In this document: piece by piece, positions 1-64,000 of the stretch
Layout: every line of letters begins with the position of its first letter
How positions within the stretch are numbered: position 1 is the stretch's first letter
Position numbers and translations under genes: made by a program
From: Solirubrobacteraceae bacterium
Lineage (GTDB): Bacteria; Actinomycetota; Thermoleophilia; Solirubrobacterales; Solirubrobacteraceae
NCBI GenBank assembly: GCA_016463765.1
Contig: JAEMQS010000013.1
Location: 1 to 64,000, forward strand
DNA length: 64,000 nt
Direction of reading: 5' to 3'
The notes under the pieces: generated by a model
Databases searched by the model: none
The model's input: only the letters and a program-made list of their open reading frames with translations
What the model was told of the DNA's origin: nothing

Positions 1-2
1 GC

Positions 3-1940
<1,938 letters not shown>

Positions 1941-1996
1941 GCATCGGGCTCCCGGGCCGGTCGCGCACGCGGCCGGCCCGGACGCCTCGGCCGCGG

Positions 1997-3391
1997 TCAG
2001 GCGCGCACCGCGATCGAGCGCACGTCAGCGGGCGGGATGGGGTGGTTGCCGCGGAAGACCTCAGACGGGTCGTACAGCGCCTTGACCAGACGCAGGCGGG
2101 CCCACGTGTCCTCGTCGAAGAACCCGCGCGCATCACCCTGCGCCTCGACGAAGTTCGGGTAGTCGCCGACCTTGAAGCGCTCGACGGCGCGGCTCACCGC
2201 ATCCAGCTCGGCCTGGACGACCCGCGCCGACGGCTCGTCCTGCGGCACGCCGAGCGAGAACATGACGATCTCCCCCGGCAGTGACGCGCGCGCTCCCGCA
2301 CCGGGTGCGCGACGTGCCAACGCCCCGCCCAGGTGGCGGAACTCCACCATGGTCAGCGTCGAGCCCGAGTCCGCACCGGCCGCCGCAACCAGCGCCTCGA
2401 CACCCGGTGCGGGCAGGTCGTCGAGCAGCGCCGTCGCGCTGAGGTACGGCAGCGGGTCGGGCGGATCCATCGCCATGTCGCCGAGGACCTCGGGCGGGGC
2501 CATCGCGAACGTATCGACCGCGGGGCCGAGCGCTCGCACCGGCGCGAGCAGCTTGCGGCCGTCCTCCTCACCGCCCAGGAACGCGCCGAACACGATGGTG
2601 AACGCCTGACCGCGCACCTCGGCGGGGACGTCCGGGATGTCCGGGAACCGCATGAGCTTGATCCAGGTCATCATCTCGTCGGGGAGGTCCGGCAGCAGCG
2701 CGGTCCAGGCGCGGAGGACTGCACCGGCCTGCTCGAGACCGAAGAACAGCGTTCCGGCGTACAGCTGCGCGACGGGGTAGACGGCGAACTCGATCGCCGT
2801 CACCACGCCGAAGTTCCCGTTGCCGCCGCGCAGCGCCCAGAACAGCTCCGGCTCGTGGTCGGCGTCGACGCGGGCGAACCGCCCGTCGGCCGTGACGAGC
2901 TCGATCGCAGTGACGCTGTTGGCCTGCAGCCCGTACTTGCGCGCGAGCCAGCCCATCCCGCCACCCAGCGAGTACCCGGCGATCCCGACGTCGGGTGACG
3001 AGCCGTGCAGCGCCGCCAGGCCGTGCTCGGCCAGCAGCGGTGCCACGCGCTCCCATTTCACCCCCGCACCGACCCGCACGCGCTGCGCTGCAGGATCCAC
3101 GGACACGTCCTGGAGCTCACGGACATCGACGAGCAGGGCGCCCTCGAGCGATCCGTACGGCTTGGCGTTGTGGCCCGTGGCCTGCGCCGCCACACGCAGG
3201 CCCTGCTCCCGCGCGTAGGCGACGGCGGCGATGACGTCATCGGCGTCGCGGGGAAGGGCGATGGCCTCCGGGCGCAGGTCGGCGGTCACGTTGAACGGCT
3301 GCCGGACGGCGTCCCAGTCGGAGTCCGCCGACGTGACGAGGCGGCCCTGCATCTGGGTCGCGAGATCGGTGTGGGGTGCGGTGGAAAGTAT
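1997..3391 (-). CDS. FAD-binding (PCMH/BBE-type) oxidoreductase; start uncertain (ATG 3352 or non-ATG at 3391)
   Basis: DVIAAVAYAREQGLRVAAQATGHNA, YSLGGGMGWLARKYG, C-terminal NHPIPP region. Confidence 0.85.
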   Translation of the reverse strand: MLSTAPHTDLATQMQGRLVTSADSDWDAVRQPFNVTADLRPEAIALPRDADDVIAAVAYAREQGLRVAAQATGHNAKPYGSLEGALLVDVRELQDVSVDPAAQRVRVGAGVKWERVAPLLAEHGLAALHGSSPDVGIAGYSLGGGMGWLARKYGLQANSVTAIELVTADGRFARVDADHEPELFWALRGGNGNFGVVTAIEFAVYPVAQLYAGTLFFGLEQAGAVLRAWTALLPDLPDEMMTWIKLMRFPDIPDVPAEVRGQAFTIVFGAFLGGEEDGRKLLAPVRALGPAVDTFAMAPPEVLGDMAMDPPDPLPYLSATALLDDLPAPGVEALVAAAGADSGSTLTMVEFRHLGGALARRAPGAGARASLPGEIVMFSLGVPQDEPSARVVQAELDAVSRAVERFKVGDYPNFVEAQGDARGFFDEDTWARLRLVKALYDPSEVFRGNHPIPPADVRSIAVRA

Positions 3392-3456
3392 CGTCAGCTC
3401 CTTTTCGCTGAACGCGGTGTTTAGTGAACGGCGACACGGTACCATCGCTATACGGC

Positions 3457-4068
3457 ATGTCAACCGAAACGCGAAGGTACGAACTGCGGGCCCGCGCCGA
3501 GCGCCAGCGCCAGACCCGCGACCGGATCGCGGCAGCGGCCGCCGAACTCCATGAGCAGCAGGGCGTGGGGCGCACGACGGTCGCGGAGATCGCGCGCCGC
3601 GCCGGGGTCACTCGCGTGACGGTCTACAGCCACTTCGCCGACCTCAGCGAGCTCATCCCCGCCTGCTCGGCGCACTACATGGCACAGCACCCGATGCCCG
3701 ATCTCCAGGACGCACTCGCAGTCACCGACCCGCACGAGCGCCTGGAGATCGTGCTCGGCCGGCTCTACGGGTGGTACCGCGAGACCGAGCCGATGTTCGG
3801 CCGGCTGTTCGCCGAGCGCGCGCTCATCCCGGAGCTCGACGCGCACATGCGCCAGGGGATCGACCGACTGCAGCAGGACCTCGCCGAGGATCTGGCCGCG
3901 GCGTTCAGGCGACGGGGACGCGCGGCGACGGCACTGCGCGTGCTGATCCGCGTGGCGCTCGACTTCCCCACATGGAGGCGGCTCAGCGGCGAGGGGATGC
4001 CGGATGACGCGGCGGCGGCGCTCATGGCGGCCGCCGTGGCACCCCGGGCGCCCGTCAGTCGGCGCTGA
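3457..4068 (+). CDS. TetR/AcrR family transcriptional regulator
   Basis: N-terminal HTH TTVAEIARRAGVTRVTVYSHFADLSEL; divergent from FAD oxidoreductase. Confidence 0.9.
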   Translation: MSTETRRYELRARAERQRQTRDRIAAAAAELHEQQGVGRTTVAEIARRAGVTRVTVYSHFADLSELIPACSAHYMAQHPMPDLQDALAVTDPHERLEIVLGRLYGWYRETEPMFGRLFAERALIPELDAHMRQGIDRLQQDLAEDLAAAFRRRGRAATALRVLIRVALDFPTWRRLSGEGMPDDAAAALMAAAVAPRAPVSRR

Positions 4069-4564
4069 ACTCCGCCGCGCCGAGCAGCTCACCGAGCTGG
4101 TCGAGCTGCTGCTTGTAGCCCCACTTCATGCCGAAGGCGGCCATCTTGGCCTTGGGCCCGATGCTCGTGATCGCGACGTGCAGCCGGATGCTGGTGGTGC
4201 CGTCGCCCTCCGGCGACAGGGTGAGGTCGTTGACGTGGATGGTCGACCCCTCTTCCTCCCCCTCGGTCCATGACCGGGCGTCGTAGGCGAGCCGCGCGCG
4301 CTCCTCGATGACGCTGAACGTCCCGTCCATCGGCCACCGGGTGCCCTGGTACTTGCCCATCCCCTCACCGGCTTCGGTGACGACATAGATCCGGCCGCCC
4401 ACCCGGAGATCCAGCTCGCACTCAGGCACCGACGTCTTCTCGGGTCCCCACCACTCACGCAGCCTCTCGGCCTGCGTCCAGGCGTCCCACACCGCGTCGA
4501 CCGGGGCGGCGTAGGAGCGCTCGAAGTTGAGGTCCTTCCGCCTGGTCAGGAGCTTGGTGATCAT
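4055..4564 (-). CDS. SRPBCC/AHSA1 domain protein
   Basis: FERSYAAPVDAVWDAWTQAERLREWWGPE; ATGA overlap with upstream ArsR-DUF1801 gene. Confidence 0.88.
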   Translation of the reverse strand: MITKLLTRRKDLNFERSYAAPVDAVWDAWTQAERLREWWGPEKTSVPECELDLRVGGRIYVVTEAGEGMGKYQGTRWPMDGTFSVIEERARLAYDARSWTEGEEEGSTIHVNDLTLSPEGDGTTSIRLHVAITSIGPKAKMAAFGMKWGYKQQLDQLGELLGAAEFSAD

Positions 4565-5235
4565 CGGGCGGCCCGCCTGACGACGTCCGCGATCCTGGCC
4601 CCGGTCGGCTCGTCCAATCCGTTGATGAACCACGCCGACTCGATCATCTGATCGGACGCCCCGTCCTCTGGGGTGAGGTTCGCCTTCTCGGTGATCCCGA
4701 AGGACATGACGCCGTCGTCGACGCGGAAGAAGCAGATGACCGGACCGCTCTTGGTCTTGGCGTATCCCGGCATCCCGTACCAGAGGCGGGGCTTGAGCTC
4801 GGGGACGGTCGCCATGATGACCTCGTGCAGCCGCTTGGCGGTGTCCTGCATCGGCGCGAGCTCTGAGAGCTTCTCGAGCACCGCCGTCTCGTCGTCCACC
4901 TTCGTTCCTGCCATCGTCGCTCCTCTCGTGGTGACCGTGCTGAGGTATCTGCCCAGCGAGTCCAGGCGCACGTCCCACAGTCGTTCGAAGGAATCCACCC
5001 AGTCGCGGATGCGGTCGAACGGCTCTGGTTCGAGGTGGTAGATCCGCCGCCGCGCGACGGGCTCGGCGACGACCAGCCCGGCCTTGCCCAGCGCCGCCAG
5101 ATGCTTGGACACCTGGGGCTGGCGGATGCTCAGGGCATCCGCGACCTCACCCACGGACCTCGGCCCCTCCCGGAGGAGGGAGACGATCTGCAGGCGGCTC
5201 GGTTCGCCCAGGGCGCTGAACGTCGTCGCTTCCAT
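4561..5235 (-). CDS. ArsR-family HTH regulator fused to DUF1801 domain
   Basis: ALGEPSRLQIVSLLREGPRSVGEVADALSIRQPQVSKHLAAL then YGMPGYAKTKSGPVICFFRV DUF1801-like region. Confidence 0.85.
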   Translation of the reverse strand: MEATTFSALGEPSRLQIVSLLREGPRSVGEVADALSIRQPQVSKHLAALGKAGLVVAEPVARRRIYHLEPEPFDRIRDWVDSFERLWDVRLDSLGRYLSTVTTRGATMAGTKVDDETAVLEKLSELAPMQDTAKRLHEVIMATVPELKPRLWYGMPGYAKTKSGPVICFFRVDDGVMSFGITEKANLTPEDGASDQMIESAWFINGLDEPTGARIADVVRRAAR

Positions 5236-5255
5236 GCGCACAACCTAGATCCGGC

Positions 5256-5279
5256 ACATATTCCTGTCAAGGAATATGT
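5256..5279. promoter_or_regulatory. Putative ArsR operator: perfect 9-bp inverted repeat ACATATTCC-TGTCAA-GGAATATGT; spacer is the -35 box (TTGACA on minus strand)
   Basis: Perfect inverted repeat just upstream of the ArsR gene; -10 TAGGTT (minus strand 5247-5242) at 17-bp spacing. Confidence 0.75.
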
Positions 5280-5836
5280 CAGTCGGCAGGCTTCTCGTCG
5301 AGAAGCGCGAGCAACTTGCGCATCGTCGCCCAGCTGCGGATCGTCATGCGCTCGTACTCGGGGGTGCCGACGATCTTCCCCATCCGACTCTTGGTCCGCT
5401 CCGCAGACAGCCGCTGGAAGTAGAGGACGCCGGTCCCGGGCCACGCCTCGTCGACGCCTTCGCGCAACTGGACCACGCCCATCGCCTGCCTGCTCGTGAG
5501 CGGCGCCTTGAGAAAGACCGCGTCGCTGTGGTGCTTGTCGGGCTCGGCGCCAAAGCGCTCCGGCGCCTTCGCGACGACGCTGCGGAACTGCTGCTCGGAA
5601 CGGACCACCACGAGAACGGGGAACCCGAGCGCGCGTTCGAGCGTCGCCTCGACGTGGTCCTCGATCTCGGCGGCGGGCCGGTCGCTCTCGACGATGACGT
5701 TGCCTGACTGGATGTACGTGCGCACGCGGTCGTAACCGGCGTGCTCCAGCATCGCGCGCAGGTCCGCCATCGGGACCTTCCTCTTGCCGCCGACGTTGAT
5801 CCCGCGCAGGAGCACGACGTATCGCCTTCGAGCCAT
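5279..5836 (-). CDS. DUF1697 domain-containing protein
   Basis: MARRRYVVLLRGINVGGKRKVPMADLR...YIQSGNVIV. Confidence 0.9.
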   Translation of the reverse strand: MARRRYVVLLRGINVGGKRKVPMADLRAMLEHAGYDRVRTYIQSGNVIVESDRPAAEIEDHVEATLERALGFPVLVVVRSEQQFRSVVAKAPERFGAEPDKHHSDAVFLKAPLTSRQAMGVVQLREGVDEAWPGTGVLYFQRLSAERTKSRMGKIVGTPEYERMTIRSWATMRKLLALLDEKPAD

Positions 5837-5892
5837 AGGCTGACCGTACCCGTCGCCCTGGCTTTCGCAACGACACCAGACGGAGGAACGCC

Positions 5893-6207
5893 GTGAGCGC
5901 AGCTGATCGCGTCGAGATGCTCGGAGCTGACGGCCGGCCGCTGGGCTGGACCTACGATCGCGTCCGGTACGACCTCGTCACCGAGCAGGTCTTCGTCGCC
6001 GTCGAGGCACTAGCCGATGCCGACGGGGACGCCCTGTTGAAGGAGGTCGTCGCGTTTGTCCAGACCCAACTCGGCGAGCATCCGGCGTTCCCGTCCGGCC
6101 GTCTGACGAACGCCACGCGGTACGTCGCCGCTGACCTGCAGGGCCGAGGCACGTTGATGCGCGTGGGACACCGCAGCCCTCAGCGCCTCCGGCGCGTCGC
6201 CGGCTGA
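5893..6207 (+). CDS. Hypothetical small protein
   Basis: GTG start with GGAGG upstream; no recognised domain. Confidence 0.55.
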   Translation: MSAADRVEMLGADGRPLGWTYDRVRYDLVTEQVFVAVEALADADGDALLKEVVAFVQTQLGEHPAFPSGRLTNATRYVAADLQGRGTLMRVGHRSPQRLRRVAG

Positions 6208-6224
6208 GGGCGCCTCGGGCGTTT

Positions 6225-6449
6225 GAACGTCGAGATGTGGCGGTTGGCGGCGTCGAACGTCGGGGCGTGGTGGCTGGCGCGACCACATTTCGACGCTGGG
6301 TTTCCACCCCGCGCTCGACCGGCCTGGCGGCCCAGGCAGGCCCCGGCGGTCGCGTGGACACCGTCCGAACAACTGAGCGTCGGAATGTGGCGGCCGCTGC
6401 CACCACATTCCGACGCTCACCCCGCAGAACCGCCCCATTCCGACGTTCG
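6225..6449. repeat. Symmetric array of six ~19-bp repeats (consensus GARCGTCGGAATGTGGCGG), three forward and three reverse
   Basis: Units at about 6225, 6255 (+), 6280 (-), 6375 (+), 6400 (-), 6431 (-); the inner pair has perfect 16-bp arms. Confidence 0.8.
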
Positions 6450-6484
6450 GACGCATGAGGCGCCATGTGGCCCCAGAACGACGA

Positions 6485-6508
6485 AAGCCCCCTGGCGAGA
6501 GGGGGCTT
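6485..6508. terminator. Terminator-like hairpin AAGCCCCC-tggcgaga-GGGGGCTT
   Basis: Perfect 8-bp stem downstream (minus sense) of tRNA-fMet. Confidence 0.6.
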
Positions 6509-6547
6509 CCGGGCTGGTTCCATGCCGGCGAACCGTCATGAAACCAA

Positions 6548-6621
<74 letters not shown>

Positions 6622-6693
6622 GCGTGGACCGATCACTATAGCGCGCCGAGACAGGCTTCGACGCCGCGGGTCGACATGCAAGGATCGGTCCTG

Positions 6694-7617
6694 ATGGCCA
6701 TCGTCCACGTCACCCGCGAGCTTCCCGGAGACGCGCTCCAGCGCATTCCCGCGGCCGGGCACAAGCTCGTGGTGCACCCCGGCACGATGCCGCCGACGCC
6801 CGCCGAGCTGCGCCGTGTCGCCGCGGACGCCGATGCGCTGATCACCACCCTCGCCGACCGCGTCAACGCCGAGCTCCTCGACGCCGCGCCCCGGCTGAAG
6901 GTCGTCGCCAACTACGCGGTCGGCACGGACAACATCGACGTGCAGGCCGCGCACCGCCGCGACATCGCCGTCGGCGTGACGCCCGACGTCCTGACCGACG
7001 CCACGGCCGACCTCGCGATGACGCTGCTGCTCGCCGTCGCGCGACAGGTTCCGGTCGCAGCCCGCGCCGTGATCGACGGGGCATGGACGACCTGGGACCC
7101 CTCGGGGTACCTCGGCCTGGGGCTGCGCGACGCCCGGCTGCTGATCGTCGGCGCCGGCCGGATCGGCCGGGCCACCGGCGAGCGTGCCGCGGCGTTCGGC
7201 ATGCAGGTCACCTACGCCGGCCGCGACGCCGACCTGCACGCGCTGCTGCCCGACGCCGACGTCGTCTCCCTGCACGTGCCGCTCTCCCCGCAGACGCGCA
7301 AGCTGATCGGCGAGCAGGAGCTCGCCGCGATGAAACCCGGCGCGCTGCTCGTCAACACCGCCCGCGGCGGGCTGGTCGACCAGGACGCGCTGGTCGACGC
7401 ACTCGAGCGCGGCCACCTCGGCGGCGCCGGACTCGACGTCATGACGCCCGAGCCGCTGCCGCCGCACGACCCGCTGCTCGCCCTCCCGAACGTGCTCGTC
7501 CTCCCGCACATCGGGTCGGCCACCGTCGCGGCGCGCCACCGGATGACCGAGCTCGCGGTCGAGAACGTCCTCGCCGCGCTCGACGGGGACCCGCTGCCCA
7601 ACCCCGCGAAGGGCTGA
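6694..7617 (+). CDS. D-isomer 2-hydroxyacid dehydrogenase (glyoxylate reductase-like)
   Basis: LLIVGAGRIGRATGERAAAFGM, VNTARGGLVDQDALVDAL, LPHIGSAT. Confidence 0.92.
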   Translation: MAIVHVTRELPGDALQRIPAAGHKLVVHPGTMPPTPAELRRVAADADALITTLADRVNAELLDAAPRLKVVANYAVGTDNIDVQAAHRRDIAVGVTPDVLTDATADLAMTLLLAVARQVPVAARAVIDGAWTTWDPSGYLGLGLRDARLLIVGAGRIGRATGERAAAFGMQVTYAGRDADLHALLPDADVVSLHVPLSPQTRKLIGEQELAAMKPGALLVNTARGGLVDQDALVDALERGHLGGAGLDVMTPEPLPPHDPLLALPNVLVLPHIGSATVAARHRMTELAVENVLAALDGDPLPNPAKG

Positions 7618-7620
7618 CCC

Positions 7621-8553
7621 GTGCGCGTCGCCGTCGTCGACATCGGCACGAACTCCACCCGGCTGCTCGTCGCCGACGTCGAGGACGGCACCGAGCGGGT
7701 CACCGAGCTGGAGCGACGCTCGATCGTGACGCGCCTCGGCGAGGGTGTCGACCAGACGGGCCGCCTCGGCGACGCGCCGATGCAGCGGGTCTTCGACGTG
7801 CTGGAGACCTACCGGCAGCTCATCGACGAGCACGGCGCCACCGCGACGTTCGCCGTGCTGACCAGCGCGACGCGCGACGCGGAGAACGGCCCGCAGTTCA
7901 CCGCCACGGTGCGCGACCGCTTCGGGCTCGACGCGCACACGATCGACGGCGACACCGAGGCCAACCTCACGTTCACGGGCGCGACCTCGGAGCGCCCGGA
8001 CGACGGCCAGGAGATCGTCGTCGTGGACATCGGCGGCGGCTCGACGGAGTTCGTCGTCGGCCGCGACGGCCACGTCGACTTCCACGTCTCCACCCAGGTC
8101 GGGGTGGTCCGCCAGGGCGAGCGGTACCTCAAGCACGACCCGCCCGAGCACCACGAGATGGAGGCGATGGCCCACGAGGTCCGCGACATCTACCGGACCG
8201 CCGTGCCCGACGACCTGCGTGCGAAGACCACGAGCGGCATCGCCGTCGCCGGCACCGCCACGCAGTCGGCGGCCATCGACCTCGAGCTCGAGCCCTACGA
8301 CGTCTCCCGCGTGCACGGCCACGTCCTGGAGCTCGCCACCCTTGAACTGCTGCTCGCCCGTCTCGCGCAGATGCCGCTGAAGGAGCGGGTGCGGGTCGTC
8401 GGGCTCGATCCCGACCGTGCGCCGACCATCGTCGCGGGGGTCGCGATGCTCATCGAAGCGCTCCGCGCGTACGGCCTCGAGCGCGTCGAAGTCAGCGAGC
8501 ACGACATCTTGCGCGGCGCCGCACTCGCGCTCGCCCGCGGAAATGTCACGTAA
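7621..8553 (+). CDS. Ppx/GppA phosphatase family (exopolyphosphatase)
   Basis: VAVVDIGTNSTRLLVADV; VVVDIGGGSTEFVVG. Confidence 0.93.
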   Translation: MRVAVVDIGTNSTRLLVADVEDGTERVTELERRSIVTRLGEGVDQTGRLGDAPMQRVFDVLETYRQLIDEHGATATFAVLTSATRDAENGPQFTATVRDRFGLDAHTIDGDTEANLTFTGATSERPDDGQEIVVVDIGGGSTEFVVGRDGHVDFHVSTQVGVVRQGERYLKHDPPEHHEMEAMAHEVRDIYRTAVPDDLRAKTTSGIAVAGTATQSAAIDLELEPYDVSRVHGHVLELATLELLLARLAQMPLKERVRVVGLDPDRAPTIVAGVAMLIEALRAYGLERVEVSEHDILRGAALALARGNVT

Positions 8554-8583
8554 CGCCGCTATGCACTTCGCATAACGGCGTTA
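8551..8583. terminator. Hairpin TAACGCCGcTATGC-acttc-GCATAaCGGCGTTA beginning at the ppx stop codon
   Basis: 13 of 14 positions paired; runs from TAA stop. Confidence 0.6.
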
Positions 8584-8653
8584 TTGCACCGTTTTTCGAC
8601 CTGCATGGACGCATGTCGGATTGCCGGATACCCCGTCCAGTGGCGATAGTCCT

Positions 8654-8826
8654 GGGTGTACGGGGGGACCAGCAATGTGTCTTCCCACCCATAGGTTCGG
8701 GCGACCGCGTCACGAAAGTGGCGCCTCCCGCCGTCCGAGTCGCGTACACATCCCGGCCCTACGGAACGTACCCCTGCCCGTCCTGTTGGGGCCTCGCGCG
8801 GAACCCGCCTCTGGCGGGTTTCGCCG
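8654..8826 (+). ncRNA. Candidate structured free-standing ncRNA with terminator-like end (hypothesis)
   Basis: Nested helices GTGTACG/CGTACAC, TCGGGCG/CGTCCGA, CGTCAC-GAAA-GTGGCG; terminal hairpin AACCCGCC-tct-GGCGGGTT at 8802-8820. Confidence 0.35.
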
Positions 8827-8835
8827 GTTAAGGCT

Positions 8836-10014
8836 TCAACGCTTCGAGAGAGGTGACGGGAAGCGCGGGAGGTGGCGCGTCCCCGCCAGCCACGCGGTGA
8901 GCCGCTCGGCCTCGGCCTCCAGCGCGGTGAGCGCCTGCGCGCCGACATCCTCCAGCAGCTGCAGCTCGATGACGCCGTCCTCCGCCTGGCGCCACCCGCC
9001 GACCGCCCGGCCGTCCCACCACGCAGAGTGCCCCGCGTTGCCGGCGTAGTCGAAGAGGTGCTCGCGGTGCGGGGCGATGTACCAGTCGCGCGACTGCCAC
9101 CCCATGATCGTCGGGTCCAGGGACGGGAGCAGCGCCGCCCACGGCTCGACCGGCGCCTCGGGTTCGAGGTCGGCGGGCAGCGCCCACCCGGTCTCGCCGC
9201 CGCCCAGGTCGACCTCCACCGCCGCCAGCGCGGCAAGAGCCGCCTTGACACCCGCGACCGTGCCGCCCAGCCACCACTTCATGTCCGCCGTCGTGCCCGG
9301 GCCGAACGCGCGCAGCCAGCCACGCACCAGCTCGGTCGTGCCGTCCTGCGCGTCCATCGGCGCGACGGGCTCGCCCAGCCAGGACGCCATCGACGTCCAC
9401 CGCGGCCGCGACGTCGTCCACGCGCCGTCGTTCGGTCCCCGCACCACCCTGCCTTCGGCCGAGAGCACCGTGAGCACGCGCGGGGCGACCGGGATGGTCG
9501 CGGCCCACTTGCCGGTGCCGGACGTGACCTTGCCGCCGATGGCCGGCAGCACCTCGCGCAGCTCGGTCGACGTGTGCGCGCGCCCGTCGGCCAGCAGCTC
9601 CAGGACCGCGTCACCGGCCGCCGCCAGCCACGTTGCGCCGTCCGCGTGCACTCCGCTGGCCTCGACGTCCTTGATCAGCCGCTTGCGCTCGGCCAGCGCC
9701 ACCCGCGCGCTCGGGCCCGCCACGGCGGCCGGGATCGTCTCCCGGGGGAAGACGAACAGCGTGCGGCGCATCGCCATGTGCTTGATCAGCGAGCGGTCCT
9801 CGTACAGCGCGCGGTCGAGATCCTCGCGTGCGAAGCCGTCCACCCGCGCCCACGCCGACAGGTAGACAGTCGTCGGGTCGGTTGCGTGCAGGCAGACGAT
9901 GCGCCGGGTCGCCTCGACGACGTCCGTCGACCGGCATCCCGGCGCCAGCCCGTGACGCCGCGCCAGGCGGGCGCGGCGCTCGGCCGGCTCAATCCTCCGC
10001 CGCGCGGGACTCAT
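8836..10014 (-). CDS. Winged-helix DNA-binding domain protein (HTH_42/AlkZ-like)
   Basis: LHATDPTTVYLSAWARVDGF..., SLDPTIMGWQSRDWYIAPHREHLFDYAGNAG, WWDGRAVGGW. Confidence 0.85.
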   Translation of the reverse strand: MSPARRRIEPAERRARLARRHGLAPGCRSTDVVEATRRIVCLHATDPTTVYLSAWARVDGFAREDLDRALYEDRSLIKHMAMRRTLFVFPRETIPAAVAGPSARVALAERKRLIKDVEASGVHADGATWLAAAGDAVLELLADGRAHTSTELREVLPAIGGKVTSGTGKWAATIPVAPRVLTVLSAEGRVVRGPNDGAWTTSRPRWTSMASWLGEPVAPMDAQDGTTELVRGWLRAFGPGTTADMKWWLGGTVAGVKAALAALAAVEVDLGGGETGWALPADLEPEAPVEPWAALLPSLDPTIMGWQSRDWYIAPHREHLFDYAGNAGHSAWWDGRAVGGWRQAEDGVIELQLLEDVGAQALTALEAEAERLTAWLAGTRHLPRFPSPLSKR

Positions 10015-10016
10015 GC

Positions 10017-10067
10017 GGGGGTGTGCGCATTGCGGTTCGTCACAGGAACCAGGATGCTCACACCCCC
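10017..10067 (-). repeat. Copy A of a 51-bp palindromic repeat (GGGGGTGTGAGCAT...ATGCGCACACCCCC on minus strand)
   Basis: Same ends and same 51-nt length as copies at 33041 and 33955. Confidence 0.85.
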
Positions 10068-10081
10068 GGCCAGGTTGTGTC

Positions 10082-11722
10082 CTACGCCAGGTTCGAGCGG
10101 CGCGGGTAGACCACCGTCGGGTCGGTCATCACGTTGACCAGCGACGGACCGTCCTCGGACAGCGCCTGCTCCAGCGCGCCGCGCAGCTCGCCCGGCGTGT
10201 GCACCTGCGCGCCGTTGCCGCCCAGCGCCTCGACGACCTGGTCGTACGGCGTCTCGGGGACGAGGTCCGCCGCCACCGAGTACCCGTAGAGGAACTCCAT
10301 CGGGTGCTTCTCCAGCGCCCAGATGCCGTTGTTGCCCATGACGCCGACGACGTTGACGCCGTGGCGCGAGAGCGTGTCGAACTCCATGCCGCTGAACCCG
10401 AACGCGCCGTCGCCGAGCAGGAGGACGACCTGCTGGTCCGGACGCGCGAGCTTCGCCGCCAGCGCGTAGCCCGGGCCGGCGCCCAGGCAGCCGTACGGGC
10501 CCGGGTCCAGCCAGCAGCCCGGCTGGTACGTCGGCATGACGCGCCCGGCGAAGGAGACGTAGTCGCCGCCGTCGCCGATGACGATCGCGTCACGGTCCAG
10601 CACGCCCATGAGCTCCTTGTAGAGACGCAGCGGGTGCAGCGGCGACCGGTCGTCGTTGAGCTCGGCCTCCTCCCCCGCGCGCTTCTCGGTCTCGGAGGCC
10701 CGCAGGCCGTCGACCCACGCCGTCGTATCGGCACCGCCGCCGACCCCCTCGGCGAGCGCGTCGAGGATGCCCGTGATCCCGCCGTACAGCTCCGCGGCGA
10801 TCGGGCGCGGGTGCGCGCGCTCGGACGGCACGCGGTCGATGACGATGACCTGGGTCTCTTCGCCGAAGACGGCGCCGAAGCCCATGCGGAAGTCCAGCGG
10901 CACGCCGATGACCAGCGCGACATCGGCGCCGGAGAGCGCCTGGCCGCGGGTGCGGCTGAACGCGAGCTCGTGGTCGGAGGGCACACAGCCCCGGGCCAGG
11001 CCGTTGACGTACGCCGGAATGCGGACCTGTTCGACGAGCCGCAGCAGCGCGTCCTCGCCATGGCCCCAGTAGAGGTCGGTGCCGGCCATGATCGCCGGGC
11101 GCTCGGCGCCGCGCAGCAGCTCGATCGCCTTCGACAGCTGCGCCTGGTCGGGCGCCGGGTCGTCGCTCGGCGCGGGCACCGCGTTGCCGGGGTCGGGGGC
11201 CTCGCTGAAGACGTGGTCGAGCGGGAAGTCGACGAACGCCGGCCCGCCGGGCGCGCTGAGCGCCGCGGCGATCGCGTCGTCGATGAGGCCCGGGATCGCC
11301 GCCGGGCTCTCGGCCGTGGTCGCCGACCGGGTCAGCGGCGCGACGAACGGGACGTGGTCGATCTCCTGCAGCGAGCCCATCCCCCACCGCATCGCCGGCG
11401 CGCGCCCGCCGAGCACGACCATCGGCGAGTGGTTCATCAGCGCCGAGCCCATGGCGCTCATGCCGTTGGTGACGCCGGGGCCGGCGGTCAGGGCGGCGAC
11501 GCCCGGGGTGCGAGTCACCTTCGCCCAGCCCTCGGCCGCGAAGGCCGCGGTCTGCTCGTGGCGGACATCCACGATGTCGATGCCCTCCTCCTTGCAGCCG
11601 TCGTAGATGGAGAAGAGATGGCCCCCCGAGAGGGTGAACAGCTTCTCCACCCCGTGGGCCTTCAGGCGCCGCGCGATCAGGCGCCCGCCGTGGAGTGTCT
11701 CGCTCGTGGTGTCCGTCGACAT
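10082..11722 (-). CDS. Thiamine pyrophosphate-binding protein (acetolactate synthase large subunit-like)
   Basis: [46 protein letters not shown] motif [29 protein letters not shown]. Confidence 0.9.
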
Positions 11723-11776
11723 GCTGTCAGCCTATCAACTGAACGCCGACGTTCACTTGACATTCGTCCAAGTCGA

Positions 11777-13366
11777 TCAATGTCGCCGGCGCCGGCCGCT
11801 GACCTGCGGCCGGACCCGCGGGCCGGCGACCGGGCCGGGACGGGCAGGCGGCGGCGCCTGCGGGGCGAACAGCCGCACGTCGTCGGGCTTGCCGCGCAGC
11901 CGGACCGACCCGCGCGGCTGCATGGGCCACGCGCCCTGCATACGCGCGACGGTCGCCTCGGTGACGAGGACGTCGTCGCCGGTGTGGCGGGTCGTCTCCT
12001 CCACGCGCGCGGCGGTGTTCACGGGATCACCGACGACGGTGAACTCCAGGCGCCCGCCGCCGCCGACCGTCCCCGCGACCACCGGCCCCGAGTTCACCCC
12101 GACGCCGATCCGCAGCCGCTGTCCGTACCGGGCCTGCACCTTGGCGGCGATCTCCACCGCGGCGGCGACGGCCCGGTCTGCATGGTCGACGACCCGATGC
12201 GGCGCGCCGAACACGGCGAGCAGCCCGTCACCGACGAACTTGTCGACGTGGCCGCCGTGGCGCGTGAGGATCGGGACGACGAGGTCGTAGAACCCGTTGA
12301 GGTAGTCGACCACCTCGCGTGCGCTCGCGCGCGAGGCGAACGCGGTGAAGTCGCGGATGTCGAGGAACAGGACGGTGACCTCGAGCTCCTCGGCCTCGAG
12401 CTCCGTGCCCTCGGCCACCCGGTCCACGAGATCGGGATCCACGAACGTGCCGAACGCGTCGCGCAGCCGCTCGCGCTCGCGCAGGCCCGCGACCATCTCG
12501 TTGAACGACTCCGCGAGCTCGCCCGTCTCATCTCCGGAGACCACCGGCACCCGCGTCGTGAAATCCCCGTCGGCGACCCGCTCGGTGGCGGCGCGCAGGT
12601 CGTCGATCGGGTCGATGATCGACCGGCTCAGCAGCAGCGTGAGCTCGAGGGAGACCGTCAGCGACACGACCACCGCGGCGAGGACGCCGACCCCGAGGTC
12701 GGACAGGCGCGGAGGCCCGTCGGTCGCGATGCCGGACACGATCACCGCGGTGATGACGTTCAGCGCCGGGAGGCTGACGAGCAGGCGCCAGCGCAGCGGG
12801 ATGGACCGGACGGAGGTCGCGGGTGTGTCCGGCAGCTGCTCGGACAGCGCCGCCAGCACGGGCCGCAGGATGACCTCGATGCCGTAGAAGCGCAGGAACG
12901 CGCCGTACATGAGCACGACGAACCCTCCGGCCAGCAGGATCAGCCAGGCGTACCACGTCAGGCCGAGGTAGACCGTGATGAACGCGGTGATGGGGACGAC
13001 GCCGCCGATCATCAGCAGCGTCCGCGCCGACCGCGCGAGATCGACGGGGAGCGTCGCGAGCGCCTCCCACGCCGCCGTCGCCGCCTCGTCGCTGTGGTCC
13101 CCGCGCAGCCAGGGGTCGGCCGGGCGGATCAGGCGGTTGACCACGCTGAGGTCGACGAGGTTGTTGAACGCGATCACGGTCAGCGTCACAGCCACGATCA
13201 CCCAGAACTGATCGCTGGTCATGGACTGGTAGAGGGTCAGCAGCGCGATGCCGGCGAACGCCACCACGAGCGACCCGAGCGCCTGCATCGCGAGCGCGAC
13301 GCGCGGATAGCGCGGACCGAGGCGCGCCCAGAGGCGCAGAAAGAGACGCGGAAGCACGTCTCCCAT
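11777..13366 (-). CDS. Membrane HAMP-containing class III adenylate/guanylate cyclase
   Basis: VTVLFLDIRDFTAFASRASAREVVDYLNGFYDLVVPILTRHGGHVDKFVGDGLLAVFGAP; TM segments and HAMP-like linker. Confidence 0.93.
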   Translation of the reverse strand: MGDVLPRLFLRLWARLGPRYPRVALAMQALGSLVVAFAGIALLTLYQSMTSDQFWVIVAVTLTVIAFNNLVDLSVVNRLIRPADPWLRGDHSDEAATAAWEALATLPVDLARSARTLLMIGGVVPITAFITVYLGLTWYAWLILLAGGFVVLMYGAFLRFYGIEVILRPVLAALSEQLPDTPATSVRSIPLRWRLLVSLPALNVITAVIVSGIATDGPPRLSDLGVGVLAAVVVSLTVSLELTLLLSRSIIDPIDDLRAATERVADGDFTTRVPVVSGDETGELAESFNEMVAGLRERERLRDAFGTFVDPDLVDRVAEGTELEAEELEVTVLFLDIRDFTAFASRASAREVVDYLNGFYDLVVPILTRHGGHVDKFVGDGLLAVFGAPHRVVDHADRAVAAAVEIAAKVQARYGQRLRIGVGVNSGPVVAGTVGGGGRLEFTVVGDPVNTAARVEETTRHTGDDVLVTEATVARMQGAWPMQPRGSVRLRGKPDDVRLFAPQAPPPARPGPVAGPRVRPQVSGRRRRH

Positions 13367-13544
13367 GGTGACGGATGCACCGGTTTGTCAGTTCTCGCAC
13401 GGCTTCCAAGTCCAAACCTGTGCAAATCGTTGTGCCTGCGTTCGACCAAAGGTCCACAAAACGGCCAAACCCTCGTTGGACGTCCCCTTATCTGGGTAGA
13501 GTGCGTCCACGGGAGAGGCATTTGACACAGGCGAGGAGGCCGCC

Positions 13545-14237
13545 ATTCCGACCGTCCCGCCGCCGAAGCGGCACCCATACAACCAATGGACGCCCGACGC
13601 ACGGGCCTTGGACCTGGTCGGCGACAAGTGGACGCTGTTGATCGTCCGCGACCTCGCTGCAGGTCCTCGGCGTTTCGTCGAGCTTCAGCGCGTCCTGCCC
13701 GGCATCTCCACCGAACAGCTGCGTTCGCGGCTGAATCGGATGGTGGCTGACGGGCTGCTGACGCGTCAGCGCTACCGCGAGGTTCCACCTCGCGTCGACT
13801 ACGAGCTCACGGAGCGGGCCCAGGCCCTGCTTCCGGTCCTTGGCGCGCTCGCGCGCTGGGGATATCAGTGGGCATGGGACGGACCCCGTGGCGAAGAGGC
13901 CATCGATATTGGTGCGATCTTCCGGGTCGCGCCAGGACTCCTCGAGGTGGGCGACGCCCGTGGCCTCGTGGAGCTCACCGTGGTGCGCCCGGACGGCGAC
14001 CAGCGCAGTTACGCCATCGGCATTGACGACGATGGCGTCACGATCGAAGAGCGCGAGGCCCCTGAGGCCGAAGCGCAGATCGCCGGTGCCGAGGCGGACT
14101 GGATCCGCGCACTCGGACCGAAGCTCGACCGTGACGCCCTGCGCGTCGCGGGTGACGAGCGACTGGCCATGACGGTGCTCAACGCCGTCGGTGGTGCGGA
14201 CATCCGCGCCACGGCCGGCGCTGACGTCACGGCCTGA
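13545..14237 (+). CDS. HxlR-family winged-helix regulator; proposed ATT start (track start is TTG 13608)
   Basis: YNQWTPDARALDLVGDKWTLLIVRDLAAGPRRFVELQRVLPGIS; AGGAGG 5 nt before ATT at 13545. Confidence 0.8.
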   Translation: MPTVPPPKRHPYNQWTPDARALDLVGDKWTLLIVRDLAAGPRRFVELQRVLPGISTEQLRSRLNRMVADGLLTRQRYREVPPRVDYELTERAQALLPVLGALARWGYQWAWDGPRGEEAIDIGAIFRVAPGLLEVGDARGLVELTVVRPDGDQRSYAIGIDDDGVTIEEREAPEAEAQIAGAEADWIRALGPKLDRDALRVAGDERLAMTVLNAVGGADIRATAGADVTA

Positions 14238-14374
14238 CGAAGTTCAGGACGTCCGCGGCCCCGCTACCCTGCGGGACCGCGGATGGTCCGCCGCGCAGCC
14301 GCACCTTCCGCGCAGCGACCGGGTTTGCATCCGCAACGCCCCCCGACGCCCCCACGCGAAAGGACCCCGTACTC

Positions 14375-15313
14375 GTGCTTCGCCGTCTTTCCCTGCCGCT
14401 CCTCGCCCTCCTGGCCGTGCTGGCCATCGCCCCCACCGCACAGGCCAAGATCGCCTACGGCGTGGGTGATCAGAGCCCCGGGATGTTCTCGAATCCCTCC
14501 TGGCAGGAGCTCAAACTCAAGAAGACCCGGTACTTCATCCACTGGGACGCGATCGACGATCGCGAGCAGCGGGACAAGGCCGACGCCTTCGTGAAGGCGG
14601 CGAAGGCGGCGAAGGTCAAGGTGCTCATGCACATCAGCACCGACGACCTGCGGGAGAAGAAGGGCAAGCTGCCGTCGGTCAAGCAGTACCGCACGAAGGT
14701 CGGGAAGCTCGTCAAGCGCTACCGCAAGGAGGGCGTGCGCGACTGGGGCGTCTGGAACGAGGCGAATCACAAGACCCAGCCGACGTGGAACAACCCCAAG
14801 CGCGCCGCCGAGTTCTTCGTCGAGATGAAGAAGCTGTGCAAGGGCTGCACGATCGTCGCGCTCGACGTCCTCGACCAGGACGGCTACCAGCGCTACATCC
14901 AGCGGTGGGGTCGCTTCGCGGGCACCCACGGGCGCAGCGCGAAGATCATCGGCATCCACAACTACTCCGAGGTCAACCGCCGCCGCACCTCCGCGACCAC
15001 CGGCATCATCCGCGAGGTCCGGAAGTTCAACAAGAAGGCGAAGTTCTGGTACACGGAGACCGGTGGCCTCGCCCGCTTCGAGGCGCGCGGGCTTCGCGAC
15101 TACAGCCTGTCCCGCCAGGCCGACCGCACGCAGTACATGTTCGATCTCTCGAAGAAGTTCAAGAGCTTCATCTCGCGCCTGTACTCGTACAACTGGGTCG
15201 GCATCGACGGGCAGGGCCGCTTCGACGCGGGTCTGTCCAACGCCGACGGTTCCCCGCGTCCGGCCTACGAGACGGTGAAGAAGAACCTGCGCGACCCGCT
15301 GTTCATCCGCTGA
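14375..15313 (+). CDS. Secreted glycoside hydrolase-like (TIM-barrel) protein
   Basis: Signal peptide; WGVWNEANHK and FWYTETGG resemble retaining GH acid/base and nucleophile motifs. Confidence 0.7.
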   Translation: MLRRLSLPLLALLAVLAIAPTAQAKIAYGVGDQSPGMFSNPSWQELKLKKTRYFIHWDAIDDREQRDKADAFVKAAKAAKVKVLMHISTDDLREKKGKLPSVKQYRTKVGKLVKRYRKEGVRDWGVWNEANHKTQPTWNNPKRAAEFFVEMKKLCKGCTIVALDVLDQDGYQRYIQRWGRFAGTHGRSAKIIGIHNYSEVNRRRTSATTGIIREVRKFNKKAKFWYTETGGLARFEARGLRDYSLSRQADRTQYMFDLSKKFKSFISRLYSYNWVGIDGQGRFDAGLSNADGSPRPAYETVKKNLRDPLFIR

Positions 15314-15332
15314 TCGGCGGGCGGTCCGGTCG

Positions 15333-16235
15333 CTACGCGGCCGGGCCGCCCTCCGCGCTCTGGAGGAACAGCATCTTGTAGAGGAAGTTCCGGGCCTGCT
15401 CGTCCATGTCGTCGAGCTTGTCGCCGGGCACATGGCCCGCGCCCTCGACGTACCGCAGCACGCCGATGAGGCCGCTCTGCATCATGTAGCGCGCGTTGCG
15501 GTGCGCCCACTCGAACGGGACGACGGTGTCGTCCATCCCGTGCCAGAACTGCGTCGGGGGGTCGCCCGGGCCGAAGGTGAGCTCCGTGGGCAGGCCGCCG
15601 GAGATCGACACGACCGCCTGTGCGGCGCTCGATGGCCCCGGGTTGCCGCTGGCGCCCGGCGTGTCCGGGGTCGACCCCGCCAGCACCGACGCGACCCCGC
15701 CGGCGGAGATGCCGCCGATGGCGATCCGGTCCGGGTCGATGCGCAGTTGCGTGGCGCGGGAGCGCAGGTACCGGATCGCCGCGCGCTCGTCGTCGGCGGC
15801 CGCGAACGCCGCGGGCATGCAGCGGTTGGCCGACGCCTCGCCGCCGCAGGCCTCGTCGGCGAGCAGCCGGTAGCTGATCGAGACCGCGACGTAGCCGCGC
15901 TGCGCAAACCGGCGGGCGAGCTCGACGGTCATCCCGTCCTTGCGCGTCCCGTACTTGAACGAGCCGCCGTGCATCCAGATGATCGCCGGGCGCTTCGCCG
16001 CGCTGTCCCCGGCCGGCTCGTAGACGTCGAGCAGCAGCTTCTGGGGCACGCCTCCGGCGCCGGGCGCCTCGCCGTACTGGATGTCGGGCGTGGTCTTGAC
16101 CGAGAAGGTCATGTCCCGGTAGCGCAGGGGATAGGCGCCGTCGGGTGCGGGGACCTCGCACGCGCCGAGGACGATCGCCAGCGCCGCAGCGGCCAGCCAA
16201 CGTCCGATGGTCGATCCCCCAGATCTCAGACCCAC
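15333..16235 (-). CDS. Alpha/beta hydrolase (esterase) lipoprotein
   Basis: Lipobox LGAC; IIWMHGGSFKYG oxyanion motif; GGISAGG nucleophile elbow. Confidence 0.85.
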   Translation of the reverse strand: MGLRSGGSTIGRWLAAAALAIVLGACEVPAPDGAYPLRYRDMTFSVKTTPDIQYGEAPGAGGVPQKLLLDVYEPAGDSAAKRPAIIWMHGGSFKYGTRKDGMTVELARRFAQRGYVAVSISYRLLADEACGGEASANRCMPAAFAAADDERAAIRYLRSRATQLRIDPDRIAIGGISAGGVASVLAGSTPDTPGASGNPGPSSAAQAVVSISGGLPTELTFGPGDPPTQFWHGMDDTVVPFEWAHRNARYMMQSGLIGVLRYVEGAGHVPGDKLDDMDEQARNFLYKMLFLQSAEGGPAA

Positions 16236-16309
16236 CGCGCGAGGGTAGGTGGCGGCACGCGACCACGCGAGGACATCAGACGCGATGTCGCGTGTCATGC
16301 TCTCGACAG

Positions 16310-16393
16310 TGCCCGGGGAGGGATTCGAACCCCCACGCCCTTACGGGCAGCCGGTTTTAAGCCAGCCGCGCCTACCAGTTTCGCCACCCGGGC
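16310..16393 (-). tRNA. tRNA-Leu (TAA)
   Basis: GCCCGGGTGGCGAAACTGGTAGGCGC...GGCTTAAAACC...long variable arm...GGTTCGAATCCC...CCCGGGC. Confidence 0.95.
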
Positions 16394-16449
16394 GGGACAC
16401 GTCGTGTTGCACCCGATTCACGTCTTTATGGAACGGGTAGCGCAACTTC

Positions 16450-18036
16450 ATGGCCACTTCAGGGTCTTACCGTAGAACCCCTCAGGCGCAATCGGCTGCG
16501 CCTCGCTCCATGGATTCTGCTCTCAAGACCCCCGCGATCGGCCTCCAGGGCCCCACACCGCTCCTGCGCCTGCAGAGCGACGAGCGCCTGGTCGCGCTCG
16601 CGCGCCGCGGCAATCCGAGCGCGTTCGAGGCGCTCGTCTCGCGCTACCAGTCGCGTCTGCTGAGCTTCACGCGCCACATGCTCGGGTCCAAGGAGGACGC
16701 CGAGGACGTGCTGCAGGAGGTCTTCGCGGCGGCCTACAACGCGATGCTCGCCGACGAGCGGCCCATCAACGTGCGGCCGTGGCTCTACCGCATCGCGCGC
16801 AACCGCTCGCTGAACCATCTGCGCAAGCAGCAGCCCATCGGGGTCGACTCGATGGACATCCACTTCGCCGACGGCGGGATCAGCACCGCCGACCGCGTGC
16901 ACAAGCGCGAGGACTTCCGCCATCTCATGGAGGACGTCGGCGAGCTGCCCGAGACGCAGCGCACCGCCCTGCTCCTGCGTGAGATCGACGCCCTCTCCTA
17001 CGAGCAGATCTCCGAGGCGATGGAGACCACGGTCCCCTCCGTGAAGTCGCTGCTGGTCCGGGCACGTGTCTCGCTGGCCGAGGCCGCCGAGGCCCGCCGC
17101 CTGACCTGCGAGGAGGTCCGCGAGGAGCTCGGCGAGGTCGCCGAGGGCATCAAGCGCATGTCGCCGCCGGTCCGTCGCCACCTGCGCTCGTGCGATCGCT
17201 GCGCCGGCTTCCGCAAGGCGCTGAACACGAACAACAAGGCGATGGCCGCGATCCTCCCGATCGCGCCGCTCCTGGCGTTCAAGAAGACCATCCTCGCCCA
17301 CCTCGGTCTGACCACCGGCGCGGGCGCCGCAGCCGGCACCGCCGCGATGGGGACCGCCGCCGTCACGTCGACCGGCGCCATGAGCGCCGGGTTCGGCGCC
17401 CTGGCTTCGAAGACCGCCGCGGGCATCGCGGCCGCCGCGGTCGTGACCGCCGGCGCCGTCGAGGTCGACCGCGTGCAGCAGCGCAGCGCCCCCTCCGCTC
17501 CGCCCGCCGCCGCGATCGCCACGCCGGCCCCCGCTCCGGCCGAGCCGGTCGTCGTCGCGTCGCGGCCCCAGCCGACGGCCTCGCCGGTCGCCGACGAAGA
17601 GGCCGACCTCGCCGTCGACGAGCCGGTCCTGGCCAAGGCCACCGCCGCCACGGACGCGCCTGAGGCCGACACGCCCCCGGCCCCCGCCGAGGTGCCGCCC
17701 GCCACGCCCGCGGTCCCGCCGGCCGAAGCTCCTCCGGCGGCGCCGCCGCTCGCGCCCGCCGAGCAGGGTGCTGACGCCGTCACGCTTCCCGCCGACGACG
17801 CCGTGACCACGGTTCCCGGCGGTGCCGGCGCCCCGCCGCCCGCCGTGCCGACTCCGCCGGTGCCGTCGACGCCCGCCCCGGCGCCGGTCCCGGACCCCGC
17901 TCCGGTCGTCCCGCCCGTGCCGGAGACGCCGCCGGTCGAGGTGCCCGCGGTCGACGTCCCGGCGGTCCCGGTCCCGGATCCCCCGGCGCCTCCCGCGCCG
18001 CCGGTGCCGGACCCCGTGGCCCCGCCCGCGCCGTAG
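16450..18036 (+). CDS. ECF-type sigma factor with C-terminal anti-sigma-like zinc-binding motif, TM segment and Pro/Ala-rich tail
   Basis: SAFEALVSRYQSRLLSFTRHMLGSKEDAEDVLQEVFAAAYN, ECF region 4 YEQISEAMETTVPSVKSLLVRARVSL, then CEEV...HLRSCDRC. Confidence 0.88.
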   Translation: MATSGSYRRTPQAQSAAPRSMDSALKTPAIGLQGPTPLLRLQSDERLVALARRGNPSAFEALVSRYQSRLLSFTRHMLGSKEDAEDVLQEVFAAAYNAMLADERPINVRPWLYRIARNRSLNHLRKQQPIGVDSMDIHFADGGISTADRVHKREDFRHLMEDVGELPETQRTALLLREIDALSYEQISEAMETTVPSVKSLLVRARVSLAEAAEARRLTCEEVREELGEVAEGIKRMSPPVRRHLRSCDRCAGFRKALNTNNKAMAAILPIAPLLAFKKTILAHLGLTTGAGAAAGTAAMGTAAVTSTGAMSAGFGALASKTAAGIAAAAVVTAGAVEVDRVQQRSAPSAPPAAAIATPAPAPAEPVVVASRPQPTASPVADEEADLAVDEPVLAKATAATDAPEADTPPAPAEVPPATPAVPPAEAPPAAPPLAPAEQGADAVTLPADDAVTTVPGGAGAPPPAVPTPPVPSTPAPAPVPDPAPVVPPVPETPPVEVPAVDVPAVPVPDPPAPPAPPVPDPVAPPAP

Positions 18037-18043
18037 CCAGCGC

Positions 18044-18382
18044 TCAGGCGATCCGGTCGCCCGGCTGCGAGCCGGTGTCCGGCTCGAGCAGCAGCACCGG
18101 GTGGTCGTCCGCGACCGCCCCGAGCACGAGGACCTCGGAGCGCACCGGCCCGATCTGCCGCGGCGGGAAGTTCACGACGCCGACGACGAGCCGGCCGACG
18201 AGTTCCTCACGCGTGTAGTTCGTGATCTGCGCCGATGAGCGCTTGACGCCAAGCTCGGGCCCGAAGTCGACGCGCAGTTTCCACGCGGGGTTGCGCGCCT
18301 CGGGGAAGTCCTCGACCTCGACGATGCGCCCGACGCGCATGTCGACCCGCAGGAAGTCGTCGAACGTGATCTCCTCGGTCAC
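18044..18382 (-). CDS. csaA: CsaA-like tRNA-binding domain protein
   Basis: ITFDDFLRVDMRVGRIVEVEDFPEARNPAWKLRVDFG...VGVVNFPPRQIG. Confidence 0.9.
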   Translation of the reverse strand: MTEEITFDDFLRVDMRVGRIVEVEDFPEARNPAWKLRVDFGPELGVKRSSAQITNYTREELVGRLVVGVVNFPPRQIGPVRSEVLVLGAVADDHPVLLLEPDTGSQPGDRIA

Positions 18383-19068
18383 GACTCGGCGCCGCCGGAC
18401 CGCTCGGTGCCGAACCGGAACGTCCGCAGCGGCTTCTTCAGCGCACCGACGTTGCCGGTGCTCTCGGCGTTCGGCGTGCCGCTGACAGGCGTCGCGGCCA
18501 TCTCGATGATCACGCCCTCGCGCTGGGCGTCGAGCACGAGGTTCTCGTCCTCGTCGACCGCGGGCACGAGCAGGATGTGCCGGCCGTAGAGCGTGCGATC
18601 CTCGAGCTTGGCGCGGAAGATGATCTCGTAGCCGGGGTTCTGGTTGATGCGCGTGCGTCCCTCACGCACGAGCGTGAAGTCGTCGTAGGTCCGCTCGAGC
18701 TCGCGCTCGTACTCCGTGGCGGTCAGCGGCAGCGCCCCCGCCGGCGTCCCCTCGTACGGCGGCAGCGTGAGCGGTTTGACGGCGAACGACTGGATGAAGA
18801 GGTCGCCGCGGCGCTGTTCGAGGCGCAGGGCGGTGCTCTGGTCGTCCACGCGGGTCAGGCGCGGCCCGTACGCGAGGTTGAACGCGATCGGCTCGCGGAT
18901 GACCACCTGGGTCTCTGCCTCCCGCGCACCGCCCGTGGCGACCCAGGCGCCGACGACCAGCGGGAGGACGAGCAGGGCCACGATGCCCCAGCGCTGCCAG
19001 GGGCGCAGCGGGCGCAGCAGCGTGGGGAGCGTCGGCCGGTACTCGGGCTTGACGACGGTTTCCAGCAC
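18379..19068 (-). CDS. Hypothetical membrane-anchored protein
   Basis: GTG start, single TM WGIVALLVLPLVVGAWVA; 4-nt overlap with csaA start. Confidence 0.7.
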   Translation of the reverse strand: MLETVVKPEYRPTLPTLLRPLRPWQRWGIVALLVLPLVVGAWVATGGAREAETQVVIREPIAFNLAYGPRLTRVDDQSTALRLEQRRGDLFIQSFAVKPLTLPPYEGTPAGALPLTATEYERELERTYDDFTLVREGRTRINQNPGYEIIFRAKLEDRTLYGRHILLVPAVDEDENLVLDAQREGVIIEMAATPVSGTPNAESTGNVGALKKPLRTFRFGTERSGGAES

Positions 19069-19079
19069 AGCGGGCAAGT

Positions 19080-19577
19080 CTACGGGCCGGGTTCGTCCCC
19101 GACGATGAGCTCGCCGAGCGCCCGGCCGTCGACGGTCACCGGATAGGTCCCGCGCCGCAGCCCGTCCAGCCGCGCCGACGCGGTGCCGGAGGCGCCCACG
19201 GTGAGCGTCGCACCGGCGACCATCACGCGGTGCTCCGTCGCGTCGGTCGCGCGCGCCGTGACCTGCAGCGGCAGGAACGCGGGCACGGTCACCGTCGGCG
19301 GCGCGACGGCGTCGGCGGAGACGAGCAGGTCGACCGGGACCCGGATGCCCTCCTCGTCGCCCGCGCCGCCCTCCTGCGCTTCGGCCTCGGGCGCGGCCGC
19401 GCCGCCCTGCTGCGCCGTCGTGGCCGGCGCGGTCGCGGTCGGCGTGGGCACCGCCTCCGGCGGGCTCGATGGCGCGGTCACGACGGCCGTCGCGGTCTCG
19501 GCCTGCGTCGCAGGCGTGCTGGCGCCAGTCGACACTTCGTCCACATCCGATCCTCCACATGCAAGGAGAACGGACAT
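19080..19577 (-). CDS. Hypothetical lipoprotein/secreted protein with Ala/Pro-rich linker
   Basis: MSVLLACGGSDVDE lipobox-like start; beta-rich C-terminus. Confidence 0.55.
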   Translation of the reverse strand: MSVLLACGGSDVDEVSTGASTPATQAETATAVVTAPSSPPEAVPTPTATAPATTAQQGGAAAPEAEAQEGGAGDEEGIRVPVDLLVSADAVAPPTVTVPAFLPLQVTARATDATEHRVMVAGATLTVGASGTASARLDGLRRGTYPVTVDGRALGELIVGDEPGP

Positions 19578-19647
19578 GTTGACGATGATCGTGACGACTG
19601 TTACAACTCTTTTTGTACTACCGGAAGCTGGAGTGCAGGGGGGGAGC

Positions 19648-19866
19648 ATGGATGCAAAGGTTTCCAATTCACGCAGTAACGCGCTGCATTACGACCGCGT
19701 TCGCCGTCGCCTGTGGGTGCTCGGCCAGCGCTGCCACCATGGCGCGACGGGAGCGATCCTGACCACCGTCGGGACCGTCGGCATCGTCCTCGGAGGCGTG
19801 CTGATGGCCCACGACTGGAAGGACCGTGAGATGTGGTTCGAGCGCGGCTGGGGCAATCAGCCCTAA
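19648..19866 (+). CDS. Small hypothetical TM protein
   Basis: ATG with GGGGGGAG upstream; TM AILTTVGTVGIVLGGVLMA. Confidence 0.5.
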   Translation: MDAKVSNSRSNALHYDRVRRRLWVLGQRCHHGATGAILTTVGTVGIVLGGVLMAHDWKDREMWFERGWGNQP

Positions 19867-19956
19867 GCCTCCTCGCAGTGTCCCACACGATCTTCTCGGG
19901 GGAGGAGACCGACGAGCGCCGGCCTTGGCCGGCGCTCTCGCTGTCCGGGGCCGTTC

Positions 19957-20250
19957 TCAGGCCTCGGCGGGCGGCGGGTTGCCGAGGTCGAACATGCCCT
20001 CGAGGTCGTGCTGGGAGTAGACCTCGAAGGCCACCATCGTCTGCGTCTTGACGACGCCCGGCACGCTGGAGATCCCGCCGGTCACGATCGTCTTGAGCTC
20101 CTCGTGGCGCGGCGTGTGGACGACGCAGACGAAGTCCCAGTCACCCGTGACCGAGTAGCACTCGCGCACGCCGGGGACCTGGGCGAGCGCCGAGCCGAGC
20201 TCCGACATTGCGTCGCGCTCGGCCTCGACCAGGACGATCGCGTGCGTCAT
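19957..20250 (-). CDS. Stand-alone Lrp/AsnC ligand-binding (RAM) domain protein
   Basis: VPGVRECYSVTGDWDFVCVVHTPRHEELKTIVTGGISSVPGVVKTQTMVAF. Confidence 0.85.
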   Translation of the reverse strand: MTHAIVLVEAERDAMSELGSALAQVPGVRECYSVTGDWDFVCVVHTPRHEELKTIVTGGISSVPGVVKTQTMVAFEVYSQHDLEGMFDLGNPPPAEA

Positions 20251-20930
20251 GGCTCGAGCGTCCCGCCGGGCTCCAGGACCACGACCCGCGAGGACGTCTG
20301 CTGCTCGACCTCGGCCTTGAAGGCCTGCGCGTCGGTCTCGATCGGCGGGAAGGTGTCGAAGTGGATCGGGACGATCGTCGACGCGCCGATGAGCTTCACG
20401 GCCTCCACGGCGTCATGGCGGTCCATCGTGTAGTGCCCGCCGATCGGCACGAGCGCGACGTCCAGCGCGTCACGGTTGCCCGGCAGCGCCAGGTCGCTGA
20501 ACAGCGCGGTGTCCCCCACGTGGTAGATCGTCTTGCCGCCGAAGTTGATGACGAGGCCGGCCGGCGTGTGGACCGTGCCGTTCGGGGACGTCCCGGTGTG
20601 CCAGGCGGGGACGAGCCGTACCCAGCCCCAGTCGAAGTCGACCGTGCCGCCGAGATTCGGGTCGCGCACGTCGTGGTCGTCGCCCAGGATCCCGGAGATC
20701 TCCCCCGCGAGCTCGACGATCGCGAGCACCGGCGCACCGGTGCGCTTGGCGATGTCGATGGTGTCGCCGTAGTGGTCGCTGTGGCCGTGCGTGAGCAGGA
20801 TGGCGTCGGCCTGAAGCTCGTCGGCGCCCACGGGCGCCTTCGGGTTCCCCGTGAGGAACGGGTCGACGAGCAGCGTCGTGCCGTCGGCGGTCAGCTCAAA
20901 GGCCGAGTGGCCCAGGTAGCGGATCTGCAT
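20247..20930 (-). CDS. Metallo-beta-lactamase fold hydrolase (UPF0173 type)
   Basis: IRYLGHSAFELTADGTTLLVDPFLTGNP; LLTHGHSDHYGDT; PIGGHYTMD. Confidence 0.93.
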   Translation of the reverse strand: MQIRYLGHSAFELTADGTTLLVDPFLTGNPKAPVGADELQADAILLTHGHSDHYGDTIDIAKRTGAPVLAIVELAGEISGILGDDHDVRDPNLGGTVDFDWGWVRLVPAWHTGTSPNGTVHTPAGLVINFGGKTIYHVGDTALFSDLALPGNRDALDVALVPIGGHYTMDRHDAVEAVKLIGASTIVPIHFDTFPPIETDAQAFKAEVEQQTSSRVVVLEPGGTLEP

Positions 20931-20934
20931 GCGG

Positions 20935-21282
20935 TCAGTCTCCTGCGGGTCGATGGGGGTCGGACGGGTCTGCCAGTTCGCGGGCCAGCTCGAAGCCGAC
21001 CGTCACGCCGACGAGCATCGCCAGCCGTGACTCCTCGGCGAGCAGGACCCGCATCGCGCGGTCGCGCTCGACGATGTCGTCGGCCTCGACGGCCTTGCGG
21101 ACCTCGGCCTCGTAGGCCTCGCCGAAGTACCCGCCCTGGTGCAGCGCCTCGTTGAGCACGCGCTGCAGCGACGGGGCCGCGTGGGTGACGACCTCCTGGG
21201 CGTGGTCGAGCGCGCCGGGTTCCGTCAGCGCGTCGACGGCGGCGTCGACCTGCTCGGCGTTGTAGGTCGGGCGGTCGGGCAC
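20935..21282 (-). CDS. Hypothetical protein
   Basis: Uninterrupted ORF tightly spaced upstream of UPF0173 gene. Confidence 0.6.
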   Translation of the reverse strand: MPDRPTYNAEQVDAAVDALTEPGALDHAQEVVTHAAPSLQRVLNEALHQGGYFGEAYEAEVRKAVEADDIVERDRAMRVLLAEESRLAMLVGVTVGFELARELADPSDPHRPAGD

Positions 21283-21320
21283 GAGGCAGAGCCTAGTGCC
21301 CGCGAGGGCCGCATTGGTGA

Positions 21321-22898
21321 CTATCTCTCGAGCATCCGCTCGAGCAGGACGTCCGGCAGGTCGCGCTCAGCCTGCTCGGCACCGAAGGGCGTCCGGAACA
21401 GGGCAAGCAGCACCCCGTCCGTGCGCACGAGCACCTCCGCGCGGCCGGCCTGCTTCAGGGCCTTCGCGCCGTCCTCGTCGGTCCGGCGCGCGACGTTCCA
21501 CGACGTCGGCTCGAAGACGGCGCGGACGCCGAACTCGTGCTCCAGGCGGTGGCGCGCGACCTCGAACTGCAGCGGCCCCACGCCGCCCAGCACCGGGGTG
21601 GGATCGGCCACCGCGTCGCGGCGCAGCAGGTGGACCACGCCCTCCTCGGCCAGCTCACCCAGGCCGCGGTGGAACTGCTTGTGCTTCGTCGCGTCCCGGT
21701 TGCGGGCGGTGACGAAGTGCTCGGGCGCCAGCACGGGGATCGGCGGGAACGTCACGGCCGCGCCTTCGTGCAGCGTGTCCCCCACCCGCAGGTCGCCCGC
21801 GTTGACGACGCCGATGACGTCGCCGGGATAGGCCTCGTCGACGACCGCGCGCTCCTGGCCGAACGCCTCGAAGGCGTGCGCCATCGTGAAGCCCTTGCCG
21901 GTCCGGGCGTTCGTCGTCTTCATGCCGCGGTCGAACCGCCCCGAGCACACGCGGAGGAACGCGGTGCGGTCGCGGTGGCGCGGGTCCATGTTCGCCTGGA
22001 CCTTGAACACCTGGGCCGAGAACGCGTCCTCCAGTGCGCGCGGCTCGCCGTCCTGGCCCGGCCGCGGCCGGGGGGCGGGCGCGTCGCGCAGCAGCGCGTC
22101 GAGCAGCATCTCGACGCCGAAGTTCCAGACCGCGGAGCCGAAGAACACCGGCGTCGCGCGGCCGGCGGCGAAGTCGTCGGGGTCGAGGTGCGGCTGCACC
22201 GCGGTGGCGAGGTCCAGCTCCTCGCGCGCCTGCGGCCAGGCGTCGGGCTCGCGAGCGGCGGCCTCCTCGGCGTCCATCACCTCGTCGTCGGCGCGGGTCG
22301 CGCCGCGCACCGACCGGGTCAGGCGGTGGAACTGCCCGGTGCGCCGGTCGATGACCCCGCGGAAGTCGCCGGGGATGCCGACCGGCCACGTCGCGGGGAC
22401 CGGTGTCAGCCCGAGCACGGACTCGATGTGGTCGAGCATCTCCAGCGGCTCCATGCCGGGCCGGTCGTACTTGTTGACGAACGTGATGAGCGGGATCCCG
22501 CGCGCGCGGGCGACCTCGAAGAGCCGCAGCGTCTGCGCCTCGGCGCCCTTCGCGGCGTCGAGCAGCATCACCGCGCTGTCGGCGGCGGCGAGCACGCGCA
22601 GCGTGTCCTCGGAGAAGTCGTGGTGGCCCGGGGTGTCGAGCAGGTTGAAGACGACGTCCTCGTAGGTGAAGCGCAGGACCGTCGAGCTGACGGAGATCCC
22701 GCGCTCGCGCTCCATCTCCATCCAGTCCGACGCGGTGGTGCGCCGCCCCTTGCGCCCGTGGACCGCGCCCGCCTCCTCGACCGCGCCGCCGTAGAGCAGC
22801 AGCTTCTCGGTCAGCGTCGTCTTGCCCGCATCCGGGTGGGAGATGATCGCGAACGTGCGGCGGCGAGCGGCCTCGCCGGTGATCGGCGAAGCCGTCAT
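21321..22898 (-). CDS. prfC: Peptide chain release factor 3
   Basis: RTFAIISHPDAGKTTLTEKLLLYGGAVEEAGAVHGRKGRRTTASDWMEMERERGISVSSTV. Confidence 0.96.
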   Translation of the reverse strand: MTASPITGEAARRRTFAIISHPDAGKTTLTEKLLLYGGAVEEAGAVHGRKGRRTTASDWMEMERERGISVSSTVLRFTYEDVVFNLLDTPGHHDFSEDTLRVLAAADSAVMLLDAAKGAEAQTLRLFEVARARGIPLITFVNKYDRPGMEPLEMLDHIESVLGLTPVPATWPVGIPGDFRGVIDRRTGQFHRLTRSVRGATRADDEVMDAEEAAAREPDAWPQAREELDLATAVQPHLDPDDFAAGRATPVFFGSAVWNFGVEMLLDALLRDAPAPRPRPGQDGEPRALEDAFSAQVFKVQANMDPRHRDRTAFLRVCSGRFDRGMKTTNARTGKGFTMAHAFEAFGQERAVVDEAYPGDVIGVVNAGDLRVGDTLHEGAAVTFPPIPVLAPEHFVTARNRDATKHKQFHRGLGELAEEGVVHLLRRDAVADPTPVLGGVGPLQFEVARHRLEHEFGVRAVFEPTSWNVARRTDEDGAKALKQAGRAEVLVRTDGVLLALFRTPFGAEQAERDLPDVLLERMLER

Positions 22899-23010
22899 GC
22901 AGATGAGGCTAGCCAGCCGCACGGCTCGGCCCTCCGCCCTACAGTGGAGGTGACGGTCGATTCTGCCGACCGGCGGCCATGGCCTTTCCCCGCAACACCC
23001 GCACCGCCGC

Positions 23011-23355
23011 GTGACCGCCGTCGACCTCGTCGTGTGGGGCATCGTCCTGCACCTGGTCGTCGACTGGCTGCTGCAGAACGAATGGATGGCGACGCACAAG
23101 ACGTCGCTGCGCCATCCGGCCGGCTACATCCACGCGGGGCTGCACGGCCTGGCCATGCTCATCATCTTCCCGCCGCTCGCCGCCCTGTCCCTCGCCGTCG
23201 CCCATCTGCTCATCGACACGCGCAAGCCACTGACGTGGTGGGCGAAGGTCATGTCGCAGACGACCGAGGGACCCATCGGCACGGCCGTCCACATCTGGCG
23301 CGACCAGACGCTGCACATCGCGACCATCGCGATCGCCGCGCTCCTCGTCGCATGA
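23011..23355 (+). CDS. DUF3307-like membrane protein
   Basis: VVDWLLQNEWMATHKTSLRHPAGYIHAGLHG. Confidence 0.75.
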   Translation: MTAVDLVVWGIVLHLVVDWLLQNEWMATHKTSLRHPAGYIHAGLHGLAMLIIFPPLAALSLAVAHLLIDTRKPLTWWAKVMSQTTEGPIGTAVHIWRDQTLHIATIAIAALLVA

Positions 23356-23383
23356 CCTTTCCCCACCACCCACAGGAGGTTGC

Positions 23384-25048
23384 GTGACCGCAACCCTTCG
23401 CGTCCTGCCGCTCGGCGGCCTGGGCGAAATCGGCAAGAACATGACCGTCGTCGAGTACGACGGCCGCATCGTCCTCATCGACGCCGGTGTGCGCTTCCCC
23501 ACCGCGGAGATGCACGGCGTCGACCTCGTGCTCCCGGACTTCGGCTACCTGCTCGACCGCCGCGACGCCATCGAGGCGATCGTCATCACCCACGGCCACG
23601 AGGATCACCTCGGCGCGCTGCCGTGGGTCCTGCGTGAGCTCGGGGCGGACAACGTCCCCGTCGTCTACGGCCGCCGGCTCACCGCCGCCATGGCCCGGTC
23701 CAAGCTCGAAGAGCACAAGATCAAGACGAAGGTCACCCAGCTGGAGCCCGGCGAGGTCGTGAAGGCCGGGCCGTTCGAGCTGGAGTTCGTCCACATGACG
23801 CACTCGATCCCCGACGCCGCCGGCGTGGTCGTCACGACCGACCTGGGCAGCGCGTTCTTCACCGGCGACTACCGCTTCGACCAGACCCCGGTCGACGGGC
23901 GCCCCGCGGACTTCAGCCGCCTGACCCGCATGGGCGACGAGGGACTGCTGCTGCTCTGCGGCGACTCGACGAACGCCGACCGTCCCGGGTTCGCGCCATC
24001 GGAGTCCGACGTGGGGCCGAAGCTCCACGACGTCTTCGCAGGCTGCGAGGGCCGGATCATCATCACGAGCTTCGCGTCGAACATCCATCGCGTGCAGCAG
24101 GTCATCGACGCCGCGGACAAGCTGAACCGCCGCGTCGCGCTGATCGGCCGCTCGATGGTCAAGAACGTCCGCATCGGGCGTGACCTGGGCCACATCAAGG
24201 TCCCCGACGGGATGCTCGTCGAACAGCGCGACGTCGAGAAGGTTCCCGACGACGAGCTGGTCATCATCACGACCGGCTCCCAGGGCGAGCCGCTCGCCGC
24301 GCTGCGGCGCATGGCCTACCACGAGCACCGCCAGGTGCGGCTGCACGCGGGCGACACGATCGTCTTCAGCGCCACGCCCATCCCGGGCAACGAGCGCGCG
24401 ATCAACGACACGATCGACCGGCTGTTCCGCATCGGGTGCGACGTCGTCACCGCCAAGGACGCTCCGATCCACGCCTCCGGCCACGGCTACCGCGAGGAGA
24501 TCAAGCTCATGCTGAACCTCACGCGGCCGAAGTACCTCATGCCGATGCACGGCGACCACAAGCGGCTGCGGCTGCACGCCGAGCTCGGCCACGCGGTCGG
24601 GATGTCCGAGGACCGCACCTTCCGCGGCGACAACGGCCTCCCGCTGGACATCACCGCCAAGGGCGCGCAGTTCGGCGAGCGCGAGCAGGCCGGCATGGTC
24701 TTCGTCGACGGCATCGACCTCGGCGAACCCAACGACTCGACGATGCGCGACCGCCGGGCGATCTCCGCCGACGGCATCATGTTCGTCGTCGCCACGGTCT
24801 CCGCCGACGAGGGCGACACCCTCGCCGATCACGAGATCGTGCTGCGCGGCGTCCCGCTCGGCGACGACGAGAAGCCGTTCGTCAAGGGCGTGCGCAAGCA
24901 GATCGAGAAGACGCTGGACCGCGCCGCCGACGACGACGTCCACGAGGTCGAGGTCATCCAGCAGATGCTGCACGACGACCTCGCCGGGCACGTGCACCGC
25001 GAGCTGCGGCGCCGGCCGATGATCATTCCGGTGGTCGTGGAGGTGTAG
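23384..25048 (+). CDS. rnj: Ribonuclease J
   Basis: VLPLGGLGEIGKNMTVVEYDGRIVLIDAGVRFP; ITHGHEDHLGALPWVL; LMPMHGDHKRLRLHAELG. Confidence 0.96.
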   Translation: MTATLRVLPLGGLGEIGKNMTVVEYDGRIVLIDAGVRFPTAEMHGVDLVLPDFGYLLDRRDAIEAIVITHGHEDHLGALPWVLRELGADNVPVVYGRRLTAAMARSKLEEHKIKTKVTQLEPGEVVKAGPFELEFVHMTHSIPDAAGVVVTTDLGSAFFTGDYRFDQTPVDGRPADFSRLTRMGDEGLLLLCGDSTNADRPGFAPSESDVGPKLHDVFAGCEGRIIITSFASNIHRVQQVIDAADKLNRRVALIGRSMVKNVRIGRDLGHIKVPDGMLVEQRDVEKVPDDELVIITTGSQGEPLAALRRMAYHEHRQVRLHAGDTIVFSATPIPGNERAINDTIDRLFRIGCDVVTAKDAPIHASGHGYREEIKLMLNLTRPKYLMPMHGDHKRLRLHAELGHAVGMSEDRTFRGDNGLPLDITAKGAQFGEREQAGMVFVDGIDLGEPNDSTMRDRRAISADGIMFVVATVSADEGDTLADHEIVLRGVPLGDDEKPFVKGVRKQIEKTLDRAADDDVHEVEVIQQMLHDDLAGHVHRELRRRPMIIPVVVEV

Positions 25049-25831
25049 CTACGCCTTGCGCGTGGCGTACAGCAGCAGGCCGATCAGGGCGCCGATCACG
25101 GCGCCGATCGCCCCGGCCAGCACGCTGGCGCCCGCGCCCCACGGGACGAGCAGGAGCAGCACCGCGATGACCGCGGTGCCGAGGAGGTCGCTCTCGTCCT
25201 CCTCGCCGCGGCGGCGGCGCAGGAGCTGCGGCACGGCCCAGGCGGTGAGCAGCGCCAGCGTGCCGCCCTGGCTGCCGTAGAGCGCCGCGTTCGAGCCGAT
25301 GGCCTCAGCCGCGACGAGGCCGCCGGTGCCGCCCAGGAAGAAGATCGCGATGACCGCCAGGGGGCCGACGCGGCGCTCGAGCAGCCAGCCGTACACGCCG
25401 ATGCCCAGCACGGCCGTCAGCTGCATGACCGTGCCCGTGTTCACGAACGGGGCGGTCAGGAAGCGCCACGGGTCCCCGTCCAGCGCGAGGATCATGAGGT
25501 CGGCGTCGATGATGAACGCCAGCGACAGCCACACGCCCAGGGACAGGGCGACGAGCAGGATCGTGGCCCACGGGCGCTCGGTGCGCTCGCCGCGGATGCC
25601 CGGGATCTCACCGGAGCGCAGCTTGCTCAGCCGGGGCGCGCTCGGCTTCTTCGGCTTCTTCGTCCCCCCGCCGAACCGCGGCGGCTTGGGCGGCTTGGGA
25701 ACGCCGCCTTCGCGTTCGATCTTCGGGGCCCGCTTGCGAAGCCGCGTGCCGCAGTACGGGCACTCGGTCACGTACGGGCTGACTTCCGACCCGCAGCTCT
25801 TGCAGACCACGAACAGGTCGGGGCTGGACAT
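25049..25831 (-). CDS. Zinc-ribbon + rhomboid-fold membrane protein (possibly inactive)
   Basis: CKSCGSEVSPYVTECPYCGTRLRKR; six-TM-like region with GSNAALYG. Confidence 0.75.
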   Translation of the reverse strand: MSSPDLFVVCKSCGSEVSPYVTECPYCGTRLRKRAPKIEREGGVPKPPKPPRFGGGTKKPKKPSAPRLSKLRSGEIPGIRGERTERPWATILLVALSLGVWLSLAFIIDADLMILALDGDPWRFLTAPFVNTGTVMQLTAVLGIGVYGWLLERRVGPLAVIAIFFLGGTGGLVAAEAIGSNAALYGSQGGTLALLTAWAVPQLLRRRRGEEDESDLLGTAVIAVLLLLVPWGAGASVLAGAIGAVIGALIGLLLYATRKA

Positions 25832-25874
25832 GGTGCCTTCGATCATACGAGGCCGCGGGCCTCGCACCCCCGGT

Positions 25875-26996
25875 CTACGGCACCGTGGCGCCGACGATCT
25901 CGGCCATGACCTCGCCGAGATCGTGATTGGCCTCGTAGACGAGCACCTGGCGAGAGGCGCCGTTGCCCCGGTCGATGAGGTCCTCGATGCCGTCGAGATG
26001 GTCCCCGGCGCCGAGGTCCTGGGCGTGCGGGCGCAGCCGCTCGACGAGCCGGCGGGCCAGGTCCTTCGTCATGACCTTCTCGCTGCTCGGCAGGTCCACG
26101 AGCCAGCCGTCGAGCCCGTGGCGGGCGGCCAGCCACTTGTTCTCGTCGAGCATCTGCCAGGGATACCGGCCGAGCGGCGCGCCGTCGTCGAAGTGCTCGG
26201 AGAGCTCCTTGACCATCGCCTGGATGAGCGCCGTGAGCGCGATGGTGTGCTCCACGCGGGTCTGCGAGTCGCAGACGCGGATCTCGACGGTGCCGAACTT
26301 CGGGTGGGGCCGCACGTCGTACCAGAGGTAGGTGTAGTCCTCGATGACGCCGCTGCGGACCATGAACTCGATCTGGCGCTCGAAGTTCTCCCAGGTGTCG
26401 TAGGCGGGCGGCATGCCGACGCGCGGGAACGCCCGGAAGATCGGCGTACGGGTTGAGAGCATGCCCGTCTGGTCGGCCCGCCAGAAGGGCGAGTTGCAGC
26501 TCAGCGCCAGCAGCACCGGGAGGTGGACACGCATGCCGTCGGCGACGTGGATGGCCTTGTCCGGGTCGTTGACGCCGACGTGGACGTGCATCCCGAAGAT
26601 GAGCTCCTGCCGGGCGACGAACCGCAACGCGCTGATGAGGTCGCGGTAGCGGTCGCGGCCGACGATCCGCTGGTCCTCCCACATCGCGAACGGATGGGTG
26701 CCGGCCGACCCGATCGTCCAGTCGTGCGCGGCCGCGCGGTCGCGGGCCTCGCCGCGCAGCGCGCGCAGCTGGGCGGCCGCCTCGTCGACCGAAGTGCACG
26801 GCTCGGTGGAGATCTCCAGCACGGACTCCATGAGCTCCGGCTTGATCTGCCCAGCGACGTCGGCCCCTGCGCTGCTGTCGTCGTCGTGCAGCAGCGTCTC
26901 GATCGCGTTGACGAGGTCATACGTCTCCCCGTCGACGATCATCAGCTCCTCCTCGACGCCCAACGTATAGCTCGGCCCGTGGAAGTGGTGCTCCAT
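25875..26996 (-). CDS. Carboxylate-amine ligase (YbdK/GCS2 family)
   Basis: YTLGVEEELMIVD; IFGMHVHVGV; HPKFGTVEIRVCDSQT. Confidence 0.93.
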   Translation of the reverse strand: MEHHFHGPSYTLGVEEELMIVDGETYDLVNAIETLLHDDDSSAGADVAGQIKPELMESVLEISTEPCTSVDEAAAQLRALRGEARDRAAAHDWTIGSAGTHPFAMWEDQRIVGRDRYRDLISALRFVARQELIFGMHVHVGVNDPDKAIHVADGMRVHLPVLLALSCNSPFWRADQTGMLSTRTPIFRAFPRVGMPPAYDTWENFERQIEFMVRSGVIEDYTYLWYDVRPHPKFGTVEIRVCDSQTRVEHTIALTALIQAMVKELSEHFDDGAPLGRYPWQMLDENKWLAARHGLDGWLVDLPSSEKVMTKDLARRLVERLRPHAQDLGAGDHLDGIEDLIDRGNGASRQVLVYEANHDLGEVMAEIVGATVP

Positions 26997-27085
26997 GCGT
27001 TGCGGAGCGTACCCGCCGGATCGGCCCTTGCCGCGTAGTATCCGGACGATCACCGAGAGATATGTGATCCACCAGGAGGAAGAGC

Positions 27086-28159
<1,074 letters not shown>

Positions 28160-28212
28160 CTCGTTCGCAAGCCGTCGTGCACAGCGCCCGGCGCGCCTCC
28201 TACGTTGGGGGC

Positions 28213-28722
28213 GTGTCCGGGCGCTTTGTCGTTGTCCTCCTGATCACCGCGCTGGCCGTGGGCTGTGGTGACGCGCTGCTCGGCGAGGGCGGGAGCACCG
28301 GCGCGCCGGGGACGGGCCGGGTCGTCCGCGTGGTCGACGGGGACACGATCCACGTGCGGCTGCCCGACGGCACGAAGGAGAAGGTCCGATACATCGGCGT
28401 CGACACGCCGGAGTCCGTGAAGCCGAACACGCCCGTGGAGTGCTTCGCGAAGGCCGCGTCGGCACGCAACGCCGAGCTCGTCGAGGACGAGCGGGTGGAG
28501 CTGCGCACCGACGTCGAGGAGCGCGACCGCTACGGCCGGCTCCTGGCCTACGTCTACCGCGTCCGCGACGGCGCGTTCGTCAACGCCGCGCTCGTGCGCG
28601 AGGGCTACGCCGCGCCGCTGTCGGTCCCGCCGAACGTGCGCCACGCCGACGAGTTCGCCGCGCTGGCGCGCACCGCCCGCCGCGACGGCCGGGGGCTGTG
28701 GGCGGCGTGCGCCGGGTCATAG
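28213..28722 (+). CDS. Thermonuclease (SNase-like) lipoprotein
   Basis: VGCGD lipobox; [43 protein letters not shown]. Confidence 0.92.
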
Positions 28723-29562
28723 CCGCACGACGCTGATCGGGCGGGGCGGCGCGACCGGGCGGTCGTCTCCCAGCGCCTGGGCGAGGAAGAGGTGCAGCGC
28801 GCCGCCGAAGGCCTCGGGTGCCGACGCGAACGGGACGTGGCCGCAGTCGAGCTCGAGCATCCTGCCGCCGGGCAGCGCGGCCGCGAGGGCCCGTCCGGCG
28901 GCGACCGGGATATTGGGGTCCCGCGCGCCCCAGACGACGAGGGTCGGCGCCGTGATGCCCCGCACGTCGGCCCGGAGGTCGCTCTCGTCCCGGGTGAAGC
29001 TGCGCCACACCGATGCGACGGTCTGCACCCGGACCGGGTCGCGCATCCCGGCCACGGTGTCGCGCAGGACACGCCGGTCCTCGTCGCGCGCGGCGCGCAT
29101 GTAGTTCGCGGCGAAGCGCGGGTAGACCCGGCGCAGGACCGACGGCCGGCCCAGCGTCGCGCACGCGACGCGCACCTTGGGCGTGCGCGCGACGAAGCCG
29201 GCGGTGTTGACGAGGACCAGGGCGCGGACGAGGTCCGGCCGCCGGATCGCCAGGCGTGCGGCAGCGAACCCCCCGACGGAGTTGCCGATGACGACGGCTC
29301 CCTCAGGCGCCAGCGCCTGCACCACGTCCTCGGCGGCGTCGGCGAACCCCGCTGCGGTCGCGGTCCCCGCCGTCGGCGCGGGCGACGCCCCGTGCCCGGG
29401 CCAGTCGACGGCGATGGTCCGGTGATATCTCCGGGAGAGGCCCGGGACGATGGCGTCGTAGTCGCTGCCGGTGTGCCCGGCGGCGGGCAGAAGGACGACC
29501 GGAAGGCCGATCCCCCGCTCCCGACATGAGACGACCCCACCGCGTGTCTGCACGTCCGTCAT
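28717..29562 (-). CDS. Alpha/beta hydrolase
   Basis: [52 protein letters not shown]. Confidence 0.92.
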
Positions 29563-29590
29563 GCGTCCTCTCCTCCGTTCGCCACGTACT

Positions 29591-29625
29591 ATGACCGCGC
29601 GGTCATAATATGACCGGGCGGTCAT
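29591..29625. promoter_or_regulatory. Two tandem TetR-type operators ATGACCGCGCGGTCAT and ATGACCGGGCGGTCAT, 19-bp period
   Basis: Located between divergent hydrolase and TetR genes. Confidence 0.8.
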
Positions 29626-29648
29626 CGCTGTCTAGTATTCCGCGGGGT

Positions 29649-30218
29649 ATGGAAGGCCAGGCCGCACTCTCCCCCGCCCAGCGCACCCGCGAGGCACTCC
29701 TCGACGCGGGCGACCAGCTCGCCGAGAGCGAGGGGTTCGCGGGCATGACGGTCAGCCGGATCACGGCGGCGGCCGGCGTGGCGAAGGGGACCTTCTATCT
29801 GCACTTCGAGGACCGCGACGCGTACGTCCGCGCGCTGCACGCGCGGTTCTACGACCGGGTCCAGGCGGCCATCGAGGAGGCACGCCAGGCCGCGCAACCG
29901 GACGAGGACGTGGCGTGGACGAGCCTCGAGACCTACCTCGACGCCTGCCTGCGCAACCGCGCGATCCGGATCCTGCTCCTGGAGGCGCGGAACTCCGGCG
30001 TGCTCGCCGAGGCCGTCGACGAGCGACGCCGCGCGTTCGTCGACGACGCCGAGCCGGCACTCGCGGCGCTCGGGTTCATCCACCCCCGGGCCTCAGCGTG
30101 GCTGCTCCTCGCGATGGTCTCGGAGATCGCCCTGCAGGAGATGGATGCAGGCCAGCGCGACCCGCAGGCCCGGGCCGCGCTGCGTGCGTTTCTTCGCGGC
30201 GCGGCGCGCGCGGACTGA
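29649..30218 (+). CDS. TetR/AcrR family regulator
   Basis: TREALLDAGDQLAESEGFAGMTVSRITAAAGVAKGTFYLHFEDRDAY. Confidence 0.93.
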   Translation: MEGQAALSPAQRTREALLDAGDQLAESEGFAGMTVSRITAAAGVAKGTFYLHFEDRDAYVRALHARFYDRVQAAIEEARQAAQPDEDVAWTSLETYLDACLRNRAIRILLLEARNSGVLAEAVDERRRAFVDDAEPALAALGFIHPRASAWLLLAMVSEIALQEMDAGQRDPQARAALRAFLRGAARAD

Positions 30219-30253
30219 ACAGCCCGTCGCTTTCCCGGTACCCTTCATAACCG

Positions 30254-30499
30254 ATGGCAACCAAGCTTCGTGAGACGGTCCACGACTTCGAGGCGCGTTT
30301 CGCCGCCGAGGCCGAGGCCGACAGGCAGCGTCGCGAGGCGCTCCGGCGCCAGGCCGAGCAGCGCGCTCAGCGCCGGCGCATGGAACGCACCAACACCAAG
30401 GGAACCTTCCGGTTCACGCTGCTGGTGCTCGCGATCATCGCGACGGCGATCATCACGACCATCGTGATGTTCCAGATGTTCCTGATCGTGCTGGACTGA
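30254..30499 (+). CDS. Small single-TM protein with charged N-terminal helix
   Basis: ATG ORF; TM FTLLVLAIIATAIITTIVMFQMFLIVL. Confidence 0.7.
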   Translation: MATKLRETVHDFEARFAAEAEADRQRREALRRQAEQRAQRRRMERTNTKGTFRFTLLVLAIIATAIITTIVMFQMFLIVLD

Positions 30500-30519
30500 G
30501 CCAGCCGAGCCGGTCGCGG

Positions 30520-30747
30520 CTACTCGCCGCGACCCATCTGCTCGAGCGCGGCGTCAACCTCGGCGCGCGCTCCGACCTTCTGGCGCTCTTCCTGGATCTC
30601 CAGGTAGACCTCTTTGCGGAAGACAGGGATGTCCCGCGGCGCCTGGATCCCGATCCGGACCTTTTCGCCCATGATCGACAGCACCGACACCTCGATGTCG
30701 TCGCCGATCATGATGGACTGATTGGACTTGCGTGTAAGGACGAGCAT
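30520..30747 (-). CDS. csrA: Carbon storage regulator CsrA
   Basis: [52 protein letters not shown]. Confidence 0.97.
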
Positions 30748-30887
30748 GAACAGGGCACCTCCCGTGCCGTGGTGCTACTCAACCATGTTCGACGCTTCGC
30801 CGCAAACACCGTGAAACCCGCAGTTCGGCGCACCGGGGCGATGACGGATGGGTCCAGCGGCCACTTCTTGTAGCCTGCGGCCGGGTC

Positions 30888-31502
30888 ATGCCACGACGTT
30901 CACTGCGCCCCCATCTCAATCAGATCCGCGCCTGGGTCCGCCAGGGCCGCACGGACGCCTGGATCGCTCATCAGCTGGAGGTCACCGTCCAGCAGATCGA
31001 AGCCTTCAAGCGCGAGAACGATCTCGCGCCTGCAGAGGAGAGCCAGAACGGCGCTCCCGCCGCAGATTTCGACGATGAGATCGATCTTCGCGCCGAAGAC
31101 GACGCGCTCATCGCCGCCGAGCTCGAGGCCGCCGAGGCCGCCCGCGCCGAGGAGGAAGCACGCAAGGCCGAAGAGGCCGCTGCGCGCAAGGCCGCCGGCG
31201 AGGACGAGCCCGACGAGGACGGTGACGACGAGGATTCCGGCGCGCGCAAGCGCCGCCGCGGACGTCGTGGTGGCCGCGGCCGTCGCGGCAAGAGCACGCA
31301 GACGGGCTTCGAGGGCACCTTCGATCACGGCGACGAGGGGTACGGGCTCTGGCTCGACCCCGCGGTCGCGGACTCGGCCGTGTACGCCGAGCACTGGGCC
31401 GGGCATCGTCCGGTCGAGGTCGTGATCGAGGAGGACCAGATCGTCATCCGCCGCGCGGGCGAGGCCCCCGCCGATGACGATGGCTCCTCCGACGACGAGT
31501 AG
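30888..31502 (+). CDS. Hypothetical protein with HTH-like N-terminus, acidic linker and RG/R-rich segment
   Basis: GARKRRRGRRGGRGRRGKS; conserved-looking C-terminus TFDHGDEGYGLWLDPAVADSAVYAEHWAG. Confidence 0.75.
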   Translation: MPRRSLRPHLNQIRAWVRQGRTDAWIAHQLEVTVQQIEAFKRENDLAPAEESQNGAPAADFDDEIDLRAEDDALIAAELEAAEAARAEEEARKAEEAAARKAAGEDEPDEDGDDEDSGARKRRRGRRGGRGRRGKSTQTGFEGTFDHGDEGYGLWLDPAVADSAVYAEHWAGHRPVEVVIEEDQIVIRRAGEAPADDDGSSDDE

Positions 31503-32283
31503 CCGCCGCGATCCCGCCTACGCGCGCGCGCTCGACTTCGAGCGCGCGATGCGCATCGCCTCAGGTCTCGCCTGGCCGATCCCGCGCGGCCTGCTGATCG
31601 CCGACCCCGCGCACCCGCTGGTGTGGGACGTCAACACGCTGTGGCTCGACGACGTCGGGGATGCGACCGCCGACGAGCTCGTGGCGGAGGCCGCGCGTCT
31701 GCAGGCCCCCGCGGGGCTCGCCCACCGCTCCGTGCTGGTGGTCGACGAGCACGACTGGACGCGCCTGTCCCCCGGCTTCTCCGCTGCCGGGTACATGGTG
31801 CAGGTCAACGCGGTGATGGTCCACCGGGGTGCCGCGCCTCCCGCCCCCGCGGAAGAGGTCGACACCGACGCCGATCCGGCGGCGGTGAGGCCCGCCGCGA
31901 CCGCGTACATCGCCGCCGAGCCGTTCGGGGCCGATGCCGACGCGGCAGCCCAGGTCCTCTCGCACGTTCTGCGGCGCCCTGGCGGCGTGGAGGAGCGCTG
32001 GTGCACGATCTCCCGCGATGGGGCTGTCGTGGCCTATGCGCGCCTCTGGCAGGCCGGAGACGCGGCGCAGGTCGAAGATGTCGTCGTCCTGGAGCCCTGG
32101 CGCCGCCAGGGGCTGGGGCGCGCCGTCGTGGCGGCCGCCACGCGCGCTGCGCTCGCAGCGTCCCCGGACTTTCTGTTCATCGTCGCCGATGACGACGACT
32201 GGCCGAAGGACCTGTACGCGTCGCTGGGTTACGAGCCGGTCGGCCGGCTGGCGATCTTCCGTCAGGTGCCGCCGGCCGACTGA
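31474..32283 (+). CDS. GNAT family N-acetyltransferase
   Basis: VEDVVVLEPWRRQGLGRAVVAAATRAAL; LYASLGYEPVGRLAIFRQ. Confidence 0.88.
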   Translation: MTMAPPTTSSRRDPAYARALDFERAMRIASGLAWPIPRGLLIADPAHPLVWDVNTLWLDDVGDATADELVAEAARLQAPAGLAHRSVLVVDEHDWTRLSPGFSAAGYMVQVNAVMVHRGAAPPAPAEEVDTDADPAAVRPAATAYIAAEPFGADADAAAQVLSHVLRRPGGVEERWCTISRDGAVVAYARLWQAGDAAQVEDVVVLEPWRRQGLGRAVVAAATRAALAASPDFLFIVADDDDWPKDLYASLGYEPVGRLAIFRQVPPAD

Positions 32284-32292
32284 GCGGCGTGC

Positions 32293-32613
32293 TCAGAGCC
32301 GGCGCCCGCCGGCGAAGTCCCTCGCCCCGCGGACGTAGCGGGCGAACGTGGCGTCTGCGATCAGCCGGGGGTCCCAGAGCGCGGGGTGGTCGGGCGCGAG
32401 GCCGTGCGCGATCTCGACCACCCAGTCGGTGCCCTGCTCGTAGAGATCGGCGAGCTCCTCGACCGTGAACGGCCCGCCGAGGCGACGGCGCAGCTGGATG
32501 AGGGTCTGCGCGATGAGGTCGTGTGCCTTGCCCCGGAGGCGGTCGTCGGGGAGCCCGTCGACCCGCTGCTCTCCTTCACGCCACTGTTCCAGCGCCCGCT
32601 CGACGTCAGCCAT
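32293..32613 (-). CDS. Hypothetical protein
   Basis: ATG ORF, WVVEIAHGLAPDHPALWDPRLIADATFARYVRGARDFAGGRR. Confidence 0.65.
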   Translation of the reverse strand: MADVERALEQWREGEQRVDGLPDDRLRGKAHDLIAQTLIQLRRRLGGPFTVEELADLYEQGTDWVVEIAHGLAPDHPALWDPRLIADATFARYVRGARDFAGGRRL

Positions 32614-32641
32614 TTCGGCGGCCAGGCTAGCGGGCCTTTGG

Positions 32642-32944
32642 TCAGGGCCCTTCGGGCAGGCCCTTCAGCGAGTACGCCCGCTCACCGGGCTTGACCATCC
32701 CGAGCCTGCGCGCCTCCTGCTCGAGCGCCTTCGGGCTCTGCAGCGCGGCCCGCCGTGCCCGCAGCTCACGGTTCTCCCGCTCCAGGGCGGTGACCTCCGC
32801 GCGCTTGGTCTTCGCCTCCTGCCACGACGACCAGTAACCGCTCAGCGGGCGGATGTAGAGCGCGAGGATGAAGAGCAGGACGAGGACGAGCGCAAGGCGC
32901 CCGACCCGGTCCCAGCGGATGCGAGAGGTGGGGACGGCGGTCAC
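32642..32944 (-). CDS. Septum formation initiator (FtsB/DivIC family)
   Basis: Single TM then coiled coil EVTALERENRELRARRAALQSPKALEQEARRLGMVKPGERAY. Confidence 0.9.
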   Translation of the reverse strand: MTAVPTSRIRWDRVGRLALVLVLLFILALYIRPLSGYWSSWQEAKTKRAEVTALERENRELRARRAALQSPKALEQEARRLGMVKPGERAYSLKGLPEGP

Positions 32945-33040
32945 AGGTCGGTCGTTCGCCGTGGATGGCGGTCTTCCTGCCGGGCTGCGTAGTTATGTCG
33001 CAGTCCTGCGCTCATGGGGTGCAGGTGGTCGTTCAGGGTC

Positions 33041-33090
33041 GGGGGTGTGAGCATTCCGCGCGCCCACAGCTCTCGCAATGCGCACACCCA
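33041..33090 (+). repeat. Copy B of the palindromic repeat, containing the GTG start of the DUF559-like ORF
   Basis: GGGGGTGTGAGCATTCCG...CGCAATGCGCACACCCA. Confidence 0.85.
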
Positions 33091-33964
33091 GGCGCGGATC
33101 GTCGATGTGTGCCGTCGGCAGCGGGGTGTGATCGAGCACGGGCAACTCGTCGAGGCAGGGCTCGGGCCGCGCGGCATAGCTGAGCGGGTCCAGGCGCTCA
33201 CCCTGTTCGTCGTCACCACCCGCGTGTACGCGCTGAGTCCGGTAATCACCGACGACGCGCTCCGGGCCGCGATGGTGCTGTCTGTGCGCGGCCGCACGAT
33301 CCTCAGCCACTGGTCGGCCGCAGAGCTGCTCCAGATGGCAGACCGGCCGTCGCAGTTCCACCACGTGACGACCACGGGATGCGCTCGGTCGCGTCCGGGG
33401 CTTGTCGTTCACCGCACGCGGGTCGAACTCCCGGCCCGCCGGGTGCGCGGGCTGCCGGTGACCGAACCTGACCGCGTGCTCCTCGACCTCGCGGTGGGTG
33501 TGCGTGGTCGGCCGCTGGAGCGCATCGTCGCGGAGACGCTGTTCCGCCGGCTCCTCACCGAGGAGGGCGTGCGCGCCGCCCCGAGCGCCTATCCCGGGCA
33601 CCCGGGCGCGAGCAACCTCGCTCTCATCAACCCTGATGCCGCCCGCAACCGTAGGACCGAGACGCCGCTTGAAGAGGAGGCGTTGACAAAGCTCGACATC
33701 CTCGGGCTCCCGCCGTTCGTCTGCCAGTACGACCTGTTCGGGCAGAGTGGCCGGCGCTACCGGGCCGACTTCTTCTGGCGCGAGTACGGCGTGCTCCTGG
33801 AGACGGACGGGCGCTCAGCGCATCAGCGCCGCATGGACTTCGAGAAGGACCGCGACCGCGACAACGACCTCCTCGCGGTCGGCCTGCGCACCATGCGGGT
33901 GACGCGTCGGCAACTGCGAGCACGCACCTTCGGCCCTCAGTTGCGGGCGACGCTGGGGGTGTGA
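33047..33964 (+). CDS. AbiEi-like N-terminal HTH + DUF559/Vsr-fold C-terminal domain protein
   Basis: IVDVCRRQRGVIEHGQLVEAGLGPRGIAERV; C-terminal YRADFFWREYGVLLETDGRSAHQRRMDFEKDRDRDNDLLAVGLRTMRVTRRQL. Confidence 0.85.
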   Translation: MSIPRAHSSRNAHTQARIVDVCRRQRGVIEHGQLVEAGLGPRGIAERVQALTLFVVTTRVYALSPVITDDALRAAMVLSVRGRTILSHWSAAELLQMADRPSQFHHVTTTGCARSRPGLVVHRTRVELPARRVRGLPVTEPDRVLLDLAVGVRGRPLERIVAETLFRRLLTEEGVRAAPSAYPGHPGASNLALINPDAARNRRTETPLEEEALTKLDILGLPPFVCQYDLFGQSGRRYRADFFWREYGVLLETDGRSAHQRRMDFEKDRDRDNDLLAVGLRTMRVTRRQLRARTFGPQLRATLGV

Positions 33965-34005
33965 GCATTGCGCGACGTCACACGTCTCGGAATGCGCACA
34001 CCCCC
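33955..34005 (+). repeat. Copy C of the 51-bp palindromic repeat, containing the TGA stop of the DUF559-like ORF
   Basis: GGGGGTGTGAGCATTGCG...CGGAATGCGCACACCCCC. Confidence 0.88.
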
Positions 34006-34019
34006 GAGCGGGGGACGCC

Positions 34020-35961
<1,942 letters not shown>

Positions 35962-35972
35962 GCGGCGGAAGC

Positions 35973-36971
35973 TTACGCGGGCGGGGCTGAGGACGGCAGC
36001 GTGGCACCACACGCCTCGCTGAAGAAGTCCGCCAGGCACGAGGTCCTCAGTCGCCATTTCGTGCGATATGCGGCACGCCATGCGGTGAGCGCCTCCTGCC
36101 CGCGCCAGTACGCAAGCTCGCGCTTCAGCCCTGGGGCCACGTCCTGATACTTGAGCCGGCGGGACGGCGTGATGCTGCGGACCTCGAAGACCGCCCAGCC
36201 GTCATCGGTCGCCACAGGCCCGACGATCTCTCCCCGCCGGGTGCGGAACATCGCGCGCCGAAGCTTCTCGTTCTCTCCCCATGACGACTCGAACCGCAAC
36301 ACGCCGCCACCGCCGAGGTGGGTATCCACGTCGCCATAGCGCTCGATCACCGCCTGCCAGCTCCGACCAGCCTGAAGGGCGGTCCGCGCTGCGTGTGCGC
36401 GGCGACGGGTCAGCGTCATGACAAGCGCGACGCGTCGGCGCTCGTCCGTCCGAAGCACCTCCGGGTGCTCGCGCACGTAGGCCCGCACATCCGCGTCGGT
36501 GACCGCAGGGGGCTCGGAAACCAGCCTCTGCTCGACTTGCGCTCGCAGGGTCTCCGCCCATACGGCGCCGCGCAGATCATCGATGGTCAGCCCCGAGCGC
36601 TCCAGGTCGCCGGCGGTCAGGTACCGCGTGCGGCGCATCTCGCCTATGTGCGCGTCGAGTTCCGCGTCGGTGACGGTCACGGTGACGCCGGCGTCGCGCG
36701 CCTCAGCCATGAGCCACTCTGCCTCGATGAGCGACAGGATCGCCCATCCGGCGTTCCGGCCCGGGAGCGTGATGCCCAAACGCTTCGCGCGTACAGGGTC
36801 GTACGTGTAGCGGATCCACCGATCCGCTTCCGCGCGATCAACGACTCCATCGCCGCCGCCCTGGTCGATCACGGCCACGGCAGTCGACTGCGCCCGGACA
36901 GGAGCCGGCACCAGAACGACGACGAGCAGCGCCCCGAAGAGCGCTGCTCGCCAGCGAAACCGTTCAGCCAA
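35973..36971 (-). CDS. Secreted SurA/parvulin-like peptidylprolyl isomerase
   Basis: Signal peptide; AWAVFEVRSITPSRRLKYQDVAPGLKREL; RRVALVMTLTRRRAHAAR. Confidence 0.8.
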   Translation of the reverse strand: MAERFRWRAALFGALLVVVLVPAPVRAQSTAVAVIDQGGGDGVVDRAEADRWIRYTYDPVRAKRLGITLPGRNAGWAILSLIEAEWLMAEARDAGVTVTVTDAELDAHIGEMRRTRYLTAGDLERSGLTIDDLRGAVWAETLRAQVEQRLVSEPPAVTDADVRAYVREHPEVLRTDERRRVALVMTLTRRRAHAARTALQAGRSWQAVIERYGDVDTHLGGGGVLRFESSWGENEKLRRAMFRTRRGEIVGPVATDDGWAVFEVRSITPSRRLKYQDVAPGLKRELAYWRGQEALTAWRAAYRTKWRLRTSCLADFFSEACGATLPSSAPPA

Positions 36972-36974
36972 GTG

Positions 36975-38201
36975 CTAGCGCGGCGTCGTCTGCGCACCCG
37001 GAGGCGCGGCAGGCGTCGGCTGGGGCTGCTCGCCGCCGGGCTGCTGTGCGCCACCCTGCGCCGGCGTGGTCGCCGTGTTCGTGTTCGGTGCCTTGGCGTT
37101 CTTGCAGTCCTGGATCACGTAGCCCTCGCGGCAGTTCGTCCGCTCCTTCCAGCGCTCGCGGTACTCCTTCACGAACGTGTCGAGGGACTTCTGCTGGTTC
37201 TGCGACGCGAGCAGCGACTTGATCGTCGGCGTGGCTTCCTTGACCGACTGCTGGTCCTTCGCGGTGATCTTCGTGACCCGGGCGACGTAGTAGCCGAACT
37301 GCGTCTTGATCGGGCCGATCGTCGTGTCCTTCTTGGCCGCGAAGACCGCGTCGTCGAGCGCCTTCTCCTGCTGGCCCTTCGTGACGCCGGCGAGCTTGCC
37401 GCCCTGGTCCTTGGACGCCTCGTCGATGGAGTAGCGCTTGGCGACAGCCGCCCAGCTCTCGCCGCCCTCGAGGGCCGCCTTCGCGCGGTCGGCCTGCTCC
37501 TTGGTCTTCGTCAGGATGACCAGGAGGTCGCGGCTCTCCGGCGTCGCGAACTGCGCCTTGTTCTTGTTGTAGTAGTCCGCGATCTGCTGGTTGGAGACCT
37601 TGTCCTTGCCCTTGGTGATCTTCGCGACCAGCTTCTGCTGGAGCTGCTCGACCTCGAGCTGGAACCGGATGTCCTCCTCGGTGGAGCCGGACTCCTTCAG
37701 GAACTTCTTGTAGTCCGCATCCTTCGGGAACGCCTGCTTCTTCTGCTCGGCGAACGCCTTGTCGATGTCGGCCTTGGTGACCTTGATGTCCTGCTCCTCG
37801 GCCTCGCCCTTGACCCACTGCGCGGCGATGAGGAACCCGAGCACCTGGTCGCGAAGGCCCTCCCACTCCTGCTTGCACTGCGCCTTGTACTGGGCGTCAG
37901 TGGTGGTGGGCTGACCCTTCGCCGGCTTCGGCGCGGTCTTCTTCTTGTTCGCGATGCACTTGGTGTAGTTCGGCGGGTCGGGCACCGGGATGGGATCGGA
38001 CCCAGGAGTCTGCCCGCTGCGGTTGGCAGCGATCGACATCCAGTGGTTGAAGTCCTCCGTGGTCACCACCCCGTCGCCGGGTGCATCGGAGACCTTGGCG
38101 ACGCCGTTGCCCGGCACGCTCTCGCCACAACCGGAGAAGACGACACCGATCGCGAGCACAAAAAAGGCGCCGAGCGCCAGGGGAAGACGTGTGAAGGACA
38201 T
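36975..38201 (-). CDS. Lipoprotein SurA/parvulin-like peptidylprolyl isomerase
   Basis: Lipobox FSGCG; DLLVILTKTKEQADRAKAALEGGESWAAVAKRYSIDEASKDQGGKLAGVTKGQ. Confidence 0.88.
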   Translation of the reverse strand: MSFTRLPLALGAFFVLAIGVVFSGCGESVPGNGVAKVSDAPGDGVVTTEDFNHWMSIAANRSGQTPGSDPIPVPDPPNYTKCIANKKKTAPKPAKGQPTTTDAQYKAQCKQEWEGLRDQVLGFLIAAQWVKGEAEEQDIKVTKADIDKAFAEQKKQAFPKDADYKKFLKESGSTEEDIRFQLEVEQLQQKLVAKITKGKDKVSNQQIADYYNKNKAQFATPESRDLLVILTKTKEQADRAKAALEGGESWAAVAKRYSIDEASKDQGGKLAGVTKGQQEKALDDAVFAAKKDTTIGPIKTQFGYYVARVTKITAKDQQSVKEATPTIKSLLASQNQQKSLDTFVKEYRERWKERTNCREGYVIQDCKNAKAPNTNTATTPAQGGAQQPGGEQPQPTPAAPPGAQTTPR

Positions 38202-38308
38202 GACCTATCCGGGTAGTGGGACCGTTGGCGATAGTAGCGAGTCCCCTAACCCCGGGCAGGCCTCGGGGATGCTTCTTTACGCGAACTTCATCAAGTTTCA
38301 CGGGGCCT

Positions 38309-41300
38309 TTAGGCGGCCACGGCCTCCTCGCTGACCACCGAGAGCAGCACGTCAGCCGCGTGGATGACCGCCGGGAAGCGCTGCTGCGGATCGTTGGAGA
38401 CCCGCACCGAGAGCTGGCTGCGCCCCGACTCGTACAGCGCCCCGGGGATCTCCGCGCGGATGGCCTTGGCCTGGTGTGACGTGAGATCGAGCGGCGTGAC
38501 GGCGAGCCGGTCGCCCTTGAAGGAGACGGCGGTCGCGCCCGCCCGGCCGAGCTTGATCCGCGCCACCTGGAGGTCGAGCAGGTTCGCCAACGGCTGCGGG
38601 ATCTCGCCGAAGCGGTCCTCGAGCTCGTCGCGCAGCAGCCCGAGCTCGGCCACCTCCCGTGAACCCGCGATCCGGCGGTGCACGTCGATCTTGGCCTGCT
38701 CGTACGGGATGTAGTCCGCGGGGACGTACGCGTCGACGTTGATGTCCAGGCGCACGGGCTCGGGCGCCTCGTCGAGATCCTCGCCCTCCGCGGCCGCCAT
38801 CTCGCGCACGGCGTCGTCGAGCATCTGGAGGTAGAGCTCGAAGCCGAGCGCCGCCACGTGGCCGGACTGCTCGTCGCCGAGCAGGTTGCCGGCGCCGCGC
38901 AGCTCGAGATCGCGCATCGCGACCTTGAAGCCCGCGCCGAGCTCGGTGTAGTCCGACAGGGCGCTCAGGCGCTGCGCCGCCTCGGGCGTCAGCGCCGCGT
39001 GGCTGGGATACAGCAGATACGCGTACGCGCGCTCGCGGCCCCGGCCCACCCGGCCGCGGATCTGGTAGAGCTGCGACAGGCCGAACAGGTCCGAGCGATC
39101 GACGATCAGCGTGTTCGCCTGCGGGATGTCGATGCCCGACTCGATGATCGACGTCGAGACCAGCACGTCGGCCTCACCGCGCAGGAAGCCCATCATCCGC
39201 GCCTCGAGCTCGGATTCGTCCATCTGCCCGTGTGCGACCTCGAATCGCATCTTCGGGCAGAGCGCGCGCAGGCGCTCGGCGGTCTCCTCGATCGAATCGA
39301 CGCGGTTGTGGAGGAAGAACGCCTGCCCGTTGCGCGCGTGCTCGCGCTCGAGCGCCTGCTTGACGAGGTCCTCGTCGTACTCGCCGACGAACGTCTTGAC
39401 CGGGCGGCGGCCCTCGGGCGGCGTCTCGATCGTCGTGATGTCGCGCAGGCCGGCGAGCGACATCTGCAGCGTGCGCGGGATCGGGGTCGCGCTCATCGAG
39501 ATGACGTCGACCTTCAGCTTCATCTGGCGCAGCAGCTCCTTCTGCTTGACGCCGAAGCGCTGCTCCTCGTCGATGATCAGCAGCCCGAGCTCCTTGGCCC
39601 GCACGTCGCGGGACAGGAGGCGGTGCGTGCCGATGAGGATGTCGACCTTGCCCGTCCCGAACGCGGCGATCGCCTCCTTCTGCTCCGCGGCCGAGCGGAA
39701 CCGGCTGACGTGGTCGATCGTGAACGGGTAGTCGCGCAGCCGCTCGGAGAACGTGCCGAAATGCTGCTGGGCGAGGATCGTCGTCGGCGCGAGGACGAGC
39801 ACCTGCCTGCCGCCGGCCGCCGCCTTGAACGCGGCGCGCAGCGCGACCTCGGTCTTGCCGTACCCGACGTCGCCGCAGATGAGGCGGTCCATCGGGCGGG
39901 GCGCCTCCATGTCGCTCTTGACGAGCTCGATCGCCTCCAGCTGGTCGGCGGTCTCCGTGTACGGGAAGCGCGCCTCGAACTCGCCCTGCCACTCGCCGTC
40001 GGGATCGAACGCGTGGCCGGTGCGGCGCTTGCGCTCGGCGTAGAGGTTGAGCAGCTCGCCCGCGAGCTCCTGGGCCGCGCGCCGTGCGCGAGCCTTGAGG
40101 TTGTCCCACCGCGCGCCGCCGAGCTTGGACAGCGACGGCTCGCCGCCCGCCGCACCGAGGTAGCGGCTGATCTTCGCCAGCTGCTCGGTGGGCATGTAGA
40201 CCTTGTCCTCGCCCTGGAACTGGAGCTGGAGGTAGTCGCGCGTGACGCCCGCGACGGTCTTCGTCTCGAACCCGGCGAACCGGGCGACGCCGTGGTCCTC
40301 ATGGACGATGTAGTCGCCCGTGCGCAGATCGGTGAACGACCGCAGCGCGCCGCGCCGCCGGCCGCCGAGCTGCTCGCCGCGCGTCTCGGTGCGGCGGCGG
40401 CGGATCAGGCGGTGCTCGGGGAAGACCGCGAGCTTGAGCTGCGGGGCGACGAACCCGTCCCGCAGGCGCGCCTGGGCGAAGCGCAGCACGGGCTCGGACG
40501 AGGCCGGATCGCCGGCGCCCATCCACGACGCCTTGACCCGCGCGAGGTTGTACGCCGCGCGGTCGCCCTCACCCTTCTGCGGCCAGGTGACGATCGTGCG
40601 GTAGCCGGAGCGGACCTGCTTTTCGAGCTCGGTCTCGGCCTCCTTCAGCGAGCGGGCCGCCGTGTCCGCGCTCTGGGCGCGCAGCGTGATCGGCTGATCG
40701 GACTCCAGCGCGCTCAGGCGGATGCGCGCGCGGGCGTCGAGCGCGCCCTTCACGTCGTCGGGCTTGACGTACAGGTCGTGCGCGTCGGCGTCGTGGAACG
40801 CGGCGCACACGTCGTCCCAGTGGTCGCGCAGCACGGGCGCGAGCTCCTCCTCGGCCGCGAGGATGACGTCCGCCCCGGGGACGAGGTCGAGGAACGCGCC
40901 GAAGCGGTCGACGGGCAGCAGCTCGGCGACGTCCGGGCGGTCCTCGTCGCTGTCCGTCGCACTGACGGCGGCCAGCTCGCGGTGCTCGACGGCCAGCTCG
41001 GCGGCGGGCGCGACCTCGACCTCTGTCGCGTCGCCCAGCGAGCGCTGCGTGAAGGTGGAGAACCAGCGCAGCGATTCGATCTCGATGTCGAACAGCTCGA
41101 CGCGGATCGCGCGATCCTCGGTCGCCGGATAGAGGTCGAGGATGCCGCCGCGGATGGCGAACTGGCCGCGGTCGTCGACCTGGTCGACCCGCTCGTAGCC
41201 CGCGGCCACGAGCTGCTCGGCGGCCTCGTCGAGGTCGAGGAGCTCGCCGACCTTCAGCGTGAAACCGTGGGGCCGCAGCTCGGGGTCGGGCACCTTCTCG

Positions 41301-41674
41301 GACAGCGCGACGGCCGAGACGACGACGACGGGCGGTTCGCCGCCCGGCGCGATGAGCGCGTCGAGCGCGGCGACGCGCAGGCCCACGAGGTGCGGCGGCG
41401 GCGCGAGGTGCGACTCGTAGGTGACGCCGCGGCTCGGGTAGTAGCGCACCGGGCGGGGCGACAGCCACGCGCGCAGGTCGGTCGCGAGATCGCGCGCCTG
41501 CCGGTCGTCGGCGGCCACGACGAGCACGGGGCGGGCCTCGGCCGGTGCGTCGGCGAGCGCCGCGATGAGGTACGGCCGCAGCGCCGAGGAGACGAACGCA
41601 CGGCCGCCGTCACGCTGGAGCGTGACCGCGTCAGGAGACTCGTCGAGGTGGCTGAGGAGGGGGCGCAGCGTCAT
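38309..41674 (-). CDS. mfd: Transcription-repair coupling factor
   Basis: RLICGDVGYGKTEVALRAAFKAA; IIDEEQRFGVKQKE; QIRGRVGRGRERAYAYLLYP. Confidence 0.98.
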   Translation of the reverse strand: MTLRPLLSHLDESPDAVTLQRDGGRAFVSSALRPYLIAALADAPAEARPVLVVAADDRQARDLATDLRAWLSPRPVRYYPSRGVTYESHLAPPPHLVGLRVAALDALIAPGGEPPVVVVSAVALSEKVPDPELRPHGFTLKVGELLDLDEAAEQLVAAGYERVDQVDDRGQFAIRGGILDLYPATEDRAIRVELFDIEIESLRWFSTFTQRSLGDATEVEVAPAAELAVEHRELAAVSATDSDEDRPDVAELLPVDRFGAFLDLVPGADVILAAEEELAPVLRDHWDDVCAAFHDADAHDLYVKPDDVKGALDARARIRLSALESDQPITLRAQSADTAARSLKEAETELEKQVRSGYRTIVTWPQKGEGDRAAYNLARVKASWMGAGDPASSEPVLRFAQARLRDGFVAPQLKLAVFPEHRLIRRRRTETRGEQLGGRRRGALRSFTDLRTGDYIVHEDHGVARFAGFETKTVAGVTRDYLQLQFQGEDKVYMPTEQLAKISRYLGAAGGEPSLSKLGGARWDNLKARARRAAQELAGELLNLYAERKRRTGHAFDPDGEWQGEFEARFPYTETADQLEAIELVKSDMEAPRPMDRLICGDVGYGKTEVALRAAFKAAAGGRQVLVLAPTTILAQQHFGTFSERLRDYPFTIDHVSRFRSAAEQKEAIAAFGTGKVDILIGTHRLLSRDVRAKELGLLIIDEEQRFGVKQKELLRQMKLKVDVISMSATPIPRTLQMSLAGLRDITTIETPPEGRRPVKTFVGEYDEDLVKQALEREHARNGQAFFLHNRVDSIEETAERLRALCPKMRFEVAHGQMDESELEARMMGFLRGEADVLVSTSIIESGIDIPQANTLIVDRSDLFGLSQLYQIRGRVGRGRERAYAYLLYPSHAALTPEAAQRLSALSDYTELGAGFKVAMRDLELRGAGNLLGDEQSGHVAALGFELYLQMLDDAVREMAAAEGEDLDEAPEPVRLDINVDAYVPADYIPYEQAKIDVHRRIAGSREVAELGLLRDELEDRFGEIPQPLANLLDLQVARIKLGRAGATAVSFKGDRLAVTPLDLTSHQAKAIRAEIPGALYESGRSQLSVRVSNDPQQRFPAVIHAADVLLSVVSEEAVAA

Positions 41675-41745
41675 GAAGCGGGCACGCGCAGCGACCGCGC
41701 AGATGCGCGGCCCGGACGTACGCGACCCACTCTAGGCGGTGGCTC

Positions 41746-42375
41746 TCAGGGCTCTGCGGGGTGCGTCACGCACCACCAGATCTCGGTCAGCGCGCCGGCC
41801 AGTTCGTCGACGTCGCAGCTGGCCGAACCACGCACGCCGAGCATCTGCTGCACCGAGCGCTCAGAGGTCCAGGTCATCGCCTCCGCCAGCACCGCCGCCT
41901 TGCGGTCGCCGAGTTCGGGACGGATGGCCAGGATCCACGTCGCGGTCGTCGCCGACGCGGAGCGCATGTTCTCGCGCCACGCCTCGCGGACCTCCGGGTC
42001 GTACTCGGCCAGCTCGATGATCCCGGCGAACACCGGGGCGTGACTCAGCGAGGTCCGCAGGCCCGCGGACATGATCTCCTGCAGCTGGTCGCGCGTGATG
42101 TCGGGGTCGGCGATGGCGTCCCCCGCGATGTCGTGCCAGTCCTGCACCGCCGTGTCGTGGAGCGCCTCGATGAGATGCCGCTTATCCGGGAAATGCAGGT
42201 AGAACGTGGCGCGAGACACCTCGGCCTCGGAGGCGAGTTTCGACACCGTCAACGCCGCGACGGAGTCTCCGCGTTCCAGCATCCGGCGCGCCGCGTCGAG
42301 GATGCGCTCACGGGTCGCGGCACGACGCGCGGCGCCGACGCGGGCCTGCACGGTGAAGGTGCGCGTGGCGGTCAT
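41746..42375 (-). CDS. TetR/AcrR family regulator
   Basis: RERILDAARRMLERGDSVAALTVSKLASEAEVSRATFYLHFPDKRHL. Confidence 0.93.
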   Translation of the reverse strand: MTATRTFTVQARVGAARRAATRERILDAARRMLERGDSVAALTVSKLASEAEVSRATFYLHFPDKRHLIEALHDTAVQDWHDIAGDAIADPDITRDQLQEIMSAGLRTSLSHAPVFAGIIELAEYDPEVREAWRENMRSASATTATWILAIRPELGDRKAAVLAEAMTWTSERSVQQMLGVRGSASCDVDELAGALTEIWWCVTHPAEP

Positions 42376-42419
42376 CGCGGGTGCCGGTCCTTCCGAGGCA
42401 TGGTCAACATCTGCTCAGC

Positions 42420-42437
42420 GTATACCCGGTTGTACAC
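42420..42437. promoter_or_regulatory. Near-palindrome GTATACCCGGTTGTACAC upstream of TetR gene (putative autoregulatory operator)
   Basis: Dyad GTRTAC arms (5/6) in the promoter region of the TetR gene. Confidence 0.45.
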
Positions 42438-42455
42438 ACTGGCCATCCGGATGGA

Positions 42456-43223
42456 CTACCGATCGGGTCGCGGCCCTGCCGTGGCCTCGATGTTCAGCCG
42501 GACGTAGCGCGCGACCTCGAAGTCGCCCAGCTGCGCCAGGACGGCGCCGACGAAGGCGTCGTGCGAGGCCGGATCGAGCCGCTCGAGGTGGGCGCCGAGC
42601 ATCACCGTGCGCAGATACTCCTCCGGCGCCCCGGCGGTGGGCACCTTCCGGGGCTCCAGCCAGCACCGCACGTCCGTGAACCCCGCGGCACGCAGCCGCT
42701 CCTCGGTCTCCCGCGCCCCGGCGAACGTCCAGGGGTCGAAGCCCGCCAGCGCCTCGGCGAACGGCGGCGACGAGCTGGCGTTCGCCGCCGCGAAGCGCAC
42801 GTCGGCGACGTTGCCCGCCCCGCCGCACTGGGCGACCAGGCGCCCGCCCTCACGCAGGACCCCGTGCAGACGGGTGAACAGCGCGTCATGGTCGGCGACC
42901 CAGTGCAGGGTCGCCGTCGACAGGATGGCGTCGACCGTCGTCTCCAGCTCCAGCGTCGTCAGGTCGGCGACCCGCACGTCGGCGCCCTCGCCCAGGCGCT
43001 CGGTCGCCAGCGCCACCATCGCCGGGGACGCGTCCACCGCGATGACGTGCCCGCGCGGCAGCCGCGCGACCAGCTGCTCGGTGACGGCGCCCGCGCCGCA
43101 GCCCGCGTCGAGGACCGTCTCGTCACCCGCGAGCGTCAGCCGGTCCAGCACCTCGTGGCCGAGCGCGACGACGCCCGTCGCGACGCGGTCGTAGCTGGGC
43201 GCGTTCCAATCGTGCGGGCTCAT
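42456..43223 (-). CDS. Class I SAM-dependent methyltransferase (trans-aconitate methyltransferase-like)
   Basis: VLDAGCGAGAVTEQLVARLPRGHVIAVDASPAMV; ILSTATLHWVADHDALF. Confidence 0.9.
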   Translation of the reverse strand: MSPHDWNAPSYDRVATGVVALGHEVLDRLTLAGDETVLDAGCGAGAVTEQLVARLPRGHVIAVDASPAMVALATERLGEGADVRVADLTTLELETTVDAILSTATLHWVADHDALFTRLHGVLREGGRLVAQCGGAGNVADVRFAAANASSSPPFAEALAGFDPWTFAGARETEERLRAAGFTDVRCWLEPRKVPTAGAPEEYLRTVMLGAHLERLDPASHDAFVGAVLAQLGDFEVARYVRLNIEATAGPRPDR

Positions 43224-43234
43224 GGGCCCACCGT

Positions 43235-43252
43235 AACATACGGCCGTATGTT
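43235..43252. promoter_or_regulatory. Perfect 18-bp palindrome AACATACGGCCGTATGTT upstream of methyltransferase
   Basis: Perfect dyad, 12 nt from the start codon. Confidence 0.7.
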
Positions 43253-43255
43253 TTC

Positions 43256-44035
43256 TCAAACACCGTCCGGAGCGTCGCCGTACGCGGCCTCCAGGCCGGC
43301 GGCGGTCGCCTCGACCTGCTCGCGGAGCCCCCGTACGTCGACGGCCAGCGCGTGCTCGCCCGCCTCCTCCTCCGTGACGGCCATCCGGACCAGCCGCGCG
43401 TTGATCCCGCCGAGCTGGGCGTTGACCTCCTCCATCTGCGCCAGCGACCGGTGCAGGACCGCCCGCAGCTCCTCCAGCGCCTCGCGTTGATCGCGCAGCG
43501 CCGCGAGCGTGCCCGCGGACGCCGCGGGCCGCGGACCCGCGGCCGCCGCCGTGAGCTCCGCCAGCCGGCGGTCGAGCGCCGGGACATCCTGCGCCGCGAG
43601 GTACGTCCACACGCGCTGCGAGCGCGCCGCGATCTTCTCGATCGCCCCCACGAGTCCGTCGATCTCGGACCCGACCTCGGCGAAGGACAGCGACGAGCCG
43701 GCAATCGTCTGGCGCACCGTGCCCGCCTCGCGCCGGGCGCGCTCGACGTGCGCCCTGATCGGGGGCGCCAGATCGCCCGTCTTCAGGCGGCGCTGCTCCT
43801 TCGGGCGGGCGCGGCCGTAGACGTCGTCGCCCACCCGCTCGGCCTCGTCGCCGTCGAAGAACGTCAGCGCCACCAGCGCCAGGTACACCACGACCGCCAC
43901 GCCGAGCAGCCACGTCGTCCCGAGCAGCAGCGCCCCGGCCGCGACCGCCGCGGTCACCAGGATCGTCACCGGCTTCGTCGCCGCGTTGACGACGAGCGCG
44001 CGCTGCAGATGGCTTCTGGTGACCTCGCGCGCCAC
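43256..44035 (-). CDS. Membrane protein with two TM segments and coiled-coil C-terminal region
   Basis: TM pair PVTILVTAAVAAGALLLGTTWLLGVAVVVYLALVAL; long helical region; immediately downstream of VWA gene. Confidence 0.75.
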   Translation of the reverse strand: MAREVTRSHLQRALVVNAATKPVTILVTAAVAAGALLLGTTWLLGVAVVVYLALVALTFFDGDEAERVGDDVYGRARPKEQRRLKTGDLAPPIRAHVERARREAGTVRQTIAGSSLSFAEVGSEIDGLVGAIEKIAARSQRVWTYLAAQDVPALDRRLAELTAAAAGPRPAASAGTLAALRDQREALEELRAVLHRSLAQMEEVNAQLGGINARLVRMAVTEEEAGEHALAVDVRGLREQVEATAAGLEAAYGDAPDGV

Positions 44036-44037
44036 GG

Positions 44038-45732
44038 TCAGAAGAAGCTCGAGATCGACCGGTAGACGGCCTCGATCTGCTTCGGGTCTCCGGTGAACGC
44101 CTTGCCGCCCGACGCCTGCGCGATGCGCTCCAGCGCCGCCTTGTTGGCCTGCCGGCCGTAGGCGATCGTGTACACGCGGACCGCCTCGCCCTCCTGCCCC
44201 GTCTGGCGCTCGAGCGCCGCGACGAGCTGGTCGACGGTCGACGACGACTGGTTGTCCTCGCCGTCGGTGAGCGCGACCACCGCGTTGATCCGCGTGTCGT
44301 CGTCCAGCGCGATGATCTTGCCGACGCCGTCGCCGATCGCGTCGTACGCCGCCGTCTGCCCCTCGGGCAGCAGGCCGTCCACGGTCGAGCGCATCTCCGC
44401 CTGATTGCGGCCGAACGTCGCGAGGTCCACCAGCGGGAACACCCGGTCGTTGAAGGCGATCAACCCGATGCGGTCGCGGGGCGAGAGCTGACTGAAGAAC
44501 GTCCTCAGCCCGCGCTTGGCCTCCTCGAGCTTGCCCTCCTCACCCATCGAGCCGGACGTGTCAAAGACGAGCTGGATGTTCGCCGGCTTGCGGTCCTCGC
44601 GCCAGGCGCTCTTGATCCGGGCCAGGACGCGCGGCTCGGGCAGCGACAGGGTGCGCGCAGGCTGTTCGGGGTCGACGCCGTTGGCGGTCGTGATCGGCGG
44701 GATCGGCTTCGCGTCGGGGTCGCCCGGGCGGAAGCCGGCCTTCGCCGCGACCTCGGGGGTGATCCGCTCCTCGAGGAAGGCCTGGAACGCCGCGGCTCCC
44801 TGCTTCTGCTCGGCGGTCACCCACGGTGCGTCGAGGACGATGAACGGGTTGTCGCTGTCGAACGTGCCCTCGCGGGGGTAGAGCGCGACGAGCTTCGGCT
44901 GGCCGCCGCGGTCGCGGTTGAAGTCCAGCAGCGTGACCTCCTCCATCGCCACCGCGGAGGCGTAGGCCGGGCCATAGCGCTTCATCTGCTCGGCGAAGAA
45001 CAGCGTCGTGTCGCCGTAGTGCACGATCGAGCGCTCGATGTCCCGGATCTGCTTGCGGACCGACGGCTTCTCGACGTCCTCGACGGTGAGGCCCTCGCGC
45101 TTGCCCGTCGCCGCGTAGTACTCGGCGGCGACCGCGGACAGCCCGGACGTCGAGAAGTCGGGGTTCGTGTGGCCGAGCTTGAACTTGCCGTACTCCGGGC
45201 GGCCGAAGGCGGCCCAGCCGCGTTCGGAGGTCGCCAGCTCGAGGATCCGGTCGAACCCGACCTGCTTCTCCGGCCAGCCGAGGGTCTTCGCCAGCGGTTC
45301 CCACATCGCGATGACGAGCGGCGTGCGGACGATCGACGGGTTGTCGTCGGGCGCCCACTCCTGGTCGGCCTGGAAGTTCAGCAGGCGCCCCCACAGCGAC
45401 GACGCCGGCGACCACACGACGGGACGCAGCTGCTGCTTGCCGATCTGGTCCTGCGCCTCGCCCGAGGAGACGACCTGCGCCTCCACGAAGACCGGCCGGC
45501 CGCCGACCTCCGCGCCCTGCTCGTTGAAGGCGCGGACCAGCGGCTCGAGCAGCTGCTCCTTCTCCGGCGAGTAGGCGAAGGGGACCCGGACGGCGTCGTC
45601 CGCCGCGGTGGTGGCCGCCGCGCCGCTGCCCGACCCGCCGCCGCCCTCGTCCGAACCGCCCATCGAGACGATCGCGGCGATCGCGACGGCCCCGATCGCG
45701 ACGAGGATGATGAGCAGGCGGCCGGTGCGCAT
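44038..45732 (-). CDS. Substrate-binding + von Willebrand factor A domain protein
   Basis: Periplasmic-binding-like N-terminal half; MIDAS-like IQLVFDTSGSMGEEGKLEEAKRGLRTFFSQL and VALTDGEDN. Confidence 0.9.
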   Translation of the reverse strand: MRTGRLLIILVAIGAVAIAAIVSMGGSDEGGGGSGSGAAATTAADDAVRVPFAYSPEKEQLLEPLVRAFNEQGAEVGGRPVFVEAQVVSSGEAQDQIGKQQLRPVVWSPASSLWGRLLNFQADQEWAPDDNPSIVRTPLVIAMWEPLAKTLGWPEKQVGFDRILELATSERGWAAFGRPEYGKFKLGHTNPDFSTSGLSAVAAEYYAATGKREGLTVEDVEKPSVRKQIRDIERSIVHYGDTTLFFAEQMKRYGPAYASAVAMEEVTLLDFNRDRGGQPKLVALYPREGTFDSDNPFIVLDAPWVTAEQKQGAAAFQAFLEERITPEVAAKAGFRPGDPDAKPIPPITTANGVDPEQPARTLSLPEPRVLARIKSAWREDRKPANIQLVFDTSGSMGEEGKLEEAKRGLRTFFSQLSPRDRIGLIAFNDRVFPLVDLATFGRNQAEMRSTVDGLLPEGQTAAYDAIGDGVGKIIALDDDTRINAVVALTDGEDNQSSSTVDQLVAALERQTGQEGEAVRVYTIAYGRQANKAALERIAQASGGKAFTGDPKQIEAVYRSISSFF

Positions 45733-45746
45733 GGGCCGCGAAATCT

Positions 45747-45913
45747 AGTGGGCCTGTCCGGAAGTTGTGTGCGGCATTCCGGGATGCCCGGACGCGGCTG
45801 CGTGGTGACGGTGGCCGCCAAGCGTGCCCCCGGCACGTGACGGTGGACGCCGGCGCCGCGCAGGCGTGGATCGGGCGCCCGGAATGCCCGCAGAACTTCC
45901 GGACAGGCCCACT
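45747..45913. repeat. MITE-like imperfect palindrome with 20-bp perfect terminal inverted repeats
   Basis: AGTGGGCCTGTCCGGAAGTT (45747-45766) vs AACTTCCGGACAGGCCCACT (45894-45913); similarity continues inward to GGCATTCCGGG. Confidence 0.85.
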
Positions 45914-46494
45914 CAGAGTGTGGCGCGGCCGAGGACGAGATCCTCGGCGGTGTCGCGCGCCCGGTCGATGAGCGCGCCGACGTCTGCGGCAGGCTCCGTG
46001 AACCGCCCGAGCACCCACGACGAGACGATCTCCGGGTCCGTGCTGTCCGGCCGCCCGACGCCGATGCGGATGCGCGCGAAGTCCGGGCTGCCGAGATGCG
46101 CCTTCAGGGACTTCAGGCCGTTGTGACCGGCAAGGCCGCCGCCGAGCCGCGCGCGGATGTCGCCGAACGGCAGGTCGATCTCGTCATGCAGGACGAGCAC
46201 GCGGTCGAGCTCGACCTTGAACGCCCCGCGCGCGGGACCGACCGAGCGGCCGGTCTCGTTCATGTAGGTCTGCGGCAGCAGGACGGCCACCCGCGGGCGG
46301 TCACCGATTGGCACGCGCCCTTCGGCGAGCAGCCCCTGGTACTTCTTCTTCGGCTTGCCGAGGTCCCAGCGCTCGATGAGCGCCTCCGCGACGTCGAAGC
46401 CGACGTTGTGCCGGGTCCCCGCGTACCGGGAACCCGGATTGCCGAGCCCGACGATCAGCCAGTCGGCGGGCGCCGACGCCCCCCGCAGCCGCAT
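45913..46494 (-). CDS. pth: Peptidyl-tRNA hydrolase
   Basis: LIVGLGNPGSRYAGTRHNVGFDV; LVLHDEIDLPFG; GGGLAGHNGLKSL. Confidence 0.97.
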   Translation of the reverse strand: MRLRGASAPADWLIVGLGNPGSRYAGTRHNVGFDVAEALIERWDLGKPKKKYQGLLAEGRVPIGDRPRVAVLLPQTYMNETGRSVGPARGAFKVELDRVLVLHDEIDLPFGDIRARLGGGLAGHNGLKSLKAHLGSPDFARIRIGVGRPDSTDPEIVSSWVLGRFTEPAADVGALIDRARDTAEDLVLGRATL

Positions 46495-46506
46495 CGGGCG
46501 GTGGTG

Positions 46507-47169
46507 CTACTCGTCGGAGCCGCCGGCGTCGCCCGCGGCCTCGCCGCCGGCCTCGCCCACGACTTCGGTCTCGGTCTCGACGCCCTCGTCGGCCTCGGTG
46601 GAGAGGCGCGGCGCGGTGACGCTGTAGAGCACGACCTCGTCGAGCCCTTCGCCCACGAGCGTGACGCCGTCGGGCACCGGGATCGTGTTCACGAAGACGG
46701 TGTCGCCGATCTCGACGGTGGAGGCGTCGACCTCGAGCACCTCGGGGATCGACGTCGGGAGCGCCTCGACCTCGACCTCGCGGGCCTGCTGCTCGAGGAC
46801 GCCGCCCTCCTTGATGCCGGGGGCGTTCTCGTAGTTGAGGATCTCGACGGGGACCGTCGCGGTGATGGCGACGTCCAGCCGGACGCGGACGAAGTCGACG
46901 TGCGTCGTCACGCCGGTGACCGGGTGGCGCTGGGTCTCCTTCACGACGGCGGTGCGGGACTCGTCGCCGAGGCTGAGCTCGAGGACGGCGCCGGACGAGG
47001 CGAGCGCGATGCGCAGCTCGCGGGCGTCGACGTCGAAGGCCAGCGGCTCGCCGTCGCCTCCGTAGAGGACGCCGGGAACGCGGCCTTCGCGGCGAAGGCG
47101 CCGCGCGGCGCGGGAGCCGCCGCTGACGTCGCGGGCGGCGATGGGAAGCTTGGTGGCGGTGGAGGACAT
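46507..47169 (-). CDS. rplY: 50S ribosomal protein L25 (TL5/CTC form)
   Basis: RLRREGRVPGVLYGGDGEPLAFDVDARELRIAL; C-terminal acidic TL5-type tail. Confidence 0.95.
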   Translation of the reverse strand: MSSTATKLPIAARDVSGGSRAARRLRREGRVPGVLYGGDGEPLAFDVDARELRIALASSGAVLELSLGDESRTAVVKETQRHPVTGVTTHVDFVRVRLDVAITATVPVEILNYENAPGIKEGGVLEQQAREVEVEALPTSIPEVLEVDASTVEIGDTVFVNTIPVPDGVTLVGEGLDEVVLYSVTAPRLSTEADEGVETETEVVGEAGGEAAGDAGGSDE

Positions 47170-47282
47170 GCGACGGACGAGGGTAGCGGACGCGCAGAGC
47201 CAGTGGCCGCCGGGCCTTTCTGCGGGACACGATGTCTCGTCCGGTGGTACGGTCTGGAATCTGGCTCATACGGAGGACGATC

Positions 47283-48794
47283 GTGCTGCGCTCACGACGC
47301 CGGACCCTCACCCTGGGTGGCCTCGCCGCCCTCACCGCCCTGACCCTTGCCGCCGGCCCCGCCTCCGCGGCGATCACGATCGGCGCGCCGCTGAACCTTC
47401 CGGCCAACGTGGCCGCCGGCTGCGAGCGGTCCCCGAGCCTGTTCGGGTTCTTCGGCCCGGGCTCGCAGTTCACCGGCGCGACGAGCTGCACCTGGCTCGG
47501 AGCCGACCGCATCGCCAACCCCACGTGGACCACCCAGGTCCCGCGCGGGCAGTGGGTCGTCGTGCGCGTGCGCGTGCGGGCGGGCGCGACCGTCGGCCCG
47601 ATGGCCGCCGTCATCCTCGGCAACCAGCGATCCCAGGTCGGCGCCGCGGGCGCGACGATCTGCTGCCGGGCCATGGCCGAGAGCGGCGTGTTCACGCCGG
47701 CGCCCAACCAGGTCACGCAGATCGACACCCGCATGCGCGCGGGCAACACGATCAGCGCGGCGACCGGCGAGCCGATCGAGACCGTCGACTACCTCGCCCT
47801 CAACGTGCTGGCCGCGGGCGTGGCGCTGCCCGTCCACGACACCGGCCAGTACACGGACATGGGCGCGGTCCGCTCGTCGGCGTTCTGGCCGGCGATGCGG
47901 ACCAACCAGGAACAGGCGCTGAACAGCGGCTTCTTCGGGATGTTCCCGCTCATCCAGGCCGACCTCGAGCCCGACGCCGACGGCGACGGCTTCGGCGACG
48001 AGACCCAGGACTCGTGCGCGACGGACGCGTCCATCCGCGCCCGGCCCGTGGCGACCGCCGCGCAGTGCCCGCCGCCGGCGCCCGTCTCGAGCACCGGGCC
48101 CGTCATCGTGCCCGGCGGCCCCGCGGGCCCGTTCCTGGCGGGCCCCGGCATCGCCCGAGATGCCGTGAGCCTCGCGGGCACCACCACGGCGAGCGTCCCC
48201 ATCCTCTGCCCCGCCGCCGCCCCCGCGGCGTGCACCGGAACCGTCGGCGCGCGCACCGTCGCGCGGCTGGCGACGCGCACCGCCCGGGTCGCGGCGACCG
48301 CGCGACTCACCCTGCGGGCGCGACCGTTCTCCGTGGCGCCCGGGCGACTCGGGCAGATCGCGCTGACGCTACCCGCCGCCGCCCGGCGTGAGCTCGCGCG
48401 ACGGGGCCGTCTCGCCCTCGACGTCACCGTCAACCAGACCGCACCGAGCGCGTCGACGACGCGGCACCGCCTCACGGTCCGGCGCCTGGCGAAGATCGTG
48501 CGCGCCGCCCGCGCCGGCCGCGTCACGGTGCGCGTCCAGGACCTGGCCACCGCCGACGCCGCCAAGGGCGCGTCGTACGACCTGCGCCTCCCGAACGGGG
48601 ACGTGATCGGCAAGCGCTTCATCTCGCCGCAGCCCGGCCGGGTGCGCAGCGTGACCTTCACCCTGACCGATGAGGGCCAGGCCGCACTCGCGCGCCGCAG
48701 GCGCCTGAACGCACGGATCGCGGCGAGCTACACCGACGCGGCCGGCAATCCGATCGGCGCCTCCCGTCCGGTCACGCTCCTCGCCCCGCGCTGA
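47283..48794 (+). CDS. Hypothetical secreted protein
   Basis: Signal peptide LGGLAALTALTLAAGPASA; PDADGDGFGDETQDSC calcium-binding-like motif; low-complexity C-terminal domain. Confidence 0.75.
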   Translation: MLRSRRRTLTLGGLAALTALTLAAGPASAAITIGAPLNLPANVAAGCERSPSLFGFFGPGSQFTGATSCTWLGADRIANPTWTTQVPRGQWVVVRVRVRAGATVGPMAAVILGNQRSQVGAAGATICCRAMAESGVFTPAPNQVTQIDTRMRAGNTISAATGEPIETVDYLALNVLAAGVALPVHDTGQYTDMGAVRSSAFWPAMRTNQEQALNSGFFGMFPLIQADLEPDADGDGFGDETQDSCATDASIRARPVATAAQCPPPAPVSSTGPVIVPGGPAGPFLAGPGIARDAVSLAGTTTASVPILCPAAAPAACTGTVGARTVARLATRTARVAATARLTLRARPFSVAPGRLGQIALTLPAAARRELARRGRLALDVTVNQTAPSASTTRHRLTVRRLAKIVRAARAGRVTVRVQDLATADAAKGASYDLRLPNGDVIGKRFISPQPGRVRSVTFTLTDEGQAALARRRRLNARIAASYTDAAGNPIGASRPVTLLAPR

Positions 48795-48802
48795 CCGGCG
48801 CG

Positions 48803-50704
48803 CTACTGCGGTGGCGCGCCGAGCTGCTGCGTCTGCTGGATCATCTGCTGCATGTCCGTCCACGCGGGCTTCTTCGAGCTGTCGCCGAAGCGCAGCAGGC
48901 CCTTCTCGTGGATGGGCGAGTTCGGGCGCGGGTTGCCGCCGTCCCAGTTGGGCCGGACCCGGAACTCGCGCAGCGCCCAGTAGACCGCGCCGCCGAGCCA
49001 GGGCTTGGACCCGTAGACGGCCGCGCGGAACCGGATGAAGTCCTGCTGGAACTCGAACGTGCCCTTCTCCTCGACGGGCCCGTTGCGGTTCGCCTCCACG
49101 CCGAACTCCGAGACGACGACCGACTTGTTCGGGTAGCAGGCCCGCACGCTGTCGAGGTACTCCGACAGCGAGTCGCGGTCGGCGATGGCGCCGTTCGGGC
49201 CGGGATACCAGCCGAAGTAGTCGTTGACGCCGATGACGTCCAGCGGCGCGTACTCCTTGCGGCAGCCCGCGAACGGGTAGCCCGCCACCGCGATACCCAC
49301 GGGACGCGTCGGATCCAGCGCCTTGGCCTGGCGGACCGCGCGCTGGATGTAGTAGCTCTGCACCGGGCCGGGCCGCGAGGACAGCTCGTTGCCGATCGAC
49401 CACGTGACGACCGACGGGTGGTTCTGGTTGGCGAGGATGTTCGCCTCCAGCTCCTTGGCCGCCAGCCGCCGCACGTCGGCGCGGGCGAGGTACTGGGTCT
49501 TCACGGCGTAGACCGGGATCTCGGACCAGATCATGATCCCCGCCTCGTCGGCGAGCTCATGCAGCTGCGGGTGCAGCGGGTAGTGCGAGCGCAGGAGCGT
49601 CGCGCCGATCTCCTTCGTCTCGGCGATGATCGCCCGGCGCTGGGCGCTCCCGATCGCGAAGCCCAGGTTCGGGTCGTCCTCGTGGATGCCCATCCCGCGG
49701 TAGTTCAGCTTCTTGCCGTTCAGCAGCATGGTGCCGTCGGGCTGCAGCTTGATCGTGCGGATGCCCGTCTTGACCATCCAGCCGACGCGCAGCGCGTCCT
49801 CGCCGCGTCCGCGCACGTCGACGCGCGTCGTGTAGAGGTTCGGGCTTCCGGGCTCCCAGAGCTTCGGGTTGCGGACCGTGATGCGGCGCGAGACGGTCGC
49901 GAACTTCTTCGGCCCCACGGTCGCGGCGCCGAGCATCATCCGCCGGCCGCCGAAGTTCACCGTGGCGCGGATCCGCTCGGGGCGATCGCCGTAGTTGCGC
50001 AGCGTGGCGCGCACGAGCACCTTGGCGTCACACGCCGCGCAGTCCAGTTCGGGGCGGACGACCATCCTGGAGATGTCGACGCGGTCGATCTGGCGCAGGT
50101 AGACCTCGCGCAGGATGCCGCCGTAGTTCCACCAGCCGCCCGCGGGGGTCCCGGCCACGGTCAGGCCCGACGGCGGGAAGTCCGTGGGGTACCGGCGGTT
50201 GTCGACGCGGACGACCAGCCGGTTCGTCCCCTCGCGCTTGAGGTACCCGGAGGGCAGGCGGATCTCCCAGGGCAGGTAGGCGCCGTTGTTCGTCCCGACG
50301 GGCTTGCCGTTCAGCCACACGCGGGCGCGGTAGTTGACCGACTCGAACCGGATGACGTAGCTGTAGCGGCGCGAGGCGCTGGGCAGCTTGAAGTCCTTGC
50401 GGTACCACCCGACGGTGCCGACCATCGACTCGACACTCGTGTCCGTCGCGTTCCACGCGTTGGGCACCGTGGTCGCCGTCCAGCCGGCGCGGCTGGTCTG
50501 CCGCTGGAACCCCTGCGTGTCGCCCAGGCCCGTCTGGTCGAGCCGGAACAGCCACTCGCCGCCCATGATCAGGCGGTTGGTCGGGCCGGTCTCGTAGCCG
50601 AGGCCGGTCTTCGACAGCCCGCTCTGCGCGGACGCGGGCGAGGTGACGGCGAACGCTGCGACGAGCGCGACGAGCAGGGTGAGGAGCGTGCGAGGGGAAG
50701 TCAT
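48803..50704 (-). CDS. Secreted glycoside hydrolase family 2 (beta-galactosidase/glucuronidase-like)
   Basis: GTVGWYRKDFKL, RVWLNGKPVGTNNGAYLPWEI, HEDDPNLGFA, VTWSIGNELSSR, VVSEFGVEA. Confidence 0.92.
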   Translation of the reverse strand: MTSPRTLLTLLVALVAAFAVTSPASAQSGLSKTGLGYETGPTNRLIMGGEWLFRLDQTGLGDTQGFQRQTSRAGWTATTVPNAWNATDTSVESMVGTVGWYRKDFKLPSASRRYSYVIRFESVNYRARVWLNGKPVGTNNGAYLPWEIRLPSGYLKREGTNRLVVRVDNRRYPTDFPPSGLTVAGTPAGGWWNYGGILREVYLRQIDRVDISRMVVRPELDCAACDAKVLVRATLRNYGDRPERIRATVNFGGRRMMLGAATVGPKKFATVSRRITVRNPKLWEPGSPNLYTTRVDVRGRGEDALRVGWMVKTGIRTIKLQPDGTMLLNGKKLNYRGMGIHEDDPNLGFAIGSAQRRAIIAETKEIGATLLRSHYPLHPQLHELADEAGIMIWSEIPVYAVKTQYLARADVRRLAAKELEANILANQNHPSVVTWSIGNELSSRPGPVQSYYIQRAVRQAKALDPTRPVGIAVAGYPFAGCRKEYAPLDVIGVNDYFGWYPGPNGAIADRDSLSEYLDSVRACYPNKSVVVSEFGVEANRNGPVEEKGTFEFQQDFIRFRAAVYGSKPWLGGAVYWALREFRVRPNWDGGNPRPNSPIHEKGLLRFGDSSKKPAWTDMQQMIQQTQQLGAPPQ

Positions 50705-50751
50705 GCCGGAGCTTGCAACACGCGCATCGGCCGAAGGTCGCGCTGCGGTTC

Positions 50752-51183
50752 CTACGGGCAGCTCGACTCGCGGCCGATCGGCGCGCTCAGGCGCTGCAGG
50801 GTAACGGACGCCCCTGTCAGCGCCGACCCCTCGCGGCGCACGAGCACGCACTGGACGGTCGGCAGGCGCCCATCGGCCTGCCAGACGACGCGCGCCTGGC
50901 CCGTCTGACTGCCGAGGGCGTGCGATGTCGGCGCGTCGTAGCGGACGATCTCCAGATCGCCCGGTCCCCGCACGCGCGCCGTCGTGGCACGCGCGAGCGC
51001 CTCGCAGCGCGCATCCGGGCAGTCGAGCTGGTCGACGACGGTATCGCCGTCTCCCGCCAGCTGGGCGGCCAGGAGGTCCTCGACCTTCCCGCGCTCGACC
51101 GTGTCCGTGTACAGCCAGCGGGCCACGAGGAACGAGATCCCGAGGAAGACGACGACGGCGAGAGCGATGAGCGCGGCGCGCAC
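50752..51183 (-). CDS. Hypothetical single-TM protein
   Basis: GTG start; TM ALIALAVVVFLGISFLVARWLY. Confidence 0.7.
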   Translation of the reverse strand: MRAALIALAVVVFLGISFLVARWLYTDTVERGKVEDLLAAQLAGDGDTVVDQLDCPDARCEALARATTARVRGPGDLEIVRYDAPTSHALGSQTGQARVVWQADGRLPTVQCVLVRREGSALTGASVTLQRLSAPIGRESSCP

Positions 51184-51202
51184 GGCGCCGCAGGCTACCC
51201 CG

Positions 51203-51898
51203 CTACGCGGCGCGCTCGTCGTCGGCGTTGAGCTCGAGGAACCGCTGGACCGACGCCTCCTGCTGGGTGAGCCGCTCGGCGGTCGCCCTCGCGTGGTCGG
51301 CCGCCCGTTCGAGGAAGTCCTCCAGGCACGCCTCGGGGTCGTCGCTGAGCGGGTAGACGTGGGCGACGTCCTGCTGCGCGCAGGCGATCCCCATCGGGGG
51401 CCGGCCCTCCGCCAGCGCCCGGGCCCCGCAGACGGGCACGACGGTGAGATGGCGCTCGGGCGCTCGCAGCGCGACCGGGAGCAGCCGGTGGGCGGGCAGC
51501 TGGACGGAGAGGTCGATGGACCGGTCCACGCCGACCTTTCCGCCCGCGGCGTCGGCCAGCGGCTGGACCCAGACGGCGAGCACGGTGTCCGCGGCGACGA
51601 TCGCGTCACGCAGCACGCGGGCCTGCTCGGCGTAGAGCGCCTCGGCGGAATCGCGGTCCTCGGCGTCATGCAGATCGAGGTCGACGGGCACGCGCAGGAG
51701 GTCGCTGGTCCCGACCTTCATCCCGGCGCCCCGCGCGCCATGGGCGACGTAGGTCTGGATGGTCCCGAGGTCGCGGCGCCCGTGGAAGATCACGGTGAGC
51801 GCGTCGGACATCGGCAGGCCGCCCACGCTCAGCGCCACCGCGGCTGAGTCGTCGGGTTCCAACAGCGCCCGCTGCAGCAGGTCGTCAGCGTCGTCCAT
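51203..51898 (-). CDS. Hypothetical protein
   Basis: Complete ORF, MDDADDLLQRALLEPDDSAAVALSVGGLPMSDALTVIFHG. Confidence 0.7.
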   Translation of the reverse strand: MDDADDLLQRALLEPDDSAAVALSVGGLPMSDALTVIFHGRRDLGTIQTYVAHGARGAGMKVGTSDLLRVPVDLDLHDAEDRDSAEALYAEQARVLRDAIVAADTVLAVWVQPLADAAGGKVGVDRSIDLSVQLPAHRLLPVALRAPERHLTVVPVCGARALAEGRPPMGIACAQQDVAHVYPLSDDPEACLEDFLERAADHARATAERLTQQEASVQRFLELNADDERAA

Positions 51899-52015
51899 CC
51901 TGCCCTCCTTCGGATCCTTCTCGTCCGTCCAGGTGATCGTCGCCCGGCGGCCTGTTCAGTGTTATCGACCGACAGGCGGAAACGACGCACCACGAGGTCG
52001 ATAGATTGGCCGGAC

Positions 52016-52300
52016 ATGAAGCTGCTCTACAAGCCCCTCGGCATCGTGCTCGGCCTCCTCGCGGGCTGGCTCGGCCGCGAGGCGTTCCAGCGCGTGTGGG
52101 CGCTGATCGACCAGGAAGCGCCGCCGAAGCCGACCACCGAGGACGCGGGATGGGCCAAGGCGCTCACCGCCGCAGCGCTGCAGGCTGCGATCTTCGCGGT
52201 CGTCCGCGCCGCCGTCGACCGGGCGGGCGCGACGTGGTTCCGCGACTTCACGGGCGTGTGGCCCGGACCCAAGCATCAGGAGGCCGCAGAGGATGCGTGA
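52016..52300 (+). CDS. DUF4235-like membrane protein
   Basis: MKLLYKPLGIVLGLLAGWLGREAFQRVWALID...AALQAAIFAVVRAAVDRAG. Confidence 0.85.
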   Translation: MKLLYKPLGIVLGLLAGWLGREAFQRVWALIDQEAPPKPTTEDAGWAKALTAAALQAAIFAVVRAAVDRAGATWFRDFTGVWPGPKHQEAAEDA

Positions 52301-53426
52301 CCCGGGCCTGACCGCCGTCGGCACCTGGAGCGGCGGCGTCTTCATGCACTTCGGTGAGGAGATCGCCGAGGAGCGCCTGGTGCAGGTCCTGCGCCCCGGC
52401 GGCGGGATCGACACGGTCGTGACCGCCGACGTGTACGGCACGGGCGACGCCGACACGCTGCTCGGCCGTGCCCTGGACGGCGTCCCGCGCGACGAGTACT
52501 GCGCCGTCGGGATCGTCGGGCACGACTTCTACACCGGCGAGCGCGCCGGGGCCAAGGGCTTCCCCCGCTTCACCGACCCGGCGCTGCGCGGGCCGGAGGG
52601 CTACGGCGACTACCTGAAGATGGCGACCGAGCGCAGCCTCGAGCGGCTCGGGATCGACCGCTTCGACCTGCTCATGCTGCACAACCCGGACCGGATCGGG
52701 TACTCCGACCCCGCGGTGTGGGACGGCATGGCGGCGCTGCGCGACGCGGGGCTCACCCGGCTGCTCGGCGTGGCGCCCGGCCCGGCGAACGGCTTCACCC
52801 TCGATCTCATCTCGTGCTTCGAGCGGTTCGGCGCGCTCATCGACTGGGCGATGATCATCCTCAACCCGCTGGAGCCGTGGCCCGGTGAGCTGTGTCTGGG
52901 CGCCGCCGAGCAGGCCGACATCAGGGTCATGACGCGGGTCGTGGACTACGGCGGGCTGTTCTGGGGCGACATGCAGCCCGGGCACGAGTTCCTCAGCCGG
53001 GACCATCGCGCGTACCGCCCGCCGGGCTGGGTGGACGCGGGGCTGGAGAAGATCGCGCGGATGTTCCCCATCGCCGAGCGGCACGGCCTCACCCCACTCC
53101 AGCTGGCGTGTCAGTGGAACCTCGCGCACGGGCCGGTGGCGAGCGTCGTTCCGACGCTGCTGCAGGAGACGGGGCCGACCGCCAAGACCGTGGAGGAGCA
53201 GCGCGCCGAACTCGCGGCGCTCCCCGCCGAGGTGCGGCTCACCGCCGACGAGGTCGCGGAGATCCGGGCCATCGGCGACAACACCAACTCCATGGCGCTG
53301 AAGGGCGCGGCCCCCGATCACGAGGGTCCCGACCTGCCCGACCGCTGGACGATCGACCCCGAGCTCGCCGAGCTGGCGGGCCGGTGGCGCATCGACCCGG
53401 CGCGCGACCTTGCGCTGATCAGCTGA
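52293..53426 (+). CDS. Aldo/keto reductase family protein
   Basis: TVVTADVYGTGDADTLLGRAL; RLGIDRFDLLMLHNPDR; PLQLACQWNLAHGPVASVVPT. Confidence 0.88.
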   Translation: MRDPGLTAVGTWSGGVFMHFGEEIAEERLVQVLRPGGGIDTVVTADVYGTGDADTLLGRALDGVPRDEYCAVGIVGHDFYTGERAGAKGFPRFTDPALRGPEGYGDYLKMATERSLERLGIDRFDLLMLHNPDRIGYSDPAVWDGMAALRDAGLTRLLGVAPGPANGFTLDLISCFERFGALIDWAMIILNPLEPWPGELCLGAAEQADIRVMTRVVDYGGLFWGDMQPGHEFLSRDHRAYRPPGWVDAGLEKIARMFPIAERHGLTPLQLACQWNLAHGPVASVVPTLLQETGPTAKTVEEQRAELAALPAEVRLTADEVAEIRAIGDNTNSMALKGAAPDHEGPDLPDRWTIDPELAELAGRWRIDPARDLALIS

Positions 53427-54669
53427 CGGGCGCGACGCGCGCCATGAGCCGGCGCGCAATCCGCACGACCAGCTCGCGGTCGTACGTGGTGGCGAACGCG
53501 AAGCGCCGGTCCCCGTCCGCGCCGCGGTCCCCGAGATCACGGGCGACGAACGCGCCGGCGAAATGGGGTCCGAGGACGCAGACGTCCCACTCCTCCATGA
53601 GCGGGTCGCCGGCCTCGATCGTCGCCCCGCGGACGTTGCCGTCGGCGTGGTGCTCGAGCCCCTGACCGAGCGCCCCGACGAAGGCCAGGCGCTGCGCGAG
53701 GTCCGTGTAGCGCCGACGGGTGTCCCCGGTGTAGCGCTCGGCGGTCTGGAAGGTCGAGAGCAGGACGCCCGCGTGGTCGAGCCGTTCGGCGTGCGCCTCG
53801 AGTTGGCGCGAGAGGGCGAAGAGGAGGCGCTTCGGGCCCTCGCGGACATCGAGCAGGCCGGCCATCGCCTCGAACGGCGTGCCCTGCCCATGGTCGCCCG
53901 GAACCTTCCCGCCCGGCAGCGGGAGCCGTGCGACGGGCATGCGCGCCTCGGCCGGCAGGGGGCCGGGGCGGCCGAAGTACCACCCCTGCCCGTGCGTGGC
54001 GCCGAGGGCGCGGGCGCGCAGGAGGTGGTGGTCGTTCTCGATGCCCTCGGCGAGCACGAGCGCGCCCTTGCGCTCGGCGTGCGCGTTGACGGCGTGGACG
54101 GTCTCGGCGAGGTCGGCGGTCAGCGGCGCCTGGGTGAGCGCCAGGTCGAGCTTGATGACGTCGGGCAGCACGAACGGCATGAGGGCGAGCGACCGGGGGT
54201 CGACGCCGACATCGTCGAGCGCCAGCGCGACGCCACGCTCACGGAGGACCGGCAGCGTCTCGAGGATCGCTCGGGGGTGGTCGTTGAGCTCGCGCTCGGT
54301 GAGCTCCAGGATCGGCTGGAACATGGACTCAGCCCGCTGGAACAGCGCGAGCGCGCCGGGCGGCGGCGCAGTGGCCATGGCCTCGGGCTCGCAGTTGATG
54401 AACAGCGACCGGCGTAGACCGTGATCCACGGCGCCGCGGACGGCGGCCAGGCGACACGCCCAGTCCAGCTCGACGAGACGGCCGTGGGCCCGTGCGGCGT
54501 CAAACAGGAGGTCAGGGCGTGCCAGCGGCGACTCGCCCTTGACGCGGGCCAGCGCCTCGTACGCCACGACCTGACCCGTCGCGAGGTCGACGATCGGCTG
54601 GTACGCAGGTTCGAGCAGCTCGTCCCGCAGGATGCGGTCGAGCTCTGACGCGGGCGCAGCGATATCCAT
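53419..54669 (-). CDS. EAL domain + DICT-like sensory domain protein
   Basis: YQPIVDLATGQVVAYEALARVKG; LELTEREL; ALDDVG; VIKLDLAL; LAEGIEN; C-terminal DICT-like region. Confidence 0.88.
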   Translation of the reverse strand: MDIAAPASELDRILRDELLEPAYQPIVDLATGQVVAYEALARVKGESPLARPDLLFDAARAHGRLVELDWACRLAAVRGAVDHGLRRSLFINCEPEAMATAPPPGALALFQRAESMFQPILELTERELNDHPRAILETLPVLRERGVALALDDVGVDPRSLALMPFVLPDVIKLDLALTQAPLTADLAETVHAVNAHAERKGALVLAEGIENDHHLLRARALGATHGQGWYFGRPGPLPAEARMPVARLPLPGGKVPGDHGQGTPFEAMAGLLDVREGPKRLLFALSRQLEAHAERLDHAGVLLSTFQTAERYTGDTRRRYTDLAQRLAFVGALGQGLEHHADGNVRGATIEAGDPLMEEWDVCVLGPHFAGAFVARDLGDRGADGDRRFAFATTYDRELVVRIARRLMARVAPVS

Positions 54670-54747
54670 GGCGGCCGACGGACGCATGCGGGATCCATCG
54701 GCGTGTGCGCCGCGTCACGTGAGTCTGCCGACAGATATTCGGCGTTC

Positions 54748-55119
54748 CTACTCCCAGTTCGTCGCGAGCTGGAAGATCACGAGGAAGTTGATCGCGATCA
54801 GGATGCAGCTCCAGACCGGGTAGGCGCCGATCGACAGGAAGTTCACGAGGATCGCGAAGAATGCGCCGAGCATGCCGAGCCCGGCGCCCAGGCCGTGGCC
54901 GGTGTAGATGAGCCCGGCGACCACGAGCTGGAACGACCCGATGATGAGGTAGACGATGCCCCACGTCTGCAGCGCCTCGAAGAGCAGCGCGCTCTCGCGG
55001 AAGAACTCCTTGTTCGACAGCGCCGAGATGCCCCAGATGAGATTGAGGCTGCCGGTGATGACGATGACGACGGCAGCGAAGACCCAGCCGCTCGGGATAC
55101 GGGACGTGGTGGCAGACAT
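54748..55119 (-). CDS. Four-TM membrane protein
   Basis: GWVFAAVVIVITGSLNLIWGISALSNKEFF; four hydrophobic segments. Confidence 0.8.
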   Translation of the reverse strand: MSATTSRIPSGWVFAAVVIVITGSLNLIWGISALSNKEFFRESALLFEALQTWGIVYLIIGSFQLVVAGLIYTGHGLGAGLGMLGAFFAILVNFLSIGAYPVWSCILIAINFLVIFQLATNWE

Positions 55120-55129
55120 GGCGCGAAAC

Positions 55130-55450
55130 CTACTGCCGAGGTCGGCCGCCGCGCAGCACGAAGCCGCGCTGGGCGAGCACCTCGACCGCATCCTCGAAGC
55201 CCGCGAAGTCGCGGGCGCGCAGGAGGTCCACCGGGCGTCCCGCGGGGCCGGCGGATCGCAGCCATCGCTGGAGGGTCTCGTCGCCGAGCTGTGCCGCCGG
55301 CTCGTTCGTGAGCGCGAGCAGGATGGGGAGCTCGGGACGGTGGTCGAGCTCCCCGGTGATGACGGCGATGGGATCGACGTCGAGGATCTCGCACAGCTCG
55401 TCGTCGCTGAGGCCCAGGCGGGTCATCAGCGTGACGGCGGGCGAGATCAT
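55130..55450 (-). CDS. Hypothetical protein
   Basis: MISPAVTLMTRLGLSDDELCEILDVDPIAVITGELDHRPELPILLAL; HTH-like. Confidence 0.65.
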   Translation of the reverse strand: MISPAVTLMTRLGLSDDELCEILDVDPIAVITGELDHRPELPILLALTNEPAAQLGDETLQRWLRSAGPAGRPVDLLRARDFAGFEDAVEVLAQRGFVLRGGRPRQ

Positions 55451-55510
55451 CGGGTCAGAACAGCTGGTTCTCGCCGCCTGCAGCGGAGAGCTCGCAGACG
55501 CCGGAACCCA

Positions 55511-56533
55511 TCAGAACAGCTGATTCTCTCCGCCGAAGACCTCACTCACGGAGTCATCCGTGAAGATCCGGCGGACGGAGTCGGTGAGCAGCTCGGCGCA
55601 GGACAGGACGCGGATGTTGTCCGGCGCGCCCTCGCGCAGCGGGATGGTGTCCGTGACCACGATCTGCTCGAACTTGCTCGCGGCGAGGTTCTGGAACGCG
55701 TTGCCGGAGAGGATCGGGTGCGTCGCCGCGGCGTACACGCGGGTGGCCCCGGCGTCGAGGACCGTCTGCCCTGCGGCGGCCAGCGTGCCGGCGGTGTCGA
55801 TCATGTCGTCGACGATCACCGCCGTCTTGCCCTTGACGTCACCGATGACGTACCCGATCTCGGCGACCTGCTGGGCCGGGCGCTCCTTGTCGAGGATCGC
55901 GAGCTCGGCGCCGATCTTCGACGCAAACTTCTTGTTCAGCTTCACGCGGCCGGCGTCAGGCGCGACGACGACGAGGTCCTGGAGGTTCAGGTCGCCGAAG
56001 TACTGCGTGAGCATGAAGAGCGCCGTCATGTGGTCGACGGGCACGCTGAAGAAGCCCTGGATCTGGCCGGCGTGGAGGTCCATCGTCAGGACACGATCGG
56101 CACCGACGCTCTCGAGCATGCGGGCGACGACACGCGCCGAGATCGGCTCGCGCGGCGCGGACTTCTTGTCCTGCCGGCTATAGCCGAACCACGGCGCGAC
56201 CGCGATGACGCGGTGCGCGGACGCCCCGACCGCCGCGTCGATCATGAACATGAGCTCCATGAGCGCATCGTTCGCCGTCAGGCCGGCCTTCGGGTTCGCG
56301 CAGATGGGCTGGACGATGAAGACGTCCGCCCCGCGGATCGACTCCTCGTAGCGGCAGTAGACCTCGCCGTTCGAGAACGTCTTGAGCGTGACCCCACCGA
56401 GGTCGACGCTGAGCTTGTCGGCGATCTTGGCGGCCAGCTCGGGATTCGCCCGGCCGCTGAACAGCATCAGGTGCTTGTCGTACCCCAGGTCCAGACGCGT
56501 CGCCGGCGTCGGCTGGGTCTGCATGGCGCTCAT
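55511..56533 (-). CDS. prs: Ribose-phosphate pyrophosphokinase
   Basis: LMLFSGRANPELAAKIADKLSVDLGGVTLKTFSNGEVYCRYEESIRGADVFIVQ; VVAPDAGRVK; VIVDDMIDTAGTL. Confidence 0.97.
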   Translation of the reverse strand: MSAMQTQPTPATRLDLGYDKHLMLFSGRANPELAAKIADKLSVDLGGVTLKTFSNGEVYCRYEESIRGADVFIVQPICANPKAGLTANDALMELMFMIDAAVGASAHRVIAVAPWFGYSRQDKKSAPREPISARVVARMLESVGADRVLTMDLHAGQIQGFFSVPVDHMTALFMLTQYFGDLNLQDLVVVAPDAGRVKLNKKFASKIGAELAILDKERPAQQVAEIGYVIGDVKGKTAVIVDDMIDTAGTLAAAGQTVLDAGATRVYAAATHPILSGNAFQNLAASKFEQIVVTDTIPLREGAPDNIRVLSCAELLTDSVRRIFTDDSVSEVFGGENQLF

Positions 56534-56656
56534 CTCGGCCGGAGTGTAGAGCGGGGGCGCGACATCGTGGCGCGACGATCACCCGGAAGGTGCGGGGTCG
56601 ACGCACGGCGACGGGCGGAACGACATGTCAGGCAGGACGCGCGCATGCCCGGTCAC

Positions 56657-58033
56657 TCACTCGCCGCGCTGACGCGCGTCGTAGCCCTCGATGTTGCGCT
56701 GCTTCGCGCGCGCCACGGCGAGCGCGCCGGGCGGGACATCCGACGTGACCACGGAACCCGCAGCGGTCCACGCATCGTCGCCGACGGTGACCGGTGCCAC
56801 GAACGACGTGTCGACGCCCCCGTGCACGCGCGCGCCGATCGTGGTGCGGTGCTTGTTGCGGCCGTCGTAGTTCGCCGTGATCGTCCCGGCGCCGAGGTTC
56901 GACTGCTCGCCGACGTCTGCGTCTCCGATGTACGACAGGTGCGGCACCTTCGCGCCGGGCCCGATGTCGGAGTTCTTGATCTCGACGTAGGTGCCGACCT
57001 TCGCGCCTTCGCGCAGGACCGTGCCGGGCCGCAGGTAGGCGAAGGGCCCGACGGAGACGCGGTCGTGGATCTCGGCGTCGGTCGCGTAGGTGTGGCGGAC
57101 GGTGACGTCGTCGCCCAGGCGTGTGTCGATGAGCGTGGACTGGGGCCCGAGGTGGCAGCGCGCACCCGCGCTGGTGGCGCCCCGCAGGACGACACCGGGT
57201 TCCACGAGCGTGTCCTCCCCCAGTTCCACCCCGACGTCGATGCTCGTCGCCGCCGGCGCGATGATCGTGACGCCGCCCGCGGCGAGCCGGTCGAAGATCC
57301 GCTGCTGGGCGATCTCGCGCACCAGGGCGAGCTGCCGACGGTCGTTGATGCCGAGCATGAGGTCCGGGTCGGCGACCTCGTGGCCCGCCACCCGCGCTCC
57401 CGCCGCGCGCAGCACCGGCAGGACGTCCGGGAGGTACCGCTCGCCCTGGGCGGTGTGCGCGCCGACCTGGGGAAGCGCGTCGCGCAGTGCTCCGCCATCG
57501 AAGACGAAGAGCCCGGTGTTGACCTCGTCGATGAGGAGTTCCTCCTCCGTCGCGTCTCCCGCCACCTTGGTCTCGACCACGCGCTCGACGCTGCCGTCGG
57601 CGCCGCGCACGATCCGGCCGTACCCCGACGGGTCGGCCAGCCGCATGGTCGCGATCGTGGCCGCCGCGCCAGACGAGGCGTGGGCGGCGAGCAGCGCGCG
57701 AAGCGCCTCCGCGGTGACGAGCGGGACGTCGCCCGCGAGGATGACCACCGGGGCATCGGAGGGCAGGTGGCCTGCCGCCGCCGCGACCGCACCGGCCGTG
57801 CCGTCCGGCTGCGGCTGCACCGCGACGACGACGTCGTCCTGGCCCGTGAAGTGCTCAGCGAGCGCGCCTGCCGGGCTGTCGACCACGACGACCCGTCCGC
57901 CGGCTTCCCGCGCGGCAGCGACGGGCCAGTCGACCAGCGGCCGGCCGCAGAGGTCGTGCAGCACCTTGGGCGTGGCCGAGCGCATGCGCGTGCCCTGCCC
58001 GGCGGCGAGCACGACGAAGGTGGGGACGGACAT
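56657..58033 (-). CDS. glmU: Bifunctional UDP-GlcNAc pyrophosphorylase / GlcN-1-P acetyltransferase
   Basis: FVVLAAGQGTRMRSATPKVLHDLCGRPLVDW; left-handed beta-helix LGAGTITANYDGRNKHRT. Confidence 0.97.
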   Translation of the reverse strand: MSVPTFVVLAAGQGTRMRSATPKVLHDLCGRPLVDWPVAAAREAGGRVVVVDSPAGALAEHFTGQDDVVVAVQPQPDGTAGAVAAAAGHLPSDAPVVILAGDVPLVTAEALRALLAAHASSGAAATIATMRLADPSGYGRIVRGADGSVERVVETKVAGDATEEELLIDEVNTGLFVFDGGALRDALPQVGAHTAQGERYLPDVLPVLRAAGARVAGHEVADPDLMLGINDRRQLALVREIAQQRIFDRLAAGGVTIIAPAATSIDVGVELGEDTLVEPGVVLRGATSAGARCHLGPQSTLIDTRLGDDVTVRHTYATDAEIHDRVSVGPFAYLRPGTVLREGAKVGTYVEIKNSDIGPGAKVPHLSYIGDADVGEQSNLGAGTITANYDGRNKHRTTIGARVHGGVDTSFVAPVTVGDDAWTAAGSVVTSDVPPGALAVARAKQRNIEGYDARQRGE

Positions 58034-58070
58034 CGGACGATCGTAGTGGCGGGGACGACGGTCACACCGA

Positions 58071-58811
58071 TCACCCGTCCCGCTCCGAGACCGCTGCGGC
58101 TTCACGCTCGTAGGCGAGGCGCCACTTGCGCACGGCGTTCCCGCTGACCCCGAAGCGGCGTCCTGTGGCCTCGTAGCCATCGGCCTCGAGCATCGCGACC
58201 AGCTCGTCGTAGGGCGGGCGTTCGACGCGGCGGAGATCGGGGCGCGCGCCTCCGCGCCTGGGCGACCGCCAGCCACATGTGAGAGAACAGAACCTCTGCC
58301 GATCGGTCCGTGGCCGGAACATCTGCTCGCAGTGCTCGCACCGCCTCTCCGTCAGACGCGCGTTGCGGCCGCAATGTGTCTCGAGCACCGCGTTGCAGTT
58401 GGGACAGAGGATGCGGAGGTTCTCAATCCGATGATCATTCGGAACACCGTTGATGTGATCGAGAATCAACGACATCCGGCGGCCCTGCCATTCCTCTCCC
58501 TGGCCGCAGGCCTCACACCTCCGGGCCTTGAGCCCCTCGGCATAGAGACGCTCCTTCAGGTGCCCGCGGCTGTACCCGGAGTCAACCACCAGGATCTCCT
58601 CCAGGCGAAGCCGGCCACGCCCCTCGCGCTTGGCGACCCGCGAGGCCTGCGGGTCGAAATGTGCGGTCGAGATCCCGTAGCGATCGATGTACCGCCGCAA
58701 CTGCCCGAAGTTGCCTCCAGCAGGCCGGAGCTCAAGTCGCCGGAGCACCTCGGAGTACGTCCGCGACGCGCTCACGGCATCACGAATTGCCTGTTCATCA
58801 TCCCACAGCAT
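58071..58811 (-). CDS. HNH endonuclease with N- and C-terminal HTH-like segments (alternate upstream ATG at 58829)
   Basis: CEACGQGEEWQGRRMSLILDHINGVPNDHRIENLRILCPNCNAVLETHCGRN; SYSEVLRRLELRPAGGN-like N-terminus. Confidence 0.88.
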   Translation of the reverse strand: MLWDDEQAIRDAVSASRTYSEVLRRLELRPAGGNFGQLRRYIDRYGISTAHFDPQASRVAKREGRGRLRLEEILVVDSGYSRGHLKERLYAEGLKARRCEACGQGEEWQGRRMSLILDHINGVPNDHRIENLRILCPNCNAVLETHCGRNARLTERRCEHCEQMFRPRTDRQRFCSLTCGWRSPRRGGARPDLRRVERPPYDELVAMLEADGYEATGRRFGVSGNAVRKWRLAYEREAAAVSERDG

Positions 58812-58834
58812 GCGAACACATGTTCGCATGCTGT
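58805..58834. promoter_or_regulatory. 30-bp palindrome with LexA/SOS-box core CGAACACATGTTCG (58813-58826)
   Basis: ACAGCATGCGAACA-CA-TGTTCGCATGCTGT, perfect 14-bp arms. Confidence 0.7.
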
Positions 58835-58852
58835 CCGGACAGAGCGACCTGA

Positions 58853-58924
58853 CTGGGGAGGACGGATTCGAACCGCCATCTCAAGCTTCCAAAGAGCTGC
58901 GTCTTGCCCTTAGACCACTCCCCA
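58853..58924 (-). tRNA. tRNA-Gln (TTG)
   Basis: TGGGGAG...anticodon loop CTTTGGA...GGCGGTTCGAATCCGTC...CTCCCCA-G. Confidence 0.9.
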
Positions 58925-58982
58925 GTGCACGCGAGGCACGGCCCGGACAGCCTATGCAGCCACCGACTGCTGCTGCGGCGCG

Positions 58983-59315
58983 CTACTCCTGCCCACCCGC
59001 CGAGTCGGCCTCGCCGTACTCGTCATCACTGACCCGGTAGCCGGCCTCCGTCTCCACGATCCCCTCGCGGTCGACGAACGGTGACGGCTGGTGCGTATCC
59101 GTCGCCCGTTGCTCGAGCAGCGCCTCAGCCTCCTCGAAGCCCTCGGCCTCGCCGCCGCCGGCTTCCTCGACGGCGCGAAACGCCTCGGTGTCGCGGCCGT
59201 CGAAGCGGTCCGGATCCCCGGCGCGCGGGTCGCGGCCCGGGTCACCCCCAATGTGCCGCGCCTCTTCTGCCGCGGCCTCCTCCTGCTTGCGTGCGTAGTC
59301 GTCGTGACGTTCCAT
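58983..59315 (-). CDS. Hypothetical hydrophilic acidic protein
   Basis: MERHDDYARKQEEAAAEEARHIGGDPGRDPRAGDP; no domain recognised. Confidence 0.6.
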   Translation of the reverse strand: MERHDDYARKQEEAAAEEARHIGGDPGRDPRAGDPDRFDGRDTEAFRAVEEAGGGEAEGFEEAEALLEQRATDTHQPSPFVDREGIVETEAGYRVSDDEYGEADSAGGQE

Positions 59316-59360
59316 GTCCCGATCATCCCCGCTCAGGCCCGGACTGCAACCCGCATGTGC

Positions 59361-60152
59361 TCAGTCCCAGCGGTAGTGCGTCCCGTTCGGCGCCAGCGAC
59401 GCCGGGTCGATCCGGGTCACGGCGTCGGCGAGGGTCGTCGCGAACGTCGCCGTCGAGGCCTGGATCAGCCGGACGAGCGTCTCGACGGGCGTTGCCTCGG
59501 GTGCGACGCCGTTGGCGTAGTCCGTGGCGTACCCGATGAGGGCGTACGGGATCTCCGCCTCACCGGCAAGCACCGTCTCCGGTCCGCCCGTCTGGCTCAC
59601 CGCGGTGACACCGACCTGGCGCAGCGTGCGGATCTCCGCCTTCGTGTTGAACCGCGGACCGTCGACGTGGCCGTAACAGCCGCCGTCGCGGACCTCGTGG
59701 CCGGACGCGCGCGCCGCATCCACCAGCGCCGCGCGCAGCGGCGGCGCATAGGGGTCCTCGAAGATCCAGTGCCCGCGCCCGGGTGCGCCCGGGACGGTGT
59801 GCAGCGTGCAGGGCGACCCGTCCGGCAGACGATTCGCCAGGAAGTGGAGGTCGTCGAAGACGATGAGCGACCCCAGCGGCACCTCCGGGTCGCAGGCTCC
59901 GCACACCGTGGCCGCGAGGATCGCGTCGGCGCCCCGTTCGCGCAGCGCGGCGATGTTCGCCTGATGGGTGACCTGACTGGAGATCCGCTCGTGCCCGTCG
60001 CGGTGGCGTGAGACGTGCAGGACCTCGACGCCGGCGAGCAGCCCCTCGGTCACGAGGGCACTGCCGTACAGCGTGCGGACCAGGTCGGCCGAGCGGACCT
60101 CCAGGCCCGGAAGGGCGTACGTGCCTGACCCGGTGAGGATGCCGATGCGCAT
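59361..60152 (-). CDS. MTAP/PNP-family purine nucleoside phosphorylase
   Basis: IGILTGSGTYALPG; VSRHRDGHERISSQVTHQANIAALRERGADAILA; GCYGHVDGPRFNTKAEIRTLRQVGVTAVSQTGGPETVLAGEAEIPYALIGYATDYANG. Confidence 0.93.
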   Translation of the reverse strand: MRIGILTGSGTYALPGLEVRSADLVRTLYGSALVTEGLLAGVEVLHVSRHRDGHERISSQVTHQANIAALRERGADAILAATVCGACDPEVPLGSLIVFDDLHFLANRLPDGSPCTLHTVPGAPGRGHWIFEDPYAPPLRAALVDAARASGHEVRDGGCYGHVDGPRFNTKAEIRTLRQVGVTAVSQTGGPETVLAGEAEIPYALIGYATDYANGVAPEATPVETLVRLIQASTATFATTLADAVTRIDPASLAPNGTHYRWD

Positions 60153-60194
60153 CGCCGGATCCTATGCCGCCGTCGCGCCGGCGGGGCGTCCGGC

Positions 60195-61418
60195 CTAGGG
60201 CGTCGGCGTCGGGACGGGTTCGGGCTCGGGCTCGACGGCCGGGGCCTCCGGCTCAGGCTCACGCGCCGGCACGGGCTCGGCCGCCGGATCCGGCTCGGCG
60301 CCGCTCGTCGGGGGCACCGGCGCCAGCTCCTCGTCGGTCGGCTCGGGCGGCGTCACCGTGTCGGGCACCGACGGGTCGGTCCCGCGCAGGATCTCCAGGG
60401 CGTTGGGGATGCCATCGCCGTCGCTGTCGAGGTCCCCGTCGCTGAACAGCCCACCGGTGCTGAGGGTTCCCGGGTTCAGGCCCAGCGTCAGCTCCATCGC
60501 GTTCGGCAGGCCGTCGCCGTCGGTGTCGGTGTCGCCGTCGCTCACGCCGTTGCCACTCGAATCGAAGAGGTAGGGCACGAGCTCGAGGCCGAGCTCGACG
60601 ATGGTGGGCAGGCGGTCGCCGTCGTGGTCGTCCTGACCGTCGCCGATGCCATCGTCGTTGGAGTCCGCGCGCCACGCCTGAATGGCCAGGCGCTCCTCCA
60701 GCGCGTTCACCACGCCGTCACCGTCGCTGTCGTCGTCGCCGTCGTTGCGGCCGTCGCCGTTCGTGTCCCACGCGCTGGGATTCAGGCGGACCTTGAACTC
60801 GGTCAGCGCGCGCACGCCGTCCCGGTCCCTGTCCGTGACCGCGTCACCGGCGGCCAGTGGATCGAGGCCGTGGGTGACCTCCCACCCATCCGGCAGCGCG
60901 TCGCCGTCTGAGTCCGCGGACCGCGGATCGGTCCGCAGGCGACGCTCCTCGGCGTCGTTCAGGCCATCCCCGTCGCTGTCGCGAGCGACCTCAGGGTCGA
61001 CGACGACCGGAACCGCCTCGCCGGACGCGCCGGACGTGCCCTCGTCGGAGTCCGTGCGCTGGTCGTCGCGGGCCGCCGGCTCGTCGGCGGGCTCATCGGG
61101 CCCGGCGGAGACGGGCACGTCCACCGGATCCGCAGGCGCGGCGGGCGCGGCCGCAGGTGCATCAGCCTGCGTGGGCAGCGCGGCGACCGGTTCCGCGCCC
61201 AGCGCGGCCGCCGAGGGCGCAGGCGCGACCACCGCGGGGCGGGGAAGGACGAGGGTCGGTGCGCCGTCCTCGTCTCCGCCGGCCCAGCCGTTGAAGCTCA
61301 GGACGTCGCGATCGAGGGCGCCGAGCGACCCGGAGATCATCGCCAGGGCGGTGACCAGGCCCACGGCGACGGGCAGGTGCCGGCGCACGAAAGGACGCCG
61401 CGCGCCCCCGAGGGTCAT
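60195..61418 (-). CDS. Secreted protein with thrombospondin type 3-like calcium-binding repeats
   Basis: Repeated DSDGDGLNDAEE / DTDGDGLPNAMEL motifs; N-terminal signal/TM. Confidence 0.85.
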   Translation of the reverse strand: MTLGGARRPFVRRHLPVAVGLVTALAMISGSLGALDRDVLSFNGWAGGDEDGAPTLVLPRPAVVAPAPSAAALGAEPVAALPTQADAPAAAPAAPADPVDVPVSAGPDEPADEPAARDDQRTDSDEGTSGASGEAVPVVVDPEVARDSDGDGLNDAEERRLRTDPRSADSDGDALPDGWEVTHGLDPLAAGDAVTDRDRDGVRALTEFKVRLNPSAWDTNGDGRNDGDDDSDGDGVVNALEERLAIQAWRADSNDDGIGDGQDDHDGDRLPTIVELGLELVPYLFDSSGNGVSDGDTDTDGDGLPNAMELTLGLNPGTLSTGGLFSDGDLDSDGDGIPNALEILRGTDPSVPDTVTPPEPTDEELAPVPPTSGAEPDPAAEPVPAREPEPEAPAVEPEPEPVPTPTP

Positions 61419-61635
61419 CCCCCGGTCCCGGCGTCGGTCATCCGTCCGCTGCGCCGGGGCGATCCCCGTCTCGCGTCCATCCGTGCCCACGCGAGGAACA
61501 TCGGCCGGAAACGCCCGGGAGACAAGGGGAAGTGCGCCACCTCACACATGGCGCTTTTCCGGTGCGACCGCCGACATGAGCCCTGAACGCCCATTCAGGC
61601 CAACTTGGCGCATTCGCGCTCGTCTTGACGCGGTG

Positions 61636-62913
61636 TCAGGTGCGGTTGCGGCCCGAGCGGACCCGCCCGCCCGTGGTCCCGGATTCCGTCGCCGGACCTC
61701 CGGGCGCGGCCACACCGAGGACGCGCATGGCCTTCAGGCCGAGCGAGAGCTTCTCCCGCCCGTCCGTTGACCCGACATCGAGGCCGGACAGCTCGCGGAC
61801 CCGCTCGAGGCGGTACCGGATGGTGTGCCGGTGCGTGAAGAGCTTCTGCGCGGTCCCGGCGACGTTCCCGTCGTTGTCGAGGAACGCGGCGACCGTCTGC
61901 ACGAGGTCGGTCTCGTACTGCTCGTCGTAGGCGACGAGCGGCTCGACGGTCTCGCTGTAGAAGCGCTGGAGCTCGGCCGGGTCCTCGCTCATCGCCGACA
62001 GCAGGAGCCGGTACGCGCCGGTCTCCTCGAAGGCGAGCGTCGGGTGGTCCTCGTCACCCTCGGCGACGTTCGCCGCCAGCAGCGCCTCGTTCCCGGCGCG
62101 GTGCAGCTCGGTCACGTCGCGTGCGAGCCGGCTGCGGCCGACGGTGTAGCCGTTGCCGGGCAGGCCGGCCTGGAGTTCGCGGAGCACCGCGTCGCCCGTC
62201 CGTGCCGCGACATCCTCGTCTCCGCCGGGCACGAGCACGAGGATCTCCGCCGCGGGCGTCTCACGATCGGCGTGGGCGGCGACCGACCCCGGTGCGACGG
62301 CGCGCGCGCCCCGCTCGACGGCGGCGAGCACCCGCGGGCGCCAGCCGTCCTCGGTGGGCGCCATGCAGCGTGCGCGGGCCACGAGGATCGACGCGCCCTC
62401 GCCCAGCTCGATGCCCAGGCTCTCGGCCTGGGCGAGCAGCTCGTCGCGATCGGTCAGCGTGCCGCCGAGCACGCCGTGCAGGAAGGTCGTGGCGGCCTCC
62501 TGGGACGCCCGCTCGGGGGCCCGGAGACGCTCGACCTCCGACGCGACGAGGGTCGTGACGAGCCGCAGCAGGGCCGTCGCCGGTTCGCGGGGACCGCGGA
62601 GCCGCAGCTCGCCGACGATGTCGTCGGCGACGCGCAGTTCCATCGTCCGGACCCCGCGCGCGCGTTCGATGAGCGCACGCTCGTCGGCCGAGGAGCGCGC
62701 GGCCACCGCGAGGATCGCGCCGGCCCGGTCCAGGACCACCAGGCTCATCTGCAGCGCCTTGGCGGCGGCGCGGACGACCTCGGGCAGACCGGCACCCGAC
62801 TCGACCGCGTCGGTGATCGCGCCGAGGGCCTGCAGGTCGCCTGCGGGCGCGGTCTCGGGCCGTTCGGGCTCCGGCGTGGCGGGAGCGCCGATCTCCTGCG
62901 CGGGAACGGACAT
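61636..62913 (-). CDS. PucR/CdaR-family helix-turn-helix regulator
   Basis: C-terminal LVQTVAAFLDNDGNVAGTAQKLFTHRHTIRYRLERVRELSGLDV. Confidence 0.92.
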   Translation of the reverse strand: MSVPAQEIGAPATPEPERPETAPAGDLQALGAITDAVESGAGLPEVVRAAAKALQMSLVVLDRAGAILAVAARSSADERALIERARGVRTMELRVADDIVGELRLRGPREPATALLRLVTTLVASEVERLRAPERASQEAATTFLHGVLGGTLTDRDELLAQAESLGIELGEGASILVARARCMAPTEDGWRPRVLAAVERGARAVAPGSVAAHADRETPAAEILVLVPGGDEDVAARTGDAVLRELQAGLPGNGYTVGRSRLARDVTELHRAGNEALLAANVAEGDEDHPTLAFEETGAYRLLLSAMSEDPAELQRFYSETVEPLVAYDEQYETDLVQTVAAFLDNDGNVAGTAQKLFTHRHTIRYRLERVRELSGLDVGSTDGREKLSLGLKAMRVLGVAAPGGPATESGTTGGRVRSGRNRT

Positions 62914-62965
62914 GAAGGAGAAAGTGTAGGGCGGAACCGAGGAAACCGGCGGGTCCGGCCGGGTA

Positions 62966-63190
62966 TTACGCCGCTATCCGGTCCCAGTAGTAGGCGATCG
63001 CGACCCCACCCAGCGCACCCACGACGACCAGGGTCGCCAGGACGTAGAGCGTGAGAAACGACGCCGCGACGCGCTCCCAGATCCGGCTGTAGGACTGCCA
63101 CGCGGGCACCACGAGCAGGCCGATCCACGCGCTGATCGCGATCGCGGCGCACGTGCCGGCCACGAGGTAGATGATCGTCTGGTTGCTCAT
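62966..63190 (-). CDS. Small two-TM membrane protein
   Basis: MSNQTIIYLVAGTCAAIAISAWIGLLVVPAWQSYSRIWERVAASFLTLYVLATLVVVGALGG. Confidence 0.8.
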   Translation of the reverse strand: MSNQTIIYLVAGTCAAIAISAWIGLLVVPAWQSYSRIWERVAASFLTLYVLATLVVVGALGGVAIAYYWDRIAA

Positions 63191-63960
63191 TGCGGGACCC
63201 GGCGATTGTCGCGGATGTGGCTGACGACCAGCGCGATCGCGGCACAGCCGGCGAAGATCAGCGCGGCCTGCGCCCACCCCGCCGCGACGTCCGACAGGTA
63301 GTGCGCGCCGAGGTAGACCCGGGTCGCCCCGACGATAGCGGCGAACACGATCGCGCCGACGATCACCGCGACCTTCCCCGCGAACGACGGGACGGCGCGA
63401 GCGAGCGCCACCGCCAGGGCGATCCACACGATCGCGTGCGCCGCATGCGCCGACGGGAAGGACCACCCTGCGGCATCGATCAGCGCGCCCGGCGGGCGAG
63501 GACGCTCGACGAGCTCCTTCGTGAGGTGGACCGCCGCCTGGCTGAGGACGAGGCCGAAGACCAGGACGAACGCGTCGGCGAGCCGGCGGCGGGCGACCAG
63601 CACCGCGACGGCCACGAGTGTCGCGACCGCGACCACGCCGAACGTGCCGAAGAACGTGAGGATCTCCGCGGCGTCGAGCCCCATCGACGTGCGCAGGTCC
63701 AGGGCGAGGTCGATGGCCGCCTGGTCGCCGAACGCCAGGGTCCGCTGGCTCACGACCACGAGCAGCTCGATGAAGATGAACGCCCCGACCGCGGCGATCG
63801 CCATGACCGTCGTGAACTCCAGTCCCAGCCCACCGGGGGTGACCCGCTGGACGGCGAACCACACCGGTCCCCGCAGGCGGGTGCCGATGGGCACGAGCAC
63901 CCGCCGGCTGACCCAGCGGATGGCCGGCGCGAACGGCCGGACCACGGGGCGCTCGAGCAT
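63187..63960 (-). CDS. PAP2-family phosphatase
   Basis: KELVERPRPPG; SFPSAHAAHAIVWIAL; RVYLGAHYLSDVAAGW. Confidence 0.95.
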   Translation of the reverse strand: MLERPVVRPFAPAIRWVSRRVLVPIGTRLRGPVWFAVQRVTPGGLGLEFTTVMAIAAVGAFIFIELLVVVSQRTLAFGDQAAIDLALDLRTSMGLDAAEILTFFGTFGVVAVATLVAVAVLVARRRLADAFVLVFGLVLSQAAVHLTKELVERPRPPGALIDAAGWSFPSAHAAHAIVWIALAVALARAVPSFAGKVAVIVGAIVFAAIVGATRVYLGAHYLSDVAAGWAQAALIFAGCAAIALVVSHIRDNRRVPQ

Positions 63961-64000
63961 GCGGTTCGCCCACGCGCGCGCTTCGCGACGCCCCTCCTCG

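What the first reader, a model, noticed from the sequence alone, without database searches (positions are those of the whole stretch)
33041..34005. AbiEi/DUF559-like nuclease-fold ORF bounded by two 51-bp palindromic repeats that contain its start and stop codons
Copy B (GGGGGTGTGAGCATTCCG...CGCAATGCGCACACCCA) supplies the GTG start in GGGGGT-GTG-AGC-ATT. Copy C, with the same GGGGGTGTGAGCATT prefix in another frame, supplies the TGA stop. Both repeats are imperfect palindromes with a conserved single mismatch near each end. The unit sits between divIC/ftsB and eno, which are adjacent in many actinobacteria, so it looks like a discrete inserted cassette. The protein combines an antitoxin-like HTH with a PD-(D/E)XK/Vsr-like C-terminus (ADFFWREYGVLLETDG). 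One hypothesis is a repeat-associated, possibly mobile or self-propagating cassette analogous to REP/RAYT, but with a DUF559 protein; a defence gene carried by such a repeat is an alternative.
Basis: partly seen in the sequence, partly recalled or inferred. Interest (0 to 1): 0.8.

Follow-up and report, generated by a model that had tools for sequence, protein, structure and literature searches.

The report
Nuclease gene bounded by cognate palindromes
A gene for a DNA-binding nuclease sits exactly between two copies of a 51-bp palindrome that is also scattered elsewhere in the genome; relatives across a bacterial order carry the same kind of nuclease with their own, different palindromes, which points to an undescribed nuclease-palindrome partnership that behaves like a small mobile element.

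Summary
In this Svornostia-like genome an AbiEi-DUF559 gene lies between divIC and eno, bounded by two 51-bp palindromes that overlap both its ends. The palindrome has at least 7 copies here and 12 in S. abyssi. The sister species keeps the gene with both palindromes at identical 914-nt spacing. A third Svornostia has no gene at this junction but one solo palindrome there, of its own different family, which also flanks its own homologous gene elsewhere. Across Solirubrobacterales, AbiEi-DUF559 genes are strongly enriched for 45-55-nt palindromes at the start codon (12 of 27 strong palindromes in 644 kb; 0.7 expected). Some carry a second copy at the gene end or 60/61-bp-period arrays on both sides, and several families are also dispersed as solos. 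The predicted fold is an AbiEi antitoxin plus an EDxHD/Vsr-like nuclease with invariant catalytic residues. Best reading: a REPtron-like cassette in which the nuclease recognises its folded palindrome and drives its spread, and the palindrome also controls the gene. Partnership: very likely. Active dissemination: inferred. Main rival: an autoregulated regulator with a set of operators. It is not a REP/RAYT member, and no literature link was found.

The parts
33041..33091 (+). Palindrome copy B, overlapping the start of the nuclease gene (contains the candidate GTG start at 33047)
33047..33964 (+). AbiEi-DUF559 nuclease gene, 305 aa from the GTG (316 aa if the ATG at 33014 is used)
   Evidence: ORF; Pfam; PADLOC AbiEi; AF2 pLDDT 95.7; Foldseek
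33083..33622 (+). AbiEi-antitoxin-like region (residues 13-192): winged-helix DNA-binding part plus middle domain
   Evidence: PADLOC E 9.8e-14; Foldseek 6y8q E 3.7e-5
33755..33916 (+). DUF559 / MTES_1575 Vsr-like nuclease core (residues 237-290); D241, E252, D254, H259, D268 and R284 invariant in 65 homologues
   Evidence: Foldseek I-Bth0305I 3r3p and Vsr 1vsr
33955..34005 (+). Palindrome copy C, overlapping the end of the gene and supplying its TGA stop
10017..10067 (+). Palindrome copy A, a solo copy between a TPP-enzyme gene and an AlkZ-like glycosylase gene; conserved at the same place in S. abyssi
32642..32944 (-). divIC/ftsB, left neighbour (landmark of the insertion site)
34020..35294 (-). 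eno, right neighbour (landmark of the insertion site)

Best explanation
A palindrome-bounded nuclease cassette. The gene encodes an AbiEi-type DNA-binding protein fused to an EDxHD/Vsr-like nuclease. Each lineage of the nuclease has a private palindrome (about 40-55 nt) placed at its own start codon and often also at its end, and solo copies or 60-bp-period arrays elsewhere in the genome. Proposed mechanism: the protein, probably as a dimer, recognises its palindrome in folded form (hairpin or cruciform, for example during replication) and nicks or cuts it. Repair or strand transfer then copies the palindrome, or the whole palindrome-gene-palindrome unit, to other sites, most easily onto another palindrome. 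The copy at the start codon lets the protein repress its own synthesis. Shown by computation: the anatomy, the enrichment at these genes, the lineage-specific families, the dispersed copies, the solo-versus-cassette states at one site, the complementary changes in the stem, and the predicted fold with invariant catalytic residues. Inferred: binding, cutting, copying and autorepression.
For: Enrichment: 12 of 27 strong palindromes in 60 loci (644 kb) lie at the DUF559 start (0.74 expected, P about 2e-12) with a stereotyped centre offset. Start-region folding: 29% z<-3 vs 2% for 219 control starts, p 9e-9. Upstream/downstream repeat pairs: 9 of 58 vs 2 of 178 control genes. Site states: G002 solo palindrome at eno-divIC versus palindrome-gene-palindrome in G000/G001; locus 2 occupied in G000/G002, empty in G001. 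Dispersal: 7, 12 and at least 7 copies in the three Svornostia; 20 units at 8 loci, many 60 bp apart, in G020; solos of the TTGATGGGCCGAAAA family in G305, G316, G383 and G405; no DUF559 near solos. Family turnover: at locus 3 flanks are mostly 80-93% identical but the cassette is 44-75% and the palindrome families differ. Structure: covariation score 0.210 vs 0.118 +/- 0.019 in shuffles (0/500) and at most 0.09 when slid. Enzyme: invariant D/E/D/H/D; I-Bth0305I-like nuclease fold, a homing-enzyme family reported to dimerise on a target of nearly 60 bp (PMC3943268).
Against: No binding, cutting or movement has been shown. Copy numbers are low, and three solos are conserved in place between G000 and G001, so any spread is slow. 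The solo in G002 could also arise by recombination between two flanking palindromes, without any nuclease. Site comparisons are not perfectly clean (other genes differ at L204 and at locus 2), and no target-site duplication was seen. Intact palindromes beside an intact nuclease argue against unconditional cutting of double-stranded DNA. Compensatory stem changes can come from template switching in quasi-palindromes as well as from selection. About half of the general DUF559 genes have no strong hairpin at the start.
Confidence: 0.55

Rival explanations
1. Regulator with a set of operators. The AbiEi-type domain binds the palindrome as a two-fold operator, represses its own gene at the start codon, and controls genes beside the solo copies. 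The nuclease domain serves some other conditional purpose.
For: AbiEi antitoxins autoregulate by binding inverted repeats in their promoters (PMC7319586). The N-terminal fold is AbiEi. Outer arms are invariant in sequence across 18 copies. Some solos lie just upstream of gene starts.
Against: The second copy at the gene end, arrays on both sides, solos between convergent genes (L004/L016) and the unrelated neighbours (TPP enzyme, DAPG hydrolase, tRNA synthetase) do not look like a regulon. New 51-bp palindromes at new sites need copying, not point mutation. Inner arms vary while staying complementary.
Confidence: 0.27
2. Defence or toxin-antitoxin gene whose palindromes are control elements only. 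AbiEi-nuclease fusions act against phages or plasmids, and the palindromes control expression or mark self DNA.
For: AbiEi models in PADLOC hit all 8 clade members. In G000 one solo palindrome supplies the stop codon of an AbiEii-toxin-family gene.
Against: No partner gene is next to this cassette. The dispersed solos and the palindrome family turnover are not explained by defence alone. No relative was found in IMG/VR or on plasmids.
Confidence: 0.1
3. RNA control only. The palindrome is a start-codon hairpin in the mRNA that limits translation, possibly trimmed by the nuclease, and other copies are 3' stabilisers or terminators.
For: ATG/GTG/TTG often lies in the apical loop, with a recurrent internal loop CTTR/AACT.
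Against: Solo copies away from any such gene, 60-bp arrays, no terminator match at either copy, no Rfam family.
Confidence: 0.06
4. Ordinary intergenic terminators, placed by chance next to a DUF559 gene.
For: Several solos lie between convergent genes; the stems are GC-rich.
Against: Strong enrichment at these genes versus control genes; a different palindrome for each gene lineage; copies at start codons.
Confidence: 0.02

Closest known systems
REP elements with RAYT/TnpA-REP transposases (REPtrons)
   Same: Nuclease gene flanked by short palindromes; palindromes dispersed in intergenic DNA; lineage-specific palindromes matched to the enzyme; small clusters; hairpin with interrupted stem (PMC8266576 and PMC3733652).
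   Different: Enzyme is an AbiEi + EDxHD/Vsr-like nuclease, not an HUH tyrosine transposase. No GTAG or CGTC tag in the invariant positions. Palindromes are longer (40-55 vs 20-40 nt), overlap start and stop codons, and are few.
EDxHD homing endonucleases (I-Bth0305I)
   Same: Nuclease core fold (Foldseek 3r3p, TM 0.68 by target length) and a very long target near 60 bp (PMC3943268). Gene present or absent at one site, like a homing gene.
   Different: The target would be a palindrome that stays intact on both sides of the gene and at many solo sites. The DNA-binding part is AbiEi-like, not the phage modules. Intergenic, no intron.
AbiEi type IV antitoxins
   Same: N-terminal two-thirds has the AbiEi fold (6y8q, E 3.7e-5); inverted repeats near the gene start.
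   Different: Fused to a nuclease, no AbiEii toxin gene beside this cassette, and palindromes on both ends plus dispersed copies.
IS200/IS605-family insertion sequences
   Same: Single gene with a hairpin at each end (own knowledge).
   Different: No HUH transposase domain; the ends are full palindromes that also occur alone.
V.EcoDcm (Vsr) and DUF559/MTES_1575 nucleases
   Same: Same nuclease superfamily.
   Different: Vsr is a mismatch-repair enzyme without repeats; no palindrome association was found in the literature searched.

Membership tests
REP/RAYT REPtron | Enzyme is an HUH tyrosine transposase (Y1) | tested here: not met
   Pfam, PADLOC and fold all give AbiEi + Vsr-like nuclease; no Y1 transposase hit
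REP/RAYT REPtron | Palindrome tagged by GTAG (or CGTC) at one end | tested here: not met
   18 Svornostia copies: outer arms GGTGTGnGCAT...ATGCnCACACC, no conserved GTAG or CGTC
REP/RAYT REPtron | Enzyme gene flanked by the palindrome | tested here: met
REP/RAYT REPtron | Palindrome dispersed as non-autonomous intergenic copies | tested here: met
REP/RAYT REPtron | Enzyme cleaves the single-stranded folded palindrome | not testable with these tools
   needs purified protein
EDxHD homing endonuclease gene | EDxHD/Vsr-like nuclease domain with conserved acidic and histidine residues | tested here: met
   fold match 3r3p; invariant D241 E252 D254 H259 D268
EDxHD homing endonuclease gene | Occupied and empty alleles at the target site in relatives | tested here: met
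   eno-divIC site: solo palindrome in G002, cassette in G000/G001; locus 2: G001 without gene
EDxHD homing endonuclease gene | Insertion interrupts the target so that the occupied site is not cut | tested here: not met
   intact palindromes remain on both sides and as solos
AbiE type IV toxin-antitoxin | AbiEi-fold antitoxin | tested here: met
AbiE type IV toxin-antitoxin | Operon with an AbiEii nucleotidyltransferase toxin | tested here: not met
   neighbours are divIC and eno; an AbiEii gene was seen only at a distant solo palindrome in G000
Intrinsic terminator | GC-rich hairpin followed by a T tract | tested here: not met
   no terminator match at either copy

The most novel reading that the evidence does not exclude
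AbiEi-DUF559 nucleases form a class of palindrome-disseminating enzymes unrelated to HUH transposases. Each carries and spreads its own REP-like palindrome and uses the same palindrome at its start codon to limit itself. The partnership is widespread in Solirubrobacterales and possibly in other actinobacteria where such genes occur.
Probability: 0.45. Interest if true: 0.9.

Novelty: categorically new. Interest (0 to 1): 0.8.

Why it matters
REP-type palindromes are common in bacteria, and some families (for example CGTC REPs) have no known enzyme that spreads them (PMC3733652). Here a large, uncharacterised family of nucleases is tied gene by gene to private palindromes. That gives a testable function for AbiEi-DUF559 proteins and, if true, a second, independent enzymatic route to palindrome families. 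The many matched nuclease-palindrome pairs are a ready-made set for studying how such enzymes choose folded DNA and how specificity changes.

Tried and rejected
Terminator reading: no terminator match at either copy, and the enrichment at DUF559 genes contradicts it. Rfam: nothing. Phage or plasmid origin: no relatives in IMG/VR (108 pattern stretches, none confirmed) or PLSDB. A tblastx comparison of solo contexts was swamped by low-complexity hits and was replaced by blastn. A stem mismatch as a Vsr-like recognition signal was considered and dropped: that position is paired in 8 of 18 copies. Classical homing on duplex DNA was weakened because intact sites coexist with the gene. A RAYT elsewhere in the genome was not looked for with a dedicated model.

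Full report
WHERE IT IS. The window belongs to a genome of the genus Svornostia or very near it (Actinomycetota, Thermoleophilia, Solirubrobacterales, Baekduiaceae). G001 has the same coordinates as the S. abyssi J379 chromosome. The reported unit is real: a 51-bp palindrome (33041-33091), an ORF (33014 or 33047 to 33964), and a second palindrome (33955-34005), between divIC (-) and eno (-). The second palindrome supplies the TGA stop. The first contains the candidate GTG start, although an upstream in-frame ATG cannot be excluded. The first few residues, encoded by the palindrome, lie in the least ordered part of an otherwise excellent model (pLDDT 95.7).

THE PALINDROME FAMILY. Searches of the own genome give 7 copies: two at this gene, one at 10017-10067, and four on other contigs. 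S. abyssi has 12. The other relatives, including a third Svornostia (G002), have none of this sequence, and in the GTDB collection only S. abyssi and a Magnetococcales MAG with a different repeat match. Over 18 copies the outer arms GGTGTGnGCAT/ATGCnCACACC are invariant while the inner arms vary with complementary changes: 86.4% of cells paired, 35 cells with both sides changed against 22.5 +/- 3.2 in shuffles, covariation score 0.210 against 0.118 +/- 0.019, and at most 0.09 when partners are slid. This fits a need to fold. Template switching between the arms could produce the same pattern without selection.

SAME SITE, DIFFERENT STATES. In S. abyssi the orthologous gene (85-86% identical) lies at the same divIC-eno locus with its two palindromes at exactly the same spacing (914 nt), but the palindrome cores are different. 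In G002 the divIC-eno junction has no gene but one solo palindrome, GGGGTGTGGCCCGAATCGGTCGAGATCGGACCGGTTTCGGCCACACCCCC. This is the family that flanks the homologous gene of G002 at another locus and occurs at six solo sites in G002 only. At that second locus G000 and G002 have a gene and G001 has none, with only GGGGTCGGTACCCCC left. At a third locus (L011 and its S. abyssi counterpart) flanks are mostly 80-93% identical, while the gene plus palindromes is 44-75% identical and the palindromes belong to different families. One G002 solo abuts a stop codon where S. abyssi has no palindrome, although other sequence differs there too. Three solos are conserved in place between G000 and G001.

NOT ONLY THIS GENE. 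Close homologues in another genus (G020, G037) are flanked on both sides by tandem arrays of palindromes with 60- or 61-bp period, a different palindrome for each gene. One of these families has 20 units at eight loci of G020, several as mini-arrays with the same 60-bp step. A class-wide search found AbiEi-DUF559 genes in 117 of 399 genomes. I took 60 such loci (644 kb) without regard to repeats. Of 27 strong palindromes in them (2 in shuffled sequence), 12 are centred just upstream of the DUF559 start (0.74 expected; P about 2e-12) and one lies at a gene end. Start regions fold much better than those of control genes in the same contigs (29% vs 2% with z < -3; p 9e-9), and matched upstream/downstream repeats are commoner (9/58 vs 2/178). 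Many of these elements share one plan: an outer stem, an internal loop CTTR/AACT, an inner stem, and the start codon in the apical loop. The family TTGATGGGCCGAAAA, which bounds a gene on both sides in G305, also occurs as solos in G305, G316, G383 and G405. In 1.2 Mb of S. abyssi the three DUF559 genes all have palindromes, and two of the three families also have solo copies there. No DUF559 gene lies at any of the solo loci examined.

THE PROTEIN. The profile and predicted fold show an AbiEi antitoxin (6y8q, E 3.7e-5) joined to a Vsr-like nuclease resembling PvuRts1I/AbaSI, the EDxHD homing endonuclease I-Bth0305I and Vsr. The nuclease matches are individually weak by E-value (about 0.01-0.06) but consistent with each other, with Pfam, and with DUF559 and homing-endonuclease matches among viral models. 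Six residues are invariant in 65 homologues (D241, E252, D254, H259, D268, R284), so the nuclease is probably active. I-Bth0305I is reported to dimerise on a target of nearly 60 bp (PMC3943268), comparable to the palindromes here. AbiEi proteins repress their own operons through inverted repeats (PMC7319586).

HOW IT PROBABLY WORKS. A nuclease kept beside intact copies of its presumed target must act conditionally. The simplest condition is that the palindrome is folded, as for REP elements with TnpA-REP (PMC8266576). I therefore favour a REPtron-like cassette: recognition of the folded palindrome, nicking or cutting, and copying of the palindrome or the whole unit, preferentially onto other palindromes, together with self-repression at the start codon. 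The partnership between gene lineage and palindrome is well supported. Dissemination by the enzyme is an inference. The chief rival is a regulator with operators. The chief caution is that recombination between two flanking palindromes could by itself turn a cassette into a solo.

WHAT IT IS NOT. It fails defining tests of REP/RAYT (no HUH enzyme, no GTAG tag), of a standard homing gene (target left intact), of an AbiE operon (no toxin partner) and of a terminator. By working principle it is nearest to REPtrons; by descent of the enzyme it is not one. Literature searches found no report linking DUF559 or Vsr-like genes to palindromes, but the library holds open-access papers only. The rating 'categorically new' rests on this enzyme-palindrome pairing, and would fall to 'new variant of a known kind' if the operator rival proves right.

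Noticed in passing
L006:1499-2050 (own genome, G000:C247 near 40456): A solo palindrome of the same family supplies the TGA stop of an AbiEii-toxin-family nucleotidyltransferase gene (Pfam E 9e-9), although the palindrome's own nuclease carries an AbiEi antitoxin fold.
   Followed up: partly
L026:7514-7555 and L033:328-369 (Magnetococcales MAG YD0425bin7): A 42-bp palindrome with the same outer letters GGTGTGnGCATTGGCGC...GCGCCAATGCnCACACC occurs in two contigs, each followed by the same TTGCGTCAATTAGGCGCGCTGCGCCGA stretch; looks like an unrelated REP-type family.
   Followed up: no
L043:17-193 (G020): A further 61-bp-period array with another palindrome (CGATGCG...CGCATCG), about 1 kb from the array that flanks the nuclease gene; the 60/61-bp step recurs across unrelated palindrome families.
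   Followed up: no
S. abyssi (G001) 2015523, 2350244, 2717731: Solo palindromes resembling those that flank two other DUF559 genes of the window's genome (L013, L014), but no DUF559 gene is near them in S. abyssi; possible orphaned copies.
   Followed up: partly
L020:480-1430 (S. abyssi, between eno and the cassette): An extra predicted membrane-protein gene lies between eno and the nuclease cassette in S. abyssi only, next to a perfect 34-bp palindrome that looks like a terminator.
   Followed up: no
L080:654-708 (G316): A DUF559 gene split by an in-frame TGA still has its 55-bp start palindrome, while the same genome has four intact solo copies of the family.
   Followed up: no
G001 2186900, 2240639, 2837214: A third dispersed palindrome family (GGAGCATGGCTCTAGAGCCACGCTCC) with no DUF559 gene nearby in the stretch read.
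   Followed up: no
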